DNA of 64,000 nucleotides, taken from the NCBI GenBank assembly GCA_023701135.1, contig JAMPXP010000003.1, positions 124,001-188,000 of the forward strand, written 5' to 3'. The position numbers were made by a program, and so were the translations under genes. Under the pieces are notes generated by a model. The model was not told the DNA's origin and ran no database searches. It was given only the letters and a program-made list of their open reading frames with translations. Each line of letters starts with the position of its first letter. The first letter of the stretch is position 1. This document shows positions 1-64,000 of this stretch, piece after piece. The stretch comes from Desulfobacula sp. (GTDB lineage: Bacteria; Desulfobacterota; Desulfobacteria; Desulfobacterales; Desulfobacteraceae).

Positions 1-200
1 TAACCCAGTTTATCAGGACTGAAATTACCGCCAATACGACGAATCAGCATATCTTTTTTCATCTGTCGAATTCGCCTGATCACTTCTGCTTCCGTAAGGC
101 CCAGTTTTTGAGCAATGATATCATAGGGCCGGGGATCAATGGGGAAATCCATCTGGATATTATTTAAAAGGGTTTTGTTGATATTATCGATGCCGGGCAT
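1..200 (-). CDS. Siroheme decarboxylase (AhbA/AhbB type), N-terminal part only
   Basis: The visible 66 codons form an Lrp/AsnC-like winged helix start (residues about 5-55), with the phrase RRIGGNF that is typical of siroheme decarboxylase subunits AhbA/AhbB and NirD/L/G/H. These proteins convert siroheme to didecarboxysiroheme in the alternative heme pathway of sulfate reducers. The ATG at 200 is preceded by AGGAG at good distance. The gene runs off the left edge, so AhbA and AhbB cannot be told apart. It lies downstream of dsrC on the same strand, but a terminator-like hairpin separates the two. Confidence 0.75.
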   Translation of the reverse strand, partial: MPGIDNINKTLLNNIQMDFPIDPRPYDIIAQKLGLTEAEVIRRIRQMKKDMLIRRIGGNFSPDKLG

Positions 201-253
201 TTATCGAAACTCCTGAGCTTTTGGACGGGCATTCGTCCTGGCACATTAACAAT

Positions 254-284
254 AAAGGCCCTGCACCAAAGATGCAGAGCCTTT
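254..284 (-). terminator. Hairpin terminator after dsrC
   Basis: The arms AAAGGC and CTGCA pair with TGCAG and GCCTTT across a 7-base loop with one internal mismatch. On the minus strand a T-rich stretch (TTTATTGTT) follows. It begins about 33 bases past the dsrC stop, which fits a factor-independent terminator with a modest T tract. Confidence 0.65.
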
Positions 285-317
285 AAATTCAATGAACAAT
301 GTCGAATGCGGGATTAT

Positions 318-635
318 CTATACACATCCGGTTGGCTTGGGAAGACCGGCCATTTTGCAGGCGCCTTTTCCCGGTCCTGACGGAAACAATTCATAGATGT
401 GTTTCAGTTTGAATTTTGTGAGCTTGGAAAGAACACGAACCATGGGGGCGATACCATTTTTTTCATAATAATCCTGAAGAACTTTGATCAGTGTCCAATG
501 TTCCTCTGTCAGCTCATCAATTCCTTCCTGAGTTTTGACATAATCAACCCACTCGTCACAATATGTATTGTAATCAAGAAGGAATCCATCCTCATCTATT
601 TCAAAAGATTTCCCATTAAACTCGATTGTTGCCAT
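318..635 (-). CDS. dsrC: DsrC/TusE-family sulfur carrier protein
   Basis: DsrC is the small cytoplasmic sulfur carrier of dissimilatory sulfite reduction: sulfite reductase DsrAB loads it as a trisulfide, and membrane or soluble reductases release sulfide. The 105-residue length is standard. The flexible C-terminal arm carries both conserved cysteines, Cys93 and the penultimate Cys104, ten residues apart, as in true DsrC; TusE keeps only the last one. The ATG at 635 has a strong AGGAGGA site. The gene has its own promoter but sits just downstream of the Hdr/Flx-like operon on the same strand, without a terminator between, so read-through is likely. The association suggests that DsrC is a redox partner of that operon (inference). 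Confidence 0.93.
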   Translation of the reverse strand: MATIEFNGKSFEIDEDGFLLDYNTYCDEWVDYVKTQEGIDELTEEHWTLIKVLQDYYEKNGIAPMVRVLSKLTKFKLKHIYELFPSGPGKGACKMAGLPKPTGCV

Positions 636-676
636 TTAAAATTTCCTCCTGTAAGTAATTAATTTCTATCATTTTT

Positions 677-691
677 AAGACATACTGTCTT
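677..691. promoter_or_regulatory. 15-bp dyad in dsrC leader
   Basis: Perfect inverted repeat AAGACA-tac-TGTCTT lies between the dsrC promoter and its ribosome binding site. It has the same 6-3-6 layout as the dyad inside the promoter spacer (723-737), and their centres are 46 bp apart. It could be an operator or a short leader hairpin; no regulator is evident nearby. Confidence 0.4.
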
Positions 692-712
692 AGCTTCAAT
701 AATTAAAGACAT

Positions 713-742
713 AACATATCTTAAGCAATAGTTGCTTGTCAA
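713..742 (-). promoter_or_regulatory. Sigma-70 type promoter of dsrC with internal dyad
   Basis: On the minus strand TTGACA (742-737) is followed after 18 bases by TATGTT (718-713). The spacer holds a perfect dyad AAGCAA-tag-TTGCTT at 723-737, a plausible repressor or activator site. The promoter starts only about 18 bases after the stop of the upstream gene. Confidence 0.6.
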
Positions 743-759
743 TATAAAATAAGCCTGAA

Positions 760-1605
760 TCAATATTCTTTCGGTGTCTTGTTCAACTGCGCCAGAGTGA
801 AGACCGGGCCGTCTTTGCACACCAATTCCTTTCCGATATTGCACCTGCCGCACATACCGATACCGCATTTCATCCTGTTTTCAAGGGACATGATGATCTG
901 GTGCTCTTTATATCCCAGGGCCGTCAGGGCAGGCTGGGTAAATTTGATCATAATGGGTGGTCCGCAGATAATGGCATAGGTGTCGGCATCGGCCTTAGGT
1001 GCATTCTGTTCTACGATCTGGGGGACAAATCCCTTGTGATACTTCCAGGTCGGGTCATTGGTGCCGTCAACGGTAATATGCATGCGGATATCATCCCTTT
1101 TTTCCCATTCATACAGTTCTTCTCTGTAGAGAAGCATGCCCGGCGATCTTGCCCCATAGACCACATCAATATTTTTAAATTTTTTCCGGTTGGCCGGGTC
1201 CAGCATATAAATAATGGATGATCTCAGGGTGGTAAAGGCAAACCCGCCGCCGATGATGACCACATTTTTATTTTCCAGTTTATCCCAGGGATACCAGTTG
1301 CCCAGGGGGCCCCGGATACCCATGATATCGCCGACCTTCATGTTGTGCAGATGGGAGGTCACCACACCGGTCCGGAATACCGTAAATTTGACAAAGCCTT
1401 TCTCCACAGGGGAGGAGGCAATCCCGATGGGGATTTCTCCTACGCCGGGGATGGAGAGTTCGGCGAACTGACCGGCCCGGTATGAAAATTTCTTTTCATC
1501 TTCAGGGTCGAGAAAAACAAATTTAAAGGTCTTTAAAGACTTATCTTCAGTTGCAATTTCAATATCATCAATGCGAACCGGATAAGGCAGATAGGGATTT
1601 TCCAT
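760..1605 (-). CDS. FlxA-like FAD/NAD(H)-binding oxidoreductase subunit
   Basis: This is a ferredoxin-NADP reductase-fold protein related to HydG of sulfhydrogenase, AsrB and PyrK. It likely exchanges electrons between NAD(H) and the iron-sulfur subunits encoded just upstream. Residues about 10-100 form the FAD domain with YRAGQF. A glycine-rich NAD-binding loop (GGGFAF) follows near residue 115. The C-terminus has four cysteines (C247, C252, C255, C263) in the PyrK-like CGIGxCGxC...CxDGPVF arrangement for a [2Fe-2S] cluster. The ATG at 1605 has a GGAGGA site. It is the last gene of the hdrA-mvhD-flxCBA-like operon. FlxA is the closest named relative in Desulfovibrio, but the naming is by resemblance only. 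Confidence 0.8.
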   Translation of the reverse strand: MENPYLPYPVRIDDIEIATEDKSLKTFKFVFLDPEDEKKFSYRAGQFAELSIPGVGEIPIGIASSPVEKGFVKFTVFRTGVVTSHLHNMKVGDIMGIRGPLGNWYPWDKLENKNVVIIGGGFAFTTLRSSIIYMLDPANRKKFKNIDVVYGARSPGMLLYREELYEWEKRDDIRMHITVDGTNDPTWKYHKGFVPQIVEQNAPKADADTYAIICGPPIMIKFTQPALTALGYKEHQIIMSLENRMKCGIGMCGRCNIGKELVCKDGPVFTLAQLNKTPKEY

Positions 1606-1622
1606 GTTTCCTCCTTTGTTCG

Positions 1623-2675
1623 CTATTCTTTTTTTTCATATGAATTCATTATCTTGCACACCTCACGGATATCGATATTGACCGGGCAGCTTTTAACACA
1701 CCGGCCACATCCGACACACATGATTCCCTGATCATATTTATCCAGAAAATATTTGAGTTTATGCATGAACCGTTGCCTGACCCTCTGGGTTTTACTGTCC
1801 CGGGGGTTGTGCCCGGTGGCATGCTTTGTAAACAGGGGAGACATGCAGGTATCCCAGTTTCTGAACCGGGAGGCGGATTTTTGTTTGGCCTCGTCCTGGA
1901 TATCAAAACACCAACAGGTCGGGCAGACAAAGGTGCAGGTGCCGCAATTGATGCAGGAAAAAGCAATATCATCCCAGAAGGGCGCTTCATGGAGTTCCAG
2001 CACGGTTTTATCTTTCAGTTTGTCGGTATCAATCCGGGAGCTGATATTCTTCTCTGCTTCTTTTCTTAAAATGTCAAACAGGGCCTGGCTCTCTTTTTCA
2101 TCGGCAGCCGTATCAAATCCGCAGGATGTCATAAACGCCCCGCCTTTATCCGTCAGGACCTTTGCCAGATAGGCATTATCCAGGTCCGCCATGAGCACAT
2201 CCAGGCCGGTTTCGGAAAAGGGTCCGGTCCCGGCGGCGGTTGAAAAATCAAAAGGTCCCGGCTTATTGATTCCCACACCCACAAAGGTGGTGGCCTCATA
2301 GGCATCGCACCAGTAGGGGTCCCGGTAATCATCCGTATCGAAATTCAGCTTTACCAGTTGGATGGCCTTGGCGTCATAGGGCCGGATTCCCAGCACCGCT
2401 CTTTTTGCCGAATCGCCCGGAACTCTTTTCATGATGTGGTGGTCTTTCTGTGACTCATCCAGTGTCGTGAAAAGAATCTTTTCTGTCTGGGGGAATAAAA
2501 CGGATTTGGCGGACAGGACGGAATCATTGCAGCTCATGTCCGGCAGCATATCGTTCTCAAGGTCCCTGATAAAGGACCCGTTCTTATCCTTGACCGGGCC
2601 GAAAAGCCGGTAGGTTTCCCTGGATTTTTCAATCCCCTTGGCCCAGTTCTTTTTATCAATGGTTATAAATTTCAT
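1623..2675 (-). CDS. FlxB/AsrA-like 4Fe-4S dicluster protein
   Basis: The 350-residue protein resembles the beta subunit of sulfhydrogenase (HydB), anaerobic sulfite reductase subunit A and FlxB, which wire electrons between a flavin NAD(H) subunit and other iron-sulfur partners. A first cysteine cluster lies near residues 240-257 (CINCGTCTFVCPTCWC) and a second at C320, C323, C326, C330 (CVGCGRCVKSCP). The N-terminal 230 residues match the family's poorly understood domain. Start ATG at 2675 follows AAGGG. Gaps of 17-18 bases to both neighbours indicate one operon. It is cytoplasmic; no signal or membrane segment is seen. Confidence 0.8.
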   Translation of the reverse strand: MKFITIDKKNWAKGIEKSRETYRLFGPVKDKNGSFIRDLENDMLPDMSCNDSVLSAKSVLFPQTEKILFTTLDESQKDHHIMKRVPGDSAKRAVLGIRPYDAKAIQLVKLNFDTDDYRDPYWCDAYEATTFVGVGINKPGPFDFSTAAGTGPFSETGLDVLMADLDNAYLAKVLTDKGGAFMTSCGFDTAADEKESQALFDILRKEAEKNISSRIDTDKLKDKTVLELHEAPFWDDIAFSCINCGTCTFVCPTCWCFDIQDEAKQKSASRFRNWDTCMSPLFTKHATGHNPRDSKTQRVRQRFMHKLKYFLDKYDQGIMCVGCGRCVKSCPVNIDIREVCKIMNSYEKKE

Positions 2676-2693
2676 TATTTACCCTTTTTTAAT

Positions 2694-3641
2694 TTATTTG
2701 ATAAAATCATTGGGATCATCCGGACTGTAGGCGTCCAGGGGAGGGCGTTTGGTTTGGTCCAACCCTGCTTCCCAGCCAAACATGTCAAAGGCATCCTTGT
2801 TCAGTTTTCTGGTGAAATCCCTGACATTAATGTCCATGGGGCAGGCTTCGGCGCAGGCCCCGCAATCCGTGCAACGCCCGGCGCAATGAAAGGCCCTCAA
2901 AAAATGGAAGGTGTTGACATCGGTTTTGTCCTGGCCCTTACCCACCCACTGGGGACCGGATTCATCCACAAAGCAGGTGGGGCAATAACAGAGGGGGCAG
3001 GCATTCCGGCAGGCATAGCAGCGGATGCAGTTCTTTGTCAGCTCCTGGAAATGGAGCCATCTTGCATCTGCATCCAAGGCTGCTATTTTTTCGACATCCG
3101 GGTAGGGCGTGTCAAGAACCTGTTCTTCAACCGGTTCACCCGCCAAGACATCGTAAATCACAGGGTTTCTGTGCTGACAGAGCCTGCAATTGTCCCTTAG
3201 ATAGTCTTTTTTATTTAATTTTTCTTTCTTTAATGAGGATTCCACGGTCAGGGTTTCACCATCCTCAGTAAATTTCAGGATCTCATCTTCAAACAGGGCC
3301 TTGATTTTGGATTTATTGATCATCCCCTTGCAGGGCACGCCGATTATATAAATTTGATCTCTTTTCACCTGGTTTTCAATGATATGGGTGACAATGTTCC
3401 GTGAGTCACAGCCCTTAGCGATGACGGCAATTTTACCCTTCTGCTGTCTGATATAATTGGCAAGATTAAGTCCGCAGGTCGAATTAAAAACAAGTTTTTC
3501 CGTATCCTGTTTGGATGCTATGGTAATAGGACTTGTTGCCATGGGAATGGTTCCGTTTGAAAAACCGATCACTCGTTCAACTTCTTTTTTATCCAGAAGC
3601 TGGAAAGCGATTTCCCTGATTTTCTGTATACAGGTATCCAT
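2694..3641 (-). CDS. FlxC-like iron-sulfur protein, F420-dehydrogenase beta-like N-terminus
   Basis: The 315-residue protein combines an N-terminal region like the beta subunit of coenzyme F420 hydrogenase/dehydrogenase (IAVIAKGCDSRN near residue 75) with a cysteine-rich C-terminus. One group is CIRCYACRNACPLCYCPTC around residues 205-225, and the other is C257, C260, C263, C267. It probably carries two [4Fe-4S] clusters and relays electrons between MvhD/HdrA and the FlxB/FlxA-like subunits (inference from gene order and family). The ATG at 3641 has an AAGG-type site and lies 13 bases after the mvhD stop. Confidence 0.75.
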   Translation of the reverse strand: MDTCIQKIREIAFQLLDKKEVERVIGFSNGTIPMATSPITIASKQDTEKLVFNSTCGLNLANYIRQQKGKIAVIAKGCDSRNIVTHIIENQVKRDQIYIIGVPCKGMINKSKIKALFEDEILKFTEDGETLTVESSLKKEKLNKKDYLRDNCRLCQHRNPVIYDVLAGEPVEEQVLDTPYPDVEKIAALDADARWLHFQELTKNCIRCYACRNACPLCYCPTCFVDESGPQWVGKGQDKTDVNTFHFLRAFHCAGRCTDCGACAEACPMDINVRDFTRKLNKDAFDMFGWEAGLDQTKRPPLDAYSPDDPNDFIK

Positions 3642-3654
3642 AAACCAACCTTTA

Positions 3655-4077
3655 TTAATTATAGTCCTTTACAAGTTTTGTATTGGGCCCAAGCGCCCGA
3701 ACCTTATTGGAAATTTCTTTGACCACATCCACAAATTTGGTGGCTTCGGCCGAGGAAATCCATGAAAAATGGATTCTGTCTCTTTCGATGCCCATGTGCT
3801 CCAGAAGATTCCCCATGAGTGCAAATTTTCTTCGTGCATAATAATTACCGTCCAGGTAATGGCATTCACCCGGATGTCACCCGGATACCCACACGGCATC
3901 GGCGCCCTCTCTAAAGGCGGATAGAATAAATTTAGGGCTCATTCGACCGGAGCAAGGGATCCGGATCACCCGGATATCCGCAGGGTATTCCATCCTGCTG
4001 ACCCCTGCAAGATCTGCCGCCCCGTAGCTGCACCAGTTGCACAGAAAACTGACGATTTTAATAGTATTATCATTCAT
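3655..4077 (-). CDS. mvhD: MvhD/FlxD-family hydrogenase iron-sulfur subunit, selenoprotein (Sec67)
   Basis: MvhD-type proteins carry a [2Fe-2S] cluster and pass electrons into HdrA. The reading frame opens at ATG 4077 (AGGAG ten bases before) and meets UGA at 3879-3877. It then continues in the same frame for 73 codons with perfectly family-like sequence ([17 protein letters not shown]), ending at TAA 3657-3655. Total length is 140 residues. The UGA falls where the family has Cys in the motif G-C-HPG-x-CHY, so residue 67 is read as selenocysteine. A matching SECIS hairpin follows. A standard ORF caller splits this gene and keeps only 66 residues. It is 15 bases from hdrA, which has the same type of recoding. 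Confidence 0.9.
3844..3879 (-). promoter_or_regulatory. SECIS-like element of mvhD (UGA plus hairpin)
   Basis: After UGA (3879-3877) come 16 bases, then a perfect stem AUUACC (3860-3855) with GGUAAU (3849-3844) around the loop UGGAC (3854-3850). The loop starts 22 bases after the UGA and has G as its second base. This fits the known bacterial SECIS model, with a loop about 16-37 nt from the UGA and a G among its first two bases. SelB would bind here. Confidence 0.8.
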
Positions 4078-4092
4078 AGTGATGGTTCTCCT

Positions 4093-7000
4093 TTAAACAA
4101 CTTCACCCAGGGCAAATATTTGTGAAAAAATCTGGTTGGTGTCAAACCCTCTGAGATGAATGGCTCCGGACCGGCACGAGGCCACGCAGAGTCCGCATCC
4201 TTTGCAGAGGACGGCATTGATTTCCGCTTTTCCGGCAAACCTTCCTTCCGTCGCAAACCGGGGAGCGGAATAGGGGCAGATGGCCACACACACGCCGCAT
4301 TGGCTGCATTTCATGACATCGACGCTGGCAATGGTGCCGCTGGTAAACAAATTGTCTTTTTTGGCCAACAGAGTCAAAGCCCTGGATGCAGCGGCCCTTC
4401 CCTGGGTAATGGCTTCATTTACGGGTTTCGGATAATGGCCGGAACCACAGACAAAGACCCCGCTTGTGGCAAATTCGGCAGGTCCGAGTTTGGCATGCTT
4501 TTCAACAAAGAAGCCTTCGTCGTTCAAGGGGACCTTGAAGAAATTGGCCAGCCGCTCATCTCTTCTGGGGATAATGGCCGTTGCCAGGGTTAAAAGATCG
4601 GCTTCAATCTCAACGGGCTGGTTCAGGACATGGTCATTCAATGCGATGAGAACTTTGCCGTTCAGGAGCTTGACCTCGGGTTTATGTTCCCGGTCATAGC
4701 GGATGAAAATGACCCCCAGTTCTCTGGCCTTTTTATACAACAGTTCTCTTTCCCCATAGGTCCGGATATCCCGGTAAAGAATGAAAACATCCATCTCCGG
4801 GTTGCGTTTTTTCAATTCAATGGCATTATCCACGGAATGGGTGCAGCAAACCCTTGAACAGTAGGGGCGATCCGGCTGCCTTGATCCCACGCACTGGATG
4901 AAAACCGCTGAATTCAGTTTGGCAAGGCCGGCATCCTTTTCCTTGAACCTCTTATCCAGATCAAGGGAGGTGATGATCCGCGGATCTTTGCCGTATTCAT
5001 ATTCCACCGGGACCAGGGCTTTGGCACCGGTGGCAAGAACGGCGATCCCGTAATCCAGTTCAAAGGCCGTATCCTTGGTTTTCAGGGTGGATTTGAAATT
5101 GCCGACAAAGCCGTCCACCGCCTCAAGGGTGGTATTGCAATGCACCGTGATGTTTTCGTTGGTCTCAATCTCTCGGATCAATTGATCCAGATGGGTCTGA
5201 ACATCCTCCCCCTGGGCGGTCTTGTACAATTTGTGGGCTTCCCCCCCCAGCTTGTCCTTTTTCTCGATGAGATGGGTTTTATACCCCTGGGACGCAAGGC
5301 TCTTTGCAGCAGTCATGCCCGCAAGCCCTCCGCCGATGACCATGACCGTATCATTGACGTTTATTTTTTCTTCTTTTAAAGGCTCGGAAAGGGCTGCTTT
5401 GGCAACGGCCATCCGGACCAGGTCCTTGGCCTTCTGGGTCGCGATGTCTGGATTGTTCTTATGTACCCAGGAATTGTGATTCCGGATATTGGTCATTTCG
5501 AACAGGTATTTATTCAACCCCGCATTGGTAAGGGTTTCCTGGAATAGAGGCTCATGGGTCTTGGGCGTACAGGCGGCCACAACAATCCGGTTGAGATTTT
5601 TTTCTTTAATATATTCAACCATTTTATTCTGGGCATCCTGGCTGCAGGCATACATGGCCTCATCGGCAAACTCGACATAGGGAAGGGACCGTGCATATTC
5701 GGTAACCCCGGCGCAATCCACAACCCCTTTGATATTGGACCCGCAGTCACAGATAAAGACCCCGATCTTCGGCCGATCCCCCACGACATTGATCTCGGGG
5801 ATTTTTTCAACGGCCTTGGTCAGGGTATTCCGGGCTGCGCTTAAGGCGTCCCCTGCAGCAGAAGCGGCTGCATTGGCATCCAGAACGGATTCGGGAATAT
5901 CTTTGGGGCTGTTAAACACACCGGACACGTAGATCCCGTCCCTGGAACTGGTCACCGGTTCAAAGGAACTGGTTTTGCAGAAACCGGAAGGGGTCAGCTC
6001 AATGCCGAGTTTTCCCGCCAGCTCCCTGGTTTCTTTGGATATTTCAAGACCCACGGACAGCACGATCATATCAAAGGTATCATCAATGATCCCACCTTTT
6101 TCATCCACGTACCGGATATTCAGATCATGGGTCTCGGCGTCTTCGGTCACGGAATGGACCCTGGACCGGATAAATTTGATGCCGTGTTTTTCCTTGGCGT
6201 TCTCGTAATATTTTTCAAATTCCTTGCCCGGTGTCCTCATATCCATGAAGAAAATGGAGCAATCCAGGTCTCCGCCGGCATGCTCCTTGGCGATCATGGC
6301 TTCCTTGACGGCATACATGCAGCAGACCGAAGAGCAGTAGGCATTGTCGCATTTATTGATATCCCTGGACCCCACGCATTGAAACCAGGCAATTTTTTTC
6401 GGGTCTTTCCGCTTTTCCACCAGGAGCTTATCCTGTTTCTTCTTCGGATTCAGCGGCAGTTTGGGGAAGGTGACGACATGGCCCATGGTGGGTCCCGTGG
6501 CAGACAGAATTCTTTCAAATTCCATGGATGTCACCACATTGGCAAAATTGGTATACTGATAATTATCAAACCGTGACGGGTCAAAGGGTTTGAATCCGGG
6601 CGAGAAGATGATGGACCCGGCGTCCAGGGTGATTCTTTCTTCTTTCTGGGTATAATCAATGGCTTTTGCCGGGCAGATCTCCTCGCAGAGGCCGCATTTA
6701 TCCTTTGTCAGTTTTAAACAGACTTTGGGGTTGATGGCATATTTCAGCGGAACCGCCTGGGGATATTCGACATAAATGGCTGTGCGCTGCTTTAGATTCG
6801 CATTGTAACCGTCATCAAATTTTCCCGGACATTTTTCTGCGCAGGCGCCGCATCCTACGCAAAGGTTAACGTCCACATACCTTGGTTTTTTTAAAATTTC
6901 AACTTGGAAATTACCTTTTTCCCCTTTGACATCCAGAACTTCCGAAAGTGTTAAAAGTTCAATATTTAAGTGCCGGCCGACCTCGACCAGTGTGGGAGAG

Positions 7001-7185
7001 ATAATTCACATTGCGCAGTCATTGGTTGGAAAGGTCTTGTCCAACTGCGCCATAACACCGCCGATGGAAGGCCCTTTTTCTACCAGATAAACATAGTACC
7101 CGGAATTTGCAAGATCCAGTGCCGACAGCATGCCGGAAATACCGCCGCCGATCACCACTACAGATCCGGTCAATTTATTGTTCAT
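4093..7185 (-). CDS. hdrA: HdrA-family flavoprotein, long form, selenoprotein (Sec60)
   Basis: HdrA is the FAD subunit of heterodisulfide reductase-type, electron-bifurcating complexes. The true start is ATG 7185 (AGGAG upstream): 59 codons with the FAD-binding GGGISG motif (residues 13-18), then UGA at 7008-7006 in place of the second Cys of TNDCxxC, then 970 more codons. Total is 1030 residues. Further features in order: ferredoxin motif C109-C112-C115-C119; C156, C164, C167, C171; HdrA cluster motif C279, C284, C288, C289; second Rossmann motif near 614-623 with another YCSxxCC; two C-terminal 4Fe-4S motifs (C960-C970, C994-C1004). The second flavin-type half makes it much longer than methanogen HdrA (about 650). 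Ignoring the UGA gives a false start at 6876. It is first in an operon with mvhD and FlxCBA-like genes. Confidence 0.92.
6973..7008 (-). promoter_or_regulatory. SECIS-like element of hdrA (UGA plus hairpin)
   Basis: After UGA (7008-7006) come 15 bases, then CUGGUC (6990-6985) pairs with GGCCGG (6978-6973) through six pairs including two G-U pairs, around the loop GAGGUC (6984-6979). The loop begins 22 bases after the UGA, the same spacing as in mvhD, and its first base is G. This meets the bacterial SECIS distance and loop rules. Confidence 0.72.
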
Positions 7186-7252
7186 ATGAGTTCTCCTGTT
7201 TTATGACATCCTTACTGTTTGGCCGTTATGAATCCAGTATGGCTTAAAAAGC

Positions 7253-7281
7253 TTGGATTTCCTTAACTAAAAAACTATGTT
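7253..7281 (+). promoter_or_regulatory. Candidate promoter of miaA
   Basis: TTGGAT (7253-7258), a 17-base spacer, then TATGTT (7276-7281), 57 bases before the chosen miaA ATG. It overlaps the -10 region of the oppositely directed hdrA promoter, so the two promoters may compete. Confidence 0.4.
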
Positions 7282-7308
7282 ATAAAGCCATCAAATAAAA
7301 GTTGTCAA
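7279..7308 (-). promoter_or_regulatory. Promoter of the hdrA operon
   Basis: On the minus strand TTGACA (7308-7303) is followed after 18 bases by TATAAC (7284-7279). This leaves a leader of about 90 bases before the hdrA ATG. Confidence 0.6.
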
Positions 7309-7337
7309 CAATTATCAAACTAAAGAAGATATTGTTT

Positions 7338-8249
7338 ATGAAGAGAATTATCATTATCTGCGGACCCACCGGAGTCGGCAAGACCTCGTTTGCCATTCAG
7401 GTTGCGCAGTTTTTTAATGGTGAGATTGTGGGCGCCGACTCCATGCAGATATACAGACATATGAATATCGGAACGGCAAAACCCGATGCCGAGGAAATGA
7501 ATCTGATCCGTCATCATATGATTGATGTGATTGACCCCGATGAAGAATTTGATGCCGGCCGCTATGTCAAACTGGCAGATGACGCCATTGAAGATATCCT
7601 GTCCCGGGGAAAGGTCCCCATCATCACCGGCGGTACCGGGCTTTATCTCAAGGCCCTTTTGAACGGATTGTTCCGCTCTGAATCCGTTTGCATCAAAACC
7701 CTTTCCAGATTAACAGCAGAGCTTGAAGAGAAGGGCGCCCATGCCCTTCATGAAAAACTGGCGGTATGCGATCCAAAGGCTGCCGGTAAAATTCACCCCC
7801 ATGATTCTTTCAGGGTTATCAGGGCTCTGGAGGTATTTCAAACCACGGGAAAAAGGCTTTCAGATCATCAAGAGAACCATGGTTTTCATAGCCGGAGGTA
7901 TACAGGGCTTAAAATCGGTTTGTACATGGAACGGGAAGAATTATATGGCCGAATCAATCATCGGGTGGATACCATGCTGGATAAGGGGCTTTTAAATGAA
8001 GTTGTTTCCTTAGGTAAAAGAGGGTATTCATTTGATCTGAAATCCATGCAATCCATAGGATATAAACATATGGCACTGTTCATTCGAAAACAAGCAGATC
8101 TGGCTGAGGCCGTCCGCCTTTTAAAAAGAGACACCCGAAGATATGCCAAGAGACAGTTTACCTGGTTTCGTAAAGACAAGGATATTACCTGGCTTAATCC
8201 CTCAGAGATGGATGCATGTAAAAAGCTGATAAAAGAGTTTTTGACATAA
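7338..8249 (+). CDS. miaA: tRNA dimethylallyltransferase
   Basis: MiaA transfers a dimethylallyl group from DMAPP to N6 of A37 in tRNAs that read UNN codons. The N-terminus has the P-loop GPTGVGKT (residues 8-15), then GADSMQIYR with the catalytic-type Asp, and ITGGTGLYLKALL near residue 100, all family hallmarks. Length is 303 residues, normal for MiaA. The frame stays open upstream to a TTG at 7302, but that region contains the hdrA -35 box, and ATG 7338 has a weak AAGAAG site and the usual MK-type start, so I chose it. It is divergent from hdrA; no partner gene follows within 75 bases. Confidence 0.93.
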   Translation: MKRIIIICGPTGVGKTSFAIQVAQFFNGEIVGADSMQIYRHMNIGTAKPDAEEMNLIRHHMIDVIDPDEEFDAGRYVKLADDAIEDILSRGKVPIITGGTGLYLKALLNGLFRSESVCIKTLSRLTAELEEKGAHALHEKLAVCDPKAAGKIHPHDSFRVIRALEVFQTTGKRLSDHQENHGFHSRRYTGLKIGLYMEREELYGRINHRVDTMLDKGLLNEVVSLGKRGYSFDLKSMQSIGYKHMALFIRKQADLAEAVRLLKRDTRRYAKRQFTWFRKDKDITWLNPSEMDACKKLIKEFLT

Positions 8250-8327
8250 AGGAAAATTTTACATATAGTCCATCTTTCGAATGCCTTATCATAATTGTTA
8301 ACATAAAATTTAAAAACGATTGAATAG

Positions 8328-10031
8328 ATGAAAACTGAATATCGATATTATCTCAGTATGATTTGCCTTTTTTCGGCCCTCTGTCTCCTTTTTATCATAT
8401 CTTGTGCAAGTCCTCCCAGGCCGCTTCCTGATAAAGACAAAACAGTGTTAAAGTCTTTGGAACCCATTGAAAAAAAAGAACCATCATTGCCGACATCCGC
8501 CATAGTTCAAGTATTGTCGGACGAGGCTGAAAATTTTTTTTTGCAGGGGAATTTTAAAGATGCGTTGTCCATTTATGACCAATTGCTTCCAAAGCTCAAA
8601 GAAGATCAAAAACTTGAAATGATCTCCAAAATCGAATCCGTCCTTGCAAAAACCCCGGCAAGGGATTTGGAAGGATGGCTTGAAAACAAAGAGACTCTTA
8701 TTCCCAAGCCTCTGTTATTATACTATCTTGGTTTGAACCATGCCTTGGGAAACAGCCCTGAAAAATCATTAAAAACCCTTGAATTATTCATATCTGAATA
8801 TCCTGACCACTATCATTACTACGAAGCATTAGACCTTTTGGAAACGGTAAGAAAATCTCTTTTCAATCGTGATACCATTGGCTGTTTATTACCTTTAACC
8901 GGCAAATATGCTGTTTTCGGCCAGAGGGCATTAACGGGCATACAGCTTGCCGTCCAGGAATTATCAAAAAAATATTCCCGGGAATTCAAGGTAATTCTCA
9001 TGGACACCCAGGCAGATCCTGAAATGACGGCTCAAGGCGTCAAAACGTTGCACGAAAAAAATGTGGCCGGTATCATGGGCCCTTTTCTGATGGAAGCTGA
9101 AGCCGGCAAAGAAGCTGAAAAATTTAAAATTCCCTTGATCGCATTTAGTCAAAAGAGTGATTTTTCTCTACAGGGAGAGTATCTGTTTGCCAATTTCATA
9201 ACCCCGGAGATGCAGGTCCAATCATTGGGCAATTATCTTTTTGCCGATCTGGGAATTAAAAAAGTCGCCATTCTTTATCCGGATGAGAAATATGGGATTC
9301 GATATATGGAACTTTTCCGGGATATTGCACTGGAATATGAGGCGGAGATTGTGGGAATTGAATCTTATGATGGGAAAAAAACAGATTTTACACTGCCAAT
9401 CCGGAAAATTACGAAAGAGTTTCTCTTTGCCTCGGAATCTGAAACACCAATGGTTTCGACTTCAGATGAGGTTAGTGATCCGGATGAAGAACTGTCTGTC
9501 AATGCTGGAGAGGAAGCCCCATTGCCAACGAGAAAAACATCTGGCACTAAAGCAAGCTTTGATTTTCAAGCCCTGTTTATTCCGGATTCTCCCTCCAGGA
9601 TTAATCTGATCCTGCCTCAGCTTGCATTCAATAATTCAGGAGGCATGTATCTGGTCGGAACAAACCTTTGGCATGATGAAAGCCTCTTAAAGGGTATAAA
9701 AGGGTATAACAAAAAAGTCATTATCCCGGACGGTTTTCTGGAAGGCAGCCAGAACCCGGTGACAGAAGAATTTTCACAAAAATTTGAAGACCTGTTTCAT
9801 CATAAACCACAGTTTCTGGAAGCCATCGCCTACGATACAGCCTCCATTCTTTTTATAACCGCCATGGACGAAACCGTGGATTCACGGGAAGCCTTGAAAA
9901 ATGCCCTTAAGGGGAAGCGCGTGTATGAAGGGGTTACCGGCCATACTGTGTTTGATGAACAGGGTGTGGCTCACAGGCCCCTTTTTCTAATGACGGTTAA
10001 AAATGGAGAATTTGTCGAAATCATTCGGTAA
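8328..10031 (+). CDS. Lipoprotein with periplasmic-binding fold (LpoA/Leu-binding-like)
   Basis: The N-terminus is a lipoprotein signal: basic start, hydrophobic stretch to residue 25, and lipobox-like IISC with Cys26. Residues about 60-175 look like TPR-type helices. From about residue 180 onward (FNRDTIGCLLPLTGKYAVFGQRAL) the sequence is a type 1 periplasmic-binding fold as in branched-chain amino acid ABC transporter receptors and in LpoA, the outer-membrane activator of PBP1A. TPR plus binding fold without neighbouring ABC transporter genes favours a LpoA-like cell-wall role over transport, but the sequence cannot decide. A low-complexity acidic insertion lies near residues 365-405. Its 3' end overlaps the convergent pfk gene by 11 bases. 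Confidence 0.7.
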   Translation: MKTEYRYYLSMICLFSALCLLFIISCASPPRPLPDKDKTVLKSLEPIEKKEPSLPTSAIVQVLSDEAENFFLQGNFKDALSIYDQLLPKLKEDQKLEMISKIESVLAKTPARDLEGWLENKETLIPKPLLLYYLGLNHALGNSPEKSLKTLELFISEYPDHYHYYEALDLLETVRKSLFNRDTIGCLLPLTGKYAVFGQRALTGIQLAVQELSKKYSREFKVILMDTQADPEMTAQGVKTLHEKNVAGIMGPFLMEAEAGKEAEKFKIPLIAFSQKSDFSLQGEYLFANFITPEMQVQSLGNYLFADLGIKKVAILYPDEKYGIRYMELFRDIALEYEAEIVGIESYDGKKTDFTLPIRKITKEFLFASESETPMVSTSDEVSDPDEELSVNAGEEAPLPTRKTSGTKASFDFQALFIPDSPSRINLILPQLAFNNSGGMYLVGTNLWHDESLLKGIKGYNKKVIIPDGFLEGSQNPVTEEFSQKFEDLFHHKPQFLEAIAYDTASILFITAMDETVDSREALKNALKGKRVYEGVTGHTVFDEQGVAHRPLFLMTVKNGEFVEIIR

Positions 10032-11349
10032 AATAAGCATCCTGACCAGTGGCTTCCAGAACGGATTGCCAGAGCCGTCCATTGGGGTCCAGATGTTTTC
10101 TCTTTCCAGCGGAGGCATCCATGGGAACATGGACATAATGATTATTCCAGAAACTGACCAGAAGTTTTGTTTTTCCGGCCATTCCGGCATGGACGGCTTC
10201 CCGGCCGAGAAAACCGCAAAACACACTGTCATTGGCATTGGCCGGAAGACTTCGGATAATATAACTCGGATCAATATATTTTAAGGAGATGGGAATATCT
10301 TTGGCTTTAAACCATTGAGATATTTTATCCTTGAGAAAAAGACCGATATCCATCAGAACCACATTTCCCGAAGGATCATATTGTTTTTCCTGATCCTCAA
10401 AAAGATTCTGGCCGGCCCCTTCCGCCACGATCACAACGGCGTGCTTCCGATGCAGAAGCCTGTTTTCCAGGGCTTGTAAAAATCCGTTTTTTCCATACAG
10501 AAAGATATCCACTTCCGGGATAAGAACAAAATTGGCATCCTGCTGGGCAAGGGCAGCGGTGGCGGCCAGGAATCCGGAATGCCTTCCCATGAGCTTTATC
10601 AGTCCGATGCCATAGGGATAGGCTTCTGCTTCATTGTGGGCTCCTTTGATGGCAAGGGTGGCAACGTCCACGGCCGTATCAAATCCAAAGGATCTGGATA
10701 CCAGATGAATATCATTGTCAATGGTTTTTGGAATCCCTATGACGGATATTTTAAGATTTCTTTTTTCGATTTCTTCGGCAATTCTCTTGGATGCCATCAG
10801 GGTTCCGTCACCTCCCACCATGAACAGGATACCGATATTCAGCCGCTCAAGGCAGTCCACAATGATGCCGATATCCTGGGTGCCCCTTGATGACCCCAGC
10901 ATGGACCCGCCGGTATTCTGGATTCCGGCTATTGTTTCGGGGTTTAAATCCATGACGTCGTGCTCAAATTCGGGAACGAATCCCTGGAGCCCGTGCTTGA
11001 TGCCGTAAATGGTTTTAACATTATAGATATGGAACAATTCCAAAACAATGGACCGGATAATATCGTTCAGCCCCGGGCATAATCCGCCACAGGTGGCAAT
11101 GGCGCATTTGAGTTTACTGGGGTCAAAATATATTTTTTCCCTGGGGCCAGCCTGATCAAAACTGACAATTTTTTTCCCGTTTTGATAGCTCTCCTCAAGG
11201 TGATCCAACTGAACATCCACAACAATCCTTTCTTTATCCGAAACAAATAGTTTTTCACGCTCTCCGGGCTTGATCCGGCGTTTTAACGGGGAAAGGATCT
11301 TAGCCTCGCCAAGGGTCGGGATATCCGTATTAAAGTCAAATTCATTCAT
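10021..11349 (-). CDS. pfkA: 6-phosphofructokinase, group III (TP0108-like)
   Basis: It phosphorylates fructose 6-phosphate to the 1,6-bisphosphate. The 442-residue chain has CGGLCPGLND (nucleotide loop), GGDGT, PKTIDNDI with the catalytic Asp, and MGRHSGF. The Gly after GGD is the ATP-type residue, while the Lys of PKTIDND is the residue of PPi-dependent and plant/trypanosome ATP enzymes. This mixed signature is known from ATP-dependent long PFKs, so ATP is the likelier donor. The ATG overlaps the kdsD stop as ATGA, showing translational coupling. A role in sugar-phosphate metabolism beside kdsD is plausible. Confidence 0.88.
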   Translation of the reverse strand: MNEFDFNTDIPTLGEAKILSPLKRRIKPGEREKLFVSDKERIVVDVQLDHLEESYQNGKKIVSFDQAGPREKIYFDPSKLKCAIATCGGLCPGLNDIIRSIVLELFHIYNVKTIYGIKHGLQGFVPEFEHDVMDLNPETIAGIQNTGGSMLGSSRGTQDIGIIVDCLERLNIGILFMVGGDGTLMASKRIAEEIEKRNLKISVIGIPKTIDNDIHLVSRSFGFDTAVDVATLAIKGAHNEAEAYPYGIGLIKLMGRHSGFLAATAALAQQDANFVLIPEVDIFLYGKNGFLQALENRLLHRKHAVVIVAEGAGQNLFEDQEKQYDPSGNVVLMDIGLFLKDKISQWFKAKDIPISLKYIDPSYIIRSLPANANDSVFCGFLGREAVHAGMAGKTKLLVSFWNNHYVHVPMDASAGKRKHLDPNGRLWQSVLEATGQDAYFTE

Positions 11350-12329
11350 TGGTTTCCTCCGTTAAATTGGAAAGATCCTTTTCCCAGGATATCGTGCAGA
11401 TGCAAAAGTCCGTCAAGCCTGTTTTGTTTATCAACAACGGGAAGGACGGTAATTTCATATTTTTCCATTAAATTCAAAGCCTCGTATAAAAAAGAGTCTG
11501 CGTATAAGAAATGGGGCTTTGGTGTCATGATCCTGTCAACGGGCTGCCGGGTAAAATCCATTTGATTTTCGGCAATACAATGCCGGATATCCCCATCCGT
11601 AATGATTCCCTTCAGTTTTTTTTCCGTATCCAGAACAATCACCGCCCCCAATCTGAATTTGTCCATTTCCTGTATGGCCTTGTCCATGGAAGAACCTTCC
11701 GGTACCCAGGGCGCGGCCGAAGCGTTGAACATAATCTCTTTCACTTTGCAGGCAAGGCGTTGTCCTAAAGCACCACCGGGATGGGATTTCATAAAATCGC
11801 TTTTTTTGAATTTTTTCTTGGTGATCAATACAACCGCCAAGGCATCTCCCATGGCAAGCTGGGCTGTCGTACTGGAGGTCGGTGCCATATTTAAGGGGCA
11901 GGCCTCCTTTTCCACACCGGTATCAATCACCATCTCACAGAGTTTTGCCATGGTTGAGCCTGGATTGCCGGTAAATCCGGCAATTCTGCACCCGATGTCC
12001 CGTATCAAGGGCAGGAGTTGATTGAGTTCTAAGGTTTCTCCACTGTTGGAAATGGCAATGAAAACATCATCCCGATTGACCATTCCAAGATCTCCGTGAA
12101 GGGCTTCGACCGGATGAAGGAAAATAGAATTGGTTCCAGTGCTGATGAGGGTTGAAGCGATTTTTTTTCCAATGAGCCCTGATTTACCGATACCGGATAT
12201 GATTACCCGGCCTGAAGAATTTAATATGCTGTTTACAAGTTCTTCAAATGATGCATTAATGGTTTGGGTCAGTCTTAAAATACTGTCGGCTTCAATTTTC
12301 AATACTTCTTTTGCTTGATCGATTATCAT
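11346..12329 (-). CDS. kdsD: D-arabinose 5-phosphate isomerase (SIS plus CBS pair)
   Basis: KdsD converts ribulose 5-phosphate to arabinose 5-phosphate, the first step to KDO of lipopolysaccharide. Residues about 40-170 are a SIS domain (SGIGKSGLIGKKIASTL, then HPVEALHGDLGMV and ISNSGET), followed by two CBS repeats from about 205 to 320. Length of 327 residues equals E. coli KdsD. The ATG at 12329 has no clear ribosome site. It is the first gene of a two-gene unit with pfkA. No other KDO gene is in the window, although lipid A genes lie about 20 kb away. Confidence 0.92.
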   Translation of the reverse strand: MIIDQAKEVLKIEADSILRLTQTINASFEELVNSILNSSGRVIISGIGKSGLIGKKIASTLISTGTNSIFLHPVEALHGDLGMVNRDDVFIAISNSGETLELNQLLPLIRDIGCRIAGFTGNPGSTMAKLCEMVIDTGVEKEACPLNMAPTSSTTAQLAMGDALAVVLITKKKFKKSDFMKSHPGGALGQRLACKVKEIMFNASAAPWVPEGSSMDKAIQEMDKFRLGAVIVLDTEKKLKGIITDGDIRHCIAENQMDFTRQPVDRIMTPKPHFLYADSFLYEALNLMEKYEITVLPVVDKQNRLDGLLHLHDILGKGSFQFNGGNQ

Positions 12330-12440
12330 GATGGACCGTTGTTTATTCTATATCTTGAAAAGGGGTGAACATTGAATCTATATACATGACTCAATTCATT
12401 TTTCATATAAAAATATTATAAAGCGGATAAAAGCCAAATA

Positions 12441-12469
12441 TTGACAATGATCTGATGCTGTGATATCAG
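12441..12469 (+). promoter_or_regulatory. Candidate promoter of the PxxKW gene
   Basis: A perfect TTGACA (12441-12446) with a 17-base spacer to TATCAG (12464-12469). The -10 is only a 4/6 match. The expected start of transcription lies just before the hairpin at 12481. Confidence 0.4.
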
Positions 12470-12480
12470 AGTGAGGTTTA

Positions 12481-12504
12481 ATTCCATCGAAACATAGATG
12501 GAAT
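12481..12504 (+). promoter_or_regulatory. 5' leader hairpin of the PxxKW gene
   Basis: Perfect 8-bp stem ATTCCATC / GATGGAAT with the loop GAAACATA. It would sit at the very 5' end of the transcript, followed by an A-rich leader of about 65 bases. A role in RNA stability or protein binding is possible. No T tract follows on the plus strand, so it is not a terminator. Confidence 0.45.
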
Positions 12505-12570
12505 AAAAAATGAACAAATAAGCATCAATTTATCGAGATTGCATAAATTTAAACAATAGGACGAATAATT

Positions 12571-12843
12571 ATGATTTGTACAACAGTAAGAAAAGGTGAC
12601 AATTGCGTTTTCATGACTGCAAAAGGATGCAGCTACAACGAAGGCACCTGCCTTCCGATTATTGAGGAATGCAGTGGCTGCCAGAGGGGTTCACAGTTTG
12701 AAACCGGGATGTATTGCACGGCCGCTCCCGACCCATCCCTGAAATGGAAAAACGGGATCTGTAATATGGCGACCCATGTCAAAGCAGTTGAAGCGGTTAA
12801 AAAACAGAAACTTAACCCAATCAAAGCCTCAAAAAGACGATAA
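12571..12843 (+). CDS. PxxKW-family cysteine-rich small protein
   Basis: A 90-residue protein with nine cysteines, about five of them in CxxxxxC/CxxC-like spacing (CSGCQRG in the middle), and the motif PDPSLKW that names the family, which is known from sulfate reducers and related bacteria. The function is unknown; the cysteines suggest metal or cluster binding. There is no signal peptide. The C-terminus is lysine/arginine-rich (KASKRR). Start ATG 12571 is preceded by AGGA. It is monocistronic: promoter and leader hairpin before it, strong terminator after it. Confidence 0.8.
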   Translation: MICTTVRKGDNCVFMTAKGCSYNEGTCLPIIEECSGCQRGSQFETGMYCTAAPDPSLKWKNGICNMATHVKAVEAVKKQKLNPIKASKRR

Positions 12844-12864
12844 TTTTCATATTTTTATTTTATT

Positions 12865-12910
12865 AAAACTCTGTGGTTTTAGAATGATGAAACTGCAGAG
12901 TTTTTTTTTA
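12865..12910 (+). terminator. Strong terminator after the PxxKW gene
   Basis: AAAACTCTG (12865-12873) pairs with CAGAGTTTT (12896-12904), and the T run continues to 12909. It lies 22 bases past the stop codon. Confidence 0.85.
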
Positions 12911-12967
12911 ATAAACTGTGTTATGCTTTAGCCATTAAATCATCAACCATAATTGACAGAGTGATGT

Positions 12968-14287
12968 ATGAATCCCATTGCCCAGGAGCTTAATGATATT
13001 ATCAAGGCATCCAATCCGTTTATTTATGAAATGCTCTCCGATATGGGAAAAGCATTGTTTTTCCCAAAGGGGATATTAACCCAGAGCGCCGAAGCAAAAC
13101 AAAAAGCCGGAAGACTCAATGCCACCATCGGTATTGCAAAAGAAGGGGGGCATGTCTTAAGTCTTTCTTCAATCACCCAATATATTCAGGGAATTGATCC
13201 GGATGAATACCTTCCATATGCACCATCCTATGGGCTTCCCGAGCTTCGGAAGAAATGGAAGGCAGCGCTTTTTAAAAAAAATCCGTCATTGGAAAACAAA
13301 AAATTAAGCCTTCCGGTTGTGACATCCGGGATCACCCATGGTATCAGCATCCTCTCGGATATGTGGGTTGATAAAAACGATGTTATTCTCCTGCCGGATA
13401 TGTTCTGGGGGAATTACAGCCTGACCTTTTGCGTCAGAAACAGCGCCCGGATCATTCATTATAAAGCCTATGATGAGAAGCTGACCTGCTTTAATATTGA
13501 ATCCTTCGAAACCGTTATCCGGGAACAGGCCCGATTAAATGATAAAATTATCATAATCCTGAATTTTCCCCATAACCCGACAGGGTATTCTTTAAGCATA
13601 TCAGAGGCAAAACAAGTTGCTGATATTATAATTGATGTGGCCCAAAAGGGGACAAAGGTGGTTGTTGGATGTGATGATGCATACTTTGGATTGTTTTTTG
13701 AGGAGGAAACCGGAAAGGAATCCATTTTTTCAAGACTTGCTGGAGCTGACAAGCGAATTGTAGCCTTGAAAATAGATGGTGCTACAAAAGAAGATTATGT
13801 ATGGGGATTAAGAATCGGGTTTGTTACCTACGGCGTTCATTGTGACAGCGATGATGTTTTTGAGGCCCTGGAAAAGAAAACCGCCGGATGTATCCGGGGG
13901 AATGTCTCCAATGCGTCCCATCTGTCCCAGACCCTGCTTTTAAAATCCATGGCAGATGAAAATTATGAAAGATATAAAAACGAAAAATTTATGCTTCTGC
14001 AGAACCGCGCTCAAAAAATAAAAGCGGTTTTAAAAAATCCGAAATATAATGATGCTTTTGATGTATACCCGTTTAATTCAGGATATTTCATGTGTATCCG
14101 GTTAAAGGATGTGAATGCCGAAAAATTGCGGCTTCATCTTCTGGATCATTATGGGACCGGTTTGATTTCCATGGGTGAAAAAAATATCAGAATCGCCTTT
14201 TCCTGTCTTGAATTAAATGATGTGGAGCCTTTATTTGATATTGTATTAAATGGCATTAATGATTTGAAAAGAGGCTATACCTCGTGA
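12968..14287 (+). CDS. PLP-dependent aminotransferase, class I/II
   Basis: A fold type I aminotransferase of 439 residues. NFPHNPTGY (near residue 198) is the substrate/PLP-contact motif, GCDDAYFG (near 236) holds the PLP-pyridine Asp and Tyr, and the Lys in LKIDGATKED near 275 is the likely Schiff-base residue, followed by the phosphate-binding Arg in WGLRIGF. The substrate is not evident; it is not clearly AspC, HisC or a MalY type. It has a weak ribosome site before ATG 12968. Its end overlaps the ClC gene by four bases, so the two are coupled, although no metabolic link is obvious. Confidence 0.8.
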   Translation: MNPIAQELNDIIKASNPFIYEMLSDMGKALFFPKGILTQSAEAKQKAGRLNATIGIAKEGGHVLSLSSITQYIQGIDPDEYLPYAPSYGLPELRKKWKAALFKKNPSLENKKLSLPVVTSGITHGISILSDMWVDKNDVILLPDMFWGNYSLTFCVRNSARIIHYKAYDEKLTCFNIESFETVIREQARLNDKIIIILNFPHNPTGYSLSISEAKQVADIIIDVAQKGTKVVVGCDDAYFGLFFEEETGKESIFSRLAGADKRIVALKIDGATKEDYVWGLRIGFVTYGVHCDSDDVFEALEKKTAGCIRGNVSNASHLSQTLLLKSMADENYERYKNEKFMLLQNRAQKIKAVLKNPKYNDAFDVYPFNSGYFMCIRLKDVNAEKLRLHLLDHYGTGLISMGEKNIRIAFSCLELNDVEPLFDIVLNGINDLKRGYTS

Positions 14288-16071
14288 GCTTCGGGGGTAA
14301 AACCGCATCACGGGACATGCAGCTTGCCGGCAAATGGCTGTTTCGTTTTGTGTTAATAGGTATTGTGGCAGGTTTGGGAGCTGTTATTTTCCATTACCTC
14401 TGTGGCCTTGGCATGCATTATTTTCTGGATATGATGGCAGGCTACAGGCCCGACTCTCCTGCTGGTGAACATCTTCTTTTGCCCCATACCCATACCCCGT
14501 TTAATCGGTGGATATTGCTGATCCTGCCGGCCTTGGGAGGCATCGTCAGCGGATGGATTGTGTATACCTTTGCCCCCGAGGCCGAAGGCCACGGAACTGA
14601 TGCCGCCATCGATGCCTATCATAATAAAGAAGGGCGTATTCGGGGACGGATACCCTTTGTAAAAACCATTGCCTCCACCATCACCTTGACAACCGGCGGT
14701 TCCGGAGGCCGGGAAGGTCCCATCGCCCAGATCGGTGCAGGATTCGGATCTTTTCTGGCGGGTAAATTCAAACTGTCACCCAGAGAAAGAAGAATCATGA
14801 TGGCAGCCGGTATTGGTGCCGGAGTCGCCAGCATTTTCAGGGCTCCTTTGGCCGGGGCCCTTTTTGCGGCCGAAGTGCTTTACCGGGATCCTGATTTTGA
14901 ATCCGAGGTCATCATACCGGCAGGCATTTCCTCCGTGGTCGCCTATTGTATTTTCTGCCTGGTATTCGGGTGGGGGACCTTGTTTGACTCCCCAGCTTTA
15001 AAATTTCAAAACCCTTTGGAATTGGGGCCCTATATTGTTCTGTCCGGCGTCTTGGTTCTAACGGCAATTTTTTATATAAAAATTTTTTACGGGGTTTCGG
15101 GATTATTTAAAAAATTTAATATCCCGAAATTTTTAAAACCTGCTCTGGGTGGTCTTATCACAGGAATAATCGGGTTTTTCCTTCCCTATACCCTTGCCTT
15201 TGGATATGGCTATATCCAGAAAGCCATTTTCAATGAACTTGCCTTTTCAACCTTGATTCTTCTGGCCATTGGAAAAATATTCACCACCTCTTTTTCCATC
15301 GGGTCCGGAGGCAGCGGAGGGGTTTTCGGTCCTTCCATCGTTATCGGAGGGGCCATGGGAGGGGCTGTCGGAAGACTGTTCCACCTGTTTATACCGTCCA
15401 TTGTCACCCATCCAGGCTCCTTTGTGATTGTGGGCATGGCTGGTTTTTTTGCAGCCGTTTCCAATACCCCCATCTCCACCATAATTTTTATCAGTGAGAT
15501 CACCAATTCCTATCATTTACTATTGCCCAGTCTTCTGGTCTGCTCCCTTTGCTATCTGTTAACCCGGAAATGGACGATTTTTAAAAGCCAGGTCAAATCC
15601 AGAATCGATTCACCCGCCCATGCCGGTGAATTTATGATGGATATTCTTGAGACCATAAAGGTCAGGGATCTGGAGCACTTGGTCAAGGACGTTCTGCGTG
15701 TCAATGAGGACATGCCGTTCAGTGAATTTAAAAATAAGATATTCACTCATACCAAGCAACATTATTTTCCGGTTATCAATCGGGAAGGAAAATTTTCCGG
15801 GATTTTTTCTTCAACAGATATCAGGGAAGTCATTTTTACACACCATATTGAAGATCTGGTGGTGATGAAAGATATCATGATTTCGGATATGATTTCCACT
15901 ACCTTGTCCGAAGACCTTAACACGGTTCTACTAAAGCTGACCCAAAAAAATATTGATGCCCTTCCTGTTTTGCATGAAGATGATCCCGAGCTTCTGATCG
16001 GTTTGATTTACAGGCGGGATATAATTGCCTATTACAACCATTATATTAAAAAAATCAAAGATCAAAAATAA
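14284..16071 (+). CDS. ClC-family anion channel/transporter with C-terminal CBS pair
   Basis: An inner-membrane protein of 595 residues: about 10-12 hydrophobic helices to residue 430, then two CBS domains (about 460-590) that usually bind adenine nucleotides. GSGGREGP (139-146) carries the gating glutamate E144, and GSGGSGGVFGPS is the second conserved anion-site segment. The first selectivity loop, normally GSGIP, reads GHGTD here (about 102-106). The chloride-coordinating Ser is therefore absent, and the ion may not be chloride. The start is GTG 14284 overlapping the aminotransferase stop (GTGA). The 3' end overlaps the convergent truA by 10 bases. Confidence 0.88.
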   Translation: MSFGGKTASRDMQLAGKWLFRFVLIGIVAGLGAVIFHYLCGLGMHYFLDMMAGYRPDSPAGEHLLLPHTHTPFNRWILLILPALGGIVSGWIVYTFAPEAEGHGTDAAIDAYHNKEGRIRGRIPFVKTIASTITLTTGGSGGREGPIAQIGAGFGSFLAGKFKLSPRERRIMMAAGIGAGVASIFRAPLAGALFAAEVLYRDPDFESEVIIPAGISSVVAYCIFCLVFGWGTLFDSPALKFQNPLELGPYIVLSGVLVLTAIFYIKIFYGVSGLFKKFNIPKFLKPALGGLITGIIGFFLPYTLAFGYGYIQKAIFNELAFSTLILLAIGKIFTTSFSIGSGGSGGVFGPSIVIGGAMGGAVGRLFHLFIPSIVTHPGSFVIVGMAGFFAAVSNTPISTIIFISEITNSYHLLLPSLLVCSLCYLLTRKWTIFKSQVKSRIDSPAHAGEFMMDILETIKVRDLEHLVKDVLRVNEDMPFSEFKNKIFTHTKQHYFPVINREGKFSGIFSSTDIREVIFTHHIEDLVVMKDIMISDMISTTLSEDLNTVLLKLTQKNIDALPVLHEDDPELLIGLIYRRDIIAYYNHYIKKIKDQK

Positions 16072-16805
16072 TGGACCTGTTTTAAAAACAGACCATGGGG
16101 AGGGGCGGTTGGGCCTGCTTTTGTTCTGTCTCTTGCTTCAAGGATGTCTTTAAATTTCTGAATCGATATTTTTTTTTGGCCTGCAAGGACGATTGTACCC
16201 ATGAGATTCCTGACCATATATTTGAGAAAGCCATTGGCGCGGATGATGAAAACAAGCCGGTTCTCTTCCAACTGACGGATTTCTGAAAAAATAACTTCCC
16301 GGATGGTTGTTGATCTTGGGCTTCCGGTATTTTCAAAGGACCGGAAATCATGAACACCCATAATCGTCTGACAGCACTGATTCATTAATCCGATGTCGAG
16401 AGGCTGCCGTATATGCCATTGAAATAAGGCCCCGATGGCCGATGGATCTTCCCGGTTGAGAATATAATAATGGTATTCCTTTGAAACAGCGCCGTATTGA
16501 GCATGAAAAGCATCATCAACCACATGGCATTCTCTGATGACAATGGGATCTTTGATCATGCTGTTGACCGCTTTTTTGATCATATACGCATCCATGCCGG
16601 TTTCGGCATGGAAATTTGCGATCTGACCGAAGGCGTGTACGCCCGAGTCGGTTCGTCCTGACCCCGTGATGCGGATATCTTGGTTCATGATCCGGGAGAG
16701 GGTTTTTTCCAATTCGCCCTGGATGGTTCTTTTGTCCGTTTGCCTCTGCCAGCCAGAAAAATGAGTACCATCATATTCAACAATGATTTTAAAATTTTTA
16801 GTCAT
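16062..16805 (-). CDS. truA: tRNA pseudouridine(38-40) synthase
   Basis: TruA makes pseudouridine at positions 38-40 of the tRNA anticodon arm. The N-terminal YDGTHFSGWQRQ and GSGRTDSGVHAFGQ (catalytic Asp in RTDSGVHA near residue 53) identify the family. Length of 247 residues is usual. The start at 16805 overlaps the end of the marR gene by 8 bases, so it is translated from the same transcript. Confidence 0.94.
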   Translation of the reverse strand: MTKNFKIIVEYDGTHFSGWQRQTDKRTIQGELEKTLSRIMNQDIRITGSGRTDSGVHAFGQIANFHAETGMDAYMIKKAVNSMIKDPIVIRECHVVDDAFHAQYGAVSKEYHYYILNREDPSAIGALFQWHIRQPLDIGLMNQCCQTIMGVHDFRSFENTGSPRSTTIREVIFSEIRQLEENRLVFIIRANGFLKYMVRNLMGTIVLAGQKKISIQKFKDILEARDRTKAGPTAPPHGLFLKQVHYF

Positions 16806-17244
16806 TCTGATCTGAAAATTCCGATATTCGTTTATTCGCTGTCAGGATACTGAAGGATAACTGACGGGCAGAATGAGTTCCGAGAAGATCATTGTATTTC
16901 AGGATGAATTGTTTATAGGCAAGAGCCACATCGCTTTTGATTCCAAGGCCTTTTTCCGTTGGTGAGATATGAGAGGATTTCCCCTGTGTCTCCCGGGTTA
17001 ATAATTTCTTTTTTTCCAGTGAATCAACAAATCGCGTAATGGTCGAAGGGGTCAGGTTGAGTAGCCGGCTCAGGTGTTTGGGACTGATACCCGGGGTATC
17101 ATAGACCAGTAATAACAAAGATGCATGGGCAGGGGAAAGTTTCAGGGGTTTAAATTCTTTTTCCGCAAGCTTCAACAAGTTTCTTGAAAGGGCGTTGATG
17201 TTAAAAAAAAGGCAGCCTTCAAGGAAATTATCATGGGTGTTCAT
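16798..17244 (-). CDS. MarR-family transcriptional regulator
   Basis: A winged-helix regulator of 148 residues. The recognition region is SPKHLSRLLNLTPSTITRFVDSLEKKKLLTRE in pieces from about residue 55 to 90, followed by a beta-wing (GKSSHISPTEKG). I start it at ATG 17244, which has GAGGT at the right distance; the longer open frame to 17295 would add an unusual hydrophobic tail and overlap the operator-like site. The ligand and targets are unknown; autoregulation and control of truA are likely because the gene heads that operon. Confidence 0.85.
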   Translation of the reverse strand: MNTHDNFLEGCLFFNINALSRNLLKLAEKEFKPLKLSPAHASLLLLVYDTPGISPKHLSRLLNLTPSTITRFVDSLEKKKLLTRETQGKSSHISPTEKGLGIKSDVALAYKQFILKYNDLLGTHSARQLSFSILTANKRISEFSDQND

Positions 17245-17263
17245 ATTTACCTCGATATAAAAA

Positions 17264-17277
17264 ATTGCATATACAAT
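17264..17277. promoter_or_regulatory. Candidate MarR operator
   Basis: Near-palindrome ATTGCATATACAAT (TTG-N6-CAA), 20 bases upstream of the marR start. The spacing and shape match MarR-family sites. Confidence 0.4.
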
Positions 17278-17386
17278 TATTATGAGCAGCATCATATGTC
17301 AAGCTGGAATGGATATAAAAAGGTGCCATTTCATTGTTTATGAACTGAATTTTAAAAGAAAGATCGGTTGAATAGGATATAAAACA

Positions 17387-17415
17387 TTTACACGGATCAA
17401 TGGGAAAAGTATAAT
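17387..17415 (+). promoter_or_regulatory. Promoter of argJ
   Basis: TTTACA (17387-17392), a 17-base spacer, then a perfect TATAAT (17410-17415), followed by a leader of about 37 bases to the argJ ATG with a GGGGGAG site. Confidence 0.7.
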
Positions 17416-17458
17416 ACGCTCCTATTTTATAATGCCAATGGCTGGGGGAGAATAATTT

Positions 17459-18628
17459 ATGAAAGGGTTTCAATTTGCCGGTATCCGAGCCGGCATCAAA
17501 AAAAAAGATCAAAAAGACCTGGCTCTTATCTATAGTGATTCACCGGCTGTTGCAGCAGCTCTTTTTACACGGAATAAAGTGGTTGCGGCGCCGGTTATCC
17601 TGGGAAGAGAAAAGATTAAAAAGGGACTGTGCCGGGCCGTCCTTGTCAACAGCGGAAACGCCAACTGCTTCACGGGAGAGAGGGGTATTGAAGACGCCAG
17701 GGCCTGTTCGGGTCTGGTTGCCAAAGGCCTCGATATTCCAGAAGACCAGGTTCTGGTGTCTTCTACAGGGGTGATCGGCGCCTATTTGCCCATGGAAAAA
17801 TTCGATGCCGGAATTCCGGAACTGATTCAAGCCCTTTCGGAAAATCATATGGATGATTTTGCCGAGGCCATTCTGACCACTGATACCCGCCGAAAAATGG
17901 TGACTGAAACCGGTTCAATCCAGGGAAAAGCCTTTTCCATCACCGGGATAGCCAAAGGATCAGGTATGATCCGGCCGGATATGGCCACCATGCTGGCCTT
18001 TGTCCTGACCGATGCAAAAATTGAAAAAGAAGATCTTACGGCCATTCTGACGGCAGTCAATGAAAGGACCTTTAACCGGATCACTGTGGATGGCGATACC
18101 AGCACCAATGATACCCTCCTGGCCCTGGCCAATGGAAAATCCGGAGCCCTCATCCATGACCCTGAATCCAAGGCTGTTTTTCAAACGGTACTGGAAAAAG
18201 TATGTCAGCAGCTTTCAAAAATGATAGTCAGAGACGGGGAGGGCGCCACCAAGCTTGTTCAGATCATTGTGAAAGGGGCTAAAACAAAAGAGGATGCATT
18301 CAAGGCCAGTGAGGCCATTGCCCATTCCAATCTTGTCAAGACGGCCATCTATGGTGAAGATCCAAACTGGGGAAGGATTACGGCTGCGGCCGGAAGGTCC
18401 GGCGCCCGGGTGGTCACCGAGAAAATGGACCTTTATTTTGATGATCAGCCCCTGGTTCTGAAGGGGCAATGGCTTGGGCCCGATGTAGAAAAAGAAATCG
18501 CCCGGCTCATGAAAAAAGAGGAAATTTTCATTACCCTGGATCTTAATCTCGGGCAGGAAACAGACGGTTTCTGGTTCTGCGATTTCAGTGAAAACTATGT
18601 AAAGATCAATGCCGAATACAGGTCCTAG
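17459..18628 (+). CDS. argJ: Bifunctional ornithine acetyltransferase / N-acetylglutamate synthase
   Basis: ArgJ moves acetyl groups from N-acetylornithine to glutamate in arginine synthesis, and some forms also use acetyl-CoA. The precursor of 389 residues cuts itself at the conserved MATML site (near residue 178), where Thr becomes the nucleophile of the beta chain; KGSGMIRPD precedes it. SGNANCFTG near residue 63 and GEDPNWGRI near 300 are further hallmarks. The start ATG follows GGGGGAG. The next gene starts two bases after the stop. No other arg gene is in the window. Confidence 0.95.
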   Translation: MKGFQFAGIRAGIKKKDQKDLALIYSDSPAVAAALFTRNKVVAAPVILGREKIKKGLCRAVLVNSGNANCFTGERGIEDARACSGLVAKGLDIPEDQVLVSSTGVIGAYLPMEKFDAGIPELIQALSENHMDDFAEAILTTDTRRKMVTETGSIQGKAFSITGIAKGSGMIRPDMATMLAFVLTDAKIEKEDLTAILTAVNERTFNRITVDGDTSTNDTLLALANGKSGALIHDPESKAVFQTVLEKVCQQLSKMIVRDGEGATKLVQIIVKGAKTKEDAFKASEAIAHSNLVKTAIYGEDPNWGRITAAAGRSGARVVTEKMDLYFDDQPLVLKGQWLGPDVEKEIARLMKKEEIFITLDLNLGQETDGFWFCDFSENYVKINAEYRS

Positions 18629-18630
18629 GC

Positions 18631-19365
18631 ATGCGGCTCCAGAAATATCTGGCCCATGCAGGGCTCTGCTCCAGAAGAAAAGCCGAAGAATATATCTTAG
18701 CGGGCCGAATCAAAATAAATGGGATAACCATATCCGAACTGGGCACCAAAGTCGATCCATCGGATTCTGTTTTTTTTGATGGCAAACCCGTTCTGTTCAG
18801 CCGGGAACAGCCCAAAATCTACCTGGCCTTGAACAAGCCCGCAGGCTATGTCACCTCCTGCTCCCAGAAAAAGACAAAAATCGTCATGGACCTGATTGAT
18901 ATTAATGAAAGAATATATCCTGTGGGAAGGCTGGATAAGGACTCAAAGGGCCTTATCCTGCTGACCAATGACGGAGAACTTCACAATAAACTTTCCCATC
19001 CCTCCTTTGATCATGAAAAAGAATATATTGTGACCACGGTTGACCCGGTTACCGATGACGCCCTGAGGCACATGGCCGAGGGGGTGGTGATTGACGAGGT
19101 CAAGACGAGAAGGGCCAGGGTCCAACGGATGTCCGACAAGCAGTTCCGTATTGTGTTAAAAGAAGGAAGAAACCGGCAGATCCGGAAAATGGTTCAACAA
19201 ACCGGCAACGAGGTGGATACCTTGCTGAGAATCAGAATAGCCGATATCCACCTCGGCAAATTGAAAGAAGGGACCTGGCGCCACCTGACCCAAGCAGAAA
19301 TCCGGCAATTAACCCAGGGAACTGATACCAATGGCCTTTCTGATCTGTTCCAGAAAAGGAACTGA
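18631..19365 (+). CDS. rRNA pseudouridine synthase, RsuA/RluB/RluE family
   Basis: A short S4 RNA-binding domain (residues 1-60, MRLQKYLAHAGLCSRR) precedes the catalytic domain with NKPAGYVT and GRLDKDSKGLILLTND, where the Asp of GRLD is catalytic. It modifies a uridine of 16S or 23S rRNA; RluB-like 23S activity is the usual assignment for this form in Desulfobacterota, but the exact site cannot be read off. It follows argJ by two bases. Its last 57 bases overlap the convergent trpS gene, an unusually long overlap that encodes a non-conserved tail. Confidence 0.9.
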   Translation: MRLQKYLAHAGLCSRRKAEEYILAGRIKINGITISELGTKVDPSDSVFFDGKPVLFSREQPKIYLALNKPAGYVTSCSQKKTKIVMDLIDINERIYPVGRLDKDSKGLILLTNDGELHNKLSHPSFDHEKEYIVTTVDPVTDDALRHMAEGVVIDEVKTRRARVQRMSDKQFRIVLKEGRNRQIRKMVQQTGNEVDTLLRIRIADIHLGKLKEGTWRHLTQAEIRQLTQGTDTNGLSDLFQKRN

Positions 19366-20319
19366 AAACTCCCTTGCCTTTGCGGCGCCTTTTTTCAGGA
19401 TAGCATCAATATCCGACGGTGCTTTGATCAATTCATCATATCTCTTTCTGGGTTCCTTCAGAATCTCATTGATGTATTCGAATAGTTCATTTTTCATGGT
19501 TCCCCAGGAGATTCCCTGTCTGTAGCGGGCAGCCATCTCCTTGGTTTGTTTCGGTGTGGCAAAGGCCTGGTAAATGGAAAACAGGGTGCAGGTATCCGGG
19601 TCCTTGGGTTCCTCCGGCCCCAGTGAATTGGTCTGGATTTTCATGATCAATTTACGAAGGTTTTTTTCAGTGTCAAACAAGGGAATATAATTATGATAGC
19701 TTTTGCTCATTTTCCGTCCGTCCAGACCGGATAAGACGGCAGAGGTTTCATCCACCACCACTTCCGGGAGAACAAAGAGGTTCTGATACATATGGTTGAA
19801 TCTTGCGGCAATATCCCTTGTCATTTCCAGGTGCTGGACCTGGTCTTTACCCACGGGCACTTTTTTGGCATTAAACATGAGGATGTCCGCAGCCATGAGG
19901 ATGGGGTAGGAAAAAAGCCCCATGGTAATGCCTTTATCCGGATCATTGTCCTGTTCCTGTTCATTGTCGGCAACGGCTGCTTTATACGCATGGGCCCGGT
20001 TCATCAAGCCTTTGGCCGTCAGGCAGGTCAGAATCCAGGTCAGTTCCGGAATTTCCGGAATATCGGATTGCCGGTAAAATACGCAATTCTCATAATCCAG
20101 CCCCAGTGCTATCCAAGCAGCGGCTATTTCAAGGGCGGATTGCTGTCTCAGCTTCGGGTCATGGTTTTTGATCAGGGAATGATAATCGGCAAGGAAATAA
20201 TAGGAGTTAAGCTGTTTATCCCTGCTGGTTTCAACTGCCGGCCGTATGGCGCCGACATAATTTCCGAGATGGGGGGTTCCGCTGGTGGTAATTCCGGTTA
20301 AAAAGTCTGCATTTTTCAT
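19309..20319 (-). CDS. trpS: Tryptophanyl-tRNA synthetase
   Basis: A class I synthetase of about 336 residues that charges tRNA-Trp. GTPHLGN (HIGH-type motif, near residue 15) and KMSKSY (KMSKS loop, near residue 205) bind ATP. ATG 20319 has AGGA nine bases upstream; an in-frame ATG six bases earlier (20325) is too close to that site. It lies downstream of the cca fusion gene on the same strand with 56 bases between, so the two tRNA-related genes probably form one operon. Confidence 0.95.
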   Translation of the reverse strand: MKNADFLTGITTSGTPHLGNYVGAIRPAVETSRDKQLNSYYFLADYHSLIKNHDPKLRQQSALEIAAAWIALGLDYENCVFYRQSDIPEIPELTWILTCLTAKGLMNRAHAYKAAVADNEQEQDNDPDKGITMGLFSYPILMAADILMFNAKKVPVGKDQVQHLEMTRDIAARFNHMYQNLFVLPEVVVDETSAVLSGLDGRKMSKSYHNYIPLFDTEKNLRKLIMKIQTNSLGPEEPKDPDTCTLFSIYQAFATPKQTKEMAARYRQGISWGTMKNELFEYINEILKEPRKRYDELIKAPSDIDAILKKGAAKAREFSVPFLEQIRKAIGISSLG

Positions 20320-20381
20320 GGTCATCAGTCCTGTTATAAATCATCCAAAGTGAATGAAGGGGATTATCAAAAACTTTGGAT

Positions 20382-23057
20382 TTAATCAATCAGTTTATTG
20401 TTCCTGGCATATTCTGCTGCAAAGGCCAGTTCCTCTTTTTTGGTTTTAAGCCTGCCTTCAAGTTTTTCATTTAAGATCCGGTTGAAAATAGCAGTAAAAA
20501 CCGGGCTGGGTTTTAGCCCCAGGGTCATGAGATCTCTGCCGCGGATATAAGGTCTGACCGTTTTTTGATGGGTATAGAAATTTGAGATGGCTTTTTTGGT
20601 TTCTTCATGGGTTGCAAGGGCCATCATATACAGAAGGTATTCTGTTTTAAAATCGATCAAAGCCCAGTACAGGTCCTGAATTGTGTATGAAGAAGCCTGC
20701 TCAATGAGAATTAATTGTTTTTCCGCCCTATATCTTTTTTCCAACAGGATACCGCGCTCTTTTAAGGGCATATTCAGCCTGTCGCAGATCTGCTCGCAGA
20801 CTTTGCGTGACGTGCGGTTCAAAAGCGCCATAAAATATACCGACCATCTGGGATATTCTTCATCCGTATACAGAAGGTCATGCCAGACCAGGATTTTATT
20901 CACGGATTCAAGCAATTGATAGGTTTTGGGATCAATATCCAATTTTTTATGGAGGACTTTTTCAAGTCCGTATTCCTCCATGGTCCGTATGGCCGGAATC
21001 GGATTTTCCTCTTCAAAGATCTGTTTGATTTCCGACAAAACCCGGAGCCCGCTTAAATTTTTAAAACAATTAATGGTGATGGCGTTTTTAATCAAATTGG
21101 AGGTGACCTTTCCAATCTTGAAGCCAAAGCGGTTGGAAAATTTAATGGCCCGGAAAATACGGGTCGGGTCTTCAACAAAACTTAAATTGTGGATGGTACG
21201 GATGGTCTTGTCCTTCAGGTCCCGGGTGGCGCCAAAAAAATCGATGAGCATTCCGAAATTTTCCGGGTTCAGGCTTACGGCAAGGGTGTTGATGGTAAAA
21301 TCCCTTCTGGCAAGGTCCAGTTTGATGGAGCTTTTTTCAACAATGGGAAGAGCGGCAGGCATTTTGTAATATTCGAGCCGGGAGGAGGCCACGTCTATCT
21401 TAAAATTATCCGGGAAAATAATGACGGCAGTGCCGAATTTTTTGTGGGGATTGACCCTGCAGCCTTCCTTTGCTGCAAATACCTTGGCAAATTCAATGCC
21501 ATCTCCTTCAACTACAATATCAATATCCTCGTTGGGGCGGTTTAACAACAGATCTCTGACAAAGCCCCCCACCACAAACATATGATAACCCATTTCATTG
21601 CCTGTTTTCCCTATATTTTCAAGAAGCCGGATCATACGGTTGTCGAGTCGCTGATACAGAATATTTTCAATCTGCCGGTTTTTTATATTTCGTTTGATAC
21701 CAATTTCGGTTTCAGAATTGGTGATTTCCTTATTGTGCTGAACAAGGTAGTTTAACAGATTGGTCCGGGTAATCACGCCCCTGATCCAGCCATCGTCAAT
21801 TACAGGCAATATCCTGTGTTTTGACTCAATGATAATGCTTTCAATCTGGGAAATATCTGCATCTGAAGAAACGAACCGGATTTCTGAATTCATATATTCT
21901 TTAACCGGCTGGCCGGATAATTTGTGGTAAAGTGTTTTCTCGATCACCTGCCGGGTGATATAGCCTTCATAGGTGTTTTTTCCCTTGTCCACCACCAGCA
22001 AGGTATTGATATTATACTGGGTCATGAGATTGCCTGCTTCTTTGCAGGTCACATGGGGCTCAATGGTAATGGCAGGAGATGTCATCAGATTTTTTGCGAT
22101 TTGAATCCGCTTGATTTCTTTTTGAAGTTGTTCTAAAAGCCTCATTTCAATCTGGGCCAGGGTCTGATTGTCGATTTTTGCAGAGGCGGCATAGGCATGG
22201 CCGCCGCCTCCGAATGCAGACAGGATTTTCCCGGCATCGACCTCTGGAAGACGGTTTCTGGCGATTATATTAATTTTATTATCCATGAGAACAATGGCAA
22301 AAAAGACATCAAGGTTCTCCATCCGGACAACCTTCTGCACAATGGTTGCGAGGTCTGTAATATAGGAAGGTGAAGAAATTACGGAAATAGAAACATCGAT
22401 TCCGTTAATCTTATGAACCTTCATTTCATTTAAAAGCTCATGGAGCCAGGTGACCTGCTCGGATTTGATTTCTTTTACCACAAAACCTGCTATGGTGTTC
22501 AGGCTTGCTCCGCAACCCAACAGAAAAGCTGCCTGCTCAAGGTCTTCCCGGCTAGTGGAGGAATAGGTGAATAACCCTGTATCCTCGTATATTCCCAAGG
22601 CCATGATGGTGGCCTCGTCCGGTGTGGGGACGATTTTTTTTTCCTGAAGAACTGAACTGAGAATGGTAGCCGTCGCACCCGTAGGCCGGATTATTTCCAG
22701 ACTGCCTCTCAAATCTTCTTCCATGGCCGGATGATGGTCATAAATATGAATTTCCATCTCTTTTTGATCAATCAGAAAAGAGACATGAGGCAGTCTGTTT
22801 TTCTGCCGTGTATCCACGAGGACGAGCCGTTTTGTCTGTGAAAAATCCGTGGTACCAACATCGGCCATGTTCAGAAGATAACTCATGGAGTTGATGAAAA
22901 AATCCCGAAGGTTTTTTTCCTGGGATCCTGGAAAAATGATGACGGAATCCGGATAGAGCTTCTGGGCTGCAAGCATGGAGGCAATGGCATCAAAATCTGC
23001 ATTGATATGGCTGGTTATGATTGTATCAGGATTTTTGGTGGGGCATTTTTTGCTCAA
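20382..23057 (-). CDS. DHH phosphoesterase - CBS - CCA tRNA nucleotidyltransferase fusion
   Basis: A three-part protein of 891 residues. Residues 1-320 are a DHH/DHHA1 phosphoesterase (SHINADFDAIAS, DHHPAMEED and GGGGHAYAASA), as in nanoRNase/pAp phosphatase. Residues about 325-450 are a CBS pair. From about 480 a class II CCA-adding or poly(A) polymerase follows (VVGGFVRDLLL and the metal-binding EDIDIVVEG). It builds or repairs tRNA 3' ends, and the DHH part may clear oligonucleotides or proofread. This fusion is known in Desulfobacterota and Aquificota. The start is TTG 23057 with AGGAG seven bases upstream; no ATG fits. Confidence 0.9.
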   Translation of the reverse strand: MSKKCPTKNPDTIITSHINADFDAIASMLAAQKLYPDSVIIFPGSQEKNLRDFFINSMSYLLNMADVGTTDFSQTKRLVLVDTRQKNRLPHVSFLIDQKEMEIHIYDHHPAMEEDLRGSLEIIRPTGATATILSSVLQEKKIVPTPDEATIMALGIYEDTGLFTYSSTSREDLEQAAFLLGCGASLNTIAGFVVKEIKSEQVTWLHELLNEMKVHKINGIDVSISVISSPSYITDLATIVQKVVRMENLDVFFAIVLMDNKINIIARNRLPEVDAGKILSAFGGGGHAYAASAKIDNQTLAQIEMRLLEQLQKEIKRIQIAKNLMTSPAITIEPHVTCKEAGNLMTQYNINTLLVVDKGKNTYEGYITRQVIEKTLYHKLSGQPVKEYMNSEIRFVSSDADISQIESIIIESKHRILPVIDDGWIRGVITRTNLLNYLVQHNKEITNSETEIGIKRNIKNRQIENILYQRLDNRMIRLLENIGKTGNEMGYHMFVVGGFVRDLLLNRPNEDIDIVVEGDGIEFAKVFAAKEGCRVNPHKKFGTAVIIFPDNFKIDVASSRLEYYKMPAALPIVEKSSIKLDLARRDFTINTLAVSLNPENFGMLIDFFGATRDLKDKTIRTIHNLSFVEDPTRIFRAIKFSNRFGFKIGKVTSNLIKNAITINCFKNLSGLRVLSEIKQIFEEENPIPAIRTMEEYGLEKVLHKKLDIDPKTYQLLESVNKILVWHDLLYTDEEYPRWSVYFMALLNRTSRKVCEQICDRLNMPLKERGILLEKRYRAEKQLILIEQASSYTIQDLYWALIDFKTEYLLYMMALATHEETKKAISNFYTHQKTVRPYIRGRDLMTLGLKPSPVFTAIFNRILNEKLEGRLKTKKEELAFAAEYARNNKLID

Positions 23058-23091
23058 AAAATAACTCCTGTTGTATTCAATTAATAAAATT

Positions 23092-23120
23092 TATATAGTA
23101 TATCTGTCTAAAATTTACAA
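23092..23120 (-). promoter_or_regulatory. Promoter of the cca fusion gene
   Basis: On the minus strand TTGTAA (23120-23115), a 17-base spacer, TATATA (23097-23092). A plus-strand candidate for pilC, TTTACA (23114-23119) with TATATG (23136-23141) after 16 bases, overlaps its -35, so the two genes may share regulation. Confidence 0.5.
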
Positions 23121-23194
23121 ACGATCTGGCTTTGATATATGCAAATATCATCTGAGCCTTCTTGATCCGACTGATTTTAACATAAGGATTGATC

Positions 23195-24406
23195 ATGCCG
23201 ACAGTTTTTCAATGGAAAGGGAAAAATCCCAAAGGAAGAAAAGTAAAGGGGGAAATGGAGGCAGAGACTTCTGACCAGATTAAGCAGAGTCTCCAGAGAC
23301 GGAAAATAACGCCGACCCTGGTTCGAAAAAAGCCAAAGGACCTTTTTGAGAATGTCAAATTTTTGCAGCCCAGAGTCAAAGAAACGGATGTCATTATATT
23401 CGCAAGGCAGTTTTCAACCATGATCGATGCAGGCTTACCCCTGCTCCAATGTCTTGATATTCTTCAGTCTCAGCAAGACAATCCGACCTTTAAGAAAAAT
23501 TTGAAAAAAATCAAAGAATCCGTTGAATCCGGCGAAACCTTTGCCGATGCCTTAAAAAAATTCCCCAAAATTTTTAATGAGCTTTTCATTAATATGGTTG
23601 CGGCGGGAGAAGCGGGCGGTATCCTGGATGTGATTCTAAACCGGCTTTCCGCATATATGGAAAAAATGGCCAAGCTGAAGCGCCAGGTTAAAGGAGCCAT
23701 GACCTATCCCATCATCACCATGATTGTGGCCGTCATCGTCGTGGCCATTATTCTTGTATTCGTTATTCCGGTTTTTTCCGAAATGTTTGCCGATTTTGGC
23801 TCTTCTTTGCCGACGCCTACTCTTGTCGTGGTGGCCATGAGTAATTTTACCATCCACAATATCGGATATATCATTGGGGGGATTATTGCCATTGCCTTTC
23901 TTTTGCGAAGAGTTTATGCAAATCCCAAGGGCAGGATTTTTATGGATGAATTATTCTTAAGGCTGCCCGTTATCGGTCTTCTGATTCGAAAAGTGGCCGT
24001 TGCCAAATTCACCCGGACGGCCAGCACCATGCTGTCCAGCGGTGTATCCATCCTTGAGGTCCTGGATATTGTGGCCAAGACTTCAGGCAATAAGATTGTT
24101 GAATTTGCCATCCAGGATGTGAAATCAGGCATCTCGGAAGGTAGATCCATGGCAGATCCCCTCCTTGAAAGCGGTGTGTTTCCCTCCATGGTCTGCTCCA
24201 TGATTGCGGTTGGGGAGTCTACAGGGGCATTGGATACCATGATGAGCAAAATTGCCGATTTTTACGATGATGAGGTTGACCAGGCAGTGAAAAATCTGAC
24301 GGATATGATCGAACCTTTTATGCTGGTCTTTCTTGGAGTTGTGGTCGGCGGTCTGGTCATTTCCATGTATCTACCCATATTCAAGATGGCCGGCGCGATT
24401 TCTTAA
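23195..24406 (+). CDS. pilC: Type IV pilus inner-membrane platform protein (PilC/GspF family)
   Basis: PilC is the inner-membrane platform of the type IV pilus or type II secretion machine. The protein of 403 residues has two T2SSF domains (about 70-190 and 270-395) with hydrophobic segments near 170-195, 215-240 and 370-395. The first domain opens with FARQFSTMIDAGLPLLQCLDIL, and the second with FTRTASTMLSSGVSILEVLDI. ATG 23195 has AAGGA upstream; a TTG six bases earlier is less likely. The other pilus genes are not in this window; the next gene is a PilS-like kinase. Confidence 0.92.
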   Translation: MPTVFQWKGKNPKGRKVKGEMEAETSDQIKQSLQRRKITPTLVRKKPKDLFENVKFLQPRVKETDVIIFARQFSTMIDAGLPLLQCLDILQSQQDNPTFKKNLKKIKESVESGETFADALKKFPKIFNELFINMVAAGEAGGILDVILNRLSAYMEKMAKLKRQVKGAMTYPIITMIVAVIVVAIILVFVIPVFSEMFADFGSSLPTPTLVVVAMSNFTIHNIGYIIGGIIAIAFLLRRVYANPKGRIFMDELFLRLPVIGLLIRKVAVAKFTRTASTMLSSGVSILEVLDIVAKTSGNKIVEFAIQDVKSGISEGRSMADPLLESGVFPSMVCSMIAVGESTGALDTMMSKIADFYDDEVDQAVKNLTDMIEPFMLVFLGVVVGGLVISMYLPIFKMAGAIS

Positions 24407-24409
24407 TTG

Positions 24410-25720
24410 ATGAGAATCGGCTCAATGAAAGAACAGACTGATTTTTCCGCCCAGATCAGGTGGCTGATTCTCTCAAGGGCTGTTTTCGGCATATTGCTTA
24501 TTATTTCAACCCTTGTTTTTTCCTTAAAAGAGAATTTGTCCTTCTTTTCACAGCCAGTTCTGTCACTTTACAAAATCGCCGCCTGTATCCTTATCCTTTC
24601 CATTGCCTACCTTTTTCATCTGACCCGGTTTGACAAAAAGCTTTTTCTTGCCTATTTTCAAACCATTGCCGATACGTTTATGGTAACGGCCATCGTATTT
24701 ATTACAGGAAGTTATGATAGCGTCTTTAATTTTCTGTATCTTGTTGTCATTATCTATTCTGCAATGCTTCTTCTTCAAAAGGGAAGCCTGATTGTTGCCA
24801 CCATTTCCTGCCTTCAGTATGGTATTTTGATTGAACTGGAATTTTATGGGTTTATTTCACCTTTTCATAGCCGGATCGGGTTTTCCGGCAACCTGGACGA
24901 GAACCATATTATTTATAGAATTATTATTTTTATCGTAGCCTGTTTTGCCGTGGCCATCCTCAGCGGCATACTTTCCCTTCAATTGAAAGCGGCGCAAAAA
25001 GATCTGAAAATTACCCAGCAGCATTTGAAACGAGTTGAAAAAATGGCTGCCATGGATGAAATGATTTCCGGTATTGCCCATGAAATCAAAAACCCCCTGG
25101 CCTCCCTTTCCGGGTCCATTCAATTGCTGCGGGAGGATACCCGGTCAGGCTCCTATGAAGACAAGCTGATGCAGATCATTCTCAGGGAAACGGACCGGCT
25201 GAAAAATATAGTGAACGATATCCGGTTGTTTTCAAAACCCCATACAGGCAACGCCGTTGAAATTATAATGGCAGACATGATCGAGGAAACCGTCCGGTTG
25301 TTTTTGAATGACCCTGAATGGAAGCCGTCTATCCAGCTTCAGATGAACCTTGACAAAGAGGTTACCATCCTGTTTGATCCCACCCATTTCACCCAGATTT
25401 TGTGGAATCTTTTAAAAAATGCAGTTCAAGCCATTCAAGATACAGGTGAGATAACCATTGATCTTAAACCTTCGAGGACGGATAAGGTTTATCTCACCGT
25501 CAAGGACACGGGTGTGGGTATCCCTCCAAAAGACCACCATCATATTTTTGATCCTTTTTTCACCACCAAACCCGAGGGAACCGGCCTCGGACTTTCCATT
25601 CTCCACCGCTTGATTGACGCAAACAACGGTATGATTGATTTTGAATCCATACCCGGAAGGGGGACTATTTTTACCGTTGTTTTCAATAGAATGCCGGTGC
25701 GGGGAAAATCAAAATCTTGA
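24410..25720 (+). CDS. PilS-like membrane sensor histidine kinase
   Basis: About 436 residues: five or six membrane helices (residues 20-190), a short linker, then a HisKA domain with GIAHEIKNPLASL (phospho-His in the H-box near residue 220) and a HATPase domain ending with GTGLGLSILHRLIDANNG. This layout is that of PilS, which with PilR and sigma-54 controls pilin transcription. It starts four bases after pilC, so the two are coupled; the cognate regulator does not follow, since the next gene is lysS. The start could also be ATG 24425. Confidence 0.85.
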   Translation: MRIGSMKEQTDFSAQIRWLILSRAVFGILLIISTLVFSLKENLSFFSQPVLSLYKIAACILILSIAYLFHLTRFDKKLFLAYFQTIADTFMVTAIVFITGSYDSVFNFLYLVVIIYSAMLLLQKGSLIVATISCLQYGILIELEFYGFISPFHSRIGFSGNLDENHIIYRIIIFIVACFAVAILSGILSLQLKAAQKDLKITQQHLKRVEKMAAMDEMISGIAHEIKNPLASLSGSIQLLREDTRSGSYEDKLMQIILRETDRLKNIVNDIRLFSKPHTGNAVEIIMADMIEETVRLFLNDPEWKPSIQLQMNLDKEVTILFDPTHFTQILWNLLKNAVQAIQDTGEITIDLKPSRTDKVYLTVKDTGVGIPPKDHHHIFDPFFTTKPEGTGLGLSILHRLIDANNGMIDFESIPGRGTIFTVVFNRMPVRGKSKS

Positions 25721-25746
25721 CTTTTTCATGGGAACTAGGCTATTTA
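25717..25746 (+). promoter_or_regulatory. Candidate promoter of lysS
   Basis: TTGACT (25717-25722) overlaps the stop of the kinase gene and is followed after 18 bases by TATTTA (25741-25746). Confidence 0.4.
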
Positions 25747-25814
25747 TTCCTTTTTTATAAACATGAAGATCAACCAACCTGCATGATGCAGTCAGAATAT
25801 GAAGGCAAGGATAA

Positions 25815-27296
25815 ATGGATAAGGAAAGCAATCTGATACAGCTTAGAAAAGAAAAAATAAAAGAACTTAAAACCAGTGGAATTAATCTTTATCCAAATGA
25901 TTTTAAACCTTCATGTTCGATAAGAATGCTTAAAAAAACCATTGATGAAAATCCAGAAACTTTAGGCGAAAACGGCATTGAGTTTTCCATGGCCGGAAGA
26001 ATGATGGCCGTTAATATAATGGGGAAATCCTCTTTTATAAGATTTAAGGAAGGGTCTGAACAGCTTCAGGTTTATTTGCAGAAAAATATGATTGGAGAGG
26101 ATACCTATGCTTTATTTAAAAAGCTTGATATCGGTGATTTCATTGGCGTCAAGGGCCCCTTGTTTCAAACCAAGACAGGAGAGTGGACCCTGCAGGCAAA
26201 AGAATTCAGGTTATTATCAAAGGCGGTAAGGCCGCTTCCTGAAAAATTTCATGGCATTAAAGATCCTGAAAAACGATATCGGCAGAGGTATCTTGATCTG
26301 ATCATGAATGAGGATGCTCGAAATATTTTTATCAAACGAAGTGCAATTATTTCGGCCATGAGGCATTTTTTTGAAGAAAAAGGCTTCATGGAAGTCGAAA
26401 CGCCGATGATGCAGCCGCTCCCCGGCGGTGCCGAGGCCACTCCCTTTAAAACATGGCACAATGCACTGGGGATGGAGCTTTTTTTAAGGATTGCCCCTGA
26501 ATTGTATCTTAAAAGACTGGTTGTGGGCGGATTTGAAAAAGTATTTGAGATTAATCGTAATTTCAGAAATGAGGGGGTTTCAGCCCGGCATAACCCTGAA
26601 TTCACCATGGTTGAATTCTACCAGGCCTATGCCGACTATGAAACGCTCATGGATCTGACTGAAGAAATGTTTGGAATTATCGCTGAAAAAATATCCGGAT
26701 CCACAACTATTGAATATCAGGGTCACACCATTCATTTGAATAAAGGATGGCAGCGGATTTCAATGATGGATTCTCTTGAGCGCATCGGCGGTGTTGATGC
26801 CGCTCTTTTGAACAATACCGAAGCGCTTCTGGAACTGGCACAGAAAAATATTATTCAGGTCTCAAAAAAAGATCGTCATGGAAAAATCCTTACAAAACTG
26901 TTTGACGCTCTGGTTGAACCCAAGCTGATTCAGCCCACATTCATCACTGGATATCCTGTGGAAGTGTCTCCCCTTTCCCGGAAAAATGATCTCAAAAATG
27001 AATTAACAGATCGGTTTGAATTGTTTATTGCGGGCAGGGAAATCGCCAATGGCTTTTCGGAAATAAATGATCCCGAAGATCAGTATCAGCGTTTCCTGAT
27101 GCAGGTCAGGCAAAGGGATGAAGGTAATTCCGAGGCCCATATCATGGACTCCGAATATGTGGAAGCGCTTGAATACGGAATGCCGCCCACAGCCGGAGAA
27201 GGTATTGGTATTGACAGACTTGTCATGCTCCTGACAGACTCTCCCTCCATAAGAGAGGTCATCCTTTTCCCCCATATGAAAAAAATATCCGAATAA
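25815..27296 (+). CDS. lysS: Lysyl-tRNA synthetase, class II
   Basis: A class IIb synthetase of 493 residues charging tRNA-Lys. The N-terminal OB fold (about 55-140) is followed by the class II core: motif 1 around FFEEKGFMEVETP, motif 2 with FRNEGVSARHNPEF, and motif 3 with GIGIDRLVMLLT near the end. The ATG follows AAGGATAA. The next gene begins directly after the stop, with no base between, so lysS heads the envelope operon or is read into it. Confidence 0.96.
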   Translation: MDKESNLIQLRKEKIKELKTSGINLYPNDFKPSCSIRMLKKTIDENPETLGENGIEFSMAGRMMAVNIMGKSSFIRFKEGSEQLQVYLQKNMIGEDTYALFKKLDIGDFIGVKGPLFQTKTGEWTLQAKEFRLLSKAVRPLPEKFHGIKDPEKRYRQRYLDLIMNEDARNIFIKRSAIISAMRHFFEEKGFMEVETPMMQPLPGGAEATPFKTWHNALGMELFLRIAPELYLKRLVVGGFEKVFEINRNFRNEGVSARHNPEFTMVEFYQAYADYETLMDLTEEMFGIIAEKISGSTTIEYQGHTIHLNKGWQRISMMDSLERIGGVDAALLNNTEALLELAQKNIIQVSKKDRHGKILTKLFDALVEPKLIQPTFITGYPVEVSPLSRKNDLKNELTDRFELFIAGREIANGFSEINDPEDQYQRFLMQVRQRDEGNSEAHIMDSEYVEALEYGMPPTAGEGIGIDRLVMLLTDSPSIREVILFPHMKKISE

Positions 27297-28520
27297 ATGG
27301 CCTTTGAATTATTCATAGCCGGAAAATATCTTAAGGCAAAACGAAAAGAAGGATTTATATCGCTTATCACTCTCTTATCCATTGCCGGAGTTGCTGTCGG
27401 AGTGATGGCTCTGGTAGTGGTTATTGCCGTCATGAGCGGCGCCGAGACGGATTTTAGAAAACGGATTCTCGGATTGGAGCCCCATATCCTGGTGATGAAT
27501 TATTCCGGTAAATTCGATGGTTATGCCGACATTGTTACGGATTTGACCCAAACGGAAAAAATCATAGACGCCTCACCCATTCTGTTTGCCCAGGCCATGA
27601 TCCGGTCAAACCATTCTTTTTCAGGTATCATGGTCAGGGGAATTGACCCTGGCAATAATTTTAGTCTGATCAAAGGATTTGGCCCGGATCAGTTAAAAAA
27701 ACTATTGGCAAAAAATGAGGCCAATACCGATTACCCCGGTATTATCCTCGGCAGGGACCTTGCAAATTCCATCGGTGTCGTTCCAGGAGATAAAATTATC
27801 CTCATGTCGCCCAATGGGATCATATCACCCGTGGGGAATATCCCCTCCATGAAACGGTTTGTTGTCACCGATACCTTTGATTCCGGGATGTATGAATATG
27901 ACAGCGCCCTTGCCTATGTTGATTTGAAAGAGGCGCAACAGCTCTCCGGTTTAAAGGACCAGATATCGGCCATCGGCATCTGGGTCGATGATGTGTTTGA
28001 TGTCAAAACCGTTAAAAACGGTCTGGCAGATATTTTTCGCTACCCTTTTTATATGAGGGACTGGATGGAGATCAACAAAAGCCTTTTTTCAGCTCTCAAG
28101 CTTGAAAAAACAGCCATGTTCATTATTCTGACCTTGATTATCCTTGTGGCCGCCTTTAATATTGCAAGCGCCCTGATCATGATGGTAATGGAAAAAACCA
28201 AGGACATCGCCGTCCTGAAAACCATGGGAGCAACTCATAAAATCATCCGGAGAATCTTTATGATTCAAGGCATGATTGTCGGAGCCTTCGGCACATTTAT
28301 CGGAACAATATCAGGCGTTATTGTCTGTTATTTTCTGAAAAAATATGATTTTATTCAACTGCCAGATGCCTATCCGTTTTCCACCCTTCCCGTGCAGCTT
28401 GAATATGCGGACGTTTTGACCATCGCCGGCAGTGCCTTGTTTATCTGTTTTTTATCAACCCTTTATCCCTCCCACAAAGCATCAAAAATGGATCCGGTTG
28501 AGGCATTAAGATATGGATAA
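27297..28520 (+). CDS. lolC: Lipoprotein-releasing ABC transporter permease (LolC/LolE)
   Basis: The permease of the LolCDE complex, which extracts outer-membrane lipoproteins from the inner membrane and hands them to LolA. The 407 residues show the family plan: helix near 25-50, a large periplasmic MacB-like domain (about 50-265), then three helices (about 275-400) ending in YPSHKASKMDPVEALRYG. A single permease gene is present, as in organisms with a LolF-like homodimer, so it may serve as both C and E. It overlaps lolD by 8 bases. Confidence 0.92.
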   Translation: MAFELFIAGKYLKAKRKEGFISLITLLSIAGVAVGVMALVVVIAVMSGAETDFRKRILGLEPHILVMNYSGKFDGYADIVTDLTQTEKIIDASPILFAQAMIRSNHSFSGIMVRGIDPGNNFSLIKGFGPDQLKKLLAKNEANTDYPGIILGRDLANSIGVVPGDKIILMSPNGIISPVGNIPSMKRFVVTDTFDSGMYEYDSALAYVDLKEAQQLSGLKDQISAIGIWVDDVFDVKTVKNGLADIFRYPFYMRDWMEINKSLFSALKLEKTAMFIILTLIILVAAFNIASALIMMVMEKTKDIAVLKTMGATHKIIRRIFMIQGMIVGAFGTFIGTISGVIVCYFLKKYDFIQLPDAYPFSTLPVQLEYADVLTIAGSALFICFLSTLYPSHKASKMDPVEALRYG

Positions 28521-29205
28521 TTCAAACCTGCCTTTAATATCGCTTCAATCGATTTCCAAACATTTCCGCTCGGCATCGTCGGATATTGAAATCTTGAATG
28601 AGGCTGTTTTCGATATTTATAAGGGGGAAACAATCGCTATTGTCGGTTCATCCGGCATTGGAAAATCAACCCTCCTGAATATTATCGGCACCATTGATAA
28701 ACCGGATTCGGGAAAGATAGTGTTCAACGGCAGTGATCTGTCTATGTATAATGATGAGAAGCTTGCCGGTTTCAGGAATTTGAAAATTGGGTTTGTATTC
28801 CAGTTTCATTATCTCTTGCAAGGGTTTTCAGCATTGGAAAATGTGATGATACCCGGTTTAATTGCGAATAAAAATAAAAAAACTATTGAACATCTGGCCA
28901 TAAATATGCTTGAAAGAGTAGGACTTTCTTTGAGACTCAGGCATAGAGTTGAAGATCTCTCAGGGGGAGAACAGCAGCGGGTGGCGCTTGCAAGAGCCCT
29001 GGTGATGAGTCCTGAGATACTTCTGGCTGATGAGCCTACGGGGAATCTGGATCAGAAGAACGGACGCAGTGTTCATGTTTTGATTCAAGAGTTGAATAAG
29101 GAGCTTGGTATGACAGTGATTGTTGTAACCCATAACAACGAACTTGCCCGGGTAATGAAAAGAAGTGTGACCATAAGGGATGGAAAAATAATTCCTGCAA
29201 ACTAA
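28513..29205 (+). CDS. lolD: Lipoprotein-releasing system ATP-binding protein
   Basis: The ATPase of LolCDE, 230 residues. Walker A GSSGIGKST (near residue 44), LSGGEQQRVALARAL signature (near 147), Walker B ILLADEPTGNLD and the H-loop VVTHN are all intact. It overlaps the permease gene and precedes bamA by 22 bases, which ties lipoprotein release to outer-membrane assembly. Confidence 0.95.
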   Translation: MDNSNLPLISLQSISKHFRSASSDIEILNEAVFDIYKGETIAIVGSSGIGKSTLLNIIGTIDKPDSGKIVFNGSDLSMYNDEKLAGFRNLKIGFVFQFHYLLQGFSALENVMIPGLIANKNKKTIEHLAINMLERVGLSLRLRHRVEDLSGGEQQRVALARALVMSPEILLADEPTGNLDQKNGRSVHVLIQELNKELGMTVIVVTHNNELARVMKRSVTIRDGKIIPAN

Positions 29206-29227
29206 AACAAGAGACCTAGGAAAAAAT

Positions 29228-31867
29228 ATGAAGACATCTTTTTTAAAAAAGGCTTTCACATACTCTGTTTTATTTTTTTTACTGTTTGCCTGTGATCTTT
29301 TTGCAGACACAAATGTGAAAATTGCCATTTTCCCCTTTTCAATTTCAGCCAACAAACCCAATCAGCAGATCCAGGAAAAAATAAAACAGATGATTGCTGA
29401 AAATCTTGAGAAGGAGGGAGCGACTGTCATCTTCCCCGAAGGTCAGCCGGATATAAACGACTGGGGCATTACCCGGTTTAAAACCTATGGTATCCAAGCA
29501 GGCGTGGATTATATTTTAACCGGTTCCTTATTTGTTGCAGGAGAAGCTATCAGTATTGATTCAAGACTGATTCATATCTATGAACAGAATGGGGCTATTC
29601 CTTTCTTTACCGAAGCAAATAGTTTTGAAAATCTTTTTTCATCGGTTTCACAATTCAGCAAAGAAATTATCGGTGAATTATACCAGAAACAGATCATAAC
29701 GGATATTGCCGTTGCAGGAAACAAACGGATAGAAAAAGATGCCGTCCTGAGAATACTCGATACTCATACCGGGGACATATTCAAACCGGAAAATGTATCA
29801 AAGGATCTTAAAAAAATATATGACATGGGATATTTTGATGATGTTCTGGTTGAAAAAGAATCCCATGACAAGGGGGTGAAAATAGTTTTTAAGGTCGTGG
29901 AAAAACCCAGTATCCGGGAAATCAGGTTCAAAAAAAATAAAGTGTATGAAACCGAAGAACTGATGGAAAGTATTAATATCAAAACAGGATCCATTTTAAA
30001 CGTTCATACCTTAAATTCCAATGTGGACCGGCTCAGACTGCTGTATACGGAGAAAAATTACCATAACTGTTCAATCACCTATGAAATTATTCCCCTTGAA
30101 CATTCCCAGGCAGATATTCTTTTCATCATCGAAGAAGGGGAAAAGATCAGGGTCGAAAAAATCAGTTTTGAAGGCAATACGTATTTTTCTGATAAAAAAC
30201 TGAAAAAAGCCATGAATACTTCTGAGAAAGGGATATTTTCCTTTTTTACCTCTTCGGGAGATTTAAATGAAACCGAGGTAAAAAATGATGTCGTAAAAAT
30301 AGAATCCTTATATAAAAATAATGGATTCATCGACGCAAAAGTCTCTGATCCTGATATTGAAATCGGTAAAGAATATATTTCCATTCATTTCAAGATAGAA
30401 GAAGGTGCCCAGTATAAAATCAAGAAGATTGATTTTTCAGGAGATCTCATCCTTACCAAAGAAGAAATATTAAAAAAAATCAAATCCAAAGAAGGCGAGC
30501 TCTATAACCGGGAAGAAATCAGAAACGACATGAATTATATAGCCGATCTTTATTCACAACAAGGATTTGCAAATGTTCAAATCAATCCTCTGATTGATAA
30601 AATTGAGAACGAACACCTGATGACAGTGGACTATTCCATCAATAAAGGCGCTCCTGTATATTTCAGGAATGTGAATATCAGCGGTAATTCAAAAACGCGG
30701 GATAAGGTAATCAGGAGGGAATTAAAAGTCGTCGAACAGGATTTATACAATAAGGAAAACATTGAGAAAAGTTTTAAAAATCTAAACCGTCTGGATTATT
30801 TTTCTGAACTCGAGATAATCCCTGTTAAAACCGAAGAAGAAAATTTAATGGATCTGAATGTGAAAGTAGCCGATAAAGACACCGGGACTTTTTCATTCGG
30901 AGGTGGGTTCAGCAGTGAAGACGGGCCATTCGGAATGGTGTCGCTTCAGGAGAGGAATCTGTTTGGAAGGGGCCAGACCGGGAAGATTTCAGCTAAAGTG
31001 TCAGGTTCTTCAGCTCTTTACGACATCAGCTTTTTTGAACCCTATATCATGGATACCCCTGTTTCAGGGGGATTCAGCCTTTATAAGGAAGATAAGGAAT
31101 ATGAGTACTATGATAAAGAAGCGATTGGTATGACCTTGATGTTGGGCTATAAGCTTTTTGATTATACAAAGATCGGGGTTAATTATAATATTGAGGATTT
31201 TACCATTGCAGATGTAGAATCCGCCTATACCAATATGACGCCCGGCTCATTTCTGACCAGCAGCATCAAACCCTATATAGTATATGATTCCAGAAATGAT
31301 ATCTTTCTTCCCACCGAGGGGTTCAAACATTCATTTTCTGTCGAATATGCAGGAGAATTTCTGGGGGGAGAAATTGATTATACAAAATATCTTGCCGAAA
31401 CCACTGCTTATTTTCCCCTTTTCTGGAAATTTACAGGCGCTCTGCATGCGGAAGGCGGATATCTGGATGACCGGAGCGGCGACACTATCAATATCGATTA
31501 TGCCATGTTTTATCTGGGGGGAATGAATTCCCTAAGGGGATTTGATAAATTTGATATCAGCGGGATGCGCGCCGGAGATACCAAAGAAAGAGGTGGTGAG
31601 AAATATGTTCAGTTTAATGCGGAAATAACCTTTCCGCTGACGGATAAATACAAACTTGCAGGCGTATTCTTTTATGATCGTGGAGATGTATACAGAACCA
31701 GTGAAGATTTCGATTTTGGAGATCAGTTTTCCAGTATTGGAACTGGTATCCGGTGGAATTCTCCTCTGGGACCCTTACGAATAGAATATGGCTGGGTTAT
31801 TGATGGGAAAAACATAAAAGAGTCGGGTGATGGAGAATTCGCTTTTTCCGTCGGCGCTTCTTTTTAA
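29228..31867 (+). CDS. bamA: Outer-membrane assembly factor BamA with N-terminal extra domain
   Basis: BamA inserts beta-barrel proteins into the outer membrane. After a signal peptide (1-26) comes an additional domain of about 120 residues (VKIAIFPF...GVDYILTGSLF), similar in style to TolB N-terminal or CsgG-like modules. Five POTRA domains follow (about 158-555; each ends with a pattern like GYFDDVLVE), then the 16-strand Omp85 barrel starting at TFSFGGGFSSEDG. The loop-6 motif appears as LRGF and the chain ends in Phe, as outer-membrane barrels do. The 879-residue length exceeds E. coli BamA (810) because of the extra domain. The cysteine in the signal region (LFAC) raises a weak lipoprotein alternative. 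Confidence 0.93.
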   Translation: MKTSFLKKAFTYSVLFFLLFACDLFADTNVKIAIFPFSISANKPNQQIQEKIKQMIAENLEKEGATVIFPEGQPDINDWGITRFKTYGIQAGVDYILTGSLFVAGEAISIDSRLIHIYEQNGAIPFFTEANSFENLFSSVSQFSKEIIGELYQKQIITDIAVAGNKRIEKDAVLRILDTHTGDIFKPENVSKDLKKIYDMGYFDDVLVEKESHDKGVKIVFKVVEKPSIREIRFKKNKVYETEELMESINIKTGSILNVHTLNSNVDRLRLLYTEKNYHNCSITYEIIPLEHSQADILFIIEEGEKIRVEKISFEGNTYFSDKKLKKAMNTSEKGIFSFFTSSGDLNETEVKNDVVKIESLYKNNGFIDAKVSDPDIEIGKEYISIHFKIEEGAQYKIKKIDFSGDLILTKEEILKKIKSKEGELYNREEIRNDMNYIADLYSQQGFANVQINPLIDKIENEHLMTVDYSINKGAPVYFRNVNISGNSKTRDKVIRRELKVVEQDLYNKENIEKSFKNLNRLDYFSELEIIPVKTEEENLMDLNVKVADKDTGTFSFGGGFSSEDGPFGMVSLQERNLFGRGQTGKISAKVSGSSALYDISFFEPYIMDTPVSGGFSLYKEDKEYEYYDKEAIGMTLMLGYKLFDYTKIGVNYNIEDFTIADVESAYTNMTPGSFLTSSIKPYIVYDSRNDIFLPTEGFKHSFSVEYAGEFLGGEIDYTKYLAETTAYFPLFWKFTGALHAEGGYLDDRSGDTINIDYAMFYLGGMNSLRGFDKFDISGMRAGDTKERGGEKYVQFNAEITFPLTDKYKLAGVFFYDRGDVYRTSEDFDFGDQFSSIGTGIRWNSPLGPLRIEYGWVIDGKNIKESGDGEFAFSVGASF

Positions 31868-31890
31868 ATTATTTACGTTTGGAGGTTTAA

Positions 31891-32424
31891 ATGAAAAAAA
31901 TTGTATTCACCGTATCCGTGCTTTATCTTTTTCTTGCTTTTGTTCCGACTGCATTCAGTGCAGATACGACCAAAATAGGGATTTTTGATTTTCAGAAAAT
32001 ATTGTCGGAATCCAGTACCGGCAAGCTTACCCAGAAGCAACTGACCGAGAAGGGCAACGAGCTTCAAGGTAAATTGAAAACTGAAAAAGAGAAATTAGAT
32101 GAAATGAATACGGCCTACGAAAGGGAAAAATTGGTTTTAAGCCCGGAAAAACAGGGTGAAAAAGAAAAGGAGTTTCGTGGCCGTGTAAATGATTTTAAAA
32201 AGATGCAGGATGATTTTGCAAGGGAATTTAAACAATTAGAAGTTCAATCCCTGAATAAGATACAGGATGAAGTGGTCCTGATCATTAACGATATCGGCAA
32301 AGAAGGAGGATACACCCTGATTCTTGAAAAAAAAGCAGGTGGGGTTCTTTATTCTCCGGAAAAGCTTGATATTACAGACGAGATCATTAAAAAATATAAT
32401 TTAAAAGCTGCAAAGACCAATTAA
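31891..32424 (+). CDS. skp: Periplasmic chaperone Skp/OmpH
   Basis: Skp holds unfolded outer-membrane proteins in the periplasm. Signal peptide 1-24 (ends AFSA), then IGIFDFQKILSESS and a long charged coiled coil (about 50-130), ending with the conserved tail before YSPEKLDITDEIIKKY. Length 177. GGAGG lies before the ATG. Its place between bamA and lpxD is the classical order. Confidence 0.93.
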   Translation: MKKIVFTVSVLYLFLAFVPTAFSADTTKIGIFDFQKILSESSTGKLTQKQLTEKGNELQGKLKTEKEKLDEMNTAYEREKLVLSPEKQGEKEKEFRGRVNDFKKMQDDFAREFKQLEVQSLNKIQDEVVLIINDIGKEGGYTLILEKKAGGVLYSPEKLDITDEIIKKYNLKAAKTN

Positions 32425-32434
32425 AAGCCTTTGT

Positions 32435-33496
32435 ATGGAATTTACGGTAAATAAAATTGCCGGAATCATTGATGCCAAAATCATCGGTGATGTGAATGCT
32501 ATGGTCATGGGCGTGTCTTCATTTGATGAAGCAGGCGCCCATGACCTTACTTTTGCTTGTGACTCAAGATATTTGAGCCGTCTTTGCTTGACAAAGGCGG
32601 GAGTTGTCATTATTCCTGATAGTTATGTTCCAGACGCAAAACGGGACAATGGCCCTGTTTTGCTGAAAACCGCCAATCCGAAATTATCCTTTTTTAAACT
32701 GGTGTCTCTCTTCCACCCCGAAAAAATGATGCTGCCTTTTATCCATCCCAGTGCCCATATCGGACAATTGGGCGAAATCGGCAAAGATCCCGTCATTGAG
32801 GCCAACGTATATATAGGCAATCATGTCCACATCGGGGAAAATGTCCGCCTGATGCCCGGTGTTTATATCGGGGACAATGTGTGCATCGGAGACGAGACGC
32901 TTATCAAACCAAATGTCACCATATTGGATGGAACCAGAATCGGCAAAAGGGTTATTATCCATTCCGGAACTGTTATCGGTTCCGATGGATTCGGATTCGC
33001 ACAGGATATTAACGAGCACCGGAAACTCCTTCACACCGGACATGTATCCATTGGTGATGATGCTGAAATAGGTGCCTGCAACACCATTGACAGGGGAACC
33101 TTAGGCACCACCATTATCGGCAATGGGGTCAAAACCGATAATCTTGTTCACATTGCCCACAATGTCAAGGTTGGGGATAATACCCTGATTGTTGCCCAGG
33201 TCGGGATTGCCGGAAGCACCACCGTCGGCCGGAATGTCATCATTGCCGGGAAAGCCGGTATTACGGGCCATATAAAAATAGGGGATGGTGCCATCATAGG
33301 CCCATATTCGGGAGTGCACAGCAATGTGGGCGAAAAAGAGATTGTATCTGGTGTTCCTCATATGCCGCATACCCTATGGCGGAAGGTTGTCAGCATCATG
33401 GTAAGGTTGCCCGAAATGAGAAAAACCCTGATTTCTTATGAAAAAAGATTAAAAAAGATTGAAAATATGAACGAGCAAACGGAGCAAAAACGATGA
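32435..33496 (+). CDS. lpxD: UDP-3-O-acylglucosamine N-acyltransferase
   Basis: LpxD adds the second acyl chain, N-linked, in lipid A synthesis, using acyl-ACP. An N-terminal uridine-binding domain (1-100) is followed by a left-handed beta helix of hexapeptide repeats (about 105-310). The catalytic His lies in the HIAHNVKVG segment near residue 240, and GSDGFGFA near 180 is a family mark. Length 353. It overlaps lpxA by four bases; fabZ, which often lies between them, is absent here. Confidence 0.95.
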   Translation: MEFTVNKIAGIIDAKIIGDVNAMVMGVSSFDEAGAHDLTFACDSRYLSRLCLTKAGVVIIPDSYVPDAKRDNGPVLLKTANPKLSFFKLVSLFHPEKMMLPFIHPSAHIGQLGEIGKDPVIEANVYIGNHVHIGENVRLMPGVYIGDNVCIGDETLIKPNVTILDGTRIGKRVIIHSGTVIGSDGFGFAQDINEHRKLLHTGHVSIGDDAEIGACNTIDRGTLGTTIIGNGVKTDNLVHIAHNVKVGDNTLIVAQVGIAGSTTVGRNVIIAGKAGITGHIKIGDGAIIGPYSGVHSNVGEKEIVSGVPHMPHTLWRKVVSIMVRLPEMRKTLISYEKRLKKIENMNEQTEQKR

Positions 33497-34263
33497 TTCA
33501 CCCCACTGCGATTATCGACCCTTCTGCGGAAATTGACAGTCATGTTACCATAGGTCCTTACGCCATTATCAAATCAGATACCGTGATCGGGTCGGGCACC
33601 ACCATCGGCCCCTATACCACCATTGACCAATATGTAACCGTCGGGGAAAATTGTCAGATCTTCCAGTATGCATCCATTGGAGGGGCCCCTCAGGATTTGA
33701 AATTTCATGGAGAAAAAACATATTTGAAAATAGGCCGAGGATCCATTATCCGGGAATTTGTGACCATTAACCGGGGCACTGAAAACGGCGGAGGTATCAC
33801 TGAAGTGGGGGAAGAAAATTATCTCATGGCCTATACCCATATCGCCCATGATTGTAAAACCGGAAAACGGGTTATACTGGCCAATAATTCAACTCTTGGA
33901 GGCCATATCACGATTGGAGACAACGTTAGTGTCGGTGGATTGGTGGCCATCCATCAATTTGTTCAGATCGGAGATTTCGCCTATATTGGCGGAAAATCAG
34001 CCGTGGTAAAGGATATTCCTCCCTATGTGATTGCCGCAGGAGATCGGGCCACCCTGCATGGCCTTAATAATGTAGGATTGCAGCGATACAAATTTTCAAA
34101 AGCAACCATTTCTCAACTTAAAAAAGCATACCGGATTTTTTTCAGGATCGGATTGACGGTGAAACAAGCATCTGAAAGAGTCAAGGCAGAAGTGGATATG
34201 ATTCCTGAAGTCAAAAAATTTATGAATTTTATCATCGAATCCAACAGGGGCGTAACAAGATAA
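33493..34263 (+). CDS. lpxA: Acyl-ACP--UDP-N-acetylglucosamine O-acyltransferase
   Basis: LpxA does the first step of lipid A synthesis. Hexapeptide beta helix (1-190) with the catalytic His in YTHIAHDC (near 120), GGAPQDLKFHGE and HGLNNVGLQRY, all diagnostic. Length 256, close to E. coli's 262. Coupled to lpxD upstream (ATGA-type overlap) and four bases before lpxI. Confidence 0.96.
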   Translation: MIHPTAIIDPSAEIDSHVTIGPYAIIKSDTVIGSGTTIGPYTTIDQYVTVGENCQIFQYASIGGAPQDLKFHGEKTYLKIGRGSIIREFVTINRGTENGGGITEVGEENYLMAYTHIAHDCKTGKRVILANNSTLGGHITIGDNVSVGGLVAIHQFVQIGDFAYIGGKSAVVKDIPPYVIAAGDRATLHGLNNVGLQRYKFSKATISQLKKAYRIFFRIGLTVKQASERVKAEVDMIPEVKKFMNFIIESNRGVTR

Positions 34264-34267
34264 AATA

Positions 34268-35086
34268 ATGAAAATCGGCCTGATTGCCGGAGGCGGACAG
34301 TTTCCCCTGTTATTTTCAAAAAAGGCCCTTGAAAAAGGCTATTCGGTTTTTGCAGCAGGATTCAATTCAGAAACAGATCCTTTGCTTGCCGATTATGTCC
34401 AGGAATTTAAATGGGTTTATCTGGGTCAGGTGACCAAACTCATCCGGTATTTCAAGCAACAGGGTATTTCACAGGCCGTTATGCTCGGAAGTATCAAAAA
34501 GACAAATATATTTAAAGATATCCGCCCGGATTTTAAGGCCCTCACCTTTATTGCAACAACAGCTCGAACCCACGATGATTCCGTTTTAACTTCTTTTGCA
34601 GACCTGCTCTTAAAAGAAGGCATTGAAATTTTACCATCCACCTTTCTTTTGCCGGAGCTCATCTGCCCCAGAGGGTGCTGGACAAAAAGAAAACCAAACA
34701 AGGCTGAACATAAAGAGATTATGGAGGGATGGCGGCTTGCAAAGGAAATCGGTAAACTGGATATCGGCCAATGCCTTGTGATGGGCAATGGATCTGTTCT
34801 GGCTGTAGAAGCCATTGAGGGAACGGACGCTGCCATAAAAAGAGGCGGCCTTTTGTCCCGAAATAAGGGCTGTATTGTGATCAAGCTCTCCAAACCCGCC
34901 CAGGACTTAAGATTTGACCTTCCTTCATCGGGCTGTCAGACCATTATGACCATGCACGAAGCCGGAGCCGGAATTCTTGTTCTTGAAGCCGGAAAATCCA
35001 TCAGCTTTGACCGCGAAGAAATGATCGCCCTTGCAGATAAATATCATATATCCATTCTTGGATATACGGATGAAGACATACAATGA
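34268..35086 (+). CDS. lpxI: UDP-2,3-diacylglucosamine pyrophosphatase, LpxI type
   Basis: LpxI cleaves UDP-2,3-diacylglucosamine to lipid X, replacing the unrelated LpxH of enterobacteria. The N-terminus IGLIAGGGQFPLLF, the middle MLGSIKKTNIF and the C-terminal DLPSSGCQTIMTMHEAGAGIL are typical of the former DUF1009 family. Length 272. The position between lpxA and lpxB fits exactly the missing step. It overlaps lpxB by four bases. Confidence 0.94.
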   Translation: MKIGLIAGGGQFPLLFSKKALEKGYSVFAAGFNSETDPLLADYVQEFKWVYLGQVTKLIRYFKQQGISQAVMLGSIKKTNIFKDIRPDFKALTFIATTARTHDDSVLTSFADLLLKEGIEILPSTFLLPELICPRGCWTKRKPNKAEHKEIMEGWRLAKEIGKLDIGQCLVMGNGSVLAVEAIEGTDAAIKRGGLLSRNKGCIVIKLSKPAQDLRFDLPSSGCQTIMTMHEAGAGILVLEAGKSISFDREEMIALADKYHISILGYTDEDIQ

Positions 35087-36249
35087 ATCTTCCCGTAAGC
35101 TTAAAGCACATCATGGTTCTGACCGGAGAACCCTCCGGTGATTTCCATGCAGGCCGCCTTATAGAGGAAATCAGGCGGAAGAACGGCCGGATTTATTTTT
35201 CCGGTATGGGTGGACCCCTTCTCAGACAGCAAGGGGTTGATCTTTTTTATGATATTGAAAATCTTTCAGCCATGGGTATTACCGAAGTGTTGATGCAGTT
35301 TGGGCATATTAAAAAAGCCTTTGATATTTTCAGAGAAAAACTGATTTATCATACACCGGACATGATCATTCTCGTGGATTATCCGGGATTTAATCTGAGA
35401 GCTGCCAAATATGCAAAGGACCATTATAATGTCAGAATCTTATATTATATTACCCCCAAGGTATGGGCCTGGAAAAGATCCAGACTGTTCAAGATTAAAA
35501 AATATGTGGATCATGCCGCACTGATTTTCCCTTTTGAGGAAAAACTGTATAAAAAGGCCGGGGTTTCATCCACCTATGTAGGGAATCCCCTGATGGACGA
35601 GTATCCGGAACACCTTTCCAAATCTTTTTTACCATCCAAGGGGTTAGTTACCGGTTTAAATGGCCCTATCATCATCGGGCTCCTTCCAGGCTCAAGAAAG
35701 GCTGAAATTCAAAATCTTCTGGATATCATGATTCAGTCTGCCTGCCGTATTCACCAAGAACATAATCAGACCCGGTTTCTTGTGTCTAAGGCCGCATCAA
35801 TAAAAAGGGAATGGATTGAAGAGTGTATCATTGCATCAGGGAAACCTCAATTATTTGATATTGTTGAGGGGCCTGTCCGGGAAATCCTGAGGCGATCAAA
35901 CCTGGTCATCGCAGCCTCGGGCACGGTAACGCTTGAAGCTGCGCTTTTTGGTATTCCAACCCTCCTGATTTACAAAATGGCAAGGTTAAGCTTTTGGGCG
36001 GCAAAACTACTCGTCCGAGTAAAATATGCCGGTCTTGCGAATTTGATTGTAGATGAGGAAATCATGCCCGAGCTGCTCCAGGGTGAGGCAACCCCTGAAA
36101 AAATATGTATCAAAGTCCTTCATATGCTCACCCATGAGCAGTATTACGAAAGCCGTCTGGAACGGGTCAGAAAAAAACTCGGGAAAAAGGGAGCTGCAAA
36201 AAATGCAGCCGGTATTGCAATGAACCTTCTCAGAGAATCTCATTTCTGA
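35083..36249 (+). CDS. lpxB: Lipid A disaccharide synthase
   Basis: LpxB, a GT19 family glycosyltransferase, joins lipid X and UDP-2,3-diacylglucosamine. GEPSGDFHAG near residue 17, YYITPKVWAWKRSR near 123, GLLPGSRKAEI near 200 and ASGTVTLEAAL near 285 are family motifs. Length 388. It ends the lysS-to-lpxB run; later lipid A genes (lpxK, waaA) are not in the window. Confidence 0.95.
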   Translation: MNLPVSLKHIMVLTGEPSGDFHAGRLIEEIRRKNGRIYFSGMGGPLLRQQGVDLFYDIENLSAMGITEVLMQFGHIKKAFDIFREKLIYHTPDMIILVDYPGFNLRAAKYAKDHYNVRILYYITPKVWAWKRSRLFKIKKYVDHAALIFPFEEKLYKKAGVSSTYVGNPLMDEYPEHLSKSFLPSKGLVTGLNGPIIIGLLPGSRKAEIQNLLDIMIQSACRIHQEHNQTRFLVSKAASIKREWIEECIIASGKPQLFDIVEGPVREILRRSNLVIAASGTVTLEAALFGIPTLLIYKMARLSFWAAKLLVRVKYAGLANLIVDEEIMPELLQGEATPEKICIKVLHMLTHEQYYESRLERVRKKLGKKGAAKNAAGIAMNLLRESHF

Positions 36250-36257
36250 TAATCAAT

Positions 36258-36286
36258 TTGACAAAAATATCGGAATTTTATTAGAG
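36258..36286 (+). promoter_or_regulatory. Candidate promoter upstream of the CorC-like gene
   Basis: A perfect TTGACA (36258-36263) nine bases past the lpxB stop, a 17-base spacer and TTAGAG (36281-36286). It may start the corC-pheA-aro unit. Confidence 0.4.
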
Positions 36287-36345
36287 TGGCTTGTTAAAAT
36301 TAAATATACTGATTTTTTTCAGAAACAGGAAAAATTTTTAATTAG

Positions 36346-37587
36346 ATGACTTTTGAAATTATTCTTTTGGTTATAAGCCTTTTTTTATCCGGGTTTTTTT
36401 CAGCTTCCGAAACAGCTCTTTTTACCATCAGCAGAGTCAAAGCCCTCCACATGGCAAAGGACGGCTCCGGGAGCGGCAGGCTGATTCTGCGTATGAAGAA
36501 AGATTCCCATCGGCTTTTAACGACCATCCTGATAGGGAATAATCTTGTGAATATCGGGGCCTCATCCATTGCCACCTCCCTTGCCATTTCACAATTCCAG
36601 TCCAATGCCGTCGGCATTGCCACCGGAGTTATGACATTACTGATTCTGGTTTTTGGTGAAATTTTCCCAAAATCCTTTGCCAATCAAAACAATATTTTTA
36701 TCGCAAGGATTGTTATTTATCCTCTTTACTGGTTTTCACGGCTGTTTTTTCCGTTGATTTTCATTTTGAATGTGATACCCATGCTTCATGGAAAAAAAGA
36801 TCCCCGCCACGGCGCTGTTACCGAAGACGAACTCATGACCATGGTTGAAGTGGTTGAAGAAGAGGGTGAAATCAATGAAGCGGAAAAGCAGTTTATCACG
36901 AAAATATTTGAATTTGATGATACCTCATGTTCAGAAATCATGACCCCCAGGGCGGATATGTTTGTGATCGATATATCGGAAAATGTAGATATTTCAAAAA
37001 TTCTTCAGACCGGGTTTTCTAGGATCCCTGTTATTGAGGACAGTATCGACAATGTTATCGGGATATTGCATGTCAAGGACCTGTTTGCCAGTTTCCAGAA
37101 AGCCTGCACATCAAATTTTGAGACATCATTGGATATCAAACCGATTTTAAAAAAGCCTTATTTTATACCTGAATCTAAAAAGCTGGATTCCCTGTTGCAG
37201 GATTTTAAGCGGAATAAAAATCATTTGGCTGTTGTTGTGGATGAGCATGGCGGTGTGGCCGGAATTGTTTCCCTTGAAGATGTCCTGGAAGAGATAGTCG
37301 GTGAAATTATTGATGAAACAGACAGAATGACGCCCGATATTATCCGGCTTAAAGACAATAAATGGCTGATTGCCGGAAGAATCAATATCTATGATTTAAA
37401 TGAAGAGATTGACATTGGAATACCCGAATCCAATACCTATGATACCTTTTCCGGCTTTTTCCTGGAACAGATCGGCAGAATCCCTCAGCCTGGGGAATCC
37501 ATTGTGGTCGATAAATGGACGGCAACGGTTAAGGATATGGACGGCAATCGAATCCAAAGTTTTATTTTGAAAAAGGAACCCTCCTGA
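36346..37587 (+). CDS. CNNM/HlyC-CorC family membrane protein with CBS domains
   Basis: 413 residues: DUF21/CNNM membrane domain with four hydrophobic segments (about 1-150), CBS pair (about 195-320; the first contains MTPRADMFVID, the second VVVDEHGGVAGIVSLEDVLEEIVGEI), and a C-terminal CorC_HlyC domain (about 330-410). Such proteins are linked to Mg2+ or Co2+ efflux and resistance. The acidic stretch VVEEEGEINEAEKQFI is typical. No strong ribosome site precedes the ATG. It sits before pheA with 20 bases between; there is no obvious functional tie to the aro genes. Confidence 0.9.
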   Translation: MTFEIILLVISLFLSGFFSASETALFTISRVKALHMAKDGSGSGRLILRMKKDSHRLLTTILIGNNLVNIGASSIATSLAISQFQSNAVGIATGVMTLLILVFGEIFPKSFANQNNIFIARIVIYPLYWFSRLFFPLIFILNVIPMLHGKKDPRHGAVTEDELMTMVEVVEEEGEINEAEKQFITKIFEFDDTSCSEIMTPRADMFVIDISENVDISKILQTGFSRIPVIEDSIDNVIGILHVKDLFASFQKACTSNFETSLDIKPILKKPYFIPESKKLDSLLQDFKRNKNHLAVVVDEHGGVAGIVSLEDVLEEIVGEIIDETDRMTPDIIRLKDNKWLIAGRINIYDLNEEIDIGIPESNTYDTFSGFFLEQIGRIPQPGESIVVDKWTATVKDMDGNRIQSFILKKEPS

Positions 37588-37607
37588 TTCCATAGAGAAA
37601 GATAAAA

Positions 37608-38699
37608 ATGCCTGAAGATGATTTGAAAAATTTGAGAGATCAAATTGATACTATTGATCTTAAAATCCTAAATTTGATTAACCAACGCCTTGAAATCGGA
37701 AAAAAAGTTGGTCTGATCAAACGGGAAACCGGCAGCCGGATTCTTGACCGGACCAGGGAGCGAAATGTCATTGAAAAATTATCGAAAATAAATCAAGGTC
37801 CTGCTGATAAACAATTATTAAGATATTTTTTCAATGTGATCATCACAGCCACCCGTGACATCCAAAAACCCAAGACAATTTCATTCCTCGGTCCTGAAGC
37901 AAGCTTTTCGCATATTGCCGCCCTGACCCATTTCAGGCATTCCGGAAATTTTGTAGAACAGCCCAATCTCTATGAAATATTCAGGGATGTGGAGAAAAAC
38001 GAGAGCCATTTCGGCGTCGTTCCGGTTGAAAATTCCATTGAAGGCGCCGTGAGTCACACCCTGGATCTTTTCAGCCATTTTGACCTGAACATCTGTGCGG
38101 AACAGTATGAACCCGTTTCCCATGATTTACTATCCATAACCGGTGAACCAAAGGATGTTCAAAAAATTTGTTCCCATCCGCAAGCGATTGCCCAGTGTCG
38201 ATCATGGGTCAAAAAAAAATTCAGTCGGGCCCGGATTATTGAAACCAGCAGTACTGCAAAAGCCGCTCTCATGGCAAGTGAAGATAAAACCATTGCCGCC
38301 ATTGCCAGTCGACAGGCAGCCCATATTTATGCTCTTCAAACCGTAGAATCCAAAATCGAAGATGTTTCAGGAAATATCACAAGGTTTCTGATTATCGGCA
38401 AAGACCTTCCGGAACCAACAGGAAAAGATAAGACTTCCATCATGTTTGCCGTTTCCCATGTTCCAGGGGCATTGTTTAAAGCGCTGGCGCCCATTGACAG
38501 GGCAGGGCTCAATATGTTGAAGCTTGAGTCCAGGCCGACACGACATGAAAACTGGAGCTATTATTTTTTTCTGGATATTGAAGGCCATCAACAGGACCAA
38601 AGAGTGGTTGAAACCATAACGGAAATCAGAAAATACTCCCTGTTGCTGAGAATTCTCGGGTCCTATCCCGTATTTATAAAAGAAGACTATGACACATGA
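37608..38699 (+). CDS. pheA: Chorismate mutase / prephenate dehydratase (P-protein)
   Basis: Bifunctional enzyme from chorismate to phenylpyruvate. Residues 1-85 are the AroQ-type chorismate mutase (LRDQIDTIDLKILNLINQR); 90-270 the dehydratase (FLGPEASFSHIAA, VPVENSIEGAVSHTLDL, SSTAKAA); 280-360 an ACT domain with LESRPTRHENWSYYFFLDIEG, which binds phenylalanine for feedback inhibition. Length 363. It is first of five aromatic genes and overlaps aroE by four bases. Confidence 0.95.
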   Translation: MPEDDLKNLRDQIDTIDLKILNLINQRLEIGKKVGLIKRETGSRILDRTRERNVIEKLSKINQGPADKQLLRYFFNVIITATRDIQKPKTISFLGPEASFSHIAALTHFRHSGNFVEQPNLYEIFRDVEKNESHFGVVPVENSIEGAVSHTLDLFSHFDLNICAEQYEPVSHDLLSITGEPKDVQKICSHPQAIAQCRSWVKKKFSRARIIETSSTAKAALMASEDKTIAAIASRQAAHIYALQTVESKIEDVSGNITRFLIIGKDLPEPTGKDKTSIMFAVSHVPGALFKALAPIDRAGLNMLKLESRPTRHENWSYYFFLDIEGHQQDQRVVETITEIRKYSLLLRILGSYPVFIKEDYDT

Positions 38700-39514
38700 T
38701 CGACTCTTTCACACAAATTTACGGCGTTTTCGGAAATCCTGTCCGGCACTCCAAAAGCCCGGTCATCCATAATTTTGCCTTCCAGTATTATCATATCAAT
38801 GCCGTATATCTTGCCTTTGAACCGGATGGAATAGGCAAAAGCCTGGAAGCCATGAAGGCTTTAAATATTAAAGGGGCTTCCATCACACTGCCGTTTAAAC
38901 AATCTTCAATGGATTATCTTGATTGGATCGATGAAGATGCCGGGGCCATCGGTGCTGTGAATACCATTGTGAATAAAGAGGGAATGCTCCACGGATTCAA
39001 CACAGACTACAAGGCCGCGGTTGAACCTTTAAAGCCCTTTGGCATCCAGGGGAAAAAAGTCTGTATTATCGGTGCGGGGGGAGCGGCCCAGGCTGTGGCA
39101 TATGGAATTTACAAGGAAAAAGGCAGGCTCGCGATCATAAATCGGAACAAAAAAAAGGGGAAAACCCTGGCTGAAAAATACAAGGCTGATTTTTTTTCTT
39201 TGGACGATACCGACAGTCTCCTGAAAATCCAGCCTGATATTCTCATTAATACTACACCCGTCGGCATGAGCCCCAATATTTCAGATCTGTCCTTTCCTTT
39301 GGAGCCGCTAAGCCCAGAAACCCTGGTGATGGATATTATTTATACCCCTTTGAAAACAAGGCTCCTGCATGGAGCCCAATCAAAAGGCTGCCGAATTATT
39401 GATGGTCTGACCATGTTTTTGAACCAGGGAGCTCATCAATTCAAGCTATGGACGGGAATCAGCCCCGACATTGAATTGATGCGAAAAATCATGTTAAAGG
39501 ATGAGGCCTTATAA
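38696..39514 (+). CDS. aroE: Shikimate dehydrogenase
   Basis: AroE reduces 3-dehydroshikimate with NADPH. GNPVRHSKSPVIHN (substrate site with the two Ser, near 12-25), the catalytic Lys in LPFKQS near 68, NTDYKAA near 103, and the NADP loop GAGGAAQAVAYG near 128-139. Length 272. ATGA overlap with pheA; aroA follows with no gap. Confidence 0.96.
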   Translation: MIDSFTQIYGVFGNPVRHSKSPVIHNFAFQYYHINAVYLAFEPDGIGKSLEAMKALNIKGASITLPFKQSSMDYLDWIDEDAGAIGAVNTIVNKEGMLHGFNTDYKAAVEPLKPFGIQGKKVCIIGAGGAAQAVAYGIYKEKGRLAIINRNKKKGKTLAEKYKADFFSLDDTDSLLKIQPDILINTTPVGMSPNISDLSFPLEPLSPETLVMDIIYTPLKTRLLHGAQSKGCRIIDGLTMFLNQGAHQFKLWTGISPDIELMRKIMLKDEAL

Positions 39515-40771
39515 ATGAAAACAATCATTCCCAAAACGATTAAAGACCAGAAGGTCGTGGTCCCCGGTTCCAAGAGCATTTCTCATCGGATGCTCATATG
39601 TGCCTCTCTTTGCACCGGTATATCCACCATCGAAAATCTTCTTGAGAGCGAAGACATCAAATGGACCATGAATGCCCTGACCTGTTTTGGCGCTGCAATT
39701 GACAAGATAAGCAGGGGGCAGTTCCGGATTAATGGATTTGGAGGGTCCCCAAAACCCTGTGAAAAAGAAATCTATCTTGGCAATTCAGGAACATCCATGC
39801 GCCTTCTGGCAGGAATAGCAGCCTTGGGAACAACCGAATATGTCCTGACAGGTGACGAGAGGATGTGCGAACGGCCCATGGTTGAATTGCTGAATGCATT
39901 GAAGCTTCTCGGTATCCATGCCGCATCCAAAAACAGACAGGGAACTCCGCCGGTCCATATCTGCGGCAAAAACCGCCAGGGGGGCAGGGTCACCCTGGAT
40001 TGTTCGAAAAGCAGCCAGTATCTGTCTTCCCTTTTAATGATGGGGACGTTTATGGCTAAAGGACTTGACATCAGTCTTGAGTCTTTGCCGGTGTCCTCCC
40101 CGTATATTGATTTAACTCTGGATATCATGAAAAAATTTAAGGTTGAGGCCCACCGCATTCACCCCTGCCTGTATCAGGTGCCGGGACAACAATCCTATTC
40201 TCCGGGTGATTTCTTTGTGGAACCTGATCTTTCCAATGCCGGTTATTTCTGGGCCCTGGGGGCCATTACCGGACGGATGATTTCGGTAAAAAATATCAGT
40301 CAAAATTCTCTTCAGGGCGATCTAAAGCAGGTCAAAATATTGGAGCAGATGGGATGTACGGTTAAGGTCCAAGAAAATGAAATAGGGGTTTGCGGGTCAG
40401 AATTGACCGGGATTGATGTGGATATGTCGGATACGCCGGATGCCGTTCCGGCCATTGCCGTTGTGGCCGGTTTTGCCAAGGGAAGAACCCGGATTCATAA
40501 TATCAGGCATCTTCGGGAAAAAGAATGTGACCGGATAGATGCTGTTTCTTCCCAGCTTTTAAAAATGGGCATCATGGTGAAACAGGGAGATGATTTCATG
40601 GAAATTACCGGGGGGGCGCCCAAAGGGGCCAGGATCGAAACCTTTAACGACCACCGGATTGCCATGGCCTTTTCCATGCCGGGACTTTTGATCCCAGGCA
40701 TGGAAATTGAAAATGAAACCTGTGTTGAAAAATCCTTCCCCAATTACTGGGAAATATTTGATGCCTTGTAA
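39515..40771 (+). CDS. aroA: 5-enolpyruvylshikimate-3-phosphate synthase
   Basis: AroA joins shikimate 3-phosphate and PEP. VPGSKSISHRMLICA near residue 15, LGNSGTSMRLLAG near 88, the PEP-site TGDERMCERPM near 118, and LREKECDRIDAV near 330 are conserved. Length 418, slightly below the usual 427. NSGTSMR with Gly, not Ala, after N-S is the glyphosate-sensitive class I form. It starts right after the aroE stop. Confidence 0.96.
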   Translation: MKTIIPKTIKDQKVVVPGSKSISHRMLICASLCTGISTIENLLESEDIKWTMNALTCFGAAIDKISRGQFRINGFGGSPKPCEKEIYLGNSGTSMRLLAGIAALGTTEYVLTGDERMCERPMVELLNALKLLGIHAASKNRQGTPPVHICGKNRQGGRVTLDCSKSSQYLSSLLMMGTFMAKGLDISLESLPVSSPYIDLTLDIMKKFKVEAHRIHPCLYQVPGQQSYSPGDFFVEPDLSNAGYFWALGAITGRMISVKNISQNSLQGDLKQVKILEQMGCTVKVQENEIGVCGSELTGIDVDMSDTPDAVPAIAVVAGFAKGRTRIHNIRHLREKECDRIDAVSSQLLKMGIMVKQGDDFMEITGGAPKGARIETFNDHRIAMAFSMPGLLIPGMEIENETCVEKSFPNYWEIFDAL

Positions 40772-40774
40772 ACC

Positions 40775-41287
40775 ATGAACATTTATTTAATCGGATATCG
40801 GTGCACCGGAAAAACAACCATTGGTAAAATCCTTGCCGACTATCTCCATCATGATTACCTGGATGTGGACCAGGTCATTGAACAGCAAACCGGGTCAAGC
40901 ATTTCCGATCTTGTCCAAACCCATGGATGGGAGTATTTTCGACGGATTGAGAAAGAAATCCTTTTAAAGACTCGTGAAATAAATGATACGGTGGTGTCCA
41001 CCGGCGGCGGTATTGTAACGGACCCGGAAAACCTGGATTTTCTGACTACCGCCGGATACACCATTTGGCTGGATGCGGATATCCGGACCATCCTGTCCAG
41101 GCTGAATTCAGATCCCGTAACCTTTTCTTCACGGCCGTCCCTGACAGATAAAAACCTGATAGACGAAACAGAAGAATTCCTGAACCTGAGAAGGCCTTTG
41201 TATGCAAAAGCCGCCCATTTAAAAATAGAAACCGGTTTGCATACTCCAGAAGAAATTATAGCCCTCATTGAAAGGAGGTTGCCCTGA
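40775..41287 (+). CDS. aroK: Shikimate kinase
   Basis: A P-loop kinase of 170 residues that makes shikimate 3-phosphate. GYRCTGKTTIG (P-loop, 7-17), DVDQVIEQ (metal/shikimate Asp near 33), FRRIEKE (shikimate Arg near 57), and STGGGIV (near 78-84) are all intact. It begins three bases after aroA and its stop shares a base with the aroC start. Confidence 0.94.
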   Translation: MNIYLIGYRCTGKTTIGKILADYLHHDYLDVDQVIEQQTGSSISDLVQTHGWEYFRRIEKEILLKTREINDTVVSTGGGIVTDPENLDFLTTAGYTIWLDADIRTILSRLNSDPVTFSSRPSLTDKNLIDETEEFLNLRRPLYAKAAHLKIETGLHTPEEIIALIERRLP

Positions 41288-42342
41288 TGCCAGGCTCCAG
41301 TTTTGGTAAGGCATTCAATATCACGACCTTTGGAGAATCCCATGGAAATGGAATCGGTGTTGTTATTCAAGGCTGCCCCCCAGGGCTTGATCTGGATGAA
41401 AAGGTCCTGCAGGCTCCTCTTGACCGAAGAAAACCAGGGCAGGGGGTATCCGGCACTACCAGAAAGGAACCGGATTGTCCCATCCTGATATCTGGCGTAT
41501 TTAAAGGGAAGACAACCGGAACGCCTATCATGATTCTGATTGAAAACAAGGATGCCAGATCCAGGTCCTATGATTCAATTGCCGGCCTTTTCCGGCCGGG
41601 CCATGGAGATTATACCTATCATAAAAAATACGGTATCCGAGATTACCGGGGCGGAGGAAGGGCCTCGGCAAGGGAAACGGCTGCAAGGGTGGCCGCAGGA
41701 GCTGTTGCCCAGGTTATTCTGGATCAGCAGGGAATCCGCATTCAGAGCTATACTCTTGAACTTGGTAATGTCAGGGCTGCTTTGACAGGGGATCTGTCTT
41801 TTAAGGATCAAAATGATCTCCAATGCCCGGATATGGATGCTGCAAAAAAAATGGAAGCAAGAATTAAAGCAGTCAAAGCCCAGGGGGATTCTCTCGGGGG
41901 GATTGTGGAAATCATTGCTTCCAATGTTCCTGCAGGCCTTGGAGAGCCGGTTTTTGATAAACTGGATGCCGATATTGCCAAGGCCCTGATGAGCATTGGC
42001 GCCGTCAAAGCCGTTGAAATCGGGGCAGGGATCAGCGCCCCCAAAATGACGGGGTTTGAAAATAACGACGAGATATTTCCCGAGGGGTTCCGGACCAATC
42101 ATGCCGGAGGGATCCTGGCCGGGATTTCAAATGGGGAAGATATTATTGCCAGAGTTCATGTCAAACCCATCCCATCCATTTTAAAAGTTCAGCAAACCAT
42201 TGACGAAGATGGTAACAAAGCAGAGATATCAACAAAGGGAAGGCACGATATCTGCGCGATTCCAAGGATTAACATGGTCTGCGAAGCCATGATGGCCATA
42301 ACCCTCGCAGACCATGTATTGCGGCAAAAAATGGTAAGGTGA
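41287..42342 (+). CDS. aroC: Chorismate synthase
   Basis: AroC makes chorismate from EPSP with reduced FMN. GESHGNGIGVVIQGCPPG near residue 15, GHGDYTYHKKYG near 107-118, RGGGRASARETAARVAAGA near 122-140 and TKGRHDICAIPR near 317 are the family signatures. Length 351. Preceded by GGAGG inside aroK. It closes the operon; its stop is adjacent to the stop of the convergent unknown gene. Confidence 0.97.
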   Translation: MPGSSFGKAFNITTFGESHGNGIGVVIQGCPPGLDLDEKVLQAPLDRRKPGQGVSGTTRKEPDCPILISGVFKGKTTGTPIMILIENKDARSRSYDSIAGLFRPGHGDYTYHKKYGIRDYRGGGRASARETAARVAAGAVAQVILDQQGIRIQSYTLELGNVRAALTGDLSFKDQNDLQCPDMDAAKKMEARIKAVKAQGDSLGGIVEIIASNVPAGLGEPVFDKLDADIAKALMSIGAVKAVEIGAGISAPKMTGFENNDEIFPEGFRTNHAGGILAGISNGEDIIARVHVKPIPSILKVQQTIDEDGNKAEISTKGRHDICAIPRINMVCEAMMAITLADHVLRQKMVR

Positions 42343-42657
42343 TTATTTTTTTACAATATCGGATTCAAGTTTGTCTGCAATGCCAATGGCTGTTGTTAAG
42401 GCATCATTAATCATAAATAATTGAATCTTTAGCGTTTTTAATGAAGCAGGGGTAGTTGAAATTTTTTCTTGACTGGAAAAGACCCTGGCCAGTTCTTTGG
42501 ATTTTTTTGCAAATTCCGTTAGTTTTTCACTGAAATTGACAATTTCCAAGGCCCATTTTTGTCTTTCTTCTTTTGAAATTTCAATATTTGCATTACCTGT
42601 ACCGTTGATGAGATGATCAATCTGATAATCTTCCGGGTTTGCAATGATTTCGTACAT
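42343..42657 (-). CDS. Unknown 104-residue helical protein
   Basis: I do not recognise the family. The protein is small, acidic to neutral, cysteine-free and probably mostly alpha-helical (EERQKWALEIVNFSEKLTEFAKKSKELARVF in pieces from residue 30 to 62), with no signal peptide or membrane segment. The start is secure: ATG 42657 with AGGAG seven bases upstream, and a well-formed promoter 55-80 bases before. It stands alone; neighbours are tolC upstream on the same strand, behind a strong hairpin, and aroC convergent. The flanking palindromes suggest regulated expression. Confidence 0.75.
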   Translation of the reverse strand: MYEIIANPEDYQIDHLINGTGNANIEISKEERQKWALEIVNFSEKLTEFAKKSKELARVFSSQEKISTTPASLKTLKIQLFMINDALTTAIGIADKLESDIVKK

Positions 42658-42679
42658 AGGAGTCTCCTTTTAAAACCAG

Positions 42680-42772
42680 TTCATATGAATCCTCAAGACC
42701 ACATTACAAGAATATTTTAAGGCAATGGTTAAGTCAAGGTCTGGGTGGCAGAAACATTAAGGATTCATATGA
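42680..42772. repeat. Pair of palindromic sites flanking the promoter of the 104-residue gene
   Basis: TTCATATGAATCCT at 42680-42693 and its inverted copy AGGATTCATATGA at 42760-42772. Each contains the ten-base palindrome TTCATATGAA or a near copy. They lie on either side of the promoter with centres about 81 bp apart, suggesting two operator sites. Confidence 0.5.
42709..42737 (-). promoter_or_regulatory. Promoter of the 104-residue gene
   Basis: On the minus strand TTGACT (42737-42732), a 17-base spacer, TATTCT (42714-42709); both boxes match five of six consensus bases or nearly so. Confidence 0.65.
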
Positions 42773-42785
42773 GTTTCAGTGATTT

Positions 42786-42821
42786 GGCAGGTGGATAAAA
42801 CAAAATTTTTATCCACCTGCC
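42786..42821. terminator. 15-bp perfect hairpin after tolC
   Basis: GGCAGGTGGATAAAA (42786-42800) pairs fully with TTTTATCCACCTGCC (42807-42821) around a six-base loop. It lies 62 bases past the tolC stop. Neither side has a T tract outside the stem, so it may act as a transcript end stabiliser rather than a classic terminator. Confidence 0.5.
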
Positions 42822-42883
42822 TGGTATTTCAAAGATGCCGGGGAATTAAAAAAAATACGGCAGGGGTGAGGCTTTATTCAATA

Positions 42884-44185
42884 TCAGGCATGGCCTAAGA
42901 AGAAGGCCAGTAAATCTCCTTTGGTATACATGATTCTCAACACTGAAAGATAATATTTGTAGCGGGCATCGGATATTCTTCTCTGGGCGGAGACAAGAAG
43001 TGTATTGGCATCCATGATATCGATACTGTCGGCCATGCCGTAATTATACTGCATCTGCACGGCGCTAAAGGTTTCCTCGGCATATTTAAGTTCGTCCTGC
43101 AGATTATCCAAGGTGCTTTTTGCAGTCTCATAGTCCAGAAATGAAGTTTTTGAATCTAGGCTGATCTTTTTTTCCTGAAGAATCAGTGCTTTTTCAGCTT
43201 TTTTTTGATCCAGAAGGGCCTGTCTTATGGTGGCCCGTCTCAACCCACCGTCATAGAGGGTGAAGACAAGGCTCCCGGTTACATAGGTCTCTTCAGTATC
43301 ATATTTCATTGCGGTCAAAGCTGTATCATATTGGATATCGGTTTCTTTATACCCTCCCTCAAGTTCGACAGTTGGCCAATAATCGCTTTTTTTGAATTTT
43401 ACGGTTTTTTCAGCAATCTCAAGATTCTTTTTTGCTTCTTTGATTTCAGTCCGGTTTTTTAGAGCGTAGGCCAGAAGTTCTTCAAGATTGCACTGGTAGT
43501 TTTCGATTTCAGCGATATCCTGTTTTTGAAGATCAAAGTCCGGATCAATTTCCACAAGATTATGTAAAGCGGCTTTGCTTTGAAGGATTGCATTCTCCGC
43601 CTTTTTCTGCTCGGTCAATGCCTTGGAAAGTTCAGCTTCTGCCCGGAATAAATCGGTCTTGGTCACATTGCCCACGCTTAATTTTTCTTTGACGGCATTC
43701 CGGTGGGTGGTAAGGCGTTCTACATCGGATTGGGCGATTTCAAAAAATTTTCGTGCACTCAGGATATTGTAATAGGCTTGGGCAACCTGTAATATATATT
43801 GGGAACGAATGCTTTCAAGGCTGAATTCCTTGCTTTCGATGGACCTTCGCGTGACATCAAGGGCGATCAGTTCTTTTCCGTTAAGGGTAAATGACTGTGT
43901 CAGCTTGATTCCCACGGTTTGGCTATCCGGAGAGTTGAGGGTTTCTTCTTTATATTCGGTAATGCTACCATAGGTGGTGGCCCGTGGGATTAAGACCGAC
44001 AAAGCCCTTTTTTCCTCCTGCCGGGCAATATCCACATCATCTTCAGCGATTTTGATGGTTTCACTGTGGGTATTGGCAAGTTTGATAAGATCATGAAGGG
44101 AATAATCTGTTCTGCAATGGGCATTCCCCTGAACAGACAGAAAAATAAGGATGGTAAGCAATAATAGATTTGACGGTTTATTCAT
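42884..44185 (-). CDS. TolC-family outer-membrane efflux protein
   Basis: An outer-membrane channel of the TolC/OEP superfamily, 433 residues. Signal peptide about 1-24 (MNKPSNLLLLTILIFLSV), then two repeated OEP domains of long helices (about 30-220 and 225-420) with the usual barrel segments. ATG 44185 has GAGG eight bases before; an open frame to 44215 has no such site. The usual inner-membrane pump and adaptor genes are absent next to it, so its partner is unknown. It has its own promoter (44225-44254). Confidence 0.9.
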   Translation of the reverse strand: MNKPSNLLLLTILIFLSVQGNAHCRTDYSLHDLIKLANTHSETIKIAEDDVDIARQEEKRALSVLIPRATTYGSITEYKEETLNSPDSQTVGIKLTQSFTLNGKELIALDVTRRSIESKEFSLESIRSQYILQVAQAYYNILSARKFFEIAQSDVERLTTHRNAVKEKLSVGNVTKTDLFRAEAELSKALTEQKKAENAILQSKAALHNLVEIDPDFDLQKQDIAEIENYQCNLEELLAYALKNRTEIKEAKKNLEIAEKTVKFKKSDYWPTVELEGGYKETDIQYDTALTAMKYDTEETYVTGSLVFTLYDGGLRRATIRQALLDQKKAEKALILQEKKISLDSKTSFLDYETAKSTLDNLQDELKYAEETFSAVQMQYNYGMADSIDIMDANTLLVSAQRRISDARYKYYLSVLRIMYTKGDLLAFFLGHA

Positions 44186-44224
44186 AGTCTGAGCCTCATA
44201 GTATTTGAAAAACAAAATTAACCA

Positions 44225-44254
44225 ACAATATTACCATTAAGGCTTCTGCGTCAA
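44225..44254 (-). promoter_or_regulatory. Candidate promoter of the TolC-family gene
   Basis: On the minus strand TTGACG (44254-44249), an 18-base spacer, TATTGT (44230-44225), 40 bases before the chosen ATG. Confidence 0.4.
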
Positions 44255-44363
44255 GATTTCAAAAGATTAAATTTGAATGAGGCTAAAATACTGTTGAATC
44301 TTGGAATATGACATTGCATAACAATTTTAATGACGACAATAGATAAATTTCATTTTTTATGAT

Positions 44364-44378
44364 ATAGGATCATCCTAT
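44364..44378. promoter_or_regulatory. 15-bp palindrome upstream of purC
   Basis: ATAGGAT-c-ATCCTAT, a perfect 7-1-7 dyad 36 bases before the purC start, directly after a possible -10 box TATGAT (44358-44363). It could be an operator over the transcription start. It does not resemble the E. coli PurR site. Confidence 0.4.
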
Positions 44379-44413
44379 TTATTGAAAAATTTATACATAT
44401 CAAGGAGATCAAG

Positions 44414-45301
44414 ATGGCCCATATTCCGAAAACTCAATTTGATGATCTTTCACTGGTCCGCCAAGGTAAAGTCAGGGATATATTTGACACAGGAGATGCC
44501 CTTCTGATGGTCACAACAGACAGACTTTCCGCCTTTGACGTGGTCCTGCCGGACCTTATCCCGGACAAGGGAAAGGTTTTAAATCAGATTTCCGTATTCT
44601 GGTTTAAAAAAATGGAGGCCATCGTAAAAAATCATATCATTACAACAAATGTAAATGAATACCCGGATCGATTTAAACCCTATAAGGAGGCTCTGGATAA
44701 AAGGAGTATGCTGGTTAAAAAGGCCGAGCCTCTTCCGGTTGAATGTATTGTCAGGGGATATATCTCGGGCTCTGGTTGGACTTCCTACAAAAAAGAGGGT
44801 CAGGTATGCGGTATCCGGTTACCGGAAGGCCTGAAAGAATCCGACAAACTGATGGAGCCGCTCTTCACCCCTTCAACCAAAGCAGCGGTGGGGGATCATG
44901 ATATCAATATCAGTTTTGATGAAACCGTTAACCTCATCGGTCGAGAAAGAGCCCATGAGCTTCGGCGGTTGAGTCTTGAAGTCTATCAAAAGGGGGCGGA
45001 ATATGCACTTTCAAAAGGAATCATTATTGCAGACACCAAATTTGAATTCGGTCTTTTGGACGGCGAGATCATTCTGATAGATGAAATCCTTACCCCGGAT
45101 TCCTCCAGATTCTGGCCCTTAGAAGATTATTCGCCCGGCCGGGGCCAAAATAGTTTTGACAAACAATATGTAAGAGACTGGCTCATTGCATCGGGATGGG
45201 ATAAAAAGCACCCCGGACCAAAACTTCCCCAGGATGTCATTGACAGAACAGCCGGAACATATAAGGAAATCTTTACCCGCCTGACGGGTGAAAATGTTTG
45301 A
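44414..45301 (+). CDS. purC: SAICAR synthetase
   Basis: PurC joins CAIR and aspartate in purine synthesis. The 295-residue chain resembles the longer, yeast-type form: VRQGKVRDIFDTG near residue 16, VECIVRGYISGSGW near 110, DTKFEFG near 200 and DEILTPDSSRFWP near 215. AAGGAGAT stands before the ATG. Its end overlaps the ParB-like gene by a few bases. No other purine gene lies near. Confidence 0.95.
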   Translation: MAHIPKTQFDDLSLVRQGKVRDIFDTGDALLMVTTDRLSAFDVVLPDLIPDKGKVLNQISVFWFKKMEAIVKNHIITTNVNEYPDRFKPYKEALDKRSMLVKKAEPLPVECIVRGYISGSGWTSYKKEGQVCGIRLPEGLKESDKLMEPLFTPSTKAAVGDHDINISFDETVNLIGRERAHELRRLSLEVYQKGAEYALSKGIIIADTKFEFGLLDGEIILIDEILTPDSSRFWPLEDYSPGRGQNSFDKQYVRDWLIASGWDKKHPGPKLPQDVIDRTAGTYKEIFTRLTGENV

Positions 45302-46256
45302 TACCCTAAGGGAGATCCATATCTCGGATATTGATATCAGGGATGAACGGTATAGAATTTCACCTGAATCGGAAAATATCTCTTTTTTGTCCCATTCCAT
45401 AAAAAAAATGGGCCTGATGAATCCACCGGTGGTCAGGCCCATGGATGATGGTAAGTTTATTCTTATCTCCGGATTTAACAGGATTAAAGCGCTTCAGCAG
45501 AATAATGAATCAAAAGTTCGGGTGCGTTCAACCGACACTCATATCGATGATTATCACTGCCTTTTGTTTGCCGTTGCAACGCTTGCCTTTAAAAGACCAC
45601 TGACCCAGGTTGAACTGATTATCAGCATTAAACGGCTTTCCCGGTATTTAGACAGGGAAGACATGACAAAAATATCTTCTGCGGTTTTCAATACACAATT
45701 GGCCCAGGAGTTTATTGACGATCTGATGAATATCGGATCATTACCAAGCCCGGCCCTGAAATTGATCCATACCGGTCAGTTGTCGCTTAAATCAGCTAAA
45801 AAACTAGTTCGCCTGGATTTGGACGCCATCTCCTTTTTTTTGGATATTTTTTCTAAGATCAGGGCATCGGCCAGCGTTCAGCTTGAACTCATTCAGAATA
45901 TCCTGGAAACCTCTCTAAGAGAAGGGGTTCACCCTAAGTCGCTTTTTCAAGAACTGAACCTCCCAAATCCTCTTGATGGTGAAACCGTTGACATGGCCAT
46001 ACGGACCCATCATTTCAGAACCCTGGTCTTTGAACAGCGGTATCCGGTACTTTCCCGAACCCGTCAGGCGGTTCAGGACAAAATTGCTTCCGTTAAGCTT
46101 CCAGGCACCATAAAGCTTATCCCTCCTGAAAATTTTGAAAGCCGGAAATATTCCATATCCTTTACCGTAAAAAACCATGAAGAATTCGAGAAAAACATTC
46201 AGCATCTGACAGACGCATTAGAAAACATGACACTCCGGGAAATTCTGGATTCATGA
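45294..46256 (+). CDS. ParB/sulfiredoxin-like N-terminal domain protein
   Basis: About 320 residues. The N-terminal part (about 10-75) has the ParB-like fold: a set of residues to avoid or favour (FLSHSIKKMGLMNPPVV) and ILISGFNRIKALQQ, the motif corresponding to the ParB G-x-RR box. A helical region with possible helix-turn-helix (SLKSAKKL, about 150-175) follows. Long distance from any origin or parA gene argues against plasmid-type partition; a regulatory or CTP-binding role is possible. ATG 45294 or GTG 45288 may be the start. It overlaps purC by 8 bases and the SPL-like gene by four. Confidence 0.7.
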   Translation: MFDTLREIHISDIDIRDERYRISPESENISFLSHSIKKMGLMNPPVVRPMDDGKFILISGFNRIKALQQNNESKVRVRSTDTHIDDYHCLLFAVATLAFKRPLTQVELIISIKRLSRYLDREDMTKISSAVFNTQLAQEFIDDLMNIGSLPSPALKLIHTGQLSLKSAKKLVRLDLDAISFFLDIFSKIRASASVQLELIQNILETSLREGVHPKSLFQELNLPNPLDGETVDMAIRTHHFRTLVFEQRYPVLSRTRQAVQDKIASVKLPGTIKLIPPENFESRKYSISFTVKNHEEFEKNIQHLTDALENMTLREILDS

Positions 46257-47359
46257 AAATAGAAACGCTTTTTATGGATAATTTACTGCCTCTGGATGAT
46301 GAAACAGAATACCTGATATCAAGAATTCACCTGAAACCGCAAAAAATCCATGACTCTGGAGAAGTGTATGACTTTATCAATCAGGCCGATGATCCCGTTT
46401 CCCTTGCCAAGAAGACTCTCTATATCACCCAAAACAAAGGCGCTGTTATCAGAAACTGTCCCGGAACCTGTCATTATACCTGCTGCGATTATACCATTCT
46501 CCATACCGGGACCTTCTGCACCATGGACTGCGCCTATTGCATTCTTCAGGCCTATTTCCACCCCCCGGTGCTCCAGTATTTTGCAGGGCTGGATCAAATC
46601 GGCCAAGAACTTCAGGCGGTCTTTCGTCAGAATAAAATTTTCAGAATCGGCACCGGCGAATATACGGATTCTTTGATCTGGGAAAAGGTGAGTCTTATGC
46701 CTGAATTTCTGGTTAAGACCTTTGCAGGGCAAAAAAACAGCGTGCTTGAACTTAAAACCAAAACCGTTAATATTGAATCCTTGATTAGCCTGGATCATAA
46801 TGAAAAAACCATTATGGCCTGGTCCTTAAACACACCGGAGATTATCCGTTCACAGGAAAAGGGCACCGCATCCCTTACGGCCCGCCTTGAAGCAGCCAAA
46901 CAGGCCGAATCAAAAGGATACAGACTTGCTTTTCATTTTGATCCCATTGTGATTTATCCGGGCTGTGAAGATCAGTATAAGAAGGTTATTCAAAAAATTT
47001 TTGAATATGTCCGTCCTGAAACCATTGTCTGGATCAGTCTGGGCACCTTCCGGTTCATGCCGGGATTAAAAGCGGTCATTGAAAAAAGATTTCCCGAGTC
47101 CACCCTCTGCTATGGTGAATTCATTCAGGGACTTGATAATAAGATGCGGTATTTTAAACCCTTGAGAATACATATCTATAAAGAAATGATAGCCGGTTTA
47201 AAAGCATATGCCCCGGATGTTTTTCTCTATTTTTGTATGGAGGATGAAGAAGTCTGGGAAAAATGCCTGGGTTTTTTTCCCGGGAAAGAAAGGGAACTCG
47301 GCCGGCTGCTGGACCAGTGCGCCGCCGGGCGCTGCAACCTGAACAGGGCCCTCATATGA
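46253..47359 (+). CDS. SPL-like radical SAM protein
   Basis: 368 residues of the spore photoproduct lyase (COG1533) superfamily. The radical SAM motif is C89-x3-C93-x2-C96 (FCTMDCAYCILQAYF). A second cysteine group lies just before it: C69, C73, C77, C78 (NCPGTCHYTCCDY). The region that carries the thiyl-forming Cys of Bacillus SPL reads RIGTGEYTDSL here, with no cysteine, so classical spore-photoproduct repair is unlikely and such an organism does not sporulate. It shares a four-base overlap with the ParB-like gene upstream, which suggests that the two act together. The substrate is unknown. Confidence 0.75.
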   Translation: MKIETLFMDNLLPLDDETEYLISRIHLKPQKIHDSGEVYDFINQADDPVSLAKKTLYITQNKGAVIRNCPGTCHYTCCDYTILHTGTFCTMDCAYCILQAYFHPPVLQYFAGLDQIGQELQAVFRQNKIFRIGTGEYTDSLIWEKVSLMPEFLVKTFAGQKNSVLELKTKTVNIESLISLDHNEKTIMAWSLNTPEIIRSQEKGTASLTARLEAAKQAESKGYRLAFHFDPIVIYPGCEDQYKKVIQKIFEYVRPETIVWISLGTFRFMPGLKAVIEKRFPESTLCYGEFIQGLDNKMRYFKPLRIHIYKEMIAGLKAYAPDVFLYFCMEDEEVWEKCLGFFPGKERELGRLLDQCAAGRCNLNRALI

Positions 47360-47369
47360 AGGGGAGGGT

Positions 47370-48257
47370 ATGAGAATCGCCCTGATAATCAATCCCCATG
47401 CCGGCGGGAAAAAAGGCGCCAAGCTGTTGCCGGTGATCGAAAAAAAGCTGTCCCGGGCCGGGGTTGAATACCATACCTATTTATCCTTATACCATGAGCA
47501 TACGGTAAAGATCGCCTCTGAGCTGGATATTGCCCGATATGACGCCATTGTCGCCGTGGGCGGGGACGGAACCAATTTCCATGTTCTCAACGGGCTGCTT
47601 TCCCGTTTCAAACCTGAAACCCTTCCGCCCCTCGCTATCCTTCCCATCGGATCAGGAAATTCCTTTGCCCGGGATCTGAACATTTTTTCTTTGGATGACG
47701 GGCTCCGGGCCATTTTTGAAAACAAACCCGGATGGATTGATGTCTGCTCCTTTTCCCAGGCTGAAAAAAAATATTATTTTGTTAATATCGCCGGTTTCGG
47801 CTTTGTTACGGATGTGGCCGAAACCGCCCGGAAATTTAAATGGCTGGGGGATTTTTCCTATATCGTCGGCGTCTTCCATAGAACCCTGGACCTGCATTTT
47901 CACCATATGGAGCTTGAACTGGACGGCCGGGCCGTGTCAGGGGAAAACTGTTTTGTCGTGTTCTGCAATTCCCGGTTCACCGGAGGCAATATGCTCATGG
48001 CCCCGGAAGCCCGGATCGATGACGGACTCATGGATATTATTATCGCTGGAAAGCTGTCCCGGGCCAGTCTTTTGTCCACCCTGCCGAAAATATACACCGG
48101 CAGCCATCTTTGCCATCCGGCCGTCAGCCATGTCCAGGCAAAGACGGTAAAAATCAAAACCCGGCCGGAAAAAGCCATGCTGGCCGATGGCGAGGTCCTG
48201 GGAACAACCCCGGCAACCATCACCGTTCATCCCCGAATGATCCGGTATCTGGCATGA
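47370..48257 (+). CDS. Diacylglycerol/lipid kinase (YegS/DgkB family)
   Basis: 295 residues with the DAGK catalytic domain: RIALIINPHAGGKKG at the start, VGGDGTNFHVLNGL (near 55-68; the ATP/catalytic loop), ILPIGSGNSFARDL near 90, and MLMAPEARIDDGLMDI near 208. It phosphorylates diacylglycerol or a related lipid or sphingoid base at the membrane. GGGGAGGG precedes the ATG. Coupled to plsC downstream (ATGA overlap), a sensible pair since both act on phosphatidate-level lipids. Confidence 0.88.
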   Translation: MRIALIINPHAGGKKGAKLLPVIEKKLSRAGVEYHTYLSLYHEHTVKIASELDIARYDAIVAVGGDGTNFHVLNGLLSRFKPETLPPLAILPIGSGNSFARDLNIFSLDDGLRAIFENKPGWIDVCSFSQAEKKYYFVNIAGFGFVTDVAETARKFKWLGDFSYIVGVFHRTLDLHFHHMELELDGRAVSGENCFVVFCNSRFTGGNMLMAPEARIDDGLMDIIIAGKLSRASLLSTLPKIYTGSHLCHPAVSHVQAKTVKIKTRPEKAMLADGEVLGTTPATITVHPRMIRYLA

Positions 48258-48973
48258 AAAAGCTGATCTCGGCGGGCTTATGGATGGTGGGCGGGTTGTT
48301 TTTTGCCCTATCGGCCGGCATCCTGGCGGTTTGCCTGGTCCTCCTGCCCAGGGAAAGGACCTTTAGGGTGGCCCGGGCCCTATTTAAAATCCTGATCCGG
48401 ATCATGGGCATACGGCTGTCCGTCAATGGAAAGGAATATATTAAAAAAGACCAGCCCTATCTGATCATGGGGAATCACCAGAGTCTGTTTGATGTTTTTG
48501 TGATCCCTGCCGCCATTCCCATCTGCTTTGTCGGTATTGAGGCGGCCTATCATTTCTCCTTTCCGGTGTGGGGATACCTGATCCGGAAATGGGGGTGCAT
48601 TCCCATAGAACGGGAAAACCTTATAAATGCTATTCTGAGCCTGGATCTGGCAAGGAAAACCCTGGCCCAAGGGATGAGCATCGGGGTTTTGCCTGAAGGG
48701 CACAGGACAAGGACGGGGGAGATGGGGCCGTTCAAAAAGGGGCCTTTTTATCTGGCCAGAGAGGCCGGGGCCGACATCCTGCCCTTCGGAATCCGCGGAT
48801 TATTTGAATTTAATCCCAAGGGAAGCTTTTTATTGAATCCGGGAAGGATCACCGTCAATATCGGCAAACCCATCCCCTTTGAGGTGGTTAAGGATCTTTC
48901 GGTAGAAGAACTCAAAAATTATCTTTTTGATATCATATCCGGGCTAAGCCAAAAAAAAGAGCCGGGCAAATGA
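48254..48973 (+). CDS. plsC: 1-acyl-sn-glycerol-3-phosphate acyltransferase
   Basis: PlsC makes phosphatidic acid. ATG 48254 overlaps the kinase stop; the longer frame to 48110 is a shadow within the kinase gene. Residues 5-30 form a membrane anchor, GNHQSLFD (H-x4-D catalytic motif, near 73) and PEGHRTRTGEMGPFKKG (near 145) bind glycerol phosphate. Length 239. The last codons (EPGK and stop) form the left arm of the terminator hairpin. Confidence 0.93.
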   Translation: MKKLISAGLWMVGGLFFALSAGILAVCLVLLPRERTFRVARALFKILIRIMGIRLSVNGKEYIKKDQPYLIMGNHQSLFDVFVIPAAIPICFVGIEAAYHFSFPVWGYLIRKWGCIPIERENLINAILSLDLARKTLAQGMSIGVLPEGHRTRTGEMGPFKKGPFYLAREAGADILPFGIRGLFEFNPKGSFLLNPGRITVNIGKPIPFEVVKDLSVEELKNYLFDIISGLSQKKEPGK

Positions 48974-48993
48974 GGATGTCATCTGCCCGGCTC
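48959..48993. terminator. Bidirectional terminator between plsC and the EF-G-like gene
   Basis: GAGCCGGGCA (48959-48968) pairs perfectly with TGCCCGGCTC (48984-48993). Read on the minus strand, eight T follow, making a strong terminator for the EF-G-like gene. On the plus side only a weak T-rich stretch follows. Confidence 0.85.
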
Positions 48994-49003
48994 AGGTCCT
49001 TAT

Positions 49004-51070
49004 TTATTCTTTTTCAGCATTCACTCTTTCAATGACTTTTTTGGCCAGATCGGCAGGAACCTCATCGTATTGCTCAAATTCCATGGAAAAGGTTCCCCGG
49101 CCCGCGGTCATGGAGCTTAGATCCGGGGCGTAGCGCAGCATTTCCGCCATGGGGACCAAGGCATTGATAATCTGCTTGTCTCCCTCGGAATCCATGCCGA
49201 TAACCCTGCCGCGCCGGGAATTCAGATCCCCCATGATATCACCGGTGGTGTCTTCCGGAGCCTTTACGGAAACCCTCATGATGGGTTCCAGCAAGACGGC
49301 TTTGGCATCTGCGGCGGCATTTTTAAAGGCAATGGTACCGGCCAGCTTAAACGCCATTTCAGAGGAGTCCACGGCATGATAGGAACCAAAATCAACGGTC
49401 ACCCGGAAATCCACACAGGGGAATCCGGCAAGGATTCCTGTTTTGGAAGCTTCCCTGACACCGGCTTCAACAGCCGGGATATAGTTTTTGGGAATGACGC
49501 CGCCCACGATTTTATCGACGAATTCAAACCCTGATCCGCTGGGAAGGGGTTCCAGGACAATCCAGCAGTCTCCGTACTGGCCATGGCCGCCGGACTGTTT
49601 TTTGTGCCGGCCCTGAACACGGACCTTTTTCTTAAAGGTTTCCCGGTAAGCCACCTTGGGGGTTTCGATATCCATGCCCACATTGAATTTTCTCTGGATT
49701 TTTTCAGCCGTCACCTCGATATGAACCAGGCCTCTGCCGGACAGAATGGTCTGCCTGGTTTCCTCTTCCCGTCTGAGCTGAAGCCCTGTGTCTTCGTCGA
49801 GAATCTTCCGGATGGCCTCATGAATTTTATCTTCATCATTTTTGGCCTTGGGTTTGATGGCAAAGGAAATAACCGAGGGCATGGGTTTGGGCGCAGGAAT
49901 CTGAATGGCCCTGCCACCGGTTAATGTGTCTCCGGTCAAGGTTTCCTTGAGTTTCGCCACAGCCACAATGGAGCCCGGAATGGCTGAGGTAATGGGTTTC
50001 TGTTCTTTACCGGCAATTTCTAAAAGCTGTGAAAACCTTTCTTTGGTGTCTTTTGTCGTATTCACCACATTGCCTTCTTTGCCAAGGCTGCCGGAGATGA
50101 CCCTGAAAAGGGACAGTCTTCCTGCATAGGGATCAACTATGGTGCAGAAAACAAAGCCGCAGAATTCGCCATCCGGGTCCGGAGAAACAATAACGTCTTC
50201 TTCTTTGGAATCCTTGGCAATCCAGTCCCCCCGATCCAGGGGGGATGCCATGTAATCAATGATAAAATCAGATATGGTTTCCACGCCGATCATCTTGACG
50301 GCGGAACAGCAGATGGCCGGATAGAATTTGGCATCCAGGACACCCTGTCGAAATGTTGCTTTCAAATCGGCTTCTGCTATTTTTTCACCTTCAAGATATT
50401 TTTCAAGCAATTGATCATTGAGTTCGGCAATATTCTCGATAAATTCTTCTTTTGCCATTTCCATATCATCGGCCATATCGGCCGGGATATCCACCTTGCT
50501 TACTTTTCCGTCTGCGCCATATTCAAAGGCCTGGCCCGAGATGATATTGACAAAACCTTTAAAATTAGCTTCAGATCCAATGGGATAACAAACAGGAAGG
50601 ATTTTCTTTTTAAGTGCTTTTTTGCAGGCTTCGATGCAGGTTGCAAAATCAGCTCTTTCCCTGTCCAGTTTATTCACAATGACAAAACCGGGAAGGTTGT
50701 ATTCAAGAGCACTGGCGCCTGCTTCTTCCGTCATGGCGGAAGGGCCGCCGACTCCGTCAATGACAAAAGCCAGGCTGTCTGCCACAGGAAAACATGTTTT
50801 AGAAGCAGAAAAAAAGTTCTGATCACCAGGAGTATCCATCAATGTAATAGTATGTTTATTATGGGTATATTTAATAAATGAAGTATTGATGCTCTGTTGT
50901 TTCCGCGTCTCTTCAGGCTGGAAATCCATAACGGTATTGCCTTCTTCAACCTTTCCAAGACGGCTGATAATCCCGGCTTTAAACAGCATGGCCTCGGCAA
51001 GCGTGGTCTTTCCAGATCCTCCGTGACCAGCCAGAGCTATGTTTCTCATGGTTTTGATGTCTTCGCTCAT
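49004..51070 (-). CDS. Elongation factor G-like GTPase (EF-G2 type)
   Basis: 688 residues with all five EF-G domains. The P-loop reads GHGGSGKTT instead of the standard AHIDAGKTT, and switch II MDTPGDQNFF and G4 NKLD are intact. This places it in the EF-G-like paralog group (as in Thermus EF-G-2) rather than canonical FusA from the str operon. Domain IV has GHGQYGDCWIVLEP. Its job may be a variant of translocation or ribosome recycling. The protein is not next to rpsL, rpsG or tuf, which supports the paralog view. AAGGAG stands before the ATG. Confidence 0.88.
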   Translation of the reverse strand: MSEDIKTMRNIALAGHGGSGKTTLAEAMLFKAGIISRLGKVEEGNTVMDFQPEETRKQQSINTSFIKYTHNKHTITLMDTPGDQNFFSASKTCFPVADSLAFVIDGVGGPSAMTEEAGASALEYNLPGFVIVNKLDRERADFATCIEACKKALKKKILPVCYPIGSEANFKGFVNIISGQAFEYGADGKVSKVDIPADMADDMEMAKEEFIENIAELNDQLLEKYLEGEKIAEADLKATFRQGVLDAKFYPAICCSAVKMIGVETISDFIIDYMASPLDRGDWIAKDSKEEDVIVSPDPDGEFCGFVFCTIVDPYAGRLSLFRVISGSLGKEGNVVNTTKDTKERFSQLLEIAGKEQKPITSAIPGSIVAVAKLKETLTGDTLTGGRAIQIPAPKPMPSVISFAIKPKAKNDEDKIHEAIRKILDEDTGLQLRREEETRQTILSGRGLVHIEVTAEKIQRKFNVGMDIETPKVAYRETFKKKVRVQGRHKKQSGGHGQYGDCWIVLEPLPSGSGFEFVDKIVGGVIPKNYIPAVEAGVREASKTGILAGFPCVDFRVTVDFGSYHAVDSSEMAFKLAGTIAFKNAAADAKAVLLEPIMRVSVKAPEDTTGDIMGDLNSRRGRVIGMDSEGDKQIINALVPMAEMLRYAPDLSSMTAGRGTFSMEFEQYDEVPADLAKKVIERVNAEKE

Positions 51071-51139
51071 TACTGCTCCTTATTAACAATTAATAAATAA
51101 TTTTATTTAAATAATCAAATTTAAATAAAAATCATAGTC

Positions 51140-51916
51140 CTATTTTAAATTTTCTTTGTAATTTAAGGATAGAACATATTCCATATTTCCTTTTGGGCCT
51201 AAAACAGGGGAGGGCACGACAAGGTTGATCCGGTATCCCCGCTCCTGAAAAAACGCCTTTATATCCTGGATCACTTTTTCTCTGACCCCCTGGTCTTTTA
51301 CCACTCCGCCCTTGCCTATATTTTGTTTGCCGGCTTCAAACTGGGGTTTGATCAAGGCCAGGATCAAAGTCTCGTCTCTCATGAATTTTTCAGCAGACGG
51401 AATCACTGTCTTAAGAGAAATAAAGGAAGTATCTGCAACAACCAGATCCACTTTCTCATTGACCCGCTCATAGGGCATATACCGGATATTGGTCCGTTCA
51501 ATCACAACCACCCTTGGGTCCTGTCTCAAGGTCCAGTCCAACTGTCCGTATCCCACGTCCACGGCATAGACCTTTGCGGCACCATAATGAAGCAGGCAAT
51601 CGGTAAATCCTCCGGTTGAAGCGCCGATATCAAGGCAGGTTAGTCCCTTTACCGAAACAGGAAGGGTCAGCAGGGCCTTTTCCAGTTTCAGGCCACCCCG
51701 GCTGACAAAGGGGTTGTCATCCTCTTTGACCAGTATCCTTGCTTGAACGGAAACCGATACCCCGGGTTTATCAACCGGTACATCATTGACCCACACTTTG
51801 CCTGCCATGATGAGGGCCCTGGCCCGGTGCCGGGATTTGACAAGGCCCTTGTCCACGATGAACGTATCAAGTCTTGTCTTAGTATTTTTATCTTCTTTAG
51901 ATTTCTTTTCCGTCAT
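51140..51916 (-). CDS. tlyA: TlyA-family rRNA 2'-O-methyltransferase / hemolysin-like
   Basis: S4 domain (about 15-75; RLDTFIVDKGLVKSRHRARALIMAG in pieces) followed by an FtsJ-like SAM domain with CLDIGASTGGFTDCLL near residue 85 and VADTSFISL near 155. Mycobacterial TlyA methylates 16S and 23S rRNA. Length 258 from ATG 51916; an in-frame TTG at 51925 is less likely. It overlaps the dxs end by 20 bases and ends the isoprenoid operon. Confidence 0.9.
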   Translation of the reverse strand: MTEKKSKEDKNTKTRLDTFIVDKGLVKSRHRARALIMAGKVWVNDVPVDKPGVSVSVQARILVKEDDNPFVSRGGLKLEKALLTLPVSVKGLTCLDIGASTGGFTDCLLHYGAAKVYAVDVGYGQLDWTLRQDPRVVVIERTNIRYMPYERVNEKVDLVVADTSFISLKTVIPSAEKFMRDETLILALIKPQFEAGKQNIGKGGVVKDQGVREKVIQDIKAFFQERGYRINLVVPSPVLGPKGNMEYVLSLNYKENLK

Positions 51917-53783
51917 AAAGTTCAAAGGCAGCCTTCATAATGGCAGCGCTGTCCACTTCGTAATCCCGCCTCAAAACATCTGAGGGGCCATGTTCCACAA
52001 AGCAATCCCTGATTCCGATTCTTTTGAGTGAAAACCCGGTGATTCCTCTGTCGATAAGCGCTTCAACCACGGCTGAGCCAAAACCGCCGTCAAGAACATG
52101 CTCCTCAACAGTAATAATCTTATTGATTTTAACTGCATAACTTCCGATGAGATCAGCATCAAGGGGTTTTACAAACCTTGCATTAATGACGGTGGAATGG
52201 ATATTCCTCTCCTTCAGAAGCTGATCTGCTTTTACAGCCTCACATACGGATTTTCCAACGGCAATGATGAGAAGATCATCTCCCTCGCAGATCACTTCAC
52301 CTTTGCCAATTTCAAGGGGCAGGGGGTTCTCGTCGATTTTTACCCCTGCTCCGGTTCCTCTCGGATATCTTAATGCCACGGGACCGTTGTGCTGAATAGC
52401 CGTTACCAGCATCCGGGCAAGTTCATTTTCATCTTTGGGGGCCATGATGGTCATATGGGGCAGACACCGAAGATATGAATAATCAAACAGTCCGTGATGG
52501 GTAGGGCCGTCTTCGCCGACGATTCCCCCCCGGTCAATGGCGAAGACAACAGGGTGAGCGTCAATGCAGACATCATGAAGGATCTGATCAAAGGCCCGCT
52601 GCAAAAAGGTGGAATAGATGGCAACGACGGGTTTTAATCCCCTGGATGCAAGTCCTGCCGAAAAGGTCACGGCATGCTGTTCTGCAATCCCCACATCAAA
52701 AAACCGGTCCGGAAACGCCTTTGAAAATTCAATAAGCCCGGTTCCTTCCGGCATGGCCGCGGTCACGGCAACAATTTTTGAATTCGTTTTCCCTAGATTC
52801 ACCATCTGGCTGCCGAATACCTGGGTATAGGAGGGGATTCCATTGGGTTTGGCATTACTTTTGCCCGTATCAACTGCAAAAGAGCCTACCCCGTGGAAAT
52901 ACACGGGATTTTTTTCAGCAGGCCCGTAGCCTTTGCCTTTTATGGTGGTGACATGCAAAAGAACCGGATCTTTTGGGTTCTTGATATTTGTCAGAATATC
53001 AATCAAATGATCCAGATTATGGCCGTCAATGGGGCCGAAATAGTCAAAGTTGAAGGCTTCAAACAGCATCCCCGGCGTAACAAAGGTTTTAAAGGATTCT
53101 TCGGACCGCTTGGCAATCTGATAAATTTCATCTCCTATCTTGGGTAAGGATTTCAAAAAGGCCCCAAACTGGTTTCTCATGGACTGGAGATATTTGGCTG
53201 AAAATGTCCGGCTTAAAAAAGAGGACAGGGCGCCGACATTGGGAGAAATCGACATATCATTATCGTTCAGAATCACGATAAGATTGCGTTTTTTCAGATC
53301 ACCGGCCTGGTTCAACCCTTCATATGCGAGACCGGCAGTCAGGGACCCGTCTCCTATGACCGATATGACATCAGACTCATCTCCATTTAGGTATTTGCCA
53401 TAACAGACCCCCAGTCCGGCTGAAATGGATGTAGAAGAATGTCCCACAGTGAAGCCGTCATAGATGCTTTCCTTGATCTTTGTGAATCCAGAAAGCCCCT
53501 TATATTGACGAAGGGTGTCAAAGCGCTCATTTCTTCCGGTGAGAAGCTTATGGGCATAGGCTTGATGTCCGACATCCCAGATTAAGGTATCCTTGGGCAG
53601 ATCAAACACATAATGGATGGCCAGCGTCAATTCAACTGCGCCCAGGCTTGAAGCAAGATGTCCGCCGTTTTTTGAAACGACATCAATAATACGATTTCGA
53701 ATTTCATTCGCTAAAAGCCGGAGTTCTTTTCTGCTAAACTGCTTAATATCCAGGGAATTCTTTATTTGTTCAAGAAGTGCCAA
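51897..53783 (-). CDS. dxs: 1-deoxy-D-xylulose-5-phosphate synthase
   Basis: Dxs condenses pyruvate and glyceraldehyde 3-phosphate, the entry to the MEP isoprenoid route, with thiamine diphosphate. HYVFDLPKDTLIWDVGHQAYAHK in pieces near 57-79, GDGSLTAGLAYEGLN (ThDP/Mg site near 144), EQHAVTFSAGLA (near 365), DRGGIVGEDGPTHHG near 421. Length 628. The start is TTG 53783: a stop lies just upstream and the family start MALLEQI fits. A seven-codon frame beginning ATG 53790 with a better AAGG site overlaps this start in another frame and may couple or tune translation. Confidence 0.95.
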   Translation of the reverse strand: MALLEQIKNSLDIKQFSRKELRLLANEIRNRIIDVVSKNGGHLASSLGAVELTLAIHYVFDLPKDTLIWDVGHQAYAHKLLTGRNERFDTLRQYKGLSGFTKIKESIYDGFTVGHSSTSISAGLGVCYGKYLNGDESDVISVIGDGSLTAGLAYEGLNQAGDLKKRNLIVILNDNDMSISPNVGALSSFLSRTFSAKYLQSMRNQFGAFLKSLPKIGDEIYQIAKRSEESFKTFVTPGMLFEAFNFDYFGPIDGHNLDHLIDILTNIKNPKDPVLLHVTTIKGKGYGPAEKNPVYFHGVGSFAVDTGKSNAKPNGIPSYTQVFGSQMVNLGKTNSKIVAVTAAMPEGTGLIEFSKAFPDRFFDVGIAEQHAVTFSAGLASRGLKPVVAIYSTFLQRAFDQILHDVCIDAHPVVFAIDRGGIVGEDGPTHHGLFDYSYLRCLPHMTIMAPKDENELARMLVTAIQHNGPVALRYPRGTGAGVKIDENPLPLEIGKGEVICEGDDLLIIAVGKSVCEAVKADQLLKERNIHSTVINARFVKPLDADLIGSYAVKINKIITVEEHVLDGGFGSAVVEALIDRGITGFSLKRIGIRDCFVEHGPSDVLRRDYEVDSAAIMKAAFELYDGKEI

Positions 53784-53809
53784 AATCCATTAACCTTTTA
53801 TCATTATTA

Positions 53810-54718
53810 TCAGTGGTCCCTGTTAATCACATAGTCGGCAATTGCCCTTAGCGGAATTCCTTTTTCATTAAACAGGGAAAGAGATTCAATCGCTTCTGTC
53901 CTGAGATCTTTTGCAAACTTTTTTGATGCAGCCATTCCCATGAGGGACGGAAAAGTCATTTTTTCATTCAATAAATCAGATCCTGCAGATTTCCCCATCC
54001 GGGTGGGGTCACCTTCCACATTTAAAATATCATCCACAACCTGAAATGCGAGGCCTATTTTATCTCCAAAAACAGTTAATCGGCTGATGGTGTCAGGATC
54101 GGCCCCGACACTCAACGCACCGGATTCGATGCTGACCGTGATCATTTTCCCTGTTTTCAGGGAATGCATGTTTTTAAGATAGGCGAGGTTGCCACCTGAC
54201 TTAAAATTCGGCGATTGCATATCCAGCATCTGGCCTTCAACCATGCCCATAACTCCGGCTGCCTGGGAAATTTTGGAAATTAGTTGCATCCGGATAGAAC
54301 TATCGGGATATACCTCAAATATCGTTTCAGGTTGACTGAGGATATAAAAGGCATGGGTTAATAAAGCATCCCCTGCCAGGATGGCCGTTGCTTCGGAAAA
54401 TTTTTTATGGCAGGTCGGCAATCCCCGTCTTAAATCATCGTTATCCATGGCAGGCAAATCATCATGAATGAGAGAATAGGTATGAATCATTTCAATGGCA
54501 CAGCAGGCGGGCAGGGCAATTCGTTCCGAATTTTCTTTACAGGCCTCGGCGGCTGCCAAGGAGAGAATAGGGCGAAGCCTTTTGCCTCCTGACAGGAGAG
54601 AATGTTCCATGGCCATGATCAGCTCGCGTTTTTGATCAAAGCAATGCAAAATCATAGATAGATAATTGTTTGTCAGAATTTGCCTTTCTTTAAGGTATGA
54701 AGCGAGATCAAATGTCAT
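53810..54718 (-). CDS. ispA: Polyprenyl (farnesyl/geranylgeranyl) diphosphate synthase
   Basis: Short-chain prenyl transferase of 302 residues. Both aspartate motifs are present: DDLPAMDND near residue 91 (first, DDxxxxD) and DDILN near 230 (second, DDxxD-like DDILNVEGD). GGKRLRPIL near 43-51 binds isopentenyl diphosphate. The residues before the first motif (TYSLIHDD) suggest a C15-C20 product. It overlaps xseB by 11 bases, the common xseB-ispA-dxs order. Confidence 0.94.
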   Translation of the reverse strand: MTFDLASYLKERQILTNNYLSMILHCFDQKRELIMAMEHSLLSGGKRLRPILSLAAAEACKENSERIALPACCAIEMIHTYSLIHDDLPAMDNDDLRRGLPTCHKKFSEATAILAGDALLTHAFYILSQPETIFEVYPDSSIRMQLISKISQAAGVMGMVEGQMLDMQSPNFKSGGNLAYLKNMHSLKTGKMITVSIESGALSVGADPDTISRLTVFGDKIGLAFQVVDDILNVEGDPTRMGKSAGSDLLNEKMTFPSLMGMAASKKFAKDLRTEAIESLSLFNEKGIPLRAIADYVINRDH

Positions 54719-54938
54719 CTTTGAAAATTTCTTCTTTTATATTGCCGTCATTATCTTTAGCCAACATAATGATTTTTCGTTCGGCAGTATTTAAAAAATC
54801 ATCGCAGTATTTTGCCTGTTTAATTCCGGTTTCATATTTTTTTAGAGCGTCTTCAAGAGAAAGGTTACCGGATTCCATTTCCCTGACAATTTCTTCAAGT
54901 TCTTTTAATGAAGCTTCAAACGATTGTTTTTTAATCAT
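54708..54938 (-). CDS. xseB: Exodeoxyribonuclease VII small subunit
   Basis: XseB binds XseA in exonuclease VII. 76 residues of two helices with FEASLKELEEIVREMESGNLSLEDALKKYE in pieces, typical of the family. ATG 54938 follows GGAGA; a TTG three bases earlier also is in frame. Overlaps xseA by 8 bases and ispA by 11. Confidence 0.93.
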   Translation of the reverse strand: MIKKQSFEASLKELEEIVREMESGNLSLEDALKKYETGIKQAKYCDDFLNTAERKIIMLAKDNDGNIKEEIFKDDI

Positions 54939-56271
54939 CAATTTTCTCCACAGTTGAAATTAAGCGCCCTTTTAACAAAATTGTTTCAACTTTATCTTCC
55001 AGTTTTACCTGGGCAGAATCAGTAATGATGTTTTTGTTCAAGACAAACCTTGAAATACTATACCCTCTGTTCAGGACAGATAATGGGGATAAAACATCGA
55101 GTTTAGACGCTAATTCTATAAGTTTTGTTTTATTTTTTTGGAAAAGAACATAAAAATGATGGGTCAGTGTGTCACAAATCATTTTAACATATTGTTGCTG
55201 ATCTGAAATCCGCTTCTTTATGGTTTTTGAATAAAGCGAATCAGACAACCATCGAATTTTTTCTTTATGATATTTAAAAGACGCCTTGATCTGATGGTTT
55301 AATCTAAATTCAAGATCTTCCAGTTTTAATCGATGGGTATAAATGACCATTTCCGGGCTTTTCAGCCTGGAAATTAAAGAGTTCTGTTTATGATGGAGAT
55401 TGGAAATTAGGGAGAATATCGATTGATCCATTCTTTTTCGTAATTCAAAGACTCGTTGCATCAGAGTCCGTTTATCCGGAAGGGCAAGTTCGGCAGCAAC
55501 AGAAGGTGTGGGCGCCCTCAAATCGGCAACAAAGTCGGCAATGGTAAAATCTGTTTCATGACCAATACCTGAAATGATGGGTATCTTGGACTGAAAAATG
55601 GCCTCAGCGACAGATTCAGAATTAAACGCCGAAAGATCTTCAAGGGATCCGCCGCCGCGTGCAAGGATTATGATTTCAGCCCGTTGTCTTTGGTTGGCCA
55701 AATAAATGGCATTAATGATTTCAATGTCAGCCCCTTCACCTTGAACCTTAACCGGTAAAATTTCAAGTCGGCAATTTGAAAATCTTCTTTTAGAAATATG
55801 AATAATATCTCTTAGTGCTGCTCCGGTTCCTGAAGTAATGATACAGATGTTCAAAGGTAAAGAGGGTATCGGTTTTTTAAATTTTTGATCAAAATAGCCC
55901 TTGTCAGACAATTTTCGTTTAAGTTGTTCAAAAGCGATTTGAAAAGATCCGGTGCCTTCAGGTTCTAAGTGTTCAAAAATTAGTTGATATGTTCCTCGAG
56001 GTTCATAAATAGACAAACGGGCCATCCCATAAACCTTCATGCCGCCTTCAAGGTCAAACCTCAGTTTTAACTTTTGATTTTTAAACATCACGGCTTGAAT
56101 GGTGGCTTGTTGATCTTTCAAGGTAAAATAGGAATGCCCTGAAGCAGGAACCGAATAATTGGATATTTCACCGCATACCCAGATAAACGGATAGGTTTCT
56201 TCTAAGAGCGTTTTGATTTCTCTTGTGAGTGTGGAAACGGTGTGTATATATCCGGTCGATTTTTCTGCCAT
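54931..56271 (-). CDS. xseA: Exodeoxyribonuclease VII large subunit
   Basis: XseA degrades single-stranded DNA from both ends. The N-terminal OB fold (about 1-100; WVCGEISNYSVPASGHSYFTLKD in pieces) precedes the catalytic domain (ITSGTGAALRDIIHIS, ARGGGSLEDLSAFNSE, GIGHETDFTIADFVADLRAPTPSVAAEL in pieces, about 125-260) and long coiled coils. I chose ATG 56271 because family proteins start near there; ATG 56295 is also open and lies about a dozen bases after the predicted -10 box. It heads the xseA-xseB-ispA-dxs-tlyA operon. Confidence 0.92.
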   Translation of the reverse strand: MAEKSTGYIHTVSTLTREIKTLLEETYPFIWVCGEISNYSVPASGHSYFTLKDQQATIQAVMFKNQKLKLRFDLEGGMKVYGMARLSIYEPRGTYQLIFEHLEPEGTGSFQIAFEQLKRKLSDKGYFDQKFKKPIPSLPLNICIITSGTGAALRDIIHISKRRFSNCRLEILPVKVQGEGADIEIINAIYLANQRQRAEIIILARGGGSLEDLSAFNSESVAEAIFQSKIPIISGIGHETDFTIADFVADLRAPTPSVAAELALPDKRTLMQRVFELRKRMDQSIFSLISNLHHKQNSLISRLKSPEMVIYTHRLKLEDLEFRLNHQIKASFKYHKEKIRWLSDSLYSKTIKKRISDQQQYVKMICDTLTHHFYVLFQKNKTKLIELASKLDVLSPLSVLNRGYSISRFVLNKNIITDSAQVKLEDKVETILLKGRLISTVEKIDD

Positions 56272-56310
56272 TCTCAATCGCAAACAAACCCTCATTTAAT
56301 AAAGGGTATA

Positions 56311-56339
56311 TATATAAAACAATGGGATTATTTTCACAA
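56311..56339 (-). promoter_or_regulatory. Promoter of the xseA operon
   Basis: On the minus strand TTGTGA (56339-56334), 17 bases, TATATA (56316-56311). The leader to the xseA start is short. Confidence 0.5.
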
Positions 56340-56454
56340 TAATTTATTCATTTCGAAACAAAGATGATTAATGTCTGATAATATATATTATGTAAACTAA
56401 ATTTAATATCCCCCCAAATAAGGACCAGGCTGGATGCTTAATCAAATTGTAATC

Positions 56455-56482
56455 TTGAAATACCTTATTATCGTGTTATATT
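56455..56482 (+). promoter_or_regulatory. Promoter of the Bax-inhibitor-1 family gene
   Basis: TTGAAA (56455-56460), a 16-base spacer, TATATT (56477-56482), followed by a 35-base leader with GGAGG. Confidence 0.55.
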
Positions 56483-56517
56483 AGATCTCAAATAACAACC
56501 CAGATGGAGGATCAAAA

Positions 56518-57225
56518 ATGAATTCATATTCTTCTTTTTCACAAAGTTCTGTCATTGTGAAAACCAATTCTTTTATCAGAAGCGTTTACAATTGGATGGC
56601 CATCGGACTTGCACTGACCGGTTTTACTTCCTATTACGTGGCCCATAACGAAACAATGATGCAAATGATATACGGTACCCCCGGCCTTGTCATGATACTC
56701 ATCATCGCTGAACTTGGGTTTGTGTTTTTTCTGAGTGCAAGAATTCAAAAAATCCAAGCAACAACAGCAACGTCATTGTTTGTCGTATATTCGATTTTAA
56801 ATGGAATTACCCTTTCTTTTATTTTTATCGCGTATACTGCCACTTCCATTGTTTCCACATTTCTTATTTGTGCCGTAACCTTTCTTGCCTGCAGTATTTA
56901 CGGAATGGTTACCAAAAAAGACCTGACATCCCTTGGTGGTTTTATGTTTATGGGATTGATCGGTATTGTTATTGCTTCAGTTGTCAATTTATTTTTACAA
57001 AGTTCAGGCATGCAGATGATCATTTCCTATATTGGTGTGGTTGTTTTTATAGGACTCACGGCCTATGACACTCAAAAATTGAAAACCATGGCCGTTACCA
57101 TTCCGGACAATGCAACAGGCGGAATGATTCGTAAGGGAGCTATAATGGGTGCACTTACTCTATATCTGGATTTTATTAATTTATTTATTATGATGCTTCG
57201 AATATTTGGCGGCAGCAGAGATTAG
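56518..57225 (+). CDS. Bax inhibitor-1/YccA family membrane protein
   Basis: 235 residues with seven hydrophobic helices and the family end: YDTQKLK near 180 with the calcium/proton-linked Asp, then GALTLYLDFINLFIMMLRIFGG in pieces. Bacterial members include YccA, which modulates FtsH, and BsYetJ, a pH-sensitive calcium leak. Which one applies here is open. GGAGG lies before the ATG. It is a single gene between its promoter and a bidirectional terminator. Confidence 0.93.
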   Translation: MNSYSSFSQSSVIVKTNSFIRSVYNWMAIGLALTGFTSYYVAHNETMMQMIYGTPGLVMILIIAELGFVFFLSARIQKIQATTATSLFVVYSILNGITLSFIFIAYTATSIVSTFLICAVTFLACSIYGMVTKKDLTSLGGFMFMGLIGIVIASVVNLFLQSSGMQMIISYIGVVVFIGLTAYDTQKLKTMAVTIPDNATGGMIRKGAIMGALTLYLDFINLFIMMLRIFGGSRD

Positions 57226-57250
57226 CACCAACGTTTTAAATTATAAAAAT

Positions 57251-57292
57251 AATCCCCGGCAGATTCAATTCTTTGATACCCTGTCGGGGATT
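57251..57292. terminator. Bidirectional terminator between the Bax-inhibitor gene and glmM
   Basis: AATCCCCGGCAG (57251-57262) pairs with CTGTCGGGGATT (57281-57292), twelve pairs with one G-U. On the plus strand eight T follow after a few bases; on the minus strand ATTTTTAT follows. The right arm reaches into the glmM stop codon. Confidence 0.85.
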
Positions 57293-58628
57293 ATAGATTT
57301 TTTTTGATACTATTACAGATCTCATTGCAAAAATAGTCGGTAATTTTTTGATCCGGACCTTCAACCATTACCCGAAGCAAGGGTTGGGTGCCTGAATATC
57401 GGACCAATACCCTTCCCTTATTGCCAAGCTTATCCTCGATGCTCTGAATTGTATTTGCAATCCTACTGTTTTTCGAAAAATCCGGCCTTGACTCATCAAC
57501 GGAAATATTCATCAACGTTTGTGGATATACCGTCATGGCTGAAGCGAGGCTGGACAATGGCCGGCCTGTTTCAATGAGCACTTCTGCAAGTTTTAAGGCG
57601 GAAAGCAGTCCGTCTCCAGTCGTGTGATGATCCAAAAAAATCATGTGCCCCGAGTCCTCTCCACCCAGAATGGAACCGCATTTTTGCATTTCTTCAAGCA
57701 CTTTTCGATCTCCGACATCAGACCGAATATGCATAATCCCATTGCGCGACAAGAATTCGGTTAAACCAACATTGCTCATAATTGTGCTTACAACAACATT
57801 ATTTTTAAGCTTGTTTTTCTGTTTTGCATGATTTGCGCATATCGCCAGTATTGAGTCCCCGGTAATTTCTTTCCCTGTATCATCAACAGCGATCAACCGA
57901 TCTGCATCTCCATCAAAGGCTAAACCAAGGTCGGCCTTTAGGGCCACTACTTGCTGCCTGAGCTGGATCGTGTTCTGGGAGCCGCAGTTATCGTTTATAT
58001 TCGTGCCATTTGGCGAATCATAAATAAAACAGGGTTCGAATAGGGGTTTAACAAAAACCATGTGACCGATTTTTGACGCTGCTCCGTTTGAACAATCAAT
58101 AATTATTTTTAATTTTTTTTCGGGCTTCTTAAATGGAAACTTTGATACCAAAAATTTTGCATAGTTTTCCAATCCATTTGAAAGTAAGCTAATTCTGCCT
58201 ATGTCATTTTGTGAAACAAATTCCCTGGATAGAATCAACGATTCCATTGTGAGTTCTTCTTCGTCAGAGAGTTTGGTCCCATCCTGTTTAAATATTTTAA
58301 TCCCATTATCATAAAAAGGATTGTGGGAAGCTGATATGACGACGCCTGCCCCTGCTTCGGGACTATCAGAGCACAAAAATGCTATTCCAGGTGTCGGAAT
58401 AATGCCTGCTTGGAAGATATCTATCCCGGTTGATGCAATTCCTGATGAAAGGGCTGCCTCCAGCATATCTCCGGAAATGCGGGTATCTTTTCCAATGATA
58501 ACGGATGTGTATCCGTTGTCCTTGACAAAGGTGCCGACAGCCTTTCCGGTGTTCAAGGCAATTTCACATGTCATGGGGTAATGATTGGCTTTTCCTCTGA
58601 TGCCGTCTGTTCCAAAAAGTATTCCCAT
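57291..58628 (-). CDS. glmM: Phosphoglucosamine mutase
   Basis: GlmM converts glucosamine 6-phosphate to the 1-phosphate for UDP-GlcNAc, feeding peptidoglycan and lipid A. LFGTDGIRGKAN at the start, VVISASHNPFYDNGIKIF (catalytic Ser near residue 100), DGDADRLI (metal loop near 240) and GEDSGH (near 325) are typical, with RYSGTQPLLRVM at the end as the phosphate loop. Length 445. It starts four bases after the beta-helix gene, so both share a transcript. Confidence 0.94.
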   Translation of the reverse strand: MGILFGTDGIRGKANHYPMTCEIALNTGKAVGTFVKDNGYTSVIIGKDTRISGDMLEAALSSGIASTGIDIFQAGIIPTPGIAFLCSDSPEAGAGVVISASHNPFYDNGIKIFKQDGTKLSDEEELTMESLILSREFVSQNDIGRISLLSNGLENYAKFLVSKFPFKKPEKKLKIIIDCSNGAASKIGHMVFVKPLFEPCFIYDSPNGTNINDNCGSQNTIQLRQQVVALKADLGLAFDGDADRLIAVDDTGKEITGDSILAICANHAKQKNKLKNNVVVSTIMSNVGLTEFLSRNGIMHIRSDVGDRKVLEEMQKCGSILGGEDSGHMIFLDHHTTGDGLLSALKLAEVLIETGRPLSSLASAMTVYPQTLMNISVDESRPDFSKNSRIANTIQSIEDKLGNKGRVLVRYSGTQPLLRVMVEGPDQKITDYFCNEICNSIKKNL

Positions 58629-58632
58629 CTCT

Positions 58633-59859
58633 TTATTCCTGTCCGATCAAGAGTTTTTCAAGCATTCTCTGTTCAATATGCAACAACCAGGAGCTTCCCT
58701 GATTTTGTTCATCCGGTCCCAGGTCTTTGATCACGCTAACATATCTTTTCCCTTTTTTATTGATTTTTTTTTCCATGGTTCTAACAAAGGCTTCGCCATC
58801 GTTTTTTAATACATTATTTTTAAATTCCAGGTCAAAAATTTTTTCAGCCAAATTCATTTTTATCAATGCGTTCTTATAATTTTGATCAGATGAGGCCTCT
58901 TTATCCTTATCTTTACTGAGACCCTTGTCTTGAAATGTTTTTAATTGACTGCAAAATTGCTTGAGCCTGGATATTCGTTCCATGATGCATTCGTCAAGCG
59001 TCTCCTGCATCCCTTTGACCAGGTGTCCTGAAAAATCATCATAAATAAAAAGGGGGCGGATATATTTATACCAGGACTTCAAAGCGATAAGCCCTGAAAT
59101 ATAAAAAATATTATTATTGAAGATATGGCTGATATTTTTATAGCCATCAAAACTTCTTGGCAGGGAAGTCTCTTTATACGCTCCCCCCAACAAAAGCCGG
59201 TCATGTTTCAATTCATTTTTCCGGATAATGGAACCCGCAGCCGAAAGACAACCATAATTGATTCTGACCGGGCCCACAATCCCGCCCTGCCCTCCTAAGA
59301 ATATGGGTTTGGAATTGAGCATGACGCCGTGATGGATATCCCCCATCATGGAAGGCGTGGCTTTATCCTGATGGGGAGTATAATTAAAATGGATAAACGA
59401 CGAACCGACTTCGGAATGATCTTTCCGGCTTGTACCGCCGGCCATAAAACAATCGCAGAAATTAATCAGGCTGCCTAGAGTGACAAACGGAAATAGAATT
59501 GTCTGTTTCAAGCCAACAGTATGAGCTGCGCTGGCTTCTTCTTCAAGAATGGTTCCTTTTCTGACATGGGCTCCGGAACCAAATGTATTGTCGCCTGCAA
59601 AAACGGCCCCATTAAAAAAACCACCCATCAATTTTGTATTTTCACCGATCAACGTATTCTCAAGCGTCACCGGAGCCTCGTATCCGATTTGAGAATTTTT
59701 CATGATCAGGGATTTTTCTCCGATGATTTTACAGCCACCATAGATGATGACATTTTCACCAGATATTCGATCAGGGTTCACATCCTCTGAAATATAGACG
59801 GTTTCAGGGTTAGGCAGGGCGACTCCTTTTTGGATCAGTATTTCAATCATTTTTTTCAT
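58633..59859 (-). CDS. Left-handed beta-helix protein, GlmU C-terminal-like
   Basis: About 408 residues. The first 260 residues hold hexapeptide repeats (VYISEDVNPDRISGENVIIYGGCKI in pieces) like the acetyltransferase half of GlmU, with HSEVGSSFIHFNYTP and GGQGGIVGPVRINYG. No nucleotidyltransferase domain precedes them. The rest is helical and charged. It is known from Desulfobacterota as a UDP-GlcNAc pyrophosphorylase-related protein, but the missing uridyltransferase domain makes a full GlmU role impossible. The frame opens at TTG 59889, but a promoter (TTGACA 59896-59891, TATTTA 59872-59867) runs over that point, so ATG 59859 or 59850 is better. Coupled to glmM. Confidence 0.75.
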   Translation of the reverse strand: MKKMIEILIQKGVALPNPETVYISEDVNPDRISGENVIIYGGCKIIGEKSLIMKNSQIGYEAPVTLENTLIGENTKLMGGFFNGAVFAGDNTFGSGAHVRKGTILEEEASAAHTVGLKQTILFPFVTLGSLINFCDCFMAGGTSRKDHSEVGSSFIHFNYTPHQDKATPSMMGDIHHGVMLNSKPIFLGGQGGIVGPVRINYGCLSAAGSIIRKNELKHDRLLLGGAYKETSLPRSFDGYKNISHIFNNNIFYISGLIALKSWYKYIRPLFIYDDFSGHLVKGMQETLDECIMERISRLKQFCSQLKTFQDKGLSKDKDKEASSDQNYKNALIKMNLAEKIFDLEFKNNVLKNDGEAFVRTMEKKINKKGKRYVSVIKDLGPDEQNQGSSWLLHIEQRMLEKLLIGQE

Positions 59860-59866
59860 GAGATCA

Positions 59867-59896
59867 TAAATAATGGCCTGCGGGTTCAATTGTCAA
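59867..59896 (-). promoter_or_regulatory. Candidate promoter of the beta-helix/glmM unit
   Basis: TTGACA (59896-59891), an 18-base spacer, TATTTA (59872-59867). The predicted transcript would start about at ATG 59859, so it would be leaderless or nearly so. Confidence 0.4.
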
Positions 59897-59915
59897 GGTA
59901 TTTTCCATGAAGGCC

Positions 59916-59944
59916 TTGACCGGTGAAAAAGGTTTTCGTATGCT
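59916..59944 (+). promoter_or_regulatory. Promoter of pgi
   Basis: TTGACC (59916-59921), a 17-base spacer, TATGCT (59939-59944), 41 bases before the pgi ATG. Confidence 0.5.
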
Positions 59945-59984
59945 TTGTTATATTTTCTGAAATTTAATATCTTTAGGAGAAAAA

Positions 59985-61607
59985 ATGAATCAGCCCGAAT
60001 TCTGCAATTTCGCCGCATGCAAAGAATTAAAAACACTTTCGAAAAAAATGAATCAAGACCATAAACATTTAAAAAACCTTATTCAAGACCCTGAAAGGCT
60101 AAATGAATTGTCAATCCGTGAGGACGGTTTTTTTTACGATTTTTCAAAGCAGAGAATTGATAGATCCATACTTAATGAATTGATTCGCCTCGCAGGAGAA
60201 GCAAAGGCAAAAGATAAATTTTCAAGGATGATGTCCGGAGAGATCATCAATATGACGGAAAACAGGGCCGTTCTTCATACGGCAACCAGAGATTTCAGCC
60301 CTGCCCCTGTTTTTTTGAACGGGACGGATGTCAAGCCTGAGATCCAGCGGGTGAATGAGCAAATCAAAGAATTTGTTTTAAAGATCCATTCAAAGAAAAT
60401 CAAAGGCACCACCGGAAAAGCATTTACCGATGCCGTCGTCATTGGCATTGGCGGTTCTTATTTGGGTTGTGAATTTGTTTTCACGGCACTGAAACACAGC
60501 ATAACGCCTCAGATCAAGCTTCATTTTTTACCCAATGTGGATATTGATAATTTTGGCCAGGTGATTAAGGAAATTGATCCTGAAACCTGTCTCTGGATCG
60601 TGATTTCAAAATCCTATACCACAACCGAAACCATGGCCAATCTGGAGCAGGCCCTCTTGTTTTTAAAAAATCATCACCTTGATCCGGCCCACCATCTGGT
60701 CACCGTCACCTCAAAGGGAAGTCCGGGAGATGATCCTTCAAATCCGGTGCTCGCCTCTTTTCATATGTTTGATTTTATCGGTGGGAGATATTCCGTCAGT
60801 TCTGCCGTGGGCGGGGTTCCCCTCAGCCTTGCCTTTGGCCATGATGTTTTTATCCGATTTTTAAAAGGCTGCCATAGAATGGATCTGCATGCTTTGAATG
60901 CCCCGGAAGACAAAAATATTCCTTTGATTTCAGCTCTTATTAGCATATGGAATTCCAATTTTCTGGACTACCCTGCCCAAGCCATTATCCCATATTGCTC
61001 AGCCCTTTCAAAACTTGCTCCCCATATCCAGCAATTGTATATGGAGAGCCTTGGAAAGAGTACAACAATGGATGGAAATCCCATAGGGCATCAAACAGGA
61101 GTCATTATTTTTGGAGAACCGGGAACCAATGCTCAACACTCTTTCTTCCAATTTGCCCACCAGGGAAGCCCATTCCCTGTAGAATTTATCGGGGTTGTCA
61201 ATCCGGTTTACACCAAAGCCCAAGCAAGTTCAAAAGGCGTTTACAACCACCAGGAATTGTGGGCCAATATGATTGCGCAGGCCCAAGCCCTGGCCGTGGG
61301 CAAGGACGATGACGAAAAGGCCAAATTCTTCAGTGGAAACAGACCTTCTTCCACCATTCTTATCAATGATCTGACGCCTGAAAGCATTGGCATGCTGCTG
61401 TCTTTCTATGAAGCAAGAACGGTATATGAGGGCTTTGTCCTGGGAGTGAATCCCTTTGATCAATTTGGTGTTGAACTGGGCAAAATCCTTGCTTCAGACA
61501 TCAGAAATCAGATCAGAAATAAGAATATGGATGCAAATTATAGTTTTGATTCCCTGAATCCGGCGGTTCAATTTTATCTGGATACCTTGTTTAAAGGATC
61601 ATTATAA
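59985..61607 (+). CDS. pgi: Glucose-6-phosphate isomerase
   Basis: Pgi interconverts glucose 6-phosphate and fructose 6-phosphate. 540 residues with two SIS subdomains: GIGGSYLGCEFV near 160, SKSYTTTET near 208, GGRYSVSSAVGGVPL near 265, and MESLGKSTTMDG near 350 with the catalytic Glu/His region after it. AGGAG stands before the ATG. With pfkA and glmM in the window it feeds sugar-phosphate and amino-sugar routes. The end overlaps fabH by six bases. Confidence 0.94.
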   Translation: MNQPEFCNFAACKELKTLSKKMNQDHKHLKNLIQDPERLNELSIREDGFFYDFSKQRIDRSILNELIRLAGEAKAKDKFSRMMSGEIINMTENRAVLHTATRDFSPAPVFLNGTDVKPEIQRVNEQIKEFVLKIHSKKIKGTTGKAFTDAVVIGIGGSYLGCEFVFTALKHSITPQIKLHFLPNVDIDNFGQVIKEIDPETCLWIVISKSYTTTETMANLEQALLFLKNHHLDPAHHLVTVTSKGSPGDDPSNPVLASFHMFDFIGGRYSVSSAVGGVPLSLAFGHDVFIRFLKGCHRMDLHALNAPEDKNIPLISALISIWNSNFLDYPAQAIIPYCSALSKLAPHIQQLYMESLGKSTTMDGNPIGHQTGVIIFGEPGTNAQHSFFQFAHQGSPFPVEFIGVVNPVYTKAQASSKGVYNHQELWANMIAQAQALAVGKDDDEKAKFFSGNRPSSTILINDLTPESIGMLLSFYEARTVYEGFVLGVNPFDQFGVELGKILASDIRNQIRNKNMDANYSFDSLNPAVQFYLDTLFKGSL

Positions 61608-62615
61608 ATACTTATAAATCACACTTCCCCAGGTAAGTCCTGCGCCCAGGCCCACAAACAGGACCACATCTCCTGATTTCCCGATCCGGCCCTGGGCCAT
61701 TGCCTCATGAAGGGCCAGCGGAATACTGGCGGCAGTCGTATTCCCATATTTCTGAATATTATGAAAAATTTTGTTTTCATCCAGTTTGAGAAACTGGCCC
61801 AGGGCCTGATTAATCCTCATATTGGCCTGGTGCGGAACGATGAGATCAATATCTTCCAGACGCATTCCTGCCTTATCAAGGGCTTCATTAATCACCTGGG
61901 GCATCATCCTCACCGCTTTTTTAAATATGGCAGGCCCATCCATGACTGGAAAATATCGTGGATCATCCGTGGGAACACCATGCGGTATCCGAACAGGAAG
62001 CCTTGATGCAGGGAGTTCCGCCATCAAAGCTTCGGCATAATTGCCGTCGGCATGCAAGGCCGAGGCAAGAACACCGGCGTTCTGATCCGTTTCAATGCCT
62101 TCAATACAAAGGGCGGCGGCTCCGTCTCCAAAGATTACGGTGACGTCCCGTCCCCGTGTTGATTTATCCAAGCCTGAAGAATGAACTTCTCCGCCGACCA
62201 GCAGGATTTTTTGGGCAAGTCCTGTTTTGATATAAGCATCGGCCGTGGCAAGGCCATATAAAAATCCCGTGCATTGCTGCCGGATATCGAGGGCAGGCGT
62301 TGAATTAAGGCCCAGCTTTGCCTGAAGCAGGCATCCGGAACCTGGAAACATGATATCCGGACTGAGCGTTGCGAAAATAATAAAATCAAGATCCTCTGCA
62401 GTCCATCCGGCATTTGCCAGAGCCATTTTCGACGCCTCAAAACCCAGGTCAGAAGATCCTGTAATCCCTTCCGGGCTGATCCAGTATCTTTGCTCAATTC
62501 CGGTTCGCTGTTTTATCCATTCATCCGATGTATCCATCATTTTTTCCAGATCATGATTGGTAATGAGATTCGGTGGAACAAACATTCCCGTTCCTTTAAT
62601 TATGCTTTTTTTCAT
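61602..62615 (-). CDS. fabH: Beta-ketoacyl-ACP synthase III
   Basis: FabH condenses acyl-CoA with malonyl-ACP to begin fatty acid synthesis. The catalytic triad is intact: Cys in QQCTGFLYGL near 115, His in PHQANMRI near 261, Asn in YGNTTAASIPL near 291. Length 337. AAGGAAG precedes the ATG. No other fab gene is close, so a FabH paralog with another starter acyl group cannot be excluded. Confidence 0.92.
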   Translation of the reverse strand: MKKSIIKGTGMFVPPNLITNHDLEKMMDTSDEWIKQRTGIEQRYWISPEGITGSSDLGFEASKMALANAGWTAEDLDFIIFATLSPDIMFPGSGCLLQAKLGLNSTPALDIRQQCTGFLYGLATADAYIKTGLAQKILLVGGEVHSSGLDKSTRGRDVTVIFGDGAAALCIEGIETDQNAGVLASALHADGNYAEALMAELPASRLPVRIPHGVPTDDPRYFPVMDGPAIFKKAVRMMPQVINEALDKAGMRLEDIDLIVPHQANMRINQALGQFLKLDENKIFHNIQKYGNTTAASIPLALHEAMAQGRIGKSGDVVLFVGLGAGLTWGSVIYKYL

Positions 62616-62682
62616 TCACGTCTTCCTTATCGAACACTGATTTCATTGATAATATGCACCCCAGCCCAAATATTATTCACGC

Positions 62683-62711
62683 CTTATAGTATTAATTTTT
62701 TAATTAGGCAA
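62683..62711 (-). promoter_or_regulatory. Promoter of fabH
   Basis: On the minus strand TTGCCT (62711-62706), a 17-base spacer, TATAAG (62688-62683), 67 bases before the fabH ATG. Confidence 0.55.
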
Positions 62712-62809
62712 GAATCATCAAATTTTTGTTTTTTTCCTTGCAGATGAACCGGTTATATTATATTGAGTAGTTGGCATAAACACTTTCCTTCAAAAACAAG
62801 AGGCATGTA

Positions 62810-63202
62810 ATGGAAGACCCGAGCAGACTTCTGATCGTTGATGATAATGAGGATATATTATCCACCTTCTACGAATTTTTCAATTCCATGGGGTATGAAG
62901 TAAAAACCGCTGTCGATGGTTTTGCCGCTTTAAAGCTGTTACGGGATAAGTCCAATTTTTTTGATTGTCTGATCACGGATCTGGTGATGCCCAATATCAG
63001 CGGGGTGGGGTTAATTTCAATTGTCAAAAAAGAATATCCGCATCTTAAAATCATTGCCATGACCGGCTATGGGGACCAGCCCGGTGCGCTTGCATCAGAA
63101 GCGGAAGCCGACGTTGTTCTGTTCAAACCCATTGATCTTTTTAAAATTGAAAATACTGTTGCAGAATTAATCAACCAAGCCAAAGACAATAAAAAGAAAT
63201 AA
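62810..63202 (+). CDS. Stand-alone response regulator receiver domain
   Basis: 130 residues, a single CheY-like receiver. The acidic pair is Asp11/Asp12, the phospho-acceptor is Asp57 (LITDLVMP), the switch Thr is Thr85 (MTGYG), and Lys106 (FKPID) is the conserved Lys. It has no output domain. The next gene, nine bases downstream, is a sigma-54 activator that lacks a receiver, so the two look like a split NtrC-type regulator or a phosphorelay step. No kinase is next to it. Confidence 0.9.
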   Translation: MEDPSRLLIVDDNEDILSTFYEFFNSMGYEVKTAVDGFAALKLLRDKSNFFDCLITDLVMPNISGVGLISIVKKEYPHLKIIAMTGYGDQPGALASEAEADVVLFKPIDLFKIENTVAELINQAKDNKKK

Positions 63203-63211
63203 GATAAGCAT

Positions 63212-64000
63212 ATGAGCACTCCCTTAATCGGTGTCAGCAAATCCATATTAAAAATAAAAGAACTGATCAATCATGTTGCTAATACCTGTTTGAATGTCTT
63301 GATAACAGGCGAAACTGGTGTGGGAAAGGAAGTTGTCGCCCAGAATTTATATGCTGAATCGGCTAGATCAACAAAGAATTTTGTAAAAATTAATTGCGCC
63401 GCACTTCCTGAAACGCTTCTGGAAAGCGAACTCTTCGGCTATGAAAAAGGCGCATTTACAGGCGCCCACAAAAAACGTCCCGGGAAATTTCAAACTGCTG
63501 ACAAAGGTGTCCTTTTTCTTGACGAAATCGGAGATATGCCCATGGCCCTGCAATCTAAAATGCTTCACGTTCTTCAGAGTGGGGAATTTTCTCCTTTGGG
63601 GTCGGACCAGGAGTTTAAGACCGATGTCTGGGTCATTGCTGCAACCAATCATAACCTTGAAGAAAGCATCCACAAAAAAACATTCAGGGAAGATCTGTTC
63701 TATCGCTTGAATATCATCAAGATTGATGTTCCGCCCTTACGAGAGAGAAAAGAAGACATCCCCTCCTTGTTGGAATACTATTATCGGCTTTATAAGTCGG
63801 AATATCCAGACAACCATGGAAGCAAACCTGATTCCGATATTATCGCAAAACTGTGCAATTACCCATGGCCCGGCAATGTTCGCCAGCTTCAAAATTGTAT
63901 CAAAAAGCAGATGATATTGAATTCCTGGGCAAAAATAATTGAAGAATTGCCTCAAGAACACCCGGAATCAGTACCGCAAATTGAGACAGACATTCGGATG
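63212..64000 (+). CDS. Sigma-54 activator AAA+ protein, C-terminus beyond window
   Basis: 263 codons are visible and the frame is still open at the edge. It begins directly with the AAA+ domain: Walker A GETGVGKE near residue 34, the sigma-54 contact loop GAFTGA near 85, Walker B FLDEIGD near 107, and the arginine finger region FREDLFYRLN near 161. PWPGNVRQLQN near 222 is the end of the domain. A Fis-type DNA-binding domain probably follows outside the window. There is no N-terminal sensory domain; the small receiver gene upstream may supply it. Confidence 0.92.
   Translation, partial: MSTPLIGVSKSILKIKELINHVANTCLNVLITGETGVGKEVVAQNLYAESARSTKNFVKINCAALPETLLESELFGYEKGAFTGAHKKRPGKFQTADKGVLFLDEIGDMPMALQSKMLHVLQSGEFSPLGSDQEFKTDVWVIAATNHNLEESIHKKTFREDLFYRLNIIKIDVPPLRERKEDIPSLLEYYYRLYKSEYPDNHGSKPDSDIIAKLCNYPWPGNVRQLQNCIKKQMILNSWAKIIEELPQEHPESVPQIETDIRM

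Follow-up and report, generated by a model that had tools for sequence, protein, structure and literature searches.

Adjacent hdrA and mvhD genes of a Desulfobacteraceae-like bacterium as probable selenoprotein genes with SECIS hairpins

Two neighbouring genes, hdrA and mvhD, of a Sec-decoding, Desulfobacteraceae-like bacterium very probably encode selenoproteins, each with a SECIS hairpin that is under selection at the RNA level (probability about 0.93, judged from comparative sequence evidence). Among relatives, the Sec states of HdrA and MvhD tend to switch together. The features that carry the main reading lie in the window, the whole stretch of 64,000 nucleotides that was analysed:

4093..7185, minus strand: hdrA, 1030 aa, predicted selenoprotein (U60), two FAD units (the layout of 'type II' HdrA)
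7006..7008, minus strand: UGA codon 60 (Sec) of hdrA, motif C-A-M-U
6973..6990, minus strand: predicted SECIS hairpin of hdrA, 7-bp stem (6990-6984 with 6979-6973), loop AGGT 6983-6980
3655..4077, minus strand: mvhD (flxD-like), 140 aa, predicted selenoprotein (U67); PF02662
3877..3879, minus strand: UGA codon 67 (Sec) of mvhD, motif G-U-H-P-G-E-C-H-Y
3844..3860, minus strand: predicted SECIS hairpin of mvhD, 6-bp stem (3860-3855 with 3849-3844), loop TGGAC 3854-3850

Reading frames crossed by UGA

Each of the two frames contains a single in-frame UGA, and family sequence continues beyond it. When aligned with solved chains, U60 of HdrA falls in the column of the second Cys of C-x-x-C, where chain 9sfi_A has an X at exactly this position, and U67 of MvhD falls in the column of the Cys of G-C-H-x-G-D-C-H-Y. 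The mvhD product belongs to the MvhD/FlpD family (PF02662; 179.7 bits, cut-off 22.3) and scores below the curated cut-off of VhuD (NCBIfam NF045873; 148.4 vs 215 bits); its predicted fold has a TM score of 0.89 to 5odc_D (AlphaFold model from an 8-row alignment, mean pLDDT 86.3). If U is counted as Cys, the genome's 8 MvhD proteins share invariant Cys 13, 16, 42, 67 and 72, and relatives have two alternative Sec positions in MvhD, 16 and 67. HdrA profile matches fall in three stretches, and the second FAD unit begins at about residue 610. With a second TrxR/FAD unit in one chain, the protein is a type II HdrA in the naming of the accessible part of PMC12054007. It lies below the curated cut-off of HdrA2 (NCBIfam NF040770; 919.3 vs 1100 bits), yet this is its best-scoring family. 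An ORF search under table 11 starts the HdrA frame at GTG 6876 and returns 927 aa, so 103 residues including the first FAD motif are lost, which is what the first-pass annotation had predicted of automated gene calling.

The genome encodes what is needed to read UGA as Sec, since selA, selB, selD and a tRNA-Sec gene (selC) are all present, as expected of a selenoprotein genome; the first-pass annotation had named the absence of selB or selC as one result that would speak against it. The selB product has the SelB winged helices, and selD itself contains one in-frame TGA. The tRNA-Sec, with anticodon TCA, lies on a contig other than that of the window, and ARAGORN found no tRNA in the 64-kb window. 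In total, 5 Sec-HdrA-like and 6 Sec-MvhD genes are present in this genome.

Among the matches listed, one TGA was found in 45 of 46 MvhD genes at ≥74% identity, the window's own counted, and at the sampled loci, with duplicates, UGA was read at 104 of 154 HdrA sites and at 123 of 188 MvhD position-67 sites. We also listed the UGAs of the window that are preceded by ≥50 and followed by ≥60 open codons. Those of hdrA and mvhD were the only ones recognised within family sequence, the others being judged without a family search, and the remaining UGAs lie within longer ORFs, except for four outside the chosen ORFs (≥450 bases), at 378 and 63708 on the plus strand and 63273 and 59895 on the minus strand. 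That the two UGAs arose by sequencing error or nonsense mutation, leaving pseudogenes or a split gene that restarts at GTG 6876 as the 927-aa ORF of a plain search might suggest, can be dismissed, because the identical UGAs and their hairpins are conserved in relatives and the hairpin codons are frozen in UGA genes only. Frames, alignments and the UGAs of relatives therefore uphold the proposal of two adjacent selenoprotein genes with UGA at conserved Cys positions.

Hairpins downstream of the UGA codons

Bacterial SECIS elements are hairpins located right after the UGA, with G in the first two loop bases. Both hairpins (hdrA, CTGGTCG-AGGT-CGGCCGG; mvhD, ATTACC-TGGAC-GGTAAT) have this form, that of mvhD by comparison and not by lowest energy, and in both genes 22 bases separate the UGA from the loop, which starts at base +23. 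This is the spacing and loop composition first described for this DNA. In isolation, the mvhD stretch folds more stably into a different hairpin that overlaps the SECIS hairpin (-12.8 to -13.3 vs -7.3 kcal/mol). We prefer the SECIS hairpin because every base pair of its stem forms in precisely this place in 102/111 distinct Sec genes vs 0/63 Cys genes. For hdrA, the corresponding counts are 83/94 and 4/48. The full stem is absent from these positions in 11/94 Sec hdrA and 9/111 Sec mvhD genes, some of which have a hairpin elsewhere. With up to 3 mismatches allowed, the UGA-plus-hairpin pattern of hdrA has a single match in the window and none in 100 shuffles; an Rfam scan of the 64-kb window at gathering thresholds gave no match.

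Synonymous diversity in Sec genes was lower in the hairpin codons than in other codons, both for hdrA (0.05 vs 0.55, p 2e-5) and for mvhD (0.18 vs 0.58, p 2e-8), with single codons outside the hairpin equally frozen (minimum 0.14 in hdrA and 0.10 in mvhD). In the Cys homologues, the values for hairpin codons and elsewhere were 0.64 vs 0.54 for hdrA and 0.53 vs 0.61 for mvhD, the latter a slightly lower diversity in the hairpin codons (p 0.045). Since synonymous sites of the hairpin codons are nearly frozen in the Sec genes of relatives and not in Cys homologues, both hairpins are very likely to be real SECIS elements.

Folding energy alone was dropped as a SECIS test, since the score given to hairpins that have a G in their loop passes many Cys sites too (hdrA Cys sites, median -8.9, 37/48 scoring -6 or below; Cys versions of MvhD site 16, median -13.5), and SECIS elements were therefore judged solely on codon freezing and on base pairing at fixed positions. 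For the same reason, our statement on MvhD site 16 is confined to a common loop start, with +21 being the shared best position in 12 of 13 Sec genes by the hairpin-energy score.

Joint Sec and Cys states of HdrA and MvhD

The sampled loci are those nearest to the window's MvhD and its paralogues, and are not a random sample. They comprise 80 and 60 stretches among the matches listed, 9 stretches of the window's own genome, and the best 80 of at least 578 relatives from one scan of genome contigs. From 256 MvhD and 202 HdrA sites, 185 distinct pairs were kept, leaving out cases with no upstream HdrA site in the stretch, with another mvhD between, or that were duplicates. Only HdrA sites bearing the motif PT[NLSD]xCxx[UC] were counted; two pairs that lack it, L241 and L063, are still within the 139 of the site count (154 HdrA and 188 MvhD sites).

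Sec states matched in 163 of the 185 neighbouring pairs. The 22 discordant pairs, one of which (L057) is in the window's own genome, comprised 14 with Sec in HdrA only and 8 with Sec in MvhD only. When switches were placed on a tree, 12 independent changes in HdrA were accompanied on average by 8.3 changes of MvhD in the same direction, 0.2 opposite and 3.5 unchanged (median p 0.008), and the reverse test, with 14 independent pairs, gave 8.1 same, 0.1 opposite and 5.8 unchanged. The two sites are thus probably parts of one functional unit.

A quite possible alternative, which we nevertheless consider somewhat less probable than a functional link, is that the association reflects only shared ancestry together with the gain or loss of Sec decoding by whole genomes, the sites being functionally unlinked. 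Consistent with this, the 8 independent pairs from Sec-decoding genomes alone (MvhD same in 5, opposite in 0.3 and unchanged in 2.8) give a borderline median p of 0.06, and some of the discordant pairs (L305-L308) look like one lineage by peptide. The tree counts in both directions argue against it, as does the finding, in the fetched stretches, of both Sec and Cys modules in 14 of 45 family genomes, with 68 Sec/Sec, 16 Cys/Cys and 1 mixed pair in those that decode Sec.

Gene neighbours and a possible electron route

The two genes head a run in the order hdrA-mvhD-flxC-flxB-flxA-dsrC, which contains FlxA/B/C/D-like proteins with HdrA, and a profile search of its six proteins gave no HdrB or HdrC family match. 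The downstream genes are:

2694..3641, minus strand: flxC (named by position), 4Fe-4S protein, 315 aa
1623..2675, minus strand: flxB (so called here), AsrA/HydB-like Fe-S protein, 350 aa, Fer4_22
760..1605, minus strand: flxA (so called here), AsrB/HydG-like FAD/NAD(P)-binding protein, 281 aa
318..635, minus strand: dsrC, 105 aa, PF04358, two C-terminal Cys with ten residues between (...GACKMAGLPKPTGCV)

Among the 77 sampled Sec/Sec pairs for which the stretch extends ≥3.6 kb downstream, flxC-flxB-flxA-dsrC follows 34, flxCBA with or without dsrC follows 48, and 24 have no flx or dsrC neighbours.

Sec-HdrA adjoining Sec-MvhD/FrhD has been in print since 2006, and the accessible parts of the sources describe it in Syntrophobacter (PMC1794560), in Desulfobacterium autotrophicum (PMC2702500) and in a review (PMC13188914), so the pair is less new than first thought; it is of a known kind, and the count of joint switching is the addition of this analysis. 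As far as these parts go, Deltaproteobacteria and Sec-decoding archaea have hdrA-frhD-frhG-frhA operons, with glpC in the bacteria (PMC1794560, PMC13188914). The window resembles the deltaproteobacterial ones in its adjoining genes with Sec in both HdrA (CxxU) and FrhD/MvhD, but the place of hydrogenase subunits and GlpC is taken by DsrC and by Flx-like Fe-S and NAD(P)H proteins. In D. autotrophicum HRM2, too, several Sec-HdrA/HdrL adjoin MvhD within one genome, and four of these MvhD neighbours contain Sec; the second MvhD Sec site and joint switching found here are not mentioned in the accessible part of PMC2702500. FlxABCD-HdrABC, as described in the available part of PMC10553843, shares the NADH module, FlxD as MvhD-like part, HdrA and a link to DsrC, whereas the window's run differs in the missing HdrB/HdrC match, the double-FAD HdrA, dsrC within the run, and Sec in HdrA and the FlxD-like protein. 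In methanogen MvhAGD-HdrABC (5odc) and Elp-Hdr (8rvu), HdrA and MvhD align at the same Cys positions (the C-x-x-C of HdrA falling at about residues 194/197 of 5odc_A), but those chains have Cys instead of Sec, one FAD unit per HdrA and other electron donors.

We propose that SelB binds each hairpin and Sec is inserted at the UGA, which would yield full-length HdrA and MvhD. The C-x-x-U of HdrA would sit in the first FAD unit, and U67 of MvhD among five invariant Cys positions, some of which must hold the [2Fe-2S] cluster. Electrons would pass from the NAD(P)H-binding FlxA-like subunit through the Fe-S subunits and the MvhD cluster to the HdrA flavin, which would split or join them, with ferredoxin on one side and a thiol partner (probably DsrC) on the other, Sec tuning the hand-over from MvhD to HdrA. 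We consider the chances of this route to be about even. The first-pass annotation had placed selenium at two consecutive electron-transfer steps; the order fits solved complexes, in which the HdrA flavin comes after the MvhD subunit's [2Fe-2S] (accessible parts of PMC12350162 and PMC6019823), and the Sec residues themselves may carry electrons.

Selenium may instead have no part in transfer between subunits, and shield exposed Cys near the cluster and flavin from irreversible oxidation, a role proposed for Sec in [NiFeSe] hydrogenases (PMC13188914, in its accessible part). Discordant pairs, which show that either site may be Cys alone, are consistent with such protection, but protection alone does not predict joint switching of the partners or the alternative MvhD positions 16 and 67, by argument and not by test; we regard it as plausible, though not the favoured explanation. 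Considerably less likely is a single thiol/selenol relay, made up of the C-x-x-U of HdrA and the Sec of MvhD (67 or 16), that would carry electrons across the gap of 25 to >30 Å separating the MvhD [2Fe-2S] cluster from the HdrA flavin, and in which Se and S would be exchanged at both ends together because a relay must match in redox potential.

Gene callers that take UGA as a stop will cut both proteins short in many sulfate reducers. Published work, as far as the available parts extend, describes as unexplained how the HdrA flavin receives electrons from the MvhD cluster, the distance being too long for direct transfer, and the Sec pair offers an entry to this open question of flavin-based electron bifurcation. 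If it is true that the two Sec/Cys sites switch as a unit, nature would have marked the residues to mutate.

Gene run and in-frame UGA codons

Six co-directional genes occupy positions 318-7185 of the window, and the first-pass annotation had proposed that two adjacent members each cross a single UGA at a conserved Cys position.

Genes of the run (window positions)
7185-4093, minus strand: hdrA, 1030 residues, one in-frame UGA, codon 60 at 7008-7006
4077-3655, minus strand: mvhD, one in-frame UGA, codon 67 at 3879-3877
3641-2694, minus strand: 4Fe-4S protein
2675-1623, minus strand: AsrA/HydB-like Fe-S protein
1605-760, minus strand: AsrB/HydG-like FAD/NAD(P) protein
635-318, minus strand: dsrC, last gene of the run

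The reading frames and alignments to solved chains confirmed this: U60 of HdrA lies in the motif C-A-M-U, aligned to C-x-x-C in chains 5odc_A and 8rvu_a, and the counterpart of U67 in the solved chains of MvhD is the Cys in GCHxGDCHY. In solved chain 9sfi_A, the non-standard residue X is printed at the column of U60, and we infer that it is most likely Sec. The window HdrA contains two FAD units; its residues 10-445 align to 8rvu_a from residue 155 of that chain onward, while residues 470-642 match the N-terminus of 8rvu_a and 884-1025 its C-terminal part. This is the layout of type II HdrA (PMC12054007), for which that paper reports no biochemistry so far.

Sec decoding and SECIS hairpins

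The search for selA, selB, selC and selD in the genome's own assembly (42 contigs, 98.87% complete) returned all four: selA at 612.9 bits, selB at 352.9 bits against a 242-bit cut-off and with the SelB winged helices present, selD at 369.8 bits, and tRNA-Sec at 76.8 bits against a gathering score of 47 bits, with anticodon TCA (ARAGORN). Judged by this gene content, the cell would be able to decode UGA as Sec. The selD gene (locus L010, contig C39:8198-9124) has one in-frame TGA of its own, so selenophosphate synthetase is probably itself a selenoprotein here.

A SECIS hairpin had been proposed after each UGA. Both genes have 22 bases between UGA and loop and GG in the loop, with a 7-pair stem and loop AGGT in hdrA and a 6-pair stem and loop TGGAC in mvhD, but when the mvhD stretch was folded in isolation another hairpin was more favourable than the proposed one. 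Full pairing at the exact stem positions was found in 83/94 distinct Sec hdrA genes versus 4/48 Cys genes, and in 102/111 Sec mvhD genes versus 0/63 Cys genes. This conservation is not explained by protein constraint, since the peptides LVEVGRH (hdrA) and HYLEGNY (mvhD) are also present in several Cys genes. Across the six hairpin codons, synonymous diversity was 0.05 for hdrA with Sec (115 rows) and 0.18 for mvhD with Sec (130 rows), versus 0.55 and 0.58 in other codons; in the Cys sets, the hairpin codons gave 0.64 (hdrA, 42 rows) and 0.53 (mvhD, 99 rows). The rows comprised hdrA with LVE near the site and mvhD with Cys at residue 16. However, individual codons elsewhere in the genes went as low as 0.14 (hdrA) and 0.10 (mvhD), and the Cys mvhD set also displayed a weak hairpin-codon effect (p 0.045). 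Stem pairing and codon diversity among relatives bear out a hairpin after each UGA and, for mvhD, settle the choice in favour of the predicted hairpin rather than the lower-energy fold.

Paralogues and joint Sec states

The genome holds 12 MvhD-like matches, 6 of them with one or two in-frame TGAs, and U60 occurs in five HdrA-like genes. Because Sec is read at residue 67 (the window MvhD and one gene of locus L055), at 16 alone (loci L056, L057 and L060), or at both (the other MvhD gene of L055), MvhD would have two alternative Sec sites, 16 and 67. FrhD/MvhD proteins with CxxU and two Sec residues are already listed in a review (PMC13188914). At L055 (C18:107000-119500), the double-UGA paralogue adjoins an HdrA with U60 that is split over two frames, and a second Sec/Sec pair lies 3.8 kb away, placing two Sec modules in tandem; both module kinds also occur in loci L147-L153. 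At L057 (C23:1000-10500), an HdrL-like protein of 1479 aa, with Cys in place of Sec, lies beside the MvhD with Sec at site 16, and at the similar locus L060 both proteins carry Sec.

Neighbouring hdrA-mvhD genes were collected from loci nearest to the window MvhD and its paralogues, a non-random sample, and a first set of 139 distinct pairs contained 94 Sec/Sec, 37 Cys/Cys and 8 mixed. With 60 further stretches and motif-filtered HdrA sites, the set grew to 185 pairs, comprising 112 Sec/Sec, 51 Cys/Cys, 14 with Sec in HdrA only and 8 in MvhD only (Fisher p 4e-24, kinship ignored). In a FastTree phylogeny built from the two proteins after masking of the Sec columns, minimum state changes numbered 16 for HdrA and 18 for MvhD. 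For 12 pairs differing in HdrA on well-supported independent paths, the mean numbers in which MvhD differed in the same direction, in the opposite direction and not at all were 8.3, 0.2 and 3.5 (median sign-test p 0.008, from 0.002 to 0.125). With the roles of the two proteins exchanged, 14 pairs differing in MvhD gave 8.1 same, 0.1 opposite and 5.8 unchanged. A smaller earlier set (137 rows) yielded 8 pairs, 5.0 with a parallel difference in MvhD, 0.0 with an opposite one and 3.0 with none (median p 0.06). The 125 rows of the larger set whose genomes show one or more Sec sites within the fetched sequence (86 Sec/Sec, 24 Cys/Cys, 9 HdrA only, 6 MvhD only) also yielded 8 independent pairs, with 5.0 same, 0.3 opposite and 2.8 unchanged (median p 0.06). 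Among 45 genomes of the family, 14 had both Sec and Cys modules, and the Sec-decoding genomes held 68 Sec/Sec, 16 Cys/Cys and 1 mixed pair, the last in the window's own genome. These comparisons of sequences suggest, short of proof, that Sec/Cys coupling of HdrA and MvhD is real yet incomplete. Natural one-sided Sec is seen in the four pairs of loci L305-L308, where MvhD has Sec at residue 67 and the adjacent HdrA has CSAC in place of CxxU.

Downstream partners and the step to the HdrA flavin

The letters flxA-D for single genes of the run are tentative. The naming follows likeness to the Flx-Hdr systems of PMC10553843, in which, as stated there, ferredoxin and DsrC are reduced by NADH. Among the 77 Sec/Sec pairs for which 3.6 kb or more of downstream sequence was available, 34 had flxC-flxB-flxA-dsrC next; flxCBA, whether accompanied by dsrC or not, was present in 48, and none of the four genes in 24. 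Cys/Cys pairs with the same coverage had flxCBA in 12/30 and none in 16/30, and dsrC followed 0/37 pairs other than Sec/Sec with this much downstream sequence. None of the six proteins of the window run matched the HdrB or HdrC families. The window DsrC retains two C-terminal Cys with ten residues in between, and our best guess for the thiol-side partner is DsrC.

The proposal of two adjacent selenoprotein genes was upheld overall, though pairs of this kind have been known since 2006: several Sec-HdrA and Sec-FrhD genes and the operon containing them were described in Syntrophobacter that year (PMC1794560) and in Desulfobacterium autotrophicum in 2009 (PMC2702500), and in Desulfococcus multivorans a single Sec-HdrA and a single Sec-MvhD are encoded at loci far apart by gene numbers (PMC5109826). 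Sec/Cys conversions are tallied per family in PMC1794560, with no joint tally for the pair in the portions consulted, and searches of open-licence PMC papers turned up no statement on joint HdrA/MvhD switching or on Sec in relation to the flavin gap. The observation is confirmed and its kind already known; it leaves one new lead open to test. In solved complexes, the step from the [2Fe-2S] cluster of MvhD (or its homologue) to the HdrA flavin spans >30 Å in a crystal structure (PMC6019823) and 25 Å in one cryo-EM state, where it proceeds "by an unknown mechanism" (PMC12350162). The two proteins flanking this step are those that carry the Sec/Cys sites described above, and these sites may act as one relay. 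If so, mutating the HdrA/MvhD Sec/Cys sites should block just the MvhD-to-flavin step.
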